Shown in pieces: positions 1 to 32,635 of a DNA stretch of 32,635 nucleotides. Within the stretch, counting starts at the first letter, position 1. Each line of letters starts with the position of its first letter. This DNA is from a virus. The notes under the pieces were generated by a model that saw only the letters and a list, made by a program, of their open reading frames with translations, was not told the DNA's origin and searched no databases. The stretch lies in IMG/VR virus record IMGVR_UViG_3300033273_000172, positions 1-32,635 of that record; one strand, written 5' to 3'. The position numbers were made by a program, and so were the translations under genes.

Positions 1-1
1 T

Positions 2-1225
2 AACTCTGGTGACCCTGCGGCTGGTACGAATGCCGGTAAGACAGGTTTAACGGAGCCTGTAAGTCCTAGCATTTCTCTTTACGACAACGAGGATTACACC
101 GCAAACTTCGGACAACGCGCCTTTGCCTACACCCCACCCACGGGTTTCAAGGCGCTGAACACGTCGAACCTCCCCGCGCCGGACATTGCCGATGGGTCGG
201 ATTATTTCAATACGGTGCTTTATACGGGTAACGGGTCCACTCAGTCGATTACTGGGGTCGGATTCCAGCCTGATTGGGTTTGGATCAAAGATAGAGACGC
301 AGGGTTTTCACATCGCCTTGTCGATGCCGTCCGTGGTAGCACTGAGGTGCTTTTTTCAGACAATACTGCTGTCACCCAGACCAATGAATATGGCACGGTC
401 GATAGCTTTGATTCCGATGGATTCAGTCTTCGTCTAGGTTCAAACAGCAGTGCAGCCGGTGCAAATACAAGCGGAAATGCCCACGTCGCTTGGAACTGGC
501 TTGGAGCTAACGGCACCTCAAGCAACACCAATGGCAGCATCACCAGCACGGTAAGCGTCAACGCCACGGCTGGCTTCTCGATTGTTAGTTATACGGGAAC
601 TGGTGCTGGTGCAACAGTGGGTCATGGTTTAGGCGTTGCCTTGGATATGTATATAACCAAGAACAGAGACGCCACTGTCGGCTGGGGCGTGTATCACAAA
701 GATTTAGGTGGCAATACAAAATATTTGAACCTTAACGACACTGCTGCTGTAAATACAAACGCAAACATTTGGAATTCAACATCACCAACTAGCACGGTTT
801 TTAGTGTTGGCGCTGATGGCACTGGCAATGGAACTGGCGAAGATATGATTGCCTACTGCTTTGCCGAAGTCGAAGGCTACAGCAAGTTCGGCAGCTACAC
901 CGGCAACGGGTCAACCGATGGCGCTTTTGTTTACTGTGGCTTCGAACCAAGGTGGTTGTTAGTTAAGTCATCAAGCAATGCCTATGGGTGGGCAATGTTC
1001 GATACAGCGCGACAAACGTATAACGAAATTGAAATCCTTCTTGAGGCAAACAACTCAAGCGCGGAATCTTCAAATTCGGCGTGGGGCATAGATATTCTTT
1101 CAAATGGATTTAAGTGGAGAAACGGCGGCGAAGTTTTTAATTACTCTGGTTACACCTATATCTTTGCCGCATTTGCCTCTAACCCATTTGGCGGTGACGG
1201 TGTTTCGCCCGCCACTGCTCGCTAG
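2..1225 (+). CDS. Tail fibre / receptor-binding-type protein, 5' truncated
   Basis: The reading frame is open from the first bases of the window, so the N-terminus is missing; 407 residues are visible. It contains at least three copies of a domain that begins with a YTG(N/T)G motif (visible residues about 75, 195 and 297) and continues with a hydrophobic F-x-P-x-W-(V/L) strand. This Gly/Ser/Asn/Thr-rich layout is typical of phage appendage proteins, and I believe it matches a domain family annotated DUF7483 or SPRY-like. The stretch around residues 30-65, with FGQRAFAYTPP, is familiar from phage tail fibres. The gene is followed nine bases later by an assembly-chaperone-like gene, as is common for fibres. 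Base composition is clearly more AT-rich than elsewhere in the window. Fibre identity is inference from composition, repeats and neighbours. Confidence 0.72.
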   Translation, partial: NSGDPAAGTNAGKTGLTEPVSPSISLYDNEDYTANFGQRAFAYTPPTGFKALNTSNLPAPDIADGSDYFNTVLYTGNGSTQSITGVGFQPDWVWIKDRDAGFSHRLVDAVRGSTEVLFSDNTAVTQTNEYGTVDSFDSDGFSLRLGSNSSAAGANTSGNAHVAWNWLGANGTSSNTNGSITSTVSVNATAGFSIVSYTGTGAGATVGHGLGVALDMYITKNRDATVGWGVYHKDLGGNTKYLNLNDTAAVNTNANIWNSTSPTSTVFSVGADGTGNGTGEDMIAYCFAEVEGYSKFGSYTGNGSTDGAFVYCGFEPRWLLVKSSSNAYGWAMFDTARQTYNEIEILLEANNSSAESSNSAWGIDILSNGFKWRNGGEVFNYSGYTYIFAAFASNPFGGDGVSPATAR

Positions 1226-1234
1226 GATCTAACC

Positions 1235-1804
1235 ATGGCTTACGTTCTCAACGGCAAAAAGCTTCGGGTCGGCAAGGCGTTTGTCGATCCAGCCACGTCA
1301 ATTCAGTACCCAGCAAACTGGCTGCGGCTGGCGAGTGAAGCTGACAAGGCTGCGATTGGCGTGGTGTGGGAAGTCGATCCTGCACCTGTCGATGGTCGTT
1401 TTTACTGGAGCGAGGGCAACCCCAAGCGCCTGGAAGACGAGAACGCCACCGACGAGAATGGCGATCCAGTCCTGGACGCTGACGGCAATCAAGTCGTCAA
1501 CTACGGGCTGAAAACTCAGTGGACCGCACAGCAGAAGCAGATCGCTGGCACCCTGCTTGCCCCGACCGACTGGTACGTCACCCGCAAGGCTGAAACTGAC
1601 GCCGCCATCCCGGCTGCTGTATTGGCTTACCGCGCGTCTGTCCGCACCATCTGCGGCACCCGTGAAGCTGAGATTGCAGCTTGCACAACTACCGATGAGC
1701 TGGTGGCACTGCTGACCAACCCCGCTCAGGTGTACGACGAGGCGACTGATTCAATGGTGGCTAACACCGAGCCGTTCATCACCCCCTGGCCTGAGCAGGT
1801 CTGA
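1235..1804 (+). CDS. Tail fibre assembly chaperone-like protein
   Basis: This is a 189-residue protein starting at ATG nine bases after the fibre gene. The N-terminal half (residues 1-90) has repeated Asp/Gly turns. The C-terminal half (about 95-189) carries an LAPTDWYVTRKAE motif followed by helices with VLAYRASVRT, the arrangement seen at the end of many phage tail-fibre assembly or DUF4376-like proteins. Proteins of this kind help fibre subunits fold or trimerise and usually lie directly downstream of the fibre, as here. Its stop overlaps the next start (TGATG). The exact family is uncertain; an alternative is a structural tail protein. Confidence 0.55.
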   Translation: MAYVLNGKKLRVGKAFVDPATSIQYPANWLRLASEADKAAIGVVWEVDPAPVDGRFYWSEGNPKRLEDENATDENGDPVLDADGNQVVNYGLKTQWTAQQKQIAGTLLAPTDWYVTRKAETDAAIPAAVLAYRASVRTICGTREAEIAACTTTDELVALLTNPAQVYDEATDSMVANTEPFITPWPEQV

Positions 1805-1941
1805 TGGCAGTCAAGTCGAAAACTGCGCTGGGGCGGGTTGAGCACAAAGCCGGTCGCCCTAAAACCACATCGCAAGGCATGGGACAGCACTCACGCCCAC
1901 GTCGTAAAGGCAAAAAGCCAATGCGCGGTCAAGGCAGATAG
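1804..1941 (+). CDS. Small basic phage protein (45 aa)
   Basis: The frame begins at ATG 1804, inside the stop of the preceding gene (TGATG), and ends with TAG at 1941. The 45-residue product is very rich in Lys, Arg, Gly and Gln, with a GRPKTTSQG stretch and a GKKPMRGQGR end, so it is probably disordered and able to bind nucleic acid or another acidic partner. I recall near-identical small basic proteins in cyanophage genomes, always of unknown function. Tight coupling on both sides supports it being a real gene despite its size. Confidence 0.7.
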   Translation: MAVKSKTALGRVEHKAGRPKTTSQGMGQHSRPRRKGKKPMRGQGR

Positions 1942-2106
1942 GTGGACAAGCACACCCGCGACAACTGGCACATCATTAAACAAGTGCTGGAAAACGCCGG
2001 TAAAACCGATTGCTATTACTACAAACGAGCTTGCAAGATAGTGGCAGGCGGGCGGGATCCTTTTGATGATCGAGCCACTGGTCATCCCGAGCTTCCAAGC
2101 GCCTAA
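1942..2106 (+). CDS. Small conserved phage protein (54 aa), GTG start
   Basis: Translation can start at GTG 1942, the base directly after the previous stop codon, and ends at TAA 2106. The 54-residue protein has an amphipathic helix (NWHIIKQVLENAGKTD) and an aromatic YYYKRACKIV segment. This pattern of a short helix, a Cys-Tyr-rich segment and a polar tail is one I associate with small cyanophage proteins of unknown role. It overlaps the start of the next gene by 41 bases. No catalytic motif is visible. Confidence 0.65.
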   Translation: MDKHTRDNWHIIKQVLENAGKTDCYYYKRACKIVAGGRDPFDDRATGHPELPSA

Positions 2107-2659
2107 GCCGCCGGACTTACCTGCGCCGGTTCTTGAAATACCTAAGGCGGAATTACCGAGCTATCGCCCTGTCGTTATTCCTCCCGCTGCAAAAGCTGAC
2201 GACATTCAACCATTGCAGGTGGAGACTCCCGCAAAGCGCGACGAGCCTGCACCCGAGACTCAACAAAATCTGCGACAGCTAGTAAGGGAAGCACTGCGCC
2301 AAGCACAGGCAGCACCATCAGCGCGGCAGGTCGCACCATCAATCCAAGCAGTTCCCGAGCCATTGCCAGCGGCGGAGGTTACTGAGGTTGTTGTACCGGG
2401 AACATCCATCGCCGTCCCTGTACCAAAAGCGGAGATCTTGTCAGCGGCTGCGACGACTAGCGTGATTAGCGTTGCGGCAACCTTAGCGGCTACTTCGATG
2501 TTTAAGCGCCTGGTACAGATCTTCAAGCCGACGTTTAAGGCTGCTGCTGCGAAGGTACAGAAGCTGCGGGGGAAGCCGGTGCAGACGTGGGGACGACAGC
2601 GGCTATCGGAACGACATCAGCGCAGACAGGCGCAAAGGGTGAATCGTCGCGGATCTTAA
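2066..2659 (+). CDS. Proline-rich phage protein with one hydrophobic segment
   Basis: ATG 2066 is preferred over the in-frame TTG at 2063; the product is 197 residues. The N-terminal 60 residues are strongly proline-rich (PKPPDLPAPVLEIP). A VVVPGTSIAVPVPKAEIL segment precedes a short hydrophobic, possibly membrane-spanning stretch around residues 130-155 (TSVISVAATLAATSMF), and the tail is basic. Proteins with the same order of elements are common in cyanophages near tail fibre and lysis genes; their role is unknown. The last 125 bases overlap the convergent gene at 2535 on the other strand, so the extreme C-terminus could be a recent extension. Confidence 0.65.
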   Translation: MIEPLVIPSFQAPKPPDLPAPVLEIPKAELPSYRPVVIPPAAKADDIQPLQVETPAKRDEPAPETQQNLRQLVREALRQAQAAPSARQVAPSIQAVPEPLPAAEVTEVVVPGTSIAVPVPKAEILSAAATTSVISVAATLAATSMFKRLVQIFKPTFKAAAAKVQKLRGKPVQTWGRQRLSERHQRRQAQRVNRRGS

Positions 2660-3062
2660 ATCCCATCTTCAGTAGCTCGGCGCATTTCAAGGCACGCACT
2701 AAGGCGTAATCCAGCCGTTCCTTTTCGAGCTTGCGTTTGGCTAGCTCTTTGCATAGCCGCACCATTTCAAAGTCAAGCGGCACGCTAAAGCTGACCTGTG
2801 CGCCAAAGTTCTGGTTTCGGACGTATGGCTCAGGGTTCACGTCATTGCCCAAATAAAACGGCGTGAAAACCAGCGTGGAGCTATTGCAGGTATGCCCAGC
2901 GCCGTAGCTCTGCTGGCTGTAGCTGCCTTGGTTGATCTGCACCGCCTGGTTGCTGACGCTGCCCGTTGACGTTGCAACTGGGTTGGCGATTGCCGTTGTC
3001 CCGCCGTCCTGTGCCGCTGCTGGCAGTGCGCAAGCTATTGCGAAAACACCGACAGCGAGTTT
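2535..3062 (-). CDS. Predicted secreted phage protein lacking a standard start codon
   Basis: About 175 residues can be read. The frame starts with a hydrophobic, signal-peptide-like run (LAVGVFAIACALPAAAQ), then a Ser/Gln-rich segment (NQGSYSQQSYG), a core with FYLGNDVNPEP and FGAQVSFSVPLD, and a helical region containing LCKELAKRKLEKERLDYALVR. I recall such paired small secreted proteins in cyanophages. The 5' end given is approximate: no ATG, GTG or TTG occurs in this frame between the signal-like segment and about position 3380. It overlaps the end of the gene that starts at 3388 and runs convergently into the gene at 2066. Possibilities are a rare start codon, a frameshift or a sequence error. 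Confidence 0.6.
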   Translation of the reverse strand, partial: KLAVGVFAIACALPAAAQDGGTTAIANPVATSTGSVSNQAVQINQGSYSQQSYGAGHTCNSSTLVFTPFYLGNDVNPEPYVRNQNFGAQVSFSVPLDFEMVRLCKELAKRKLEKERLDYALVRALKCAELLKMGFKIRDDSPFAPVCADVVPIAAVVPTSAPASPAASVPSQQQP

Positions 3063-3388
3063 GTGGTGGAGTTTGTGGTGATGGTGCGGGTTATGTCTTG
3101 CTGTTCGACGATGCCCGCTGATCTGGTGACCGTTTCTAGCTGGAACTGCTCGCCCGCGTTGGTCACGCTGTAGGTCGTGCCACTTGCTCCAATCGCGCCG
3201 GATGGTGTGACATTGACGCCGGAATAGCTGGCGTAGTCGCCGCCGTAGATCTTGACTTGGATCGTCTCGCTGATCGTTTGCGTCGTGGTAGTGGTGCTGG
3301 TCATGCTGCCCTGGGTGAAATTGGGCGTGACCGTTTGAGCCATAGCGACGCCTGGCAGAAGGATCAGCAGAAGCGGCAACCATCTCAT
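3035..3388 (-). CDS. Small secreted/periplasmic phage protein
   Basis: This is a 117-residue protein with a clear signal peptide (MRWLPLLLILLPGVAMAQ, cleavage expected after AMAQ). The mature part is Thr/Ser-rich, dominated by beta-prone segments, with no cysteine. Its ATG overlaps the stop of the gene starting at 3606 (ATGA), and the next minus-strand frame begins inside its 3' end, giving a three-gene membrane/secretion cluster beside the lysis genes. A role in the cell envelope during lysis is an inference from location and signal peptide only. Confidence 0.68.
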   Translation of the reverse strand: MRWLPLLLILLPGVAMAQTVTPNFTQGSMTSTTTTTQTISETIQVKIYGGDYASYSGVNVTPSGAIGASGTTYSVTNAGEQFQLETVTRSAGIVEQQDITRTITTNSTTNSLSVFSQ

Positions 3389-3606
3389 GGCTTTGAGTTC
3401 CGAGAGTTGTCAGATCGCTCGATCTTGCTGATGCCATACCAAGCAAGCGAGCCGGTAAAAATCGAGGCGATAAAGGTTGGATCCATCTTTGGCAGCAATC
3501 CCATATAGCTAGCGGTCAAAAGCGCAGCAGACCAACCCAAGACAGCGAGCCGCACAAGCTCGCCGATCCTGCTACTACTGCCAGGTGATGGACGACGGGC
3601 CGCCAT
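3385..3606 (-). CDS. Small membrane protein, holin-like candidate
   Basis: ATG 3606 gives 73 residues; a longer in-frame start at 3654 is less likely because it would overlap the divergent gene at 3633. Two hydrophobic segments (about residues 17-33, LAVLGWSAALLTASYMG, and 40-57, TFIASIFTGSLAWYGI) follow a basic N-terminus and precede a charged tail. This is the topology of small class II holins, and the lysin gene lies 0.6 kb away on the opposite strand. The following gene overlaps by ATGA. Holin function is not shown by sequence; an accessory envelope protein is equally possible. Confidence 0.6.
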   Translation of the reverse strand: MAARRPSPGSSSRIGELVRLAVLGWSAALLTASYMGLLPKMDPTFIASIFTGSLAWYGISKIERSDNSRNSKP

Positions 3607-3632
3607 AATGAAAGCGTAGCCAGAACGCTGCG

Positions 3633-3833
3633 GTGGATCCGTTCTTGACACCACTGATCACCGCTGCAGTCATTGCTGGCGTTGGTGCGCTGTGGCGCAT
3701 TGATAAACGTGCCAGCGTCATGGATACGCGGGTGGCGTTGATTTTGGAGCAGATCACAGCACTCCGAAGCGATCACAAAGAACGTCTCGACGATCACGAA
3801 CGCCGGTTGCGTCAACTAGAAAACCGCCGCTAA
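3633..3833 (+). CDS. Small membrane-anchored coiled-coil protein (holin/spanin-like)
   Basis: A 66-residue protein from GTG 3633. One hydrophobic segment (PLITAAVIAGVGALWRI, about residues 7-23) is followed by a charged heptad-rich helix containing HKERLDDHERRLRQLEN, likely a coiled coil. The arrangement resembles small lysis-module proteins of phages, in which a single transmembrane helix carries a coiled-coil tail. It is divergent from the membrane protein at 3606, separated by only 26 bases, so a bidirectional promoter may lie there or within the coding ends. Function unknown. Confidence 0.62.
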   Translation: MDPFLTPLITAAVIAGVGALWRIDKRASVMDTRVALILEQITALRSDHKERLDDHERRLRQLENRR

Positions 3834-3857
3834 TTTCAAGGCAGCAAACGTTTCTAA

Positions 3858-3995
3858 ATGGATCCCACCGCTCTCGCCGTTCTGGCAATCATTGCCGCGG
3901 CCGGCAGTGAAATCATCACCCTGCTGCCTATCCGTGAGAACAGCTGGGTGCAGCTGCTGGTCAAGGTGCTCAACATCGTCGCCAAAAAAAAGTAG
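3858..3995 (+). CDS. Small membrane protein (45 aa) in lysis region
   Basis: ATG 3858 to TAG 3995 encodes 45 residues: a hydrophobic N-terminal helix (ALAVLAIIAAAGSEIITLL), a short NSWVQ loop, and a second mildly hydrophobic helix ending in three lysines. It resembles a family of very small cyanophage membrane proteins of unknown role, possibly part of the holin set. Its final codons lie in a run of eight adenines followed by G and the stop, a potential -1 frameshift site that would join it to the gene at 4013. Confidence 0.62.
   Translation: MDPTALAVLAIIAAAGSEIITLLPIRENSWVQLLVKVLNIVAKKK
3986..3992 (+). other. Potential -1 ribosomal frameshift heptamer A-AAA-AAG
   Basis: In the frame of the 45-residue membrane protein the codons AAA-AAA-AAG-TAG place the heptamer A AAA AAG exactly in register, directly before the stop. 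This is the sequence used by E. coli dnaX. A -1 slip would continue with GTA GGC GGC and enter the frame of the downstream protein without another stop until 4228. A stem with GGAC/GTCC ends lies at 4030-4049, farther than the usual 5-9 bases, so the stimulatory structure is unconvincing. The alternative is independent initiation at TTG 4013. Confidence 0.4.
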
Positions 3996-4012
3996 GCGGC
4001 ACAACTTGGTTC

Positions 4013-4228
4013 TTGCGCTTTGGCGATAAGGACTGGCGGCACCAGGTCCACAAGGCTGCGCAGGATTGGAAGTTCCGGGCCACCCTCAAGCCGCGGCTAG
4101 ATCGCGCTGTCGAGGATTGGCATAAGACCCAACCTGCTGCGGTGCCGCCGCCAATCATCAGCAGCGATGAGCTGCGCATAACTGCACCTTGGGCCACCAA
4201 TGAGCAATCAAGCGACGATCACCCTTGA
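4013..4228 (+). CDS. Small charged protein between holin-like gene and lysin
   Basis: The 71-residue product starts at TTG 4013 if initiated independently. The frame is open further upstream to 3992, in the -1 frame of the preceding gene. The core is a Trp-rich amphipathic region (DWRHQVHKAAQDWKFRATLKPRLDRAVEDW shared out over residues 7-35), then a proline-rich linker and an acidic tail. No ATG or GTG is available and no convincing ribosome binding site precedes the TTG, which is why read-in from the upstream gene by frameshifting deserves thought. It overlaps the lysin start by 29 bases. Function unknown; the sequence suggests a soluble domain that binds protein or nucleic acid. Confidence 0.52.
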   Translation: MRFGDKDWRHQVHKAAQDWKFRATLKPRLDRAVEDWHKTQPAAVPPPIISSDELRITAPWATNEQSSDDHP

Positions 4229-5366
4229 GCAGCTGTTTCGCTACTACAAGGCGCTGCCCCACCAGGCCGCGGCGATTAAAGAGCTAGAGGCCGACCTTGA
4301 GGCCAACGGCTATGAGGCGGCCATGCGCCGTGATCGGGCTTGGTTCAAAACCTGGAGCCAAGACGGCAAGCAAGCCAACCTCGCGGCCGCTATTGCGCTC
4401 ATTAAGGAGTTTGAGGGCGTCCATCTTTCGGCTTATCCCGACCCGCTGAGTGGCGGCGACCCTTGGACCATTGGCTACGGCACCACGCGCTACAGCGGCG
4501 GCGTGCCGGTCAAACGCGGCGATCGAATCACGATGATCGAAGCCGACATGTTGCTGCGGCTTGAGGTTGACCACATTGCAGACAAGTTGCGGGCCAGCGT
4601 GCCGTTCTGGAAAGAGATGGCCGACAACCAGAAGTCAGCTCTGGTGTCGTTCGCGTACAACCTCGGCTCTGGGTTCTACGGCTCTGGTGGTTTTGAGACG
4701 ATCAGCCGCTGCCTGAAAGAGAAGGACTGGGCCGGAGTGCCTGCTGCTTTGGAGCTGTACCGCAACCCCGGCACCAACGTCGAGGCGGGCCTGCTGCGGC
4801 GGCGTAAGGCTGAAGGCGAATGCTGGGGCAAACAGCAAACCAGCACCACGCTGCTGCAGGTGCCTTACGAGTTCCAACGCGACAATGCAAGCGGCGAGGG
4901 CCACCGCGAATGCTTTTCTTCTAGCTGCGCAATGCTTGCCAAGTTTTACGGCAAGATTTCTGGCGACGATGCCTACAACAAGGTGCGCGCCAAATATGGC
5001 GACAGCACGGATTCAGCGGCGCAAGTCAAAGCGTTGCAGTTTCTGGGTTTGAACGCACGATTTGTAATGGATGGCGACGCATCTTTGCTGGAATCTGAAA
5101 TCAAGGCAGGTCGCCCAGTGGCTGTGGGTTGGTTGCATTACGGCACAGCAGCTAATCCCACAGGCGGCGGCCATTGGTCTGTGGTTGTTGGCTGCAATCC
5201 TGGTGTGTTCATCCATAACGATCCCTACGGTGAAGCTGATTTAAAAAATGGTGGCTACATCAGCGCCAAAGGTGGCGAGGGCGTGGCTTACAGCCGCGCG
5301 AATTGGTTGCCTCGCTGGTGCGTGCGCGGGACTGGTGGCTGGGCAATACTTGTCACGCCTAGCTGA
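4200..5366 (+). CDS. Two-domain lysin: GH24 muramidase plus C39-like cysteine peptidase
   Basis: The protein has 388 residues. Residues about 62-210 form a T4/P22-type lysozyme (GH24) that would cut the glycan of peptidoglycan: the catalytic triad is visible as E72 in EFEG, D81 in AYPD and T90 in PWTIGYG. Residues about 217-388 resemble a C39-like papain-fold peptidase: C238 in HRECFSSS, H325 in GGGHWSVVV and D341 in HNDPYG are the expected catalytic residues. The N-terminal 60 residues are helical and lack a signal peptide, so export should depend on a holin from the small membrane proteins just upstream. Typical GH24 lysins have 150-180 residues, so this one carries an extra domain of about 170. 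The second domain could cut peptide stems or another envelope protein; its substrate is unknown. Confidence 0.85.
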   Translation: MSNQATITLEQLFRYYKALPHQAAAIKELEADLEANGYEAAMRRDRAWFKTWSQDGKQANLAAAIALIKEFEGVHLSAYPDPLSGGDPWTIGYGTTRYSGGVPVKRGDRITMIEADMLLRLEVDHIADKLRASVPFWKEMADNQKSALVSFAYNLGSGFYGSGGFETISRCLKEKDWAGVPAALELYRNPGTNVEAGLLRRRKAEGECWGKQQTSTTLLQVPYEFQRDNASGEGHRECFSSSCAMLAKFYGKISGDDAYNKVRAKYGDSTDSAAQVKALQFLGLNARFVMDGDASLLESEIKAGRPVAVGWLHYGTAANPTGGGHWSVVVGCNPGVFIHNDPYGEADLKNGGYISAKGGEGVAYSRANWLPRWCVRGTGGWAILVTPS

Positions 5367-5372
5367 GTTTTT

Positions 5373-5888
5373 GTGCTGCTACCTGACCATGAGATTCGCC
5401 GGCTGTGCCAGCGCAACTCGCTGCTGTCGCCGTTTTGCGAGGAACAGCTAAACCCAGCCAGCTACGACGTGAGGCTGGGCACGCAAATCATGGTCGAGGT
5501 GGCCAAGACCTCGGAGCTACAGAAAGTCCAGCTGCACGGCCATACGCCCGACGATCCGTTTTGGATTCAGCCGGGCGAGTTTTTCTTGGCCGAGACCATG
5601 GAGATTTTCAATCTCCCAGATCACGTCGGCGCTCAGTTCGTGCTTAAGTCCAGCCGCGCCCGTGAAGGCTGGGACCATGCCGAAGCTGGTTGGGCCGATC
5701 CGGGCTGGTTTGGTAGTCGCCTAACCATGGAGCTGCGCAACCAGCGCCGGCTCCATCCGTTGCCGATCTGGCCTGGCCTGCGCATTGGCCAGATGAAGTT
5801 TCTATTGGTTAGTGGCCGCGTAGAGAAGAGCTACGCGCAGACTGGCCGCTATAACGCCGACCTAGGCGTTACCCCCAGCAAGGGCTAA
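5373..5888 (+). CDS. dcd: dCTP deaminase / dUTPase superfamily protein
   Basis: This 171-residue protein starts at GTG 5373, six bases after the lysin stop. It matches the trimeric Dcd/Dut fold: the LNPASYDVRLG segment (residues 26-36), the IQPGEFFLAET strand, the KSSRAR motif (92-97), and ADPGWFG followed by LTMEL, where E120 aligns with the catalytic glutamate of dCTP deaminase. The C-terminal SYAQTGRYN segment matches the nucleotide-closing tail. The enzyme would convert dCTP to dUTP or hydrolyse dUTP, adjusting the dTTP supply for phage DNA synthesis. Deaminase versus bifunctional activity cannot be decided from sequence alone. A clear terminator follows. Confidence 0.85.
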   Translation: MLLPDHEIRRLCQRNSLLSPFCEEQLNPASYDVRLGTQIMVEVAKTSELQKVQLHGHTPDDPFWIQPGEFFLAETMEIFNLPDHVGAQFVLKSSRAREGWDHAEAGWADPGWFGSRLTMELRNQRRLHPLPIWPGLRIGQMKFLLVSGRVEKSYAQTGRYNADLGVTPSKG

Positions 5889-5915
5889 CGTCCAGCTGGC
5901 GAGGGAGATGCAACG

Positions 5916-5941
5916 ACCCGGCCTAGCCAACCGGGTTTTTT
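5916..5941 (+). terminator. Rho-independent terminator after dcd
   Basis: The stem ACCCGG (5916-5921) pairs with CCGGGT (5931-5936) across a nine-base loop and is followed by six T residues. It lies 28 bases after the dcd stop codon and ends the lysis/nucleotide plus-strand unit. The last bases touch the convergent gene ending at 5940. Confidence 0.82.
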
Positions 5942-6134
5942 ATTGCATCATGATCGCCGGGTTTTTCAGCGGTGCCATGCGCTGACGCAGCACCTTGCTA
6001 GGCGCCTCTGCTGGATCATCTAGCTGCAGCATGGTGAAGCTGTCGCAGCCGTGCTTCTCAGCCCACCAGCTGGCGGCCTTGTGAGTGTCAAATGGGCCGA
6101 CGTGCCAAGGGCCGACCTTAAGGATGTATTGCAT
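5940..6134 (-). CDS. Small conserved phage protein (64 aa)
   Basis: Starts at ATG 6134. The protein begins with YILKVGPWHVGPFDTHKAA and includes WWAEKHG, then a Pro/Met-rich tail. This short beta-strand-plus-helix layout is one I recall from cyanophages as a protein of unknown function that may bind a small ligand or protein. It is the downstream partner of the minus-strand gene starting at 6345; the 37 bases between them contain a GGGGC...GCCCC hairpin near 6146-6162 that could modulate read-through. Confidence 0.6.
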   Translation of the reverse strand: MQYILKVGPWHVGPFDTHKAASWWAEKHGCDSFTMLQLDDPAEAPSKVLRQRMAPLKNPAIMMQ

Positions 6135-6171
6135 GGCGCGAGACTAGGGGCGGTGGCCTGCCCCGTCTAGG

Positions 6172-6345
6172 TCAGGCCATCATCTGCTCGATGGTGAAGG
6201 CCAGGTCGGCGTCGCGGTTGCAAGCCTCGTCGATGGCAGCGTCGAGGCAGGAGTTGTAGACCTCTTCAGCAATCAGGCCGCGGATCACTTCCAGCAGGTC
6301 GGCGGTGTCGAGGGTGGCGAGCTGGGCGGTGAAGATGGCGAGCAT
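6172..6345 (-). CDS. Small acidic hypothetical protein (57 aa)
   Basis: ATG 6345 gives 57 residues; an upstream in-frame ATG at 6366 would sit inside the operator-like inverted repeat and is less likely. The product is acidic and mostly helical (LLEVIRGLIAEEVYNSCLD), with no recognisable domain. It is preceded by a promoter/operator-like element (6355-6386), suggesting regulated, perhaps early, expression. Function unknown. Confidence 0.55.
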   Translation of the reverse strand: MLAIFTAQLATLDTADLLEVIRGLIAEEVYNSCLDAAIDEACNRDADLAFTIEQMMA

Positions 6346-6354
6346 TGGTCGGTT

Positions 6355-6386
6355 CCGTTGATGCAATAACTATACACCATCAACGG
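6355..6386. promoter_or_regulatory. Operator-like 9-bp inverted repeat with -10-like core
   Basis: CCGTTGATG (6355-6363) and CATCAACGG (6378-6386) form a perfect 9-bp inverted repeat separated by 14 bases. The spacer contains TATAGT on the minus strand (6374-6369), a good -10 element 24 bases before the ATG at 6345. The divergent small gene starts at 6393. A repressor or activator binding here could control both directions. The right half is repeated at 9448-9462. Confidence 0.55.
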
Positions 6387-6392
6387 GGCACT

Positions 6393-6482
6393 GTGGCAAC
6401 AGGACGTGAAGCGATCCCAAAGAAAGCCAGAAAACAAGGCCGCAACGGTGCCACCCGCTACCGTGAACCAAGCGGCGGCTAG
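6393..6482 (+). CDS. Very small basic protein (29 aa)
   Basis: GTG 6393 to TAG 6482 encodes 29 residues with many Lys, Arg and Gly (KKARKQGRNGATRYREPSGG). The GRNGATRYR core resembles very short basic peptides I recall from cyanophage genomes. It starts seven bases after the operator-like repeat and ends three bases before the next gene. Given its length the call rests on composition and spacing, so confidence is moderate. Confidence 0.42.
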   Translation: MATGREAIPKKARKQGRNGATRYREPSGG

Positions 6483-6485
6483 CCC

Positions 6486-6671
6486 ATGCGGGCGTTCTAC
6501 CTAGAAATTTCCGCCAAGCTGATCTATCGCTCTGACAGCGATCCTGACGACTTGCCGGCTGACATCTACAGCCAGATAAGCGAGTTCATCCCGAGCGATG
6601 AGGACATCATCGATATCGAGGTGCAAGCTCTGCCCCTTCCTGCGGATCTAGGTGGAACAGCACCACATTGA
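6486..6671 (+). CDS. Hypothetical acidic protein (61 aa)
   Basis: Starts at ATG 6486. The N-terminus forms a beta-like strand (RAFYLEISAKLIY), followed by a strongly acidic region (SDSDPDD, SDEDIIDIE). It overlaps the HNH gene start by 20 bases, indicating co-translation. No family recognised; the fold looks like a small antiparallel protein of the kind that mimics nucleic acid or regulates a partner, which is only a guess. Confidence 0.52.
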   Translation: MRAFYLEISAKLIYRSDSDPDDLPADIYSQISEFIPSDEDIIDIEVQALPLPADLGGTAPH

Positions 6672-6957
6672 TGAAACGCGCCTAGTCACGCGGCGCAGTG
6701 CCCGCGATCAGATCCACTTGGCATGGAACTACCGCTGCGCCTACTGCGACGATCCGCTGGGCCGTTCGCCAACTCTCGATCACGTTGTGCCCAAGGTCCA
6801 TGGCGGGCTAACGATCCGCGAAAACCTCGTTAGCTGCTGCCTGGCCTGCAATTCAAGCAAGGGCCACAAGCCATGGGTTGACTGGTATCGCGCGCAAGAA
6901 TTTTGGACCCCACTAGGCGAGTGGGCGATTGCGCGCTGGATCAACGGTGAGCATTAA
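6652..6957 (+). CDS. HNH endonuclease
   Basis: The 101-residue protein starts at GTG 6652. It carries a full HNH core: C29-x2-C32 zinc knuckle, D43-H44 in the TLDHVVPK strand, GG at 51-52, N58 in ENLV, and a second knuckle C63-x2-C66 followed by N67 and K70. The metal-dependent nuclease would nick or cut DNA. Unlike the HNH proteins that assist packaging, it is far from the terminase genes and sits alone in a variable region, so a free-standing homing-type or accessory nuclease is the better guess. Confidence 0.82.
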   Translation: MEQHHIDETRLVTRRSARDQIHLAWNYRCAYCDDPLGRSPTLDHVVPKVHGGLTIRENLVSCCLACNSSKGHKPWVDWYRAQEFWTPLGEWAIARWINGEH

Positions 6958-7056
6958 ACTGCAGGCTCGAAATTTCTATTGAGGAATCTCGAAGCGTCCG
7001 TAGGCAGCAGGCTGCGGTGAGGTGGGGACTGCTCCGGTAAGCCCACCACCTGCTAA
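6958..7056. other. Non-coding convergent spacer with hairpins
   Basis: About 100 bases lie between the ends of the HNH gene and the minus-strand operon. It contains a small GCAG...CTGC hairpin and a larger GGTGGG...CCCACC stem with a 15-base loop near 7021-7048. No T-tract follows either stem, so this is not a standard terminator. It may serve as a 3' structure for both transcripts or encode a small RNA. No tRNA fold fits. Confidence 0.4.
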
Positions 7057-7227
7057 CTATTTGGCCAGCAACTCGTCTAGGTACATCTCGGCCTGCCAAA
7101 GATCGGACGAATAACGGCAGTAGCCATGCGCGCAGCTCCGGTAGTAGATCTCCATGCCTTCTCGAAACAGCGTCTCGATGTAGCCGCCATCCCTGTCGGT
7201 GCGGCTAACAACCTCTAAACGGCTCAT
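7057..7227 (-). CDS. Hypothetical protein, last gene of the small-gene operon
   Basis: ATG 7227 gives 56 residues and overlaps the upstream gene by 23 bases. The protein has a Tyr-rich stretch (EGMEIYYRSCAHGYCRYSSDLW) with two cysteines and an acidic helical end. No known domain is recognised. It is translated last in the overlapping minus-strand set that runs from 9403. Confidence 0.5.
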   Translation of the reverse strand: MSRLEVVSRTDRDGGYIETLFREGMEIYYRSCAHGYCRYSSDLWQAEMYLDELLAK

Positions 7228-7537
7228 AAAACTCGCACCTGGCCGCATAACGCCCACCGCTTCTCTTTGATTCTGGCAAGCCAAGCTCACAGCCATGCCG
7301 CTGCGTGTCCCACTGCAAGCAGTCCCAGCACATCCGTTTATCGCCCGGCGGCCTGATCTGGGTCACTGCTGCCTGATAGATCATCTGCGCTTTTAGCAGC
7401 GCCTCCTGAAGCGTGATGGCGCCTGTATCCGCCTCGATCTGGTGCTCAGGCTTGGGGCCAAGAATCACGCGCGCGTGCCATGTCCGATCAGCGCGGTCGC
7501 AGACCAGCAGCAAGCGGCCAGCGTGCAGCCGGATCAT
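7205..7537 (-). CDS. Hypothetical protein with C-terminal zinc-binding-like Cys cluster
   Basis: 110 residues from ATG 7537, whose ATG overlaps the stop of the preceding gene (ATGA). The N-terminal 60 residues look like a small alpha/beta domain (GRLLLVCDRADRTWHARVIL). The C-terminal part has C70-x2-C73, C83 and C101, a spacing able to hold one zinc ion. Cys-rich short proteins of this kind in phages often bind DNA or RNA or host polymerase, but nothing here identifies the target. Confidence 0.55.
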   Translation of the reverse strand: MIRLHAGRLLLVCDRADRTWHARVILGPKPEHQIEADTGAITLQEALLKAQMIYQAAVTQIRPPGDKRMCWDCLQWDTQRHGCELGLPESKRSGGRYAARCEFYEPFRGC

Positions 7538-7758
7538 TCCGTTTCGCCTGCTGACGGCTGGTGATAAATCCGCTCTAGCTGCATCGAGATTGGCTCTTGC
7601 TCTTTCGGCCCGCAGAGCACCGGATCATCAGTGTTGGCCGCGACGAACACCATCGGCCACAGCATCTCTTTGACCACCACCAAGCTGGTGCGTGGGCTTT
7701 TGACCAGCACCCAAAGCGCCAACCGCTCGATCAGATTTAGGCCGGGCAGTTTCATCAT
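7534..7758 (-). CDS. Hypothetical protein (74 aa)
   Basis: Two adjacent ATG codons (7758, 7755) are possible; the first overlaps the upstream stop. A moderately hydrophobic stretch (LIERLALWVLVKSPRTSLVVV) near the N-terminus is followed by PMVFVAANTDDP and a polar tail. The segment is interrupted by Lys-Ser-Pro-Arg, so a membrane helix is doubtful. No family recognised. Both ends are coupled to neighbours by four-base overlaps. Confidence 0.5.
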   Translation of the reverse strand: MMKLPGLNLIERLALWVLVKSPRTSLVVVKEMLWPMVFVAANTDDPVLCGPKEQEPISMQLERIYHQPSAGETE

Positions 7759-7979
7759 GCGCCCAGTTTGGCTATGAGCCGGTCTAAATACCAACGACAT
7801 TTCTGGGCATTTTCCAAAGGATTACCCTTCAACCACAGCCGCAGCAAATACTTGATCGCGTTGCCGTGGCAATAGGCGGTCGGCATGTCGGGCGCATCCT
7901 GTATGGCGCTTTCGATCATTTCGATCACCTCGACTGGCCCGCGGTTGTAATGCGGCGGGTGGTTCACGTTGTCAGGCAT
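7755..7979 (-). CDS. DUF3310 family protein
   Basis: Starts best at ATG 7979, which overlaps the HTH gene stop by eight bases; longer alternatives (8030, GTG 8075) would lie within that gene. The 74 residues match the DUF3310 (SaV-like) phage family: VNHPPHYNRG near the N-terminus, EVIEMIES, GNAIKYLLR and the WYLDRLI helix. The family is widespread in phages and usually lies near replication or nucleotide-metabolism genes; its biochemical role is not established. Confidence 0.82.
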   Translation of the reverse strand: MPDNVNHPPHYNRGPVEVIEMIESAIQDAPDMPTAYCHGNAIKYLLRLWLKGNPLENAQKCRWYLDRLIAKLGA

Positions 7980-8166
7980 CGAGCCATCCCCATGCGATAC
8001 GTCGGCAGATCCGCCAGGCGTGTTTTTCATCAACGTCAAATTCAAAAGCCAACTGCCGATAACTCCAACCCTCACCGCGGAGCCGGCGCATTTTGCGCAC
8101 CAGCTCCGGCGTGAGCAAAGCAGCCACGTTTTCCTCGCCGCGTTTAAATTTGCGGCCCTCAGGCAT
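7972..8166 (-). CDS. Small HTH DNA-binding protein
   Basis: ATG 8166 overlaps the previous stop (TAATG). The 64-residue product has a basic N-terminus and a helix-turn-helix-like core (LTPELVRKMRRLRGEG, then SYRQLAFEFDVDEKHAWRIC), resembling HTH_23 or resolvase-type DNA-binding helices found in small phage proteins. It could be a transcriptional regulator of the operon or a nuclease accessory factor. Context offers no target, although two operator-like sequences are present at 6355 and 9448. Confidence 0.6.
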   Translation of the reverse strand: MPEGRKFKRGEENVAALLTPELVRKMRRLRGEGWSYRQLAFEFDVDEKHAWRICRRIAWGWLDA

Positions 8167-8453
8167 TACGCCCATTTGCCCAATAGTTCCGCGCGGCAGA
8201 CCTGGATGGCCTGCTGGGCCTGCTTGTGGGTGAAAACCGACTCGCAGCTGTCCATGGCCATGCACACCTTGGCGTGAAGCTCGGCGTAGTCCGTATCTCG
8301 AAAGTTCGCGGCAATGTCGGCGCAGAACTCGTCCCACAATCCGGTATAGGTCTTGCGGCGTGCATCGCCAACCGGCAGATCATCCCGGCCGCTGCGCTGA
8401 TACAGCGCCTCCATCATGTCGGCGCGTTGCTGGTCGAGTTGCTGTGGGGTCAT
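8166..8453 (-). CDS. Hypothetical helical protein (95 aa)
   Basis: ATG 8453 is chosen because it forms an ATGA overlap with the upstream stop. The protein starts with a Gln-rich helix (TPQQLDQQRADMMEALYQRSG), has a Tyr/Trp segment (KTYTGLWDEFCADIAANF) and two further helices with three cysteines. No family is recognised. It is likely a compact all-alpha protein. Confidence 0.52.
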   Translation of the reverse strand: MTPQQLDQQRADMMEALYQRSGRDDLPVGDARRKTYTGLWDEFCADIAANFRDTDYAELHAKVCMAMDSCESVFTHKQAQQAIQVCRAELLGKWA

Positions 8454-8650
8454 GGCTCTAGGAGATTCTTGAGGCGGTGAAGTTCGGCGCAAAGCTGCTC
8501 ACGGTTGCGGATGCCGCAAATGCCTTGCAGCTGACTAACGCGAACGTCGATCAGCAGACGCAGCCGGTCACGTTCGGACTGCTGGCCAGCTCTGAAAGTA
8601 TTGCTGCCCTCAAGCAGCCGGTAAAGCCTGGCGCGCTGCGGGTTGTTCAT
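8450..8650 (-). CDS. Hypothetical basic helical protein (66 aa)
   Basis: ATG 8650 to a stop at 8450. The sequence is rich in Arg and Leu with heptad-like spacing (RLYRLLEGS; DRLRLLIDVRVSQLQG; LCAELHRLKNLLEP), suggesting a short helical bundle or coiled coil. It overlaps both neighbours by four bases. No known domain. Confidence 0.52.
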   Translation of the reverse strand: MNNPQRARLYRLLEGSNTFRAGQQSERDRLRLLIDVRVSQLQGICGIRNREQLCAELHRLKNLLEP

Positions 8651-8874
8651 GCCAGCTCCACCTCGCAGGATGGCCAGCGGTTCTGGGCGTATTTGATTGC
8701 GGCGCTTTTGCTTTCAGCGCGGGTGATCCACGTCATAGGCCGCGCGCCTTGCGGGTAGATCAGCAGTTTGAACTCTTTGGTTCGGCTGCCAGATTTCGGC
8801 CGGCTGACGCCTTCGCCATATACGCCTTGGAACTGGTCTGCCCATTGGAGCAGCGCGCCTTTCATCTCAGCCAT
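8647..8874 (-). CDS. Hypothetical protein (75 aa)
   Basis: ATG 8874 overlaps the upstream stop by eight bases. The protein has an N-terminal amphipathic helix, a Gly/Ser/Arg/Lys-rich linker (GEGVSRPKSGSRTKEF) and a C-terminal region with WITRAESKSAAIKYAQNRWP, a small beta-alpha unit like those that contact nucleic acid. No family recognised. Confidence 0.5.
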   Translation of the reverse strand: MAEMKGALLQWADQFQGVYGEGVSRPKSGSRTKEFKLLIYPQGARPMTWITRAESKSAAIKYAQNRWPSCEVELA

Positions 8875-9040
8875 TGGTGATCAGGTGGTTGTCTTTGTCG
8901 GGGTTGAGCCAGCGGCTCTCGTCCCAGTACTGAATCCAGCCGTCGAAAGCCTCAGCCTTGGCCTGCTGGAAATTCTCGGCGCGGATGCATTCCCGCACCG
9001 CTGCGCTCTCGATATAGAAGTAGTAGGACTTTTCAGTCAT
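8867..9040 (-). CDS. Hypothetical protein (57 aa)
   Basis: ATG 9040 is preferred; it overlaps the previous gene by eight bases. The N-terminus is aromatic (EKSYYFYIES), followed by VRECIRAENFQQAKAEAF and a Trp-rich end (WIQYWDESRWLNPD). This strand-helix layout resembles small phage proteins that carry one beta-alpha unit. No function recognised. Confidence 0.5.
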   Translation of the reverse strand: MTEKSYYFYIESAAVRECIRAENFQQAKAEAFDGWIQYWDESRWLNPDKDNHLITNG

Positions 9041-9164
9041 GGCGCACATACTCCTGAGTGCCGGAATGGGTCTGACCGTGGTGTGCGGTGGCGTCAAGGC
9101 CGATCATGGCGAAGGCGCCGGTGGCGATGACAAAGCAGAGCAGGTTGGCGAGCTTGTTGGTCAT
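9033..9164 (-). CDS. Very small single-span membrane protein (43 aa)
   Basis: ATG 9164 to TGA 9033. The product has a short polar N-terminus (MTNKLAN), one hydrophobic segment (LLCFVIATGAFAMIGL) and a His/Thr-rich tail. Coupled by overlap to the gene at 9040. The size and hydrophobic profile suggest an inner-membrane peptide; similar early phage peptides inhibit host functions or exclude other phages, but that is a guess. Confidence 0.5.
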   Translation of the reverse strand: MTNKLANLLCFVIATGAFAMIGLDATAHHGQTHSGTQEYVRHD

Positions 9165-9186
9165 AACCGAAAAAGGATTAAGTAAT

Positions 9187-9206
9187 GCCCCGAAGCCTGT
9201 CGGGGC
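9187..9206. other. Hairpin between two minus-strand genes
   Basis: GCCCCG (9187-9192) pairs with CGGGGC (9201-9206) across eight bases. It lies between the stop at 9215 and the start at 9164 on the minus strand. After the stem the minus strand reads an AT-rich segment with five T residues about 20 bases further on, so it is a weak attenuator or mRNA-stability element rather than a canonical terminator. Confidence 0.4.
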
Positions 9207-9214
9207 CTTGCGTT

Positions 9215-9403
9215 TCAGGCGTTCAGGGCGTGCAGATCAAAGATCTGAACTTCCCAAGCGCGGGGGTTGATGAGCATCGACAGCTCTTCCTGCAGGCGCA
9301 CGCGGCCCTCAAGCTTGTCTTGGGCAAAGAACCCGGCATGGATGCCCTCGGGGCCGGTGGTGCCGGGCTTGCGGATGATGACTTGAAAGCGAGCGGCGGG
9401 CAT
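9215..9403 (-). CDS. Hypothetical protein, first gene of the small-gene operon
   Basis: ATG 9403 gives 62 residues. The sequence begins ARFQVIIRKPGTTGPEGIHAG, followed by a helix (LEGRVRLQEELSMLI) and a beta strand (WEVQIFDL), a small alpha/beta fold. It is preceded by a promoter-like element at 9445-9462 and so probably leads the operon that runs to 7057. No family recognised. Confidence 0.55.
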   Translation of the reverse strand: MPAARFQVIIRKPGTTGPEGIHAGFFAQDKLEGRVRLQEELSMLINPRAWEVQIFDLHALNA

Positions 9404-9444
9404 GGCTGGCGATGCAGTGGAGGTCCGTTGCCTCCGATGGACAA

Positions 9445-9462
9445 ACAATACACCACCCACGG
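9445..9462 (-). promoter_or_regulatory. Promoter/operator-like element, second copy
   Basis: On the minus strand this reads CCGTGGGTGGTGTATTGT. Thirteen of fifteen bases match the right half of the operator-like repeat at 6372-6386, and both place a TAT(A/T)GT -10-like hexamer at the same point relative to the shared motif. The hexamer is 41 bases upstream of ATG 9403. Shared sequence before two separate minus-strand operons suggests co-regulation. Confidence 0.45.
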
Positions 9463-9489
9463 AGCACAAGCAAGACCTGTTGCTTTGCT

Positions 9490-9723
9490 TTACACAGCCC
9501 CGTCGCCTACAGCCAAGCTCACCGGAACCCGCAGCGTCGGCTTGCTTTGGCCGGTCGGACCAACACGGCCCCAGCCCACAACCGCAGGGCTGACGTTCAG
9601 CTCAACCGTGAACCAAACGTGTCCGCACGCCTGGCATTTCCGCTTGCGCGTCACGCAATCCGGCTGGTGGCCGTTAGTCGCCGTTGCCCTGATATCGCCA
9701 CTGCCGCACTTGGGGCAATCCAT
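9490..9723 (-). CDS. Small zinc-ribbon protein
   Basis: ATG 9723 gives 77 residues. The first 40 residues contain C3-x2-C6, C23, C30-x2-C33 and an RKRKCQACGHVWFTVE segment, resembling the N-terminal zinc ribbon of NrdR and of Ogr/Delta-type phage regulators. The rest is Val/Pro/Gly-rich. A nucleic-acid-binding or transcription-regulating role is likely. It lacks the ATP-cone that defines NrdR. Confidence 0.68.
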   Translation of the reverse strand: MDCPKCGSGDIRATATNGHQPDCVTRKRKCQACGHVWFTVELNVSPAVVGWGRVGPTGQSKPTLRVPVSLAVGDGAV

Positions 9724-9761
9724 GACCGTTATCGTTGGTTGTACCCCACCAATAGCACACA

Positions 9762-10334
9762 ATGCACTTCGGGGAATGGATGGCAGTGGAGCTATCCACT
9801 GAGCAACAATTTGAGATCGAAAAACAAGCCCGCAAGCTGCTAGAAAGCGACGAGGCGGGCGTTATGGCTGCGGCGCTGCTGAAACAGTGCTGCTACCAGC
9901 AGCAGCTGCTCCAACAGGCCGTCAACGCAATCGCTCGCCTTGAATGCGAGCTGATGTGCTCAGAACAGATCACCCTCGACATCGACCACTTGGCCGTCGA
10001 ACGCCTGCGCAAGCTTCTGGGCGCCGTCGCCAGGATCCACCCAGTCGCGCGGAGGCTGGCCCACTGCGCTGATGTAGTTGAGACCTTTCTGGCTGGTCTT
10101 TTTCCAGCCGCTGATCGGCACCTGCACCGCACCGTATTGATCAGGCGCTTGGCTCATCACAAAGCGGCAGAGCGCGTCCAGCTCTTCCACCTTGATATTC
10201 ATCATTCCCGAAAAGTCGATCTTGCTGTCGGGCTTAGTGCTTTTGAAGATGCTCAGGTTCAGCTTGAAGCTCATTGTTCGTTGTGGGTGATGGTGTTGGC
10301 CTGTTCGTATTGCTCCACCTCGGCCAGTGGGTAG
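9762..10334 (+). CDS. Hypothetical phage protein with long antisense 3' extension
   Basis: Starts at ATG 9762 (or ATG 9780). Residues 7-65 form a Gln/Leu-rich helical protein (ELSTEQQFEIEKQARKLLE; QQQLLQQAVNAIARLE) similar to small helical cyanophage proteins I recall. From about position 9960 the frame runs antisense through the whole gene at 9960-10274, and this part (His/Arg/Ala-rich) looks like a shadow. The original stop has probably been lost, and the meaningful product is the first 65-70 residues. Real at the N-terminus, doubtful at the C-terminus. Confidence 0.45.
   Translation: MHFGEWMAVELSTEQQFEIEKQARKLLESDEAGVMAAALLKQCCYQQQLLQQAVNAIARLECELMCSEQITLDIDHLAVERLRKLLGAVARIHPVARRLAHCADVVETFLAGLFPAADRHLHRTVLIRRLAHHKAAERVQLFHLDIHHSRKVDLAVGLSAFEDAQVQLEAHCSLWVMVLACSYCSTSASG
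9960..10274 (-). CDS. Putative single-stranded DNA-binding-like protein
   Basis: ATG 10274 (ATGA overlap with the upstream stop) gives 104 residues. A polar N-terminus (KLNLSIFKSTKPDSKIDFSG) precedes a compact region with strands and a helix (NIKVEELDALCRFVMSQ; VQVPISGWKK; LNYISAVGQPP) and an acidic tip ending in GDLF. The tail resembles that of single-stranded DNA-binding proteins, and the gene is fourth in the exonuclease-RecT operon. The SSB role is inferred from operon context and the acidic tail; the core is not a clear OB fold by eye. Confidence 0.55.
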   Translation of the reverse strand: MSFKLNLSIFKSTKPDSKIDFSGMMNIKVEELDALCRFVMSQAPDQYGAVQVPISGWKKTSQKGLNYISAVGQPPRDWVDPGDGAQKLAQAFDGQVVDVEGDLF

Positions 10335-10462
10335 AGCACGCGCCGACCGATCCGCACAAATGGCGGGCCAGTGCCGGCTGATCGCCAACTGATCAAGGTC
10401 TGGCGATGCATTTGCCAGCGTTCTGCCAGCTGTAGGTCAGTCAGAAACTCAGAAGAGTTCAT
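10271..10462 (-). CDS. HTH_17/MerR-like DNA-binding protein (excisionase or regulator type)
   Basis: ATG 10462 (63 aa) or ATG 10468 (65 aa). The sequence has the HTH_17 pattern: FLTDLQLAERWQMHRQTLISW, then the wing with PFVRIGRRVLYPLAEVEQYE. This family includes AlpA/Xis-like excisionases and small phage regulators. No integrase is visible in the window, so a transcriptional role is at least as likely as excision. It overlaps both recT and the SSB-like gene. Confidence 0.75.
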   Translation of the reverse strand: MNSSEFLTDLQLAERWQMHRQTLISWRSAGTGPPFVRIGRRVLYPLAEVEQYEQANTITHNEQ

Positions 10463-11093
10463 CCTCATCAGGCTTGGGTTGTTCCGCCACCTTGGCGTTT
10501 AGATCGGCCACTGGCGAGGTGACGGCGACTGGCTCAATGTCGATGGCCTCCTCTTGCGTGTGGGTGATGCCCACCAGTAGCTCGGGCACATACAACCGGC
10601 CCCACATTGCAGCTGACCGATAACGGATCATCAACTCGGGCATCGTGCGCCACTTGCTACCGCTCTTGGTCGCCCAGCCTTCAGCCTTAGCCATTGCCAT
10701 GGTGACCGTGGGGCCTGTCAGATCTTTGCCCGTCGCTTTTTCCTTAGCCATGGCGTAGCAGGCCAGATCATCGCCCTTGCCCGTCATTTCGTACCGCAGC
10801 GGCTCAAACCGTCCGCAGCCGTTGATCAAGGCAATGATGAACTGGCTAGACCAGCTCGGGCGGCCGTGGATGATGTGCAGATTTTGCATGACCTGCAGGG
10901 GACTTAGCCCCATCCGGCCTGCAATCTCCAAGGCAACCAACGTATTGGCCAACCCCTGCTGCCCTTGGAACTGAGGCGGCACCAAGCTGCTGCTAGCGAG
11001 CGCCTTAGCAATCCGCTGCGCATCCTCGAACGCTTGTATCCCGCCAAAGACATTGCCGGAGCTGGTGGTAGTTAGTGCGTTGTTTTGATCCAT
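10449..11093 (-). CDS. recT: RecT-family single-strand annealing protein
   Basis: 214 residues. It matches the RecT family in its conserved core: RIAKALASSSLVP near residue 28, VALEIAGRMGLSPLQVMQNL (about 53-72), HIIHGRPSWSSQFIIA, INGCGRFEPLRYE, and the C-terminal WRTMPELMIRYRSAAMW. RecT proteins anneal complementary single strands after resection. The stop and start codons join it to the exonuclease gene upstream (TGATG), forming the classic exonuclease-annealing pair. The C-terminus ends in DEDELF. Confidence 0.9.
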   Translation of the reverse strand: MDQNNALTTTSSGNVFGGIQAFEDAQRIAKALASSSLVPPQFQGQQGLANTLVALEIAGRMGLSPLQVMQNLHIIHGRPSWSSQFIIALINGCGRFEPLRYEMTGKGDDLACYAMAKEKATGKDLTGPTVTMAMAKAEGWATKSGSKWRTMPELMIRYRSAAMWGRLYVPELLVGITHTQEEAIDIEPVAVTSPVADLNAKVAEQPKPDEDELF

Positions 11094-11932
11094 CAGAATC
11101 CCTCGATCTCATCGGTGATTGCAGGCGCGGTGCTGCCCTTCTTTGCCCAATCAGGCAACGTGAGCGTTTCGATCGCGTCGCTGTAGCTGGGCCAGCGGTC
11201 AGCCTCCCGGCAGTCGGCCAGCTTCTGCAGATCGCGCTGGCATTGTTGCCATCCGTGCTCGATCAGCTCCTGGTCTGCGGCATAGACCCCGACGCCATAC
11301 GGCGCCTCGGTTTCAACCGCAATAAAGATGAACGCTTCCGGCCGCACGCCGGTGCTCTGCTCGACGCCGTAGCTGTACCAAGCAGCCTGCACGCCGTAGC
11401 GAAATTGCATGACGCTGTGCCTGAACCCCCGCGGGCTGGCGTCGCGCGTGCTCTTGAGGTCAACGACGATCTTGCCGTCGTCAATCATCCAATCAGGCCG
11501 GCATTTGCACTGCAGACCCGTGGCACTATCGCGCCACATATGGGTGGTCTCGGCCTTGCCGGCCATGCCAAGCAGCATCGCCGCAGCTGGGTGCTTCCAC
11601 ACCGCCCGGCCCATGTGCTGCACGGTCTCGCCCTCGTCAGCGGTTAAGACCTGCTTGCCCTGGGCGATGACTTGGAACTGCGCCCAGGCTTCTTTGCCTG
11701 CCTTGGTCCGGCGGTCAATGCCAGCAGGAGCCACGGCCCACTCGTCGTCCCATTTGCTTAGCTCCAGCGTGTGGGTGTGAAACGCGCTGCCAAGCCGCAT
11801 CGATGGGGTCGGTTCAGGGATCACCCGCTTGGGGTCCACATACCGCGCCCAGTAATGCAACGGACTGCGGGCGATTTTGTCGAGGTGACTTTTGCTGATC
11901 GCTGGGTGCGCGTGGTATTCCGCGTTGTCCAT
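11093..11932 (-). CDS. PD-(D/E)XK exonuclease (RecE/DUF3799-like)
   Basis: 279 residues from ATG 11932. An N-terminal YHAHPAISKSHLDKIARSPLHYW segment matches the start of RecE-type and DUF3799 exonucleases. The nuclease core shows H52 in FHTH, E128, D147 in RPDWM and D158-L-K160 in VVDLKST, the D...DxK signature, followed by Q177/Y179-type residues of the QxxxY motif. The enzyme would resect double-stranded ends to give 3' tails for the RecT protein encoded next. It is the first gene of the minus-strand recombination operon and is divergent from the helicase gene. Confidence 0.88.
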   Translation of the reverse strand: MDNAEYHAHPAISKSHLDKIARSPLHYWARYVDPKRVIPEPTPSMRLGSAFHTHTLELSKWDDEWAVAPAGIDRRTKAGKEAWAQFQVIAQGKQVLTADEGETVQHMGRAVWKHPAAAMLLGMAGKAETTHMWRDSATGLQCKCRPDWMIDDGKIVVDLKSTRDASPRGFRHSVMQFRYGVQAAWYSYGVEQSTGVRPEAFIFIAVETEAPYGVGVYAADQELIEHGWQQCQRDLQKLADCREADRWPSYSDAIETLTLPDWAKKGSTAPAITDEIEGF

Positions 11933-11954
11933 TGGTTGTGGCGACTTGCGGCAC

Positions 11955-11962
11955 GCTATAGC
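11955..11962. promoter_or_regulatory. Shared -10-like palindrome in divergent promoter region
   Basis: The 53-base space between the exonuclease and helicase start codons contains GCTATAGC, which reads TATAGC on both strands, about 25 bases from each start codon. TTG-containing -35-like sequences lie 15 bases away on each side, shorter than ideal. This is a candidate for two overlapping divergent promoters whose use would be mutually exclusive. Confidence 0.4.
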
Positions 11963-11985
11963 CTGTTGCTAGTCAATGCAACCCT

Positions 11986-13368
11986 ATGCAGCTGCGGCCT
12001 TACCAAGCCCAGGCCATCGACGATCTACGCAACGCCTACCGATTCGGTAGCCGTGCGCCTCTCCTATGCCTACCGACCGGCGGTGGCAAGACCGTCATAT
12101 TTACCGCCATCGCCCAAGCAGCAGCAGCCAAGGGCAACAACGTCCTGATCCTGGTGCATCGCCGCGAGCTGCTACGCCAAGCCAGCGCCAAGCTGCGCGC
12201 TGTTGGCCTCCCGCACAGCACCATTGCAGCCGGCTTGCCACTGACACCGGATGCCGTACAAGTCGCCTCAGTGCAGACCCTGATCCGCCGCCTGTCGCGG
12301 TTTCAATGGCAACCGGGGCTGATCATCATCGATGAGGCCCACCACGCCGTAGCCGGCAGCTGGTCTCGCGTGCTCAACCACTGGCCCGATGCCTTCCGCT
12401 TGGGCGTTTCCGCCACGCCATGCCGCTTAGACGGCCGCGGCCTAGGCAATGCCTTTGATCAGCTGGTGCTCGGCCCCGCAGTCGCGCAGCTCACTGCAGC
12501 CGGCTACCTGGCAGAGGCTCGAATCTATGCGCCGCCCGTTCTGGCAAACCTGGCCAACCTGCACACCCGCGCGGGTGACTACGCCACCGATGAGGCCGCC
12601 GACGCCATGGATCGGCCCACAGTCACCGGCGACGCTGTGGACCACTACCAGCGCCACGCTGCAGGCCAGCCGGCCATCGCCTTCTGCTGCAACACCAAAC
12701 ACGCCGCATCAGTCGCCCGGCAGTTTCAAGCAGCAGGCATCAACGCCGCCACCCTGCTCGGCACAAACAAACCAGAAGAACGTGACCAGCTGGTGGCTGA
12801 CCTTGGCTCTGGTGCTTTGCAGGTCCTAGTCACTGTTGACGTGGTTTCCGAGGGTTTCGACTGCCCCGGCGCTTCGATTGCCATCCTGCTGCGGCCCACC
12901 AAATCCGAGTCGCTCTACCTGCAGCAAGTCGGCCGCGTGCTGCGGCCCAAGCCCGATGGCAGCAAGGCGCTGATCCTCGATCACGTCGGCAACGTCATGC
13001 GCCACGGCTTTCCAGACGATGTGCGCGAATGGTCGCTGTCTGATGGCCTACGCCGCACGCGGGCCAGCTCAGCAGCACCAACCGTGCGCACCTGCCCCAG
13101 CTGTTATGCAGCATTCAAGCCCCAACCCGTCTGTCCCGTATGCGGCGCCGATTGCGCACCCAAGGCCAAGCGCGGCATGGCCCAGGTGGATGGGGAGCTG
13201 CAGGAACTGCGCCGGGAGGCCGTCCAGCAGCGCATCGCAGAGCGGACTAACCACCGACGGGAGCAGGGACGCGCCCGCACGCTGCAGCAGCTGCTGGCCC
13301 TAGCCCGTGAACGCGGTTACTCGCCAGGGTGGGCGTACAAGGTGTACGTTTCCCGTGGTGGGCGCTAG
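11986..13368 (+). CDS. DEAD/DEAH-box helicase with C-terminal zinc ribbon
   Basis: 460 residues. Superfamily 2 motifs are complete: LRPYQ at the N-terminus, TGGGKT (31-36), DEAH (116-119), SAT (142-144), a TLLGT/VTVDVVSEGFD region in the second RecA-like domain and QQVGRVLRPK (from about 312). A CPSC...CPVCGADC zinc ribbon (about 370-395) and a basic C-terminus may contact DNA. The layout resembles phage UvsW/RadD-like helicases. It probably unwinds forks or recombination intermediates and is followed by a VRR nuclease and primase. Confidence 0.9.
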   Translation: MQLRPYQAQAIDDLRNAYRFGSRAPLLCLPTGGGKTVIFTAIAQAAAAKGNNVLILVHRRELLRQASAKLRAVGLPHSTIAAGLPLTPDAVQVASVQTLIRRLSRFQWQPGLIIIDEAHHAVAGSWSRVLNHWPDAFRLGVSATPCRLDGRGLGNAFDQLVLGPAVAQLTAAGYLAEARIYAPPVLANLANLHTRAGDYATDEAADAMDRPTVTGDAVDHYQRHAAGQPAIAFCCNTKHAASVARQFQAAGINAATLLGTNKPEERDQLVADLGSGALQVLVTVDVVSEGFDCPGASIAILLRPTKSESLYLQQVGRVLRPKPDGSKALILDHVGNVMRHGFPDDVREWSLSDGLRRTRASSAAPTVRTCPSCYAAFKPQPVCPVCGADCAPKAKRGMAQVDGELQELRREAVQQRIAERTNHRREQGRARTLQQLLALARERGYSPGWAYKVYVSRGGR

Positions 13369-13398
13369 TGCCCCGGCATCCACCTTTACCCTGCATGG

Positions 13399-13752
13399 GT
13401 GGCCAACGACGAAACCACAATCCAGCAGCAGATCCGCCTGGCGCTAGGTACGCGCCCGGATCTCAAGCTGTTTCGCAACAACACCGGCACGCTGCCTGAC
13501 CCGCGCACCGGCCGGCCCGTGCAGTTCGGCCTTGCCCGTGGCTCTGCAGATCTCATTGGCCTGCGCACCGTCACCATCACGCCCGACATGGTGGGCCAGC
13601 AGGTAGCCGTCTTCACCTCAATAGAAGTCAAGACCCCAACGGGCCGCGCTACCCCCGCGCAACACAACTGGCTTCATATGGTCCGCCGCGCTGGTGGCAT
13701 CGCAGGCATTGCCCGCTCAGTGCGAGACGCGCAAAACCTATTGGATCCTTGA
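13399..13752 (+). CDS. VRR-NUC domain nuclease
   Basis: 117 residues from GTG 13399, 30 bases after the helicase. This is the typical stand-alone phage VRR-NUC: FRNNTG (25-30), GSADLIG with D51, IEVKTPTGRATPAQ with E76 and K78 and Q88, and a C-terminal helix with DAQNLL. Members are PD-(D/E)XK nucleases proposed to resolve branched DNA (Holliday-junction-like). Adjacent helicase and primase genes fit a role in replication or recombination intermediates. Confidence 0.9.
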   Translation: MANDETTIQQQIRLALGTRPDLKLFRNNTGTLPDPRTGRPVQFGLARGSADLIGLRTVTITPDMVGQQVAVFTSIEVKTPTGRATPAQHNWLHMVRRAGGIAGIARSVRDAQNLLDP

Positions 13753-13823
13753 GACTCGCCGCCAAGGCGTTCCCAACCTCCTAACCCTGCGCCACAGTCT
13801 GACGGCTACCCCTCTGCCGTCTA

Positions 13824-15866
13824 ATGACCCCCATCGTCGATCAGCTCAGCGCCATTCCCGACACCTGGGCGCTAGTTGCTGTCGGTAACGACAAACGCCC
13901 CTACCAACCCGAGTGGCAGAAACACCCACTCACTAAGCGCCAAGTTGAAGCCGAGCTATCAGCAGGCCGTGCCGTAGCCGTTGGCGTTCTCGCAGGCCCA
14001 CCCTCCGGCGGTCTCCTATTCGTCGATCACGATGGCCTCGGCGCTTCCGAGGTGCTCGAATCCATCGGCACATCCCTGCGCGACCTGCCCAAGTCCTGGG
14101 CCGTCACCTCTGGCCGTGATGGCCGTCTGCAGATCATCTACCGCGTCCCTGAACCCTTCTGGAATCAGATCAAAACCACCAAGTTGAAATCCAGCGTCAA
14201 AGGCGAACAGCTTGAACTGCGCTGGACCGGCTGCCAATCCGTAGTGATCGGCAAGCACCCAATGACCGGCGCCTATCGCTGGCTGAAAGATCGCTCGCCC
14301 GATGACCTGCCCCTAGCCGAAGCGCCATCGGTGCTGCTGCTGCAGATGCAGCGCCCAATCGAAACGCCGCCCCTCTTGGCCGCGGCAAACCCCATCGAAG
14401 ACGCCGACCGCGCGCGCACCTACCTCGCCAATATCCCCAGCTCAATTGCTGATGACTACGACGAGTGGGTCAAGGTCGGCATGGCGCTCCACAGCGTCGA
14501 AGACGATTCCCTCCTGGCTGACTGGTGCCAATGGTCCGCAGCGTCCGGCAAGTTCAAAACCGGCGAGTGCGAAGCCAAATGGGCATCCTTTAAATCCGAC
14601 TCAGGCGGCGTTGGCCTTGGCACCCTCTACCACCTAGCCGGTGGAGTCTCCCCGCGCGATCAAGCCATCAAGGCCATCAAATATGCCCTCGGCTCTAACA
14701 ACCCCAAGGCGCAAACGATCGGCTCTGGATCTAAAGCCATCAAGCTCGAAACCGATGAGCTGATCCAGCTCATCCAACAGCAAATGTCGGAGCGCCTGCG
14801 CTTCAACACCTACACCCAAAAAGTCGAGCTAGACGAGAAACCAATTACCGATATCGAGCACCGCTACCTCGAATTTGCCCAAATGGGCGTCAAGGTCGCA
14901 AAGGAACTTGCCGCGGACTCCATTGTCTACGTCGCGCGCAAGAACCCCTATGACCCTGTGCGCGAATACCTCGACCGCGTAGCCGATGAGGTGCCACCTG
15001 CCTCCATCGACCACCTAGCAAGCGCCTACCTGCGCCCTGGAGACGCCCCAGGCAGCCTTTACGACCACATGCTGCGCTGCACCCTCATTGCCGCTGTAAG
15101 GCGCGTCTACGAGCCAGGCAGCAAGCACGACAGCGCGTGCGTCCTAATGGGACCTCAAGGCTGCGGCAAGTCCACCTTCTGGCGCAACCTCGGCGGCGCG
15201 TTCTTCTCAGATGCCCTGCGCGACATCAACAGCAAGGACGATCTCATGGTGCTGCACTCCAGCTGGGTCATGGAGTGGGCTGAACTCGACCACATCACCG
15301 GCCGCCGTCACGCGGGCCAAGTCAAAGCCTTCCTCTCCCAGCAGACCGACAAATTCCGCGTGCCCTACGGCAAGGCCGCCGAAGACTTCCCCAGGCGCTG
15401 CATCATCGTTGGCTCCACCAACCGCGATAGCGGTTTCTTGGTTGATGACACCGGCAACCGTCGTTTTTGGGTGATACCCGTCACCGTGGCGCCCCACATC
15501 CCCGTCGATGGCCTGCTGCTGGAGCGCGACGCCATTTGGTCCGCTGCTGTGGCCGCCTACCGCAGTGGAGAGCCAAACCACCTGCCCCGTGAGTTTGAGC
15601 GCCAGGTGGAATTCGAAAACGAGAGCTACCTGGTTTCCAGCCCGTGGCAATCCGCCATCGAGACCTATCTCGTCAATCGCAGATCCGTCTCACCGTTGAC
15701 ATCGGAAGAGATTCTGACGAATGCGATACAGAAGCCGCTGGAGCGGCAAACCAGGGGAGATCAGATGCAGGTCGCATCGATTCTCAAGGATCTCGGTTGG
15801 GTCAAGTACCGAGACTGCCAAAACGGCAAGCGCCAGTACGCATGGCGTATGCCCAACCTTGAGTGA
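13824..15866 (+). CDS. PrimPol-type primase fused to VapE/D5-like helicase
   Basis: 680 residues. Residues about 1-190 look like a bifunctional primase-polymerase domain, with VDHDG (67-71) as the acidic metal-binding motif and a later RWTGCQSVVIG strand. Residues about 205-290 match a primase C-terminal domain (WVKVGMALH; LADWCQWSA; AKWASFK). The C-terminal half is an ATPase of the virulence-associated E family: GPQGCGKS Walker A (443-450), MEWAELD, KAFLSQQTD, STNRD and GNRRFWVIPV. The protein would prime and unwind at the phage origin. No DNA polymerase is encoded nearby, so the host enzyme must extend the primers. Confidence 0.88.
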   Translation: MTPIVDQLSAIPDTWALVAVGNDKRPYQPEWQKHPLTKRQVEAELSAGRAVAVGVLAGPPSGGLLFVDHDGLGASEVLESIGTSLRDLPKSWAVTSGRDGRLQIIYRVPEPFWNQIKTTKLKSSVKGEQLELRWTGCQSVVIGKHPMTGAYRWLKDRSPDDLPLAEAPSVLLLQMQRPIETPPLLAAANPIEDADRARTYLANIPSSIADDYDEWVKVGMALHSVEDDSLLADWCQWSAASGKFKTGECEAKWASFKSDSGGVGLGTLYHLAGGVSPRDQAIKAIKYALGSNNPKAQTIGSGSKAIKLETDELIQLIQQQMSERLRFNTYTQKVELDEKPITDIEHRYLEFAQMGVKVAKELAADSIVYVARKNPYDPVREYLDRVADEVPPASIDHLASAYLRPGDAPGSLYDHMLRCTLIAAVRRVYEPGSKHDSACVLMGPQGCGKSTFWRNLGGAFFSDALRDINSKDDLMVLHSSWVMEWAELDHITGRRHAGQVKAFLSQQTDKFRVPYGKAAEDFPRRCIIVGSTNRDSGFLVDDTGNRRFWVIPVTVAPHIPVDGLLLERDAIWSAAVAAYRSGEPNHLPREFERQVEFENESYLVSSPWQSAIETYLVNRRSVSPLTSEEILTNAIQKPLERQTRGDQMQVASILKDLGWVKYRDCQNGKRQYAWRMPNLE

Positions 15867-15875
15867 ACTGGTTGG

Positions 15876-15894
15876 GAGCCGAAAATCTCGGCTC
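15876..15894 (+). terminator. Terminator-like hairpin after primase gene
   Basis: GAGCCGA (15876-15882) pairs perfectly with TCGGCTC (15888-15894) over a five-base loop, ten bases after the primase stop. The following tract is pyrimidine-rich (TCACTGCTTTCTCC) rather than pure T, so termination may be partial. Confidence 0.6.
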
Positions 15895-16057
15895 TCACTG
15901 CTTTCTCCTTATCTCCTAACCTCCTAACCTCTAAGAAAGAGTATAAATAAATAGAGAGAGAGGGGGTATGGGGGCCCTAAATACCTAAGTGTTAGGGGGG
16001 GGGTCAGGATGGGTTGGGTTGGGCACGACCCTGGGCTGACGCCCTTACCCTTGGGGC
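15895..16057. repeat. Iteron-like and AT-rich non-coding region; possible replication origin
   Basis: Two tandem copies of CTCCTAAC (15913-15928) are followed by CTCTAAG. An AT-rich stretch (TATAAATAAATAG, about 15942-15954), a GA repeat, CCCTAA at 15975 and the palindrome CCTAA-GTG-TTAGG (15984-15996), inside which a run of nine G begins, come next. The same CTCCTAAC 8-mer occurs at 13778-13785, before the primase gene. Short direct repeats beside an AT-rich tract next to a primase-helicase gene are typical of phage origins; this is an inference. Confidence 0.42.
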
Positions 16058-16726
16058 ATGGCAGACATCCGCTTAGACATCAAAAGCGAGCTTCCTAAGG
16101 CCATCCGGTGGACCGACCAGATGACCAAACAACTGCCGTTTGCAATCTCACAGGCGCTTAACAGCGTTGGCTTTGAGACCCGCACCGGACTCAAGGGCGA
16201 CACCCGCCGCTATTTCGACAACCCCACCCGGTTCATCGAAAACGCTTGGTTGGTCCAGAAGAGCAATAAGCGCAACCTGGTGGTGACCGTCTACCCCGAG
16301 AAGAAACGCGCGCCATACCTCAAAGCCAACATCCAAGGCGGACGCCGTGGCATCAAACCAATGGAGGTCAAGCTGCAATCACTGCAGGTAGGCAACCTCC
16401 CCCGCAATCAACGCCTGGTGCCTGCAGTCATCAGGCAGAACGCTCAGGGCAACGTCACCCGCGCAACCATCGGGCGGATCATCAAGAACAACCAGACCGC
16501 CGGGCGTAACTCCACATTTGTTGGCAAGCCAGCAGGTGGAGCTAGAGCTGCTGGCGTCTACCAACGGATGCCTAGCGGCGCTCTAAGGCCCCTGTTCATT
16601 GCCGTGCCTTCTGCCAGCTACCGCCCCCGCTTCCCCATCAACCAGATCGCTCACAAGGTCGTTAGCCGTCGTTTCGGCCAATACCTACGCAGCAGCTTGG
16701 AGCGCGCAGTAGCAACAGCCCGCTAA
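16058..16726 (+). CDS. Virion morphogenesis / tail-completion-like protein
   Basis: 222 residues from ATG 16058. An N-terminal helix pair (WTDQMTKQLPFAISQALNSVG) is followed by strands (NLVVTVYPEKKRAPYLKANI) and a Gly-rich region. The C-terminus, with LFIAVPSASYRPRFPI and a basic amphipathic helix, resembles minor tail or tail-completion proteins (GpZ-like and relatives) that I recall near phage packaging genes. It lies upstream of the terminase genes rather than with the tail genes. Family assignment is tentative; no enzymatic motif is visible. Confidence 0.52.
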   Translation: MADIRLDIKSELPKAIRWTDQMTKQLPFAISQALNSVGFETRTGLKGDTRRYFDNPTRFIENAWLVQKSNKRNLVVTVYPEKKRAPYLKANIQGGRRGIKPMEVKLQSLQVGNLPRNQRLVPAVIRQNAQGNVTRATIGRIIKNNQTAGRNSTFVGKPAGGARAAGVYQRMPSGALRPLFIAVPSASYRPRFPINQIAHKVVSRRFGQYLRSSLERAVATAR

Positions 16727-17002
16727 TCCTGAGACAGCGTGAGACAACAGCGCCGCAGGGTTTAGCAAGGGTTTAGCAGTAGTTAACTGCATCAGATCGA
16801 CTGCGCCGCAAGGGCTTGGGTCCCTCTGCGGCAAAAGCTCGCGGGTAATCGCAAGCGCGCACAATTTTTTTAGCGTCAGCAGTGAAAGCCCCTAAACCAT
16901 TGCGCTGCAAGGGATCTGCTCAAGCGCAGAAATGAGACTCCCCTTAAGACAGTTAAGTAGGGTTTAGTAAGAGTTAAGTTAACGCTAGAGCTACTTAACT
17001 CT
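16727..17002. other. Repeat-rich non-coding region before terS; candidate cos/pac region
   Basis: This 276-base gap holds several repeat families. GGGTTTAGCA occurs at 16758 and 16769, GGGTTTAGTA at 16960, and the inverse CTAAACC at 16892. GCGCCGCAGGG, GCGCCGCAAGGG and GCGCTGCAAGGG start at 16750, 16803 and 16902. AGTTAAGT occurs at 16951 and 16972. A perfect 9-bp inverted repeat GAGTTAAGT/ACTTAACTC lies at 16971-16979 and 16993-17001, abutting the terS start. A bulged hairpin (16805-16832) and a T7 run (16865-16871) are also present. No gene fits. Position and repeats match what a small terminase recognises. Confidence 0.55.
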
Positions 17003-17536
17003 TTGCTGATTACGTTTGCCGAGCTGGCGACGATCAAGGGTTGCACCAAGGCTGCGGTGACCCATGCAAGCAAGAGCCGGATTGCTGCAGCGGTGGTGAT
17101 CAAGGATGAGAAAAAATGGCTGGACCGCGACCTGGCCTTGGAGCTGTGGAATAAGAACACAGCGGCCACGCCTGTTAGCAAGGTGAGCCGCCCTGACCCC
17201 GTGGAACCTGCGCCGAAGGATGCGAAAGAGCTACGGCGGCGAGTCGATGCGTTGCCTGATGACTCCATCCCGGAGCTGAATGAGAGCAGAGCGCGGAGAG
17301 AGCACTATCAGGCGGAGCTGGCCAAGCTGCAGGTGACGCAGCAGCGCGGTGAGCTGGTCTCGGTGGAGCAGGTGAAGAAAGAAGCGTTTGCGTTGGGTCG
17401 GAGTGTGCGGGAGGCGCTGGCGAATTTGGCGGATCGGTTGAGCCACCAGCTAGCGGGCGAGACGGACCCGGCTCGGATCCACAAGGTGCTTAGCGATGAG
17501 CACCGTGCGGCGCTTGTGGAGCTGGCTGATGGCTAA
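17003..17536 (+). CDS. terS: Terminase small subunit
   Basis: 177 residues from TTG 17003; no upstream ATG or GTG is available and the start directly follows the inverted repeat. Residues about 2-55 form a winged-helix-like domain (LITFAELATIKGCTKAAVTHASKS, then WLDRDLALELW) as in Nu1-like proteins. The rest is an acidic linker and a long helical region with RARREHYQAELAKLQVTQ that would oligomerise. The protein should recognise the packaging site and recruit the large subunit, whose gene overlaps by eight bases. Identification rests on the HTH, the coiled coil and the position before terL. Confidence 0.78.
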   Translation: MLITFAELATIKGCTKAAVTHASKSRIAAAVVIKDEKKWLDRDLALELWNKNTAATPVSKVSRPDPVEPAPKDAKELRRRVDALPDDSIPELNESRARREHYQAELAKLQVTQQRGELVSVEQVKKEAFALGRSVREALANLADRLSHQLAGETDPARIHKVLSDEHRAALVELADG

Positions 17537-19382
17537 TCCGTGGCGTGATGGGTTCTTGGAGGGCCTGCGGCCTGAGGAGCCGCTGACGGTCTCTGAGTGG
17601 GCCGATAAGTATCGGAAGCTGAGCAGTAAGGCGAGCGCCGAGCCGGGGCCTTGGAGGACCAGTAGGACGCCTTACCTGCAGGAACCGATGGATTGTCTGA
17701 GTACGGGCAGCAGCGTGCAACGGGTGGTGATGCAGTTTGCGGCGCAGACGGGCAAGACGGAGGCGGGGTCTAACTGGCTGGGTTATGTGATTGACCATGC
17801 GCCGGGGCCGATGCTGTGCGTGCAGCCGACGATCGAGATGGCCAAGCGGCTTAGCAAGCAGCGCTTGGAGTCGATGATCACGGATACGCCGTGCCTATCG
17901 GAAAAGATCGCGCCGGCCCGCAGTAGGGATTCGGGCAACACGCTCTTTAGCAAGGAATTTTCGGGGGGCATCATGCTGCTGGCTGGTGCCAATAGCGCGA
18001 CGGGTTTGCGGTCGGCGCCGTGCCGATATTTGTTCTGCGATGAGGTCGATGCGTTTCCGGCTGACGTAGATGGGGAGGGCGACCCGGTGGGGCTAGCTGA
18101 GCGCCGGACAACGACATTTGCGCGGCGCAAGATTCTGCTGACCAGTACGCCAACGGTGAAGGATTTCAGTCGGATAGAGGCGGAGTATTTGCGCAGCGAC
18201 CAGCGGCGGTTTTTTGTGCCTTGCCCGTGTTGCGGGGTGATGGATTGGTTGAAGTGGCCGCAGCTGAAATGGGAAAGGGACCGACCGGAAACGGTGCGGT
18301 ATGAGTGTGAGCACTGCGGCGAGCGGTTTGAGGAACTGCATAAGCCGCGGATGCTGGGCGACGGCGAGTGGCGAGCGACGGCACCGAGCGACGGCAAGAC
18401 GGCCGGGTTTCATTTGTCGGGGCTGTATAGCCCGCTGGGCTGGTGCAGCTGGGATCAGCTGGTTGATGATTTCTTGAGGGCCAAGGGTGACGCGCCGGCG
18501 CTTAAGGCGTTCGTGAACACGCGGCTAGCTGAGACGTGGGAAGAGGACTACGCGGCGGCGGTTAATGCTGACGGGTTGATGGCGAAGCGATTGGCGTATG
18601 AGCCGGGCACCTGCCCTGCGGGCGTGGTGCTGCTGACTGCTGGCGTTGACGTGCAGGACAATCGCTTGGCGTGCAGCGTGTGGGGCTGGGGCGAGGGTGA
18701 GACGGGTTGGCTGATCTGGCATCAGGAGCTGATGGGCGACCCGACGCAAAACGAGGTATGGAGCCAGCTTGATCAGGTGTTGGCGACCAAGTGGGCAACG
18801 GCTAGCGGTAAAGAGCTGACGATCAAGCAGATTGCCTGCGATACTGGCGGCCATTGCACCCATGAGGTCTACCGCTGGGTGCGGGAGCGGCTGGCGCAGG
18901 GCGCAATGGCGATCAAGGGCAGCAGCCGTAGAAATAGCCCGGCGGTTGGCAAAGGTTCAAAGGTTGATGTGAACTGGCGGGGCAAGACGCTTAAGCGCGG
19001 TGTGACGTTGTACTTGCTGGGCACCGACACGATCAAAACAACACTGTTCGGCAGGATGCGCCACAACGAGGGCACCAGTTCGCTGAACTTCGGCATGGGT
19101 GCCGACGAGGAATATTTCAAGCAGCTGACCAGTGAACGCCAGGCGCTGCGGTATCACCGTGGATTCCCGATTAGGGAATGGGTGAAGAAAGCAGGCGACC
19201 GAAATGAGGCGCTGGATTGCTTGGTTTATGCATACGCGGCGCTGCAGTTATTCAGCCGCCGGATGAACCCTGGGACGATGTGGGAACAGCTGCGGCAAGA
19301 GCTAGAGGAAGGCAAGAAACCGCCGCTAAGATCGAGAAAGAAGCCGCAAGCTGCGGCCAGTAGCTTTGTGAGCAGTTGGTAG
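17529..19382 (+). CDS. terL: Terminase large subunit, GpA family
   Basis: 617 residues from ATG 17529. Motifs of the lambda gpA family are present: AAQTGKTE as the deviant Walker A (71-78), LFCDEVD as Walker B (168-174), a CPCC...CEHC zinc-binding pair (232-263), the nuclease strand GVDVQDNRL (D at about 374), CDTGGH and the final NEALDCLVYAYAA. The protein pumps DNA into the prohead and cuts concatemers. GpA-type enzymes commonly make cohesive ends, which would imply a cos site, consistent with the repeat region before terS. Length is close to the family norm of about 640. Confidence 0.93.
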   Translation: MANPWRDGFLEGLRPEEPLTVSEWADKYRKLSSKASAEPGPWRTSRTPYLQEPMDCLSTGSSVQRVVMQFAAQTGKTEAGSNWLGYVIDHAPGPMLCVQPTIEMAKRLSKQRLESMITDTPCLSEKIAPARSRDSGNTLFSKEFSGGIMLLAGANSATGLRSAPCRYLFCDEVDAFPADVDGEGDPVGLAERRTTTFARRKILLTSTPTVKDFSRIEAEYLRSDQRRFFVPCPCCGVMDWLKWPQLKWERDRPETVRYECEHCGERFEELHKPRMLGDGEWRATAPSDGKTAGFHLSGLYSPLGWCSWDQLVDDFLRAKGDAPALKAFVNTRLAETWEEDYAAAVNADGLMAKRLAYEPGTCPAGVVLLTAGVDVQDNRLACSVWGWGEGETGWLIWHQELMGDPTQNEVWSQLDQVLATKWATASGKELTIKQIACDTGGHCTHEVYRWVRERLAQGAMAIKGSSRRNSPAVGKGSKVDVNWRGKTLKRGVTLYLLGTDTIKTTLFGRMRHNEGTSSLNFGMGADEEYFKQLTSERQALRYHRGFPIREWVKKAGDRNEALDCLVYAYAALQLFSRRMNPGTMWEQLRQELEEGKKPPLRSRKKPQAAASSFVSSW

Positions 19383-19954
19383 TGGCGATCCCGATCCCAG
19401 CGCAAATCAGGGCCGGCGACACGGTGAAATGGCGCGCTGATGCCAGCAAAGACAACCTTGGCAACGCGGTTGATAGCGGCAGCTGGGCGCTGAAGTATTA
19501 CATCCGCAGTAACGCGGCCGGTGAGGGTGTCACGGTCACGGGCAGCACCTACGGGACCGGGTGGGAGTTCACGCTTAGCGCGACTGATAGCGCAACTCTT
19601 GCGGCAGGTGATTACTACTGGCAGGCGATTGCCACTAAAGACTCAGAAAAGCTGACGCTGGGTGCTGGGCAGCTTGAGGTGCTGGCGGCGCTTGAGTACA
19701 GCGGGACGCCTGCTGCTTATGACGGGCGGACGCAAGCGCAGATTGATTTGGATGCTGTGCAAGCTGCAATCCGCAGCCTGATTAGCAATGGAGCTAAGCA
19801 GTACAGCATCGGCGGGCGGAGTTTTACCAAGCTCGATTTGCCTGACTTAATGCAGAGGGAAAGTACGCTTAAGGCTGAGGTGAAACGCGAGCAGAAAGCT
19901 GCCCTGATCGCTAACGGTCTGGGCAATCCCCACAACCTGTTCGTGAGGTTCTGA
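19382..19954 (+). CDS. Head-tail connector-region protein
   Basis: 190 residues from GTG 19382, which shares its first base with the TerL stop (TAGTG). The N-terminal half looks like a beta-sandwich (RAGDTVKWRADAS; WEFTLSATDS; AAGDYYWQAIATK). The C-terminal half is helical, with YDGRTQAQIDLDAVQAAI and a SIGGRSFTKLDLPDLMQRE segment as in gpW-like and related connector proteins located between terminase and portal. It probably helps close the head or joins the portal. The exact family name is unsure. Confidence 0.68.
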   Translation: MAIPIPAQIRAGDTVKWRADASKDNLGNAVDSGSWALKYYIRSNAAGEGVTVTGSTYGTGWEFTLSATDSATLAAGDYYWQAIATKDSEKLTLGAGQLEVLAALEYSGTPAAYDGRTQAQIDLDAVQAAIRSLISNGAKQYSIGGRSFTKLDLPDLMQRESTLKAEVKREQKAALIANGLGNPHNLFVRF

Positions 19955-21498
19955 TGGGTCTGCGCACGCGACTGTTTCGGGCTTTGGGGTATCAGCCCAT
20001 TCGGCAACGTCGGCCGCGGCGTATGTATGAAGGCGCGACTGTTAGCCGCCTGACTACTGACTGGGTGGCTGGTGGCACTAGCGCCGATGCCGAGATCAAC
20101 GGCAGCCTGAGCCGCCTGCGCAACCGCGCGCGGCAGCTGGTTCGTGATTCGGACTATGCGCGACAGGCCAAGCGTGCTGTGGTGTCAAACGTCATTGGCA
20201 CGGGCATCAGGATGCAGGCCCAGGTGCCGATGCAACGCGGCGGCCGCTTGGATGATCAGATCAACGGCGCCATTGAGATGGCGTGGAAGCGTTGGGGATA
20301 CAAAGAGCATTGCGACGTTGCGGGCCGGCTGTGCTTTGCCGAGATCGAGCGCATGGCGATTGGCGCGATGTGCGAAAGCGGCGAGGTATTTATTCGGATG
20401 ATCCGGCAGCCATTTGGCGGCGGGCAGGTGCCGTTTGCGCTGCAGATCATTGAGTCTGACCAGCTGGACGAGACCTACAACGGCGTTAGCACCATCTCGG
20501 GCAATGAATGGCGCATGGGCGTTGAGGTCGATAAGTGGGGCCGGCCTGTGCAGTACGCATTCTTGGCTAAGCATCCTGGCGACGGTCCGTTTTCCGGTTC
20601 ACCGGGCAAGCGTCACCTGATGCTGCCTGCTTCTGAGGTGATCCACCTTGCGATTTTGGAGCGGCCGGGCCAGACCCGCGGCGTGACGTGGTTTGCGTCT
20701 GCGATCAAGCGGATGCATCACCTTTCGGGCTATGAGGAGGCCGAGGTGGTGCGCGCACGGGCCAGCAGCGCGCTGATGGGTTTCATTACGTCGCCTGAGG
20801 GTGAGCTTGATCCCGGCGGCGAGGTTTATGACGGCGAGCGGGTTTCGTCGTTTGAGCCTGGGGTCTTTAAGTATTTGCAGCCGGGCGAATCAATTTCGGT
20901 GCCCAGCTTGGATGCACCCGATGGGCAGTTTGAGCCGTTCCTGCGGGCAATGCTTCGCGCTGTAGCTGCTGGCATCGGCTGCAGCTATGAGTCGGTCAGC
21001 CGTGATTTCAGCCAGACCAACTACAGCAGCAGCCGGCTGGCGTTGCTTGAGGAACGCGAGCACTGGAAAACGCTGCAGGACTATATGGTCAAGAATTTTC
21101 ACCAGCCGGTGTATGCGGCATGGCTGGAAATGGCTGTGATGAGCGGCGCGCTGAATCTGCCTTTGTATGAGGTGGAGCCTGAGCGGTTTAAGCGCGTGAA
21201 GTGGGTGCCCCGCGCATGGGGCTGGGTTGATCCCCAGAAGGAAGTTGCCGCATACAAAGAGGCAATCCGCTGTGGCTTTAAGACTCTTGCGCAGGTTGTC
21301 GGTGAGCAAGGCGGCGACTTGGATGAGTATTTGGTCGCGCGCAAAGCTGAGCTTAAAAAACTGGAAGAGCTGGGCATTGCGGTTGATACCGACCCCAATG
21401 TGATGACAGCCGCCGGAAGCCTGCAACCTGCTGCGGCGGAATCGGTTGATCTCCCTAGCCCAAATGTAGAGACGGGTTTTGAAGATGAGAACGGATAA
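19954..21498 (+). CDS. Portal protein, lambda gpB family
   Basis: 514 residues; ATG 19954 overlaps the previous stop (TGATG). Conserved segments include LRNRARQLVRDSDYARQAKR near residue 50, VVSNVIGTGIRMQ, GEVFIRMI, LQIIESDQLDETYNG, VIHLAILERPGQTRGVTWF and YESVSRDFSQTNYSSSRLAL. Twelve copies form the ring through which DNA enters the capsid. The short proline-rich C-terminus overlaps the next gene. No internal protease domain is present, unlike lambda where gpC follows separately. Confidence 0.93.
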   Translation: MGLRTRLFRALGYQPIRQRRPRRMYEGATVSRLTTDWVAGGTSADAEINGSLSRLRNRARQLVRDSDYARQAKRAVVSNVIGTGIRMQAQVPMQRGGRLDDQINGAIEMAWKRWGYKEHCDVAGRLCFAEIERMAIGAMCESGEVFIRMIRQPFGGGQVPFALQIIESDQLDETYNGVSTISGNEWRMGVEVDKWGRPVQYAFLAKHPGDGPFSGSPGKRHLMLPASEVIHLAILERPGQTRGVTWFASAIKRMHHLSGYEEAEVVRARASSALMGFITSPEGELDPGGEVYDGERVSSFEPGVFKYLQPGESISVPSLDAPDGQFEPFLRAMLRAVAAGIGCSYESVSRDFSQTNYSSSRLALLEEREHWKTLQDYMVKNFHQPVYAAWLEMAVMSGALNLPLYEVEPERFKRVKWVPRAWGWVDPQKEVAAYKEAIRCGFKTLAQVVGEQGGDLDEYLVARKAELKKLEELGIAVDTDPNVMTAAGSLQPAAAESVDLPSPNVETGFEDENG

Positions 21499-23464
21499 GA
21501 TTAAAGGAAAAGCTGAAGCGCCAATGGAAACAGCAGAGCTTGACGTAGAACAGCGAACTGGCGCCGAAGCTGTCGAAGCTGACACGGCGGAAGAGTTAAA
21601 CGTGCGCGATCTGGAAGGCAAATACCAGCGCGCAGAGCTGACCACTTTCGACGAGGTGGAAGAGCGGACCTATGAATTTCCGTTCAGCTCTGAGTATCCG
21701 GTGGCCCGGTATTTCGGAAACGAAATTCTGAGCCACGACGAGAAAGCGGCTGACCTTGCCCGGTTGAATGACGCGGCTCCGCTGCTTTTCAACCACAACC
21801 CCGACCGCGTGATCGGGGTTGTTGAGCGTGCATACATCGACGACCAAAAGCGTCGTGGCTATGTGCGTGTGCGGTTCAGCCGCAACCCATTCGCTCAGGA
21901 AGTCTTGGGCGATGTGAAAGACGGCGTTCTTAGGAACGTCTCTTTCGGCTACTCCATCGACAAGATGGAAGAGCGTGGCGGTGGCGATTTTGTCGCTACT
22001 GCTTGGACCCCTTACGAGGTGTCCGTGGTTTCTGTGCCGGCTGATCCCTCCGTTGGGGTTGGCCGTTCACTAGAGACCGACTCCAACGCTGCTCCGGCAG
22101 CACCTCAACCCGATCCCATTCCTGAAATGGAAAACCACACCCCTGATCTGGCAGTGGTGCGGGCCGAAGCCGCTGAGGCTGAGCGTTCCCGTATTGCTGG
22201 CATCTCTGCCCTGTGCGATAAGCACAACCTGGGCGAGCTTGGCCGTCAACTGATTGAGTCCGGCCGTTCCATCGACGAGGCCCGCGCAGCTGTTCTCGAC
22301 CAGCTCGGCGCTAAGCCCATTGAAGCCGTTAAGCCGGTTGAGATGGATCAGCGCGACGCTGCTGAGTACAGCATCTCCGCTGGTATCCGCGCTGCACTGA
22401 GCGGCGACTGGTCTGCCCGTGAGGCTGGCCTGGTCCGCGAGATGAGCCAAGAAGTCCAGCGCGCCTCTGGTTTCAGCCAGACCGGCAAGCGCGGTTTCTT
22501 TGTTCCTTTCTCGGCTCTCGCCAAGCGCGCCACCTACGTCACCTCTGGCGCCACCACCGGCGGCAACCTGGTTGCCACCGACCTGATGGCCGACGAGTTC
22601 ATCGAAGCATTGCGGAACAACTCCGTAATGCTGAACCTCGGCGTTCGCACCATGACCGGCCTGGTCGGTGATGTGGCGATCCCCCGCCGCTCCGGTGTTG
22701 CCTCGACGTTCTATCTGAGCACCGAGACCACCGCTATCACCCAAGCTGAGTCCACCTTTGACCAGGTGACCCTCAGCCCCAAGAACCTGGCTGCCCTGTC
22801 CAAATACAGCCGCCAGACCCTGCTTCAAGCCACCCCTGGCATTGAAGACCTGATCCGCCGCGACCTGACCGACGGCATCAACCTGGGCATTGATCTGGGC
22901 ATCCTGAACGGCTCCGGTTCTTCCGGTCAGCCCACCGGCATCCTGAACACCTCCGGCATCGGCTCGGTGGCAATGGGAACCAACGGTGGCGCCATCACCG
23001 TTGATGCGCTGGTGGATCTTGAGGAGCAGGTTCTGATCGATAACGGCGCGGTCAACCGCGACGCCATCGGTTATGTGACCAACGCCAAGGTGCTTGCAGA
23101 GCTGAAGAAGCTCCGCGCTGGTGGTTCCACCACCACCGACGGCGCCTACCTGGTGAACGATCAGTTGAATGCCATTGGCCGCGGCGGCACTCCTGCCTCG
23201 GTGAACGGCTACCCGCTGTATGTCACCAACCAGGTTCCCAGCAACCTGACCAAGGGCACCAGCAGCGGCGTTTGCTCCGCAATGCTGATGGGTGATTTCA
23301 GCCAGGCAATGGTTGGCTTCTACGGCAACGGTATCGAGATCACCGTTGGCGAAGATTCCGACGACTTCAGCAAGGCTCTGACCAGCGTCCGCGCAATCGT
23401 CTCTTATGACGTTGCCGTTCGCCACGCCGAGAGCTTCGCTGCAATCCTTGACATCACCACCTGA
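21485..23464 (+). CDS. Fused prohead protease and major capsid protein (HK97-like)
   Basis: 659 residues from ATG 21485 (an in-frame TTG at 21479 is less likely). Residues about 40-190 match the S78 prohead protease: LLFNHNPDRVIG with H104 and RNVSFGYSI with S153. Residues about 215-270 form a helical, scaffold-like delta region. From about 290 the sequence is an HK97-type major capsid (FSALAKRATYVTSGATTGG; DLMADEFIEALRN; QPTGILN; SVRAIVSYDVAVRHAESF). The fusion would release the shell domain by cleavage during maturation. The codon pattern changes to C-ending codons, as in highly expressed genes. A strong terminator follows. Confidence 0.93.
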   Translation: MRTDKIKGKAEAPMETAELDVEQRTGAEAVEADTAEELNVRDLEGKYQRAELTTFDEVEERTYEFPFSSEYPVARYFGNEILSHDEKAADLARLNDAAPLLFNHNPDRVIGVVERAYIDDQKRRGYVRVRFSRNPFAQEVLGDVKDGVLRNVSFGYSIDKMEERGGGDFVATAWTPYEVSVVSVPADPSVGVGRSLETDSNAAPAAPQPDPIPEMENHTPDLAVVRAEAAEAERSRIAGISALCDKHNLGELGRQLIESGRSIDEARAAVLDQLGAKPIEAVKPVEMDQRDAAEYSISAGIRAALSGDWSAREAGLVREMSQEVQRASGFSQTGKRGFFVPFSALAKRATYVTSGATTGGNLVATDLMADEFIEALRNNSVMLNLGVRTMTGLVGDVAIPRRSGVASTFYLSTETTAITQAESTFDQVTLSPKNLAALSKYSRQTLLQATPGIEDLIRRDLTDGINLGIDLGILNGSGSSGQPTGILNTSGIGSVAMGTNGGAITVDALVDLEEQVLIDNGAVNRDAIGYVTNAKVLAELKKLRAGGSTTTDGAYLVNDQLNAIGRGGTPASVNGYPLYVTNQVPSNLTKGTSSGVCSAMLMGDFSQAMVGFYGNGIEITVGEDSDDFSKALTSVRAIVSYDVAVRHAESFAAILDITT

Positions 23465-23474
23465 TAAAGGAGGC

Positions 23475-23501
23475 GGGGCCGGGCAACCGGCCCCCTTTTT
23501 T
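23475..23501 (+). terminator. Strong Rho-independent terminator after capsid gene
   Basis: GGGGCCGG (23475-23482) and CCGGCCCC (23487-23494) form a perfect 8-bp GC stem with a GCAA tetraloop, then C and six T. It lies ten bases after the capsid stop and four before the next start codon, so most late transcripts should end here and capsid mRNA should be protected from decay. Confidence 0.9.
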
Positions 23502-23504
23502 CTT

Positions 23505-23690
23505 ATGCGTGTTCTGATCGTTCGCACCTGCTGCGCCCAGCAGCAACACCTAGAGGAAGGCAAGGTCTACGACCTCGACTCAAACGTGGCCCGCCAACTG
23601 CTGCGCATTCGTCGCGCTGTAGAGGCACCGGCCGAGGAACCTAAGCCCAAGGCGGCACCTCGCAAAGCAAAAGCCAATGGCGCTGACTGA
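23505..23690 (+). CDS. Small protein after capsid (61 aa)
   Basis: ATG 23505 begins four bases after the terminator T-run. The N-terminal part (RVLIVRTCCAQQQHLEEGKVYDLD, then VARQLLRIRRA) forms a strand-helix unit typical of small phage head-tail region proteins. The last 20 residues are Pro/Lys/Ala-rich and disordered. It overlaps the next gene by 14 bases. The terminator directly before it places it at the start of the weaker-expressed part of the operon. Function unknown. Confidence 0.6.
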   Translation: MRVLIVRTCCAQQQHLEEGKVYDLDSNVARQLLRIRRAVEAPAEEPKPKAAPRKAKANGAD

Positions 23691-24114
23691 TCTGCCTGAT
23701 AGCTATTTGGCCGATTTCGGCGTTGATTGCGTCGCCGGCAGTGTGACTGGCAAGGGAATCTTGGACATGCCCGGCCAAGTCCTAGCTGGCGACATGGTGC
23801 TAAGCACCGATTTTACGTTGACTGCTAAGGCGGCAGATTTTGGCAATCTCCTATATGACTCGGAGATTAGCGTCAATGGCGTTGCCTATGTGGTGCGCGA
23901 AACCCGGCTGATTGATGACGGCCTGTTTTGCGAAATTAGCTTGCAGCGCAGCGTGGCAACTGGCGTCACAACTGCAAGCACTGCTTTAGATGCTGGCGAC
24001 AGCGACGACACCGTGGACGATCTGGCAAATGAGCAGCTAGATCCTGAACTTGACGGTGGCGCAGCTGGGTCTAGCTACCTTGATGGAAACACTATTGACG
24101 GCGGAGCGGCATGA
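23677..24114 (+). CDS. Head-tail joining protein (FII-like)
   Basis: 145 residues. The core (DFGVDCVAGSVTGKGILDMPGQ shared over residues 13-35, LTAKAADFG, ISVNGVAYVVRETRLIDDG, CEISLQR) has the beta-barrel pattern of lambda gpFII-like and related head-tail joining proteins. The last 45 residues are acidic, Gly-rich and probably flexible. The position after portal and capsid and before the tail terminator supports this. It overlaps its neighbour by ATGA. Confidence 0.68.
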   Translation: MALTDLPDSYLADFGVDCVAGSVTGKGILDMPGQVLAGDMVLSTDFTLTAKAADFGNLLYDSEISVNGVAYVVRETRLIDDGLFCEISLQRSVATGVTTASTALDAGDSDDTVDDLANEQLDPELDGGAAGSSYLDGNTIDGGAA

Positions 24115-24725
24115 GCAGCACGGCACGAATCAGGCTGCGGCGTGACACCCAAGCTGATTGGACCTCCGCAAACCCTACCTTGCTTGACGGCGAGATAGGC
24201 ATTGAAACTGATACCCGCCGCTTCAAGGTTGGCGATGGCTCTACGGCTTGGAGCGGTCTGAGCTACTACCTTGATGGTGTGGCGGTTCGTGGCCAGTGTT
24301 CAAGGATGACCGAAGGCACGATCGACATCGTGACCCAGAGCGCGTATGTGAGCACAGGGCTCACTGCAACGCTCGACAGCGATACAGCCCATGGCATGGT
24401 GCGGGGCACCACTGATACGTTCGGCCTGAGGAATGACAGCGGCGCTACCAAACTGTTTCGCGTCTATGGCAGCATCGATGCTGTTACGGCTACTGGCAAC
24501 AACAAAACGCTGGGAATCAAGCTTGCCAAGAACGGCACGGCAATCGACGCAACCGAATGTCGTGCATTTACTGGTGGCAGCAATGAGGAGGGCAAGCTGG
24601 TGACTAGCTGGCTGGTGCAACTGGCTGATGATGATGAGGTATCGCTGCTAATTGCTAATCACAGCAACACGACTGACATCACGTTTAAGCGTGGACGCAT
24701 TATTGCTGTTGAGGTGCGGGCATGA
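24111..24725 (+). CDS. Mtd_N-domain virion protein
   Basis: 204 residues. Residues 4-50 carry the short repeat-like motif of the Mtd N-terminal / phage fibre domain: RIRLRRDTQADWTSANP, LLDGEIGIETDT, RFKVGDGSTAWSGL. The remaining 150 residues form a Thr/Gly/Ser-rich beta domain (TATLDSDTAHGMV; TLGIKLAKNGTAI). Such N-termini normally anchor tail-fibre or baseplate proteins, so its presence between head-joining and tail-terminator genes suggests a decoration or collar fibre. ATGA overlaps on both sides show it belongs to the operon. Confidence 0.68.
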   Translation: MSSTARIRLRRDTQADWTSANPTLLDGEIGIETDTRRFKVGDGSTAWSGLSYYLDGVAVRGQCSRMTEGTIDIVTQSAYVSTGLTATLDSDTAHGMVRGTTDTFGLRNDSGATKLFRVYGSIDAVTATGNNKTLGIKLAKNGTAIDATECRAFTGGSNEEGKLVTSWLVQLADDDEVSLLIANHSNTTDITFKRGRIIAVEVRA

Positions 24726-25150
24726 CGACCAAACGCGAGTCAATACTGGCCAAGATCAAAACGACCTTGGCCGGCACGACTGGCGTCGGCACGCGGATAT
24801 GGCGCAGCCGTGTTCAGGCATTGGCGCGGCAGGAAAGTCCGGCGATTGTCATTGAGCCGATCAGCGACAGCCCGGAACAAAACACCAGCCTTCCGAAACT
24901 GGACTGGAGTTTGACGGTTCGCGTCAGCGTGATTGTGCGCGGCGACGTGCCGGATCAACAGGCCGATGCAACCGTTCAAAGCCTGCACAGCAAGCTTATG
25001 GCTGACCTGACTTTGGGCAGTTTGGCTTATGACGTGCAACCTATTGGGGTTAGCTTTGATTTAGTCGAAGCTGACCAACCTGCCGGGGTCATTAGTTGCG
25101 ATTTCCTTGTGCGTTATCGCACGGCCCTTGCAGATCTCACCACTGGGTAG
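24722..25150 (+). CDS. Tail terminator (gpU-like)
   Basis: 142 residues. The layout (N-terminal helix ESILAKIKTTLAG, then RIWRSRVQALARQESPAIVIEP, a strand LDWSLTVRVSVIVRG, a helix TVQSLHSKLMADLTL and a final FLVRYRTALADL strand) matches gpU-type tail terminator proteins that cap the tail tube at the head end. The position before the major tail protein is as in lambda. Sequence identity in this family is low, so the call leans on fold pattern and order. Confidence 0.75.
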   Translation: MTTKRESILAKIKTTLAGTTGVGTRIWRSRVQALARQESPAIVIEPISDSPEQNTSLPKLDWSLTVRVSVIVRGDVPDQQADATVQSLHSKLMADLTLGSLAYDVQPIGVSFDLVEADQPAGVISCDFLVRYRTALADLTTG

Positions 25151-25158
25151 TAGCTACG

Positions 25159-25341
25159 ATGATTGATGAAAACCAAGGTTTGGGAGGGAGTTACCTCCTA
25201 GATCCAAAAACCGGCAAGCGAAAGCTCGTCGAGCGGACACAGCCGGCCCCTCAACCCCAACCAGAGGTAGCCACCGATGGCATCAGTATTGACCCGCCGG
25301 CGCCTGATCTTGGCGAAGCTGGAGACGACGTACGGCACTGA
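25159..25341 (+). CDS. Small protein overlapping the tail tube gene (60 aa)
   Basis: ATG 25159 gives 60 residues: LGGSYLLDPKTGKRKLVERTQ then a Pro-rich tail. I recall short proteins with this GGSYxxDPKTG motif in cyanophages before the major tail protein. The last 65 bases overlap the tail tube gene in another frame. Probably disordered; function unknown. Confidence 0.55.
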   Translation: MIDENQGLGGSYLLDPKTGKRKLVERTQPAPQPQPEVATDGISIDPPAPDLGEAGDDVRH

Positions 25342-26215
25342 CAGCTCGCCGACTGGCGCCAGTAACGCAATTCTGGTGCGCAATCTCGACATTCAGCCGC
25401 TGGTCGCCGACACGGTGAACCGCGACCTGGTGCGCCCCTATATGGGCCAAGCCGATCAGCTGTTGGCCCAGACCCGCGTCGAGGTTTCGTTTGAGGTTGA
25501 GCTTGCAGGTTCTGGCACTGCCGGCACTGCCCCCGCTTATGGCCCGCTGCTCCGCAGCTGCGGTCTTAGCGAGACCGTGGTGGCCAGCACCAGCGTGACT
25601 TACGCGCCGATTTCGAGCAGCTTTGAAAGCAGCACGATCCACTATCACCAAGACGGCATCCGCCACACCCTGACGGGTTGCCGCGGCACGTTCGAGCTGT
25701 CCGGTGAGGTTGGCGGTATCCCGGTGATTTCTTTCACCATGACGGGCATCTATTCGGCTCCGACCGATCAGACCCTGCCCACTCCGACCTATGCCAACCA
25801 GGCGACCCCGCTGATCTTCAAGCAGGGCAATACCAGCAGCTTCTCAGCCTTCGGGTTTAGCGGCGTGATGCAGTCCTATAGCTTCAACGTCGCTAACGAC
25901 GTGATCTATCGGGAACTGGTGGGCGGCTCTAAAGAGATCCTGATCACCAACCGCGCCCCTAGCGGCAACGTTGTGATCGAAGCGCCGACCATTGCTGGCA
26001 AGGACTTCTTTACTGTTGCCACTGGCACCAGCACTGGGTCCATCACTTGGCAGCACGGCAGCACTGGCGGCAATATCGTCACGATGACCACCGCGCAGAG
26101 CGACTTGGGGAATCTGACCTATAGCGACAGCGACGGGATCCAGATGCTCAACATGCCGTTTATTGCGGTTCCGACCAGCGCGGGGAATAATGAACTGTCA
26201 CTGGCATACACCTAG
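25277..26215 (+). CDS. Major tail (tube) protein
   Basis: 312 residues from ATG 25277. The sequence begins with a basic RRRLILAKLETTYGTDSSP segment and LVRNLDIQPLVADTVNRDLVRPYMG, a pattern of phage tail tube proteins, followed by a series of beta strands (VEVSFEVELAGSG; GTFELSGEVGGIPVISFTMTG). The C-terminal part is Gly/Thr-rich. Many copies polymerise around the tape measure to form the tail tube. It is followed by the G/GT chaperone genes and the tape measure, the universal order in long-tailed phages. Confidence 0.88.
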   Translation: MASVLTRRRLILAKLETTYGTDSSPTGASNAILVRNLDIQPLVADTVNRDLVRPYMGQADQLLAQTRVEVSFEVELAGSGTAGTAPAYGPLLRSCGLSETVVASTSVTYAPISSSFESSTIHYHQDGIRHTLTGCRGTFELSGEVGGIPVISFTMTGIYSAPTDQTLPTPTYANQATPLIFKQGNTSSFSAFGFSGVMQSYSFNVANDVIYRELVGGSKEILITNRAPSGNVVIEAPTIAGKDFFTVATGTSTGSITWQHGSTGGNIVTMTTAQSDLGNLTYSDSDGIQMLNMPFIAVPTSAGNNELSLAYT

Positions 26216-26218
26216 ACC

Positions 26219-26563
26219 TTGGCGTTTGTTCTAAAGCAGTCAGACACTTACACCTGGCCGGTCACTTTCGACGTTCCTGTCGATGGTGGCCGGCATCAAC
26301 GTCAGAGCTTTGATGGCGAGTTTCGGCGCGTCAGCCAATCTCGCATCCGCGAGATGGGGCAACTGATCGAGTCTGGTGATCTGACCGATTCCGAGATTGC
26401 CAGCGAGGTGCTGGTGGGTTGGGCCGGCATTAACGACGACGATGGCAAAGAGGTGCCCTTTAGCCAAGGCGCCCTTGAGCGGTTGCTTGACGTGCCAATG
26501 CTGGCCACTGCTATCGCTACGGCGTATTTCAGCAGCCTCAGCGGAGTTAAGCGAAAAAACTGA
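26219..26563 (+). CDS. Tail assembly chaperone (G), frameshift upstream product
   Basis: 114 residues from TTG 26219; no ATG or GTG is suitably placed. The protein reads VTFDVPVDGGRHQRQSFDGEFRR, then REMGQLIESGD and ASEVLVGWAGI, the pattern of lambda gpG-like tail chaperones. It ends with VKRKN and TGA at a slippery heptamer. Most ribosomes should stop here, while a fraction shifts to make the longer GT product. The chaperone coats the tape measure before tube assembly. Confidence 0.83.
   Translation: MAFVLKQSDTYTWPVTFDVPVDGGRHQRQSFDGEFRRVSQSRIREMGQLIESGDLTDSEIASEVLVGWAGINDDDGKEVPFSQGALERLLDVPMLATAIATAYFSSLSGVKRKN
26554..26560 (+). other. -1 ribosomal frameshift heptamer A-AAA-AAC (G/GT)
   Basis: The 0-frame reads CGA AAA AAC TGA, placing A AAA AAC precisely in register one codon before the stop. 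A -1 slip leads to CTG ATC GAG and an open frame to 26883. This is one of the best slippery heptamers, at the place where long-tailed phages keep a conserved frameshift. Confidence 0.88.
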
Positions 26564-26883
26564 TCGAGGCCGCTGAGCATTGGGCGAGCGGTGGCGTCAA
26601 AGACGAAACCGACGCCGATGCCGCGGCCTTAGGCGTTGCTCTGCCTGAACCTGAGCCTGAGAAGCCGTTTGAGGTGCTTGAGGAAAACTGGGAGTCGGTG
26701 CAAATGTTCCTCCGATCTCAGACCCAGTGGCGCACAACGATGAACGGCATTCTGGGCTTGGACTATGGCGCGCTTGCGTGGCTATTTAGACTGTATGAAG
26801 TAACCGACCAGTGCGCCGTGCTGGAAGATCTGCAGGTGATGGAGAGCGCGGCAATGCTGGTCATGAATGAGCGAGGCGCCTGA
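26560..26883 (+). CDS. Tail chaperone T part, made as G-T fusion by -1 frameshift
   Basis: After the slip the frame encodes 107 residues. The first 40 are acidic and Glu/Asp/Pro-rich (DETDADAAALG; PEPEPEKPFEVLEEN); the rest has W-rich helices (QTQWRTTMNGILGLDYGALAWLF; LEDLQVMESAAMLV), as in lambda-like T domains that bind the tail tube protein. An internal GTG at 26674 could give only the last 69 residues and lacks a good ribosome binding site. The fusion is expected as a minor product. The TGA lies one base before the tape measure ATG. Confidence 0.83.
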   Translation: MIEAAEHWASGGVKDETDADAAALGVALPEPEPEKPFEVLEENWESVQMFLRSQTQWRTTMNGILGLDYGALAWLFRLYEVTDQCAVLEDLQVMESAAMLVMNERGA

Positions 26884-26884
26884 A

Positions 26885-28912
26885 ATGGCAATGAATATTG
26901 ACTCGCTGATTCGGATCAAGGCCGACGTTAAAGGCGAAAACGATATCAAGCGCCTCGGCAATTCCATGCAGGGAGTGCAGGGCAAGGTCAAGAATCTCAA
27001 GATGGCCGTTGGCGGCCTCAGCACTGCTTTTAAAGCACTTGGCGCAGCCCTAGCCATTGGAGCATTTGCTAAGAGCGCCCAAGATGCTTTGCAGCTGGCA
27101 GATGCTGTTGGCAAGCTGAGCACGCGAACAGGTATTGCGGCAAATACTTTGTTTGCCTATAGAAATGCCGCTGAGTTGGCGGACGTTAGCAATGAGCAGC
27201 TAAATACTGGCCTTCTGCAGCTCAGCAAAAATATGCTTGAGGCAGCAAAAGGCACTGAGACTTATGCCTCAGCATTTCGCGCTTTAGGTGTTGCAATCAC
27301 TGATGAAAGCGGCCAGCTGCGCAGTGCAGATGCTGTCTTTGAAGATATCGCCGATCGTTTTGCGCAACTGCCTGATGGAGCTACAAAGGCAGCTGTTGCT
27401 ATGCGGCTGTTTGGCCGTTCGGGCGCACAACTGATCCCGCTGCTTAATGGCGGGTCCGATGCATTGACCAAGCTGGGCTTTGGCCTCAGTGCTGAGTTCA
27501 CTGAAAAGGCGCAACTCTTTAACGACACCATGGCCGGCATCGGTCGCCGGTTTAGAGAGATCCAGCTGCAGATTCTGGATTATTTCCTGCCGACGTTCCA
27601 AATGATCGGCGATGCATTCGCTGATTTATTTCAAGGCAGCAGCGGCGATTGGAAGGCATTTGGCGCATTGATTGCTAGCGTTTTGCGTGGCGTTGGCGCC
27701 GCTGTTTATGCAACGATCGCCGGCATTAGATTTTTGAGCCGGGTCATTGGCGATCTAGTCGCCATTGCTGATGCAGCATTAAAGCGTGATTTCGCCAAGG
27801 TCGGCCAGATTGCAACCAGAGGCTTAAAAGAAACTGGCGCACAGTTCCAAACTGACAGGCGCAACCTTTCGCAGTTGCTTGGCGGCGGTTTGGCAAATCA
27901 GCGGCCAGACCGCACGGGTTACTCGCGCCGTTTGATGGGCGGTGCGTTTGACGTTGAAAACCTCTTAGGCGGCGGCGCAGCTGCAAGCGAGAAAGCAGCA
28001 AAAGACAAAGCAGCTGCAGATAAGAAGGCAGCGGAAGAGGCCGCCAAGCTGGCTGAGGCGCAACAGAAAGGCTACCTAGCTTCTTTGCTGCAGCTTGATG
28101 CCTCAAAAGCTGCCTTGGCTATTGCGCGCGAATCCGACCCGCTGAAACGGATTGAGCTTGAGTACGAAGAACGCCGGCGCGTGCTGATGACAGAGTTTGC
28201 CGAATCAGCTCAGGCATCTTTAACCACCGCTCAAGATATGAACATTGAGCGCAAGCTGGCGATTGATTTAGACACCTTGGCCGCTGAAAAACAGAAGGCA
28301 CTAGAAGAAGCCACCAAGTCATCAGGCAAAACCTTCAAAGAAGCCTTTGGCGACAAAATGGAGGAATACAAAAAGACCCTCGCTGATTTTGGCGGTCAAG
28401 CTGCTGATGCAGTGATTGGCGCATTCCAAGGCATGGAGGATGCGCTGACCACGTTCGTCACAACAGGCAAGGCGAATTTCCGCGACCTTGCCAACAGCAT
28501 TATTGCCGATATCACCCGGATCGCTATCCGGCAGGCAATTATCAAGCCGTTGGTTGGGGCATTGTTCCCTGATGTGAAAAGCGCAAACGGCAACGTTTTC
28601 GCATCCAACGGCATCGTGCCATTCGCCAAGGGCGGCATTGTTGACCGGCCGATGGTATTTCCCTTCGCCAAGGGCATTGGCCTGATGGGCGAGGCCGGGC
28701 CTGAGGCGATCATGCCTTTACGCCGCGGCCCTGGTGGTCGGCTTGGGGTTGAAAGCAGCGGCGGCATGGGCAATATCGTGGTCAACGTTGATGCCACCGG
28801 CTCCCAAGCCCAAGGCAATACCAACCAAGGCAAACAGCTCGGCGAAGCTATTGGCGTTGCCATTCGTCAAGAGCTGATCCGACAAAAACGCCCAGGAGGC
28901 TTGCTCGCGTAA
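26885..28912 (+). CDS. Tail tape measure protein (lambda gpH-like)
   Basis: 675 residues from ATG 26885 (an ATG at 26867 lies inside the T frame). Order of parts: an N-terminal helical region with LIRIKADVKGENDIKRLGNS; a hydrophobic segment near residues 45-65; the GIAANTLFAYRNAAELADVS motif; helices to about 370; an Ala/Lys-rich coiled coil (SEKAAKDKAAADKKAAEEAA); and a C-terminal lambda-like tail domain (ANSIIADITRIAIRQAIIKPL, GEAGPEAIMPLRR). It sets tail length; at about 1.5 angstroms per residue this predicts a tail of about 100 nm. That number follows the known rule and is not measured. Confidence 0.92.
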   Translation: MAMNIDSLIRIKADVKGENDIKRLGNSMQGVQGKVKNLKMAVGGLSTAFKALGAALAIGAFAKSAQDALQLADAVGKLSTRTGIAANTLFAYRNAAELADVSNEQLNTGLLQLSKNMLEAAKGTETYASAFRALGVAITDESGQLRSADAVFEDIADRFAQLPDGATKAAVAMRLFGRSGAQLIPLLNGGSDALTKLGFGLSAEFTEKAQLFNDTMAGIGRRFREIQLQILDYFLPTFQMIGDAFADLFQGSSGDWKAFGALIASVLRGVGAAVYATIAGIRFLSRVIGDLVAIADAALKRDFAKVGQIATRGLKETGAQFQTDRRNLSQLLGGGLANQRPDRTGYSRRLMGGAFDVENLLGGGAAASEKAAKDKAAADKKAAEEAAKLAEAQQKGYLASLLQLDASKAALAIARESDPLKRIELEYEERRRVLMTEFAESAQASLTTAQDMNIERKLAIDLDTLAAEKQKALEEATKSSGKTFKEAFGDKMEEYKKTLADFGGQAADAVIGAFQGMEDALTTFVTTGKANFRDLANSIIADITRIAIRQAIIKPLVGALFPDVKSANGNVFASNGIVPFAKGGIVDRPMVFPFAKGIGLMGEAGPEAIMPLRRGPGGRLGVESSGGMGNIVVNVDATGSQAQGNTNQGKQLGEAIGVAIRQELIRQKRPGGLLA

Positions 28913-29262
28913 TGGCTACCTTTCCAAGCATTGACGTAAGTCTGGGCGCTCAGAAAAGCAGCGCGCCAAAAACTCGGATCGTTCAATTTGGCGATGGCTA
29001 TGAGCAACGTTTGCTCTATGGCATCCCCAGCCACATGAACCCCAAAGAATGGCGACTGACTTGGGAGCACATCACTGAAACACAAGCTGATGAGATCGAA
29101 GATTTTCTAAATGCTCGCGCGGCTGATTCTGCAAGCTTTGACTGGACGCCGCCAGACGAAACAACGTCATATAAATGGGTATGCCTTGAATGGAGCAAGC
29201 AGCTAAACCAGCCAACGCTGCGGACCATCACTGCAACGTTTAGGCAGGTATTTGAACCGTAA
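28912..29262 (+). CDS. Minor tail protein M family
   Basis: 116 residues; ATG overlaps the tape measure stop (TAATG). Conserved gpM features: FPSIDVSLGAQKSSAPKTRI, QFGDGYEQRLLYGI, EWRLTWEHIT, and the final TITATFRQVFEP. gpM-like proteins belong to the tail tip complex that initiates tube assembly at the distal end. Position before the gpL gene matches lambda. Confidence 0.9.
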   Translation: MATFPSIDVSLGAQKSSAPKTRIVQFGDGYEQRLLYGIPSHMNPKEWRLTWEHITETQADEIEDFLNARAADSASFDWTPPDETTSYKWVCLEWSKQLNQPTLRTITATFRQVFEP

Positions 29263-30005
29263 TGGCAATTCCGGTTTCTGAACTTCAAAGCGTCAACCCC
29301 AGCAGCATCATCGAGCTGTTTGAGCTTGAGCTGTTCGCCAATATCCATGGCAGTTCATTTACTTACCGCTTCCACGCCGGAACTAATGCGCTGACCACTA
29401 ACGGCGACATTGTTTGGGATGGCAACACCTACAGCAAGTTGCCCATTGAGGCTGACGGGTTTGAGTACAACGCCGAAAGCGGCAGCCTTCCCCGCCCAAC
29501 AATCCGTGTCGCCAACCTGCTGGGCAGCATCACGGCAATCCTGCTTGACGTTAATGAGACAACAGCAGGCAACGACCTGACTGGCGCCAAGCTGACCAGG
29601 ATCCGCACGCTAGTGCGCTACATCGATGCCGCCAACTTCACTGGCAGCACGAATCCCTACGGCACGCCTGACACCAGCGCCAAGCTGCCTGATGAAATCT
29701 ACTACTGCGCAAGAAAGGTCACTGAGACCAGGGATTTGGTTGAGTTTGAGCTTGCCGCTGCTTTTGACCTTGCTGGCGTCAGGGCACCCAAGCGCCAATG
29801 CAGCGCCAACCTTTGCCCTTGGATCTATAAGGGCGCCGAATGCGGCTACAGCGGCAGCAGCTATTTCGACGAGAACGACAAAGCGGTTACTGCTTCCGCT
29901 GATGACAAATGCGGCAAACGCCTGAGCAGCTGCCAAGCACGATTTGGCGCAACTAATGAGTTGCCGTTTGGCGGCTTCCCTGGCATTGGCGCATTCAACG
30001 GATGA
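29262..30005 (+). CDS. Minor tail protein L, Fe-S cluster type
   Basis: 247 residues. An N-terminal beta domain with IIELFELEL and [10 protein letters not shown], then [13 protein letters not shown], is followed by the C-terminal cysteine module. C185, C194, C217 and C224 have the same spacing (8, 22 and 6 residues between) as the four cysteines that, as I recall, bind a 4Fe-4S cluster in lambda gpL; C180 is extra. The protein would form part of the tail tip hub. ATG overlaps the gpM stop. Confidence 0.92.
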
Positions 30006-30709
30006 ACGACACAGCAAAGGCGGCTGCGCTGGAACACGCCAAGGCAGAGGATCCGCGCGAAGCCTGCGGGTTGCTGGTGGTGGTCAAAGGCCGCGAGCGT
30101 TATGTGCCATGCCGCAACTTGGCGGAAGGAACAGAGTTTTTCATTCTTGATCCAGCTGACTACGCAACCGCAGAAGACAAGGGCGAGGTTGTTGGCGTGG
30201 TGCATAGCCACCCGGTCACACCGCCAATTCCAAGCGAAGCCGACCGCGTTGCCTGCGAAAAATCCGGCCTGCCTTGGTTCATCGTCAACCCGAAAACCGA
30301 GCAGTGGGGCCAGTGCGAGCCTGAAGGCTACAAAGCACCGCTGATTGGGCGCACTTGGGTTTGGGGCGTGAGCGACTGCTGGACTTTGGTTCGTGACTGG
30401 TATGGCGAGCAAGGGATTGAACTGCCTGACTGGGACCGTCCGACAACACCGGAAAAGTTCAACCAAAACCCAATGTTTGATGACTGCTGGCGTGAGGCAG
30501 GTTTTTATGAGGTGCCGATTGAAGATATGCAGCGCGGCGACGCGATGCTGATGGCTATTGACTCCAACAAACTCAATCACGTTGGCGTCTACATCGGCGA
30601 CCAGCTGGTTTTGCATCATTTACGGGGCCGGCTGAGTTCCCGAGATATCGTGGGGGAATGGATCTTTAAGGTCTGCGGCAAAATCCTGCGCTATGGAAAA
30701 GGAACTTAG
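30002..30709 (+). CDS. Tail tip protein K: JAMM/MPN plus NlpC/P60 domains
   Basis: 235 residues. The N-terminal part is a JAMM-like metallopeptidase with E20, H68-S-H70-P and S78-x2-D81, all in exact motif spacing. The C-terminal part is an NlpC/P60 cysteine peptidase with C126 in GVSDCWTL, H193 in NHVGVYIG and H205/H206. Lambda gpK has the same two-domain layout and takes part in tail tip assembly or cell-wall passage. All catalytic residues are kept, so both activities may be real. The gene overlaps its neighbours. Confidence 0.92.
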
Positions 30710-31370
30710 GCTTTACGGTCCGCTGGCAAAATTCGTCGGTCAGCGGAAGTTCCTAGCCGAGATCAGCAGCGCAGGCGAAGCGATCCGAATGCTGCTGGCC
30801 AATTTTCCCGGCCTTGAGCGGCACATGGCCGACCAGCATTACAAGGTGATCGTTGACGATTACGAAACCGATTTAGAAGAGCTGCAATATCCGGCCAGCC
30901 AAGTGATCCGCATTGTTCCGGTGTTGGGTGGCGCTGGTGGTGGCACCGGCAAGATTTTGGCGGGCGTTGCGCTAATTACGGCTGCGATTTTGCTTGGTCC
31001 AGCTGGTGGCGGCTTTATGGGTTTAGGTTCCGGCTTGGCCCACGCAGCTGGTGGTGCAGTGGCTACTGGCATTGTGTCGGCCGGTGTTTCCAGCGCCATT
31101 GGCGCCATCGGTGTTGCGTTGATGCTTGGCGGTGTTTCGCAGCTGCTTAGTCCAACGCCACAACTTGGACAAATCGGCCCGGCATCGCAATCATTGGGTG
31201 GCAGCAGGACAACCACAACTGAAGGCACCGAAATGGACCCGCAAGAGTCGTACAGCTTTAGCGGGATTCAAAACACCAGCCGCCAAGGTACTCCGGTGCC
31301 TTTGGTTTATGGCGAAACTATCGTGGGGTCGGTGGTGATTTCTGCTGGCATCGACGTTGACACGATCTGA
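30693..31370 (+). CDS. Tail assembly protein I
   Basis: 225 residues, overlapping gpK by 17 bases. Residues 1-85 form a ubiquitin-like domain ([35 protein letters not shown]). Residues about 90-155 are Gly/Ala-rich hydrophobic helices ([35 protein letters not shown]). The C-terminus is a beta segment with [15 protein letters not shown]. This is the lambda gpI pattern; the protein is an assembly factor for the tail tip and is not retained in mature lambda tails. Confidence 0.9.
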
Positions 31371-31371
31371 C

Positions 31372-32635
31372 ATGTCTGAGAAAAAGCAGAATCAGATCAT
31401 CGGTGCCGGTGGTGGCGGCGGTGGCGGTGGCGGTCAAACGGTTGTCCAACAAACGGTTGTTGTTCAGCAGTCGGCGCCCCCAGCTGTCCGCACGCCAATA
31501 CGCACAGCGGACAACCTGGCGTCTACTGCATTTGCCAACATCCTTGATCTGCTTTGTGAAGGCGAAATCGAGGGCTTCCCTTCTGCGCGTGATTACACCC
31601 GCGGCACTGACAATTACAACAAAGCACTTCTTAAAGACGTATTTCTAACTGATACGCCAATCCTGCGATCTGGCGCTGATGTAACCAACCTGACTGACGC
31701 GGATTACAACTTCAAAGGCGTTACGGTCGAAGCGCGGTATGGCACCAACGCCCAGAGCTACATCAAGAAATTCGGCGAAACGACCGAAGACATTAAGAGC
31801 GTCAACGTAGAGGTTGTCCAAGCAACGCCTGTTACCCGGCAGATCACCGACACCAACGTTGATGCGGTCCGCGTCAGCATTGCAATTCCGCGCTTGGAGC
31901 GTGGCACCGCTGAAGGCGACGTGCTTGGCACCAGCGTCACGATCAGCATCCAACTGCAGTACAACGGCGGCGGCTATACCACCGTCAAAACAGACACGAT
32001 TAGCGGCCGGACGGCTGATAAATATGAGCGGGATTACATCGTCGATATTGACGGCGCATTTCCTGTTGACCTGCGCGTGGTGCGTGACTCAGCAGACAGC
32101 AGCGATACCAACGTCAACCCGACATATTTCACGGCTTACACCGAGCTGATCTATCAGAAACTGCGCTACCCCAACAGCGCGTTGGCAGCGGTCAGGTTTC
32201 AGGCTGAGCAGTTCAACAACATTCCCGCCCGTGCCTATCGGATTCGCGGCCTTAAGGTCAAAATCCCAAACAACGCCACCGTTGATCAGGCCACCGGCAG
32301 GATCACCTACAGCGGCACCTGGACAGGGACTTTTGCCGCAGCGCAATGGACCACTTGCCCTGCTTGGATCCTGTATGACCTGCTGATCAGCCGCTACGGA
32401 TTTGGCGACCATATCGCTGAAGCACAGCTGGATAAATTCGCCTTCTATTCCGCTAGCCAATATGCAAACGAGCTTGTCGATGCAGGCTTAGGCAATGGCA
32501 CCAAAGAAGCACGGTTTAGCTGCAACGCCCTGATCCAAAACCAGTACGAGGCGTACAAGCTGATTAATGACCTTTGTTCGGTCATGCGCTGTCAGCCGTA
32601 TTGGTCAACTGGTGCGCTGACGATCACGCAGGACA
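31372..32635 (+). CDS. Tail tip / host specificity protein J, 3' truncated
   Basis: 421 residues are visible before the window ends. The start is ATG 31372. The N-terminus has a run of nine Gly followed by Val/Gln-rich residues, then gpJ-like segments: TADNLASTAFANILDLLCEGEIEGF, DVFLTDTPILRSG, GVTVEARYGTNAQ, AYRIRGLKVKIPNN, WILYDLLISRYGFG and the LINDLCSVMRC helix. In lambda-like phages this protein forms the tail tip and contacts the host receptor. The receptor-binding C-terminus is outside the window. Confidence 0.92.
   Translation, partial: MSEKKQNQIIGAGGGGGGGGGQTVVQQTVVVQQSAPPAVRTPIRTADNLASTAFANILDLLCEGEIEGFPSARDYTRGTDNYNKALLKDVFLTDTPILRSGADVTNLTDADYNFKGVTVEARYGTNAQSYIKKFGETTEDIKSVNVEVVQATPVTRQITDTNVDAVRVSIAIPRLERGTAEGDVLGTSVTISIQLQYNGGGYTTVKTDTISGRTADKYERDYIVDIDGAFPVDLRVVRDSADSSDTNVNPTYFTAYTELIYQKLRYPNSALAAVRFQAEQFNNIPARAYRIRGLKVKIPNNATVDQATGRITYSGTWTGTFAAAQWTTCPAWILYDLLISRYGFGDHIAEAQLDKFAFYSASQYANELVDAGLGNGTKEARFSCNALIQNQYEAYKLINDLCSVMRCQPYWSTGALTITQD

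Follow-up and report, generated by a model that had tools for sequence, protein, structure and literature searches.

Tail Chaperone Frameshifting in Described Phages

Frameshifting between genes G and T is long established in phage lambda, where it operates at a ratio of about 30:1 and where T binds the tail tube protein (PMC5009743). A_AAA_AAC, which has already been named for the haloarchaeal virus HCTV-2, slips far less readily in E. coli than does A_AAA_AAG (PMC5009743). For Acinetobacter phage Loki, a frameshift joining gp12 and gp13 has been proposed at an AAAAAAC that abuts the tail chaperone stop codon (PMC5313236). Because G-T frameshifting is established and a stop-abutting AAAAAAC has been proposed for Loki, the G/GT frameshift mechanism at the locus described here is not new. 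What our analysis seems to add is a family-wide tie between DUF1799 and a stop-abutting X XXA AAC heptamer, together with a selected hairpin in cyanophages; we found no paper stating either the tie or the selected hairpin in a literature search that lay outside most subscription journals.

The window, a 32,635-nt stretch of viral DNA (IMG/VR record IMGVR_UViG_3300033273_000172), encodes proteins homologous to gp49/gp50 (DUF1799) of the Mu-like Rhodobacter phage RcapMu, whose record notes a "potential -1 frameshift" in the same place, but at the heptamer G GGA AAC. Judged by the chaperone protein, the nearest isolates are S-CBS1, S-LBS1, and S-CBS3, all Synechococcus phages, so the host of the virus is likely to be a cyanobacterium. 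These three phages share with the window the heptamer, the abutting stop codon, the hairpin, and the open −1 frame, with 34–47% identity to the window in G, but each is deposited with two separate genes and no frameshift, and the papers on the closest cyanophages that the literature search covered mention none. If the frameshift reading is correct, what is a single frameshifted gene appears as two in the deposited cyanophage annotations, and the reading would explain what DUF1799 most likely is.

Anatomy of the Chaperone Locus

The G-like ORF of the window lies between genes for the tail tube and tape measure proteins, and the sequence contains the following features.

25277..26215, + strand: tail tube (major tail) protein gene, upstream neighbor (PF18906 Phage_tube_2, E 1e-20)
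26219..26563, + strand: G-type tail assembly chaperone ORF, 114 codons, TTG start, TGA stop
26554..26560, + strand: predicted slippery heptamer A AAA AAC, −1 frameshift site, in X XXY YYZ register with the ORF from TTG 26219
26561..26563, + strand: zero-frame stop TGA adjoining the heptamer
26560..26883, + strand: −1 frame extension (putative T role), 107 codons, DUF1799 (PF08809, E 1.4e-14; phrog_680, E 1.4e-28)
26885..28912, + strand: tape measure protein gene, downstream neighbor (PF09718 Tape_meas_lam_C, E 6e-25)

Read directly, the 3′ end of the 114-codon ORF is GTT AAG CGA AAA AAC TGA, which bears out the original prediction of an in-frame A AAA AAC near the end of this ORF and places the TGA directly after it. 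From the CTG at 26560, the −1 frame runs for 107 codons to the TGA at 26881-26883, one base (26884) before the tape measure ATG at 26885, and the 107 residues include 20 D/E, 6 K/R, and 4 Trp; an acidic, Trp-containing extension ending at this point had been predicted and is what the sequence encodes. The first start codon in the −1 frame of the window is GTG 26674. The stretch that gene callers would leave unannotated had been placed at 26560-26673; such a gap exists and does end at 26673, but it starts at 26564, because TGA 26561-26563 would be called as part of the first coding sequence. The tape measure reading frame has another ATG, at 26867, but most relatives keep the post-stop ATG (26885). 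Among relatives, the chaperone ORF starts with ATG in 97, TTG in 10, and GTG in 7.

The order tail tube, G, T, tape measure is that of lambda, and the portal, terminase, and tape measure proteins are lambda-type, the terminase and portal genes also being present in the window. A −1 slip near the end of G appends the T domain in lambda and would do so in the window. The heptamer is unlike that of lambda, as originally noted (A AAA AAC here, G GGA AAG in lambda); several codons separate heptamer and stop codon in lambda, whereas the stop abuts the heptamer in the window; and a predicted hairpin follows the site in the window, whereas lambda shows none in the same test. Loki also has AAAAAAC adjoining the tail chaperone stop, a likeness in site arrangement found in a different phage. 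Sequence similarity to lambda gpG and gpT was not detectable (hhalign probabilities of 0.2% and 0.3% against single lambda sequences), and "G" and "T" are therefore assigned here by role and position.

Family assignments and predicted folds are consistent with tail assembly proteins. The window G protein scores 20.2 bits against Phage_TAC_4 (PF08748), a marginal match just below the cut-off of 21.1, and 30/32 homologs match this family at E ≤ 0.1 (best 2.2e-07). Its predicted model has a mean pLDDT of 87, and the best BFVD matches of the fold include predicted phage proteins named "tape measure chaperone." The extension scores 54.5 bits against DUF1799 (PF08809), above the curated cut-off of 26, and its predicted model has a mean pLDDT of 85. 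Neither protein matched a solved structure by sequence or Foldseek. A weak match of the extension profile to ribosomal protein L20 (E 0.004) was set aside as chance. Gene position, Pfam families, fold, and the conserved heptamer and −1 frame together support the predicted G/GT tail-chaperone reading.

We therefore regard it as highly probable, judging from sequence and its conservation, that the locus specifies a short and a long chaperone through −1 slippage on A AAA AAC, with the hairpin probably acting as a stimulator. Most ribosomes starting at TTG 26219 would stop at TGA 26561 and release a 114-residue G-type chaperone. A minority would slip back one base on the heptamer, tRNA-Lys and tRNA-Asn re-pairing to AAA AAA, and would next read CTG and continue through the DUF1799 frame to give a fusion of ∼221 residues. 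By analogy with lambda, the tape measure protein would be coated by many copies of G and few of GT, whose DUF1799 part may recruit tail tube subunits.

Conservation of the Slip Site

AAAAAAC occurs four times in the window against 3.5 expected and is not rare; its mere presence was therefore not counted as evidence, and what exceeds chance is its conservation rather than its occurrence. The original prediction had named relatives lacking both the heptamer and the open −1 frame as evidence against it; the open frame is present in all relatives and the heptamer in nearly all. The 114-aa query identified 80 viral loci, every one with a long open −1 frame, cut off in one case by the contig end. 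An in-frame AAAAAAC occurs in 79 of them, and the exception (L081) has a run of eight A that places A AAA AAA in frame. In an overlapping set of 80 loci found with the extension as query, AAAAAAC is present in 79 and the remaining locus has AAAAAGC. The AAAAAGC of locus L121 (near 1995-2001), unique among the close relatives, may be a mutation, a sequencing error, or a lost site, and would slip poorly.

Codon usage at the site, counted in 91 distinct relatives, departs from that in the rest of the gene. The Lys codon of the heptamer is AAA in 89/89 relatives, whereas elsewhere in the gene AAG is preferred over AAA by 473 to 177 (AAA 27%). For the Arg codon just before it, 83/85 relatives use AGA or CGA, which together account for 6% of Arg codons elsewhere in the gene, and the Asn codon is AAC in 90/91. 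From the sequences compared, this bias is a mark of selection acting on the slip site at the nucleotide level.

The stop codon stands at the same place in 88/91 relatives, abutting the heptamer, as it does in most distant DUF1799 genes, and such constancy would be expected if the slip were coupled to termination, with the P-site tRNA-Asn alone slipping as the stop codon occupies the A site. The conserved A of the Arg codon and the Lys AAA serve tandem slippage and would be unneeded for an Asn-only slip, and in a few relatives at least one codon separates heptamer and stop; we judge termination-coupled slippage to be unlikely. On tandem slippage, the preferred reading, the abutting stop codon may still add a pause.

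Protein-Level Conservation Begins at the First Codon of the Extension

The −1 frame is open in all relatives and conserved as protein, and in the window it ends at the tape measure start. Variation is highest at the third codon positions of the −1 frame right from the start of the extension, and across 36 relatives, L1 and A4 of the extension are invariant and A5 is nearly so. The first 38 extension residues of the window precede any start codon and lie within the protein-conserved stretch. The pattern of substitution thus indicates that the extension is conserved as a real protein from its first codon, upstream of any start.

These data bear on whether the DUF1799 part could instead be a separate gene with its own start codon (GTG 26674 in the window), as it appears in the deposited annotations of S-CBS1, S-CBS3, S-LBS1, RcapMu, and others. 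Among relatives, the first start codon of the −1 frame ranges from codon 8 to codon 51, and a separately initiated gene offers no explanation, because conservation begins before these variable start codons. Nor would such a gene give any reason to keep rare codons at the heptamer. Separate initiation is thus very improbable, and frameshift expression of the extension is the reading retained below.

A Probably Selected Hairpin Downstream of the Heptamer

Folding of the stretch after the heptamer placed stems starting 5–8 nt 3′ of it in most relatives. Two predicted pairings occur in the window.

26569..26592, + strand: predicted hairpin, candidate frameshift stimulator, 8 nt past the heptamer (GCCGCT-ga-GC-ATTGG-GC-g-AGCGGT)
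26566..26630, + strand: alternative longer helix, predicted in the window and some relatives, in which 26566-26573 (GAGGCCGC) pairs with 26623-26630 (GCGGCCTT)

Stability was expressed as z against codon permutations that preserve the −1-frame protein and the codon pool of each gene. The 45-nt window at +5 nt has a mean z of −2.36 across relatives, and the remaining extension windows show no peak (mean z −0.6 to +0.6); in the upstream gene, under zero-frame permutation, z reaches −1.1 at most. For the sequence of the window alone, the effect is modest at 45 nt (z −1.3, with 9% of synonymous shuffles equally good) and z is −2.2 at 75 nt, a stretch that includes the competing helix 26566-26573/26623-26630. 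Covariation in the hairpin is weak, coming mainly from one base pair with a C-G/T-A exchange, since this stretch also encodes protein and varies little, and the structural claim therefore rests on the synonymous permutations.

Weak covariation is also what would be seen if the hairpin were a by-product of coding and base composition with no role in frameshifting. The lambda site, which gave z +1.5 in the same permutation test, shows no such structure, and several distant DUF1799 genes show none. Against this, stability exceeds that of amino-acid-preserving permutations in all 13 sequence clusters (defined at 65% protein identity; mean z below −1 at +5 nt in each), and only at this place. We consider a by-product the less probable interpretation, with a real but minor chance of being right. 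The permutation results indicate that in relatives, a hairpin 5–8 nt past the heptamer is selected beyond coding need, which makes it a good candidate for a frameshift stimulator. Positioned there, it would probably pause the ribosome and so raise or set the slip rate.

Two partners are available to the 5′ arm GAGGCCGC, one local and the other GCGGCCTT, ∼50 nt downstream; because each option recurs in some relatives, a switch between two stimulators using a shared 5′ arm is conceivable. A candidate pseudoknot between the hairpin loop and a downstream CCGAT, judged by eye, was dropped, as relatives do not keep the pairing. Rfam gave no match anywhere in the window.

Slip Heptamers across DUF1799 Genes

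The heptamer AAAAAAC or GGGAAAC stands directly before the stop codon in all seven other phages compared (RC1, CS01, phiAH14a, HK639, Henu7, PS-1, and YMC11/02/R656) and in 20 of 31 DUF1799 loci from bacterial genomes. Of the other 11 bacterial loci, four place one of these heptamers 1 to 16 codons ahead of the stop, five (from Halomonas and relatives) instead carry AAAAAAG at a distance of five or six codons, and in two, a slip heptamer was not found. A stop-abutting A AAA AAC or G GGA AAC is thus mostly typical of the DUF1799 genes of T1-like phages, HK639, Mu-like phages, and proteobacterial prophages.

This variety of sites is informative about the step at which the frames are joined. Runs of A can cause RNA polymerase slippage, and most relatives have six consecutive A, which would fit a joining of the frames during transcription. 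In RcapMu, RC1, PS-1, Photobacterium, and others, however, the A run gives way to G GGA AAC, a heptamer lacking any long homopolymer; the sites stay in X XXY YYZ register; and the conserved hairpin lies at a distance typical of ribosomal stimulators. Transcriptional slippage accordingly has very little probability, and ribosomal slippage remains the preferred reading.

A broader proposal, to which we give an even chance, is that DUF1799 chaperones have their own cassette, in which a stop-abutting X XXA AAC is combined, in cyanophages and relatives, with a 3′ hairpin that would set the G:GT ratio, DUF1799 always being a frameshift-encoded domain. The loci collected here form a large natural set of sites for testing how the hairpin and the abutting stop codon tune A AAA AAC slippage in cyanobacteria.

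PHROGs (phrog_569 and phrog_680 matches) and several RefSeq records call both chaperone halves "tail length tape measure protein." The deposited name of the S-LBS1 homolog of G (SLBS1_A18, L003 2001-2381), "ATPase component of the ABC-type cobalamin/Fe3+-siderophores transport system," is clearly wrong, and in the same phage, a reverse-strand ORF is annotated over the frameshift region. Elsewhere in the window, the first part of a 661-codon ORF (21479-23464) matches a head maturation protease and the remainder a major head protein, making it a fused protease and capsid.
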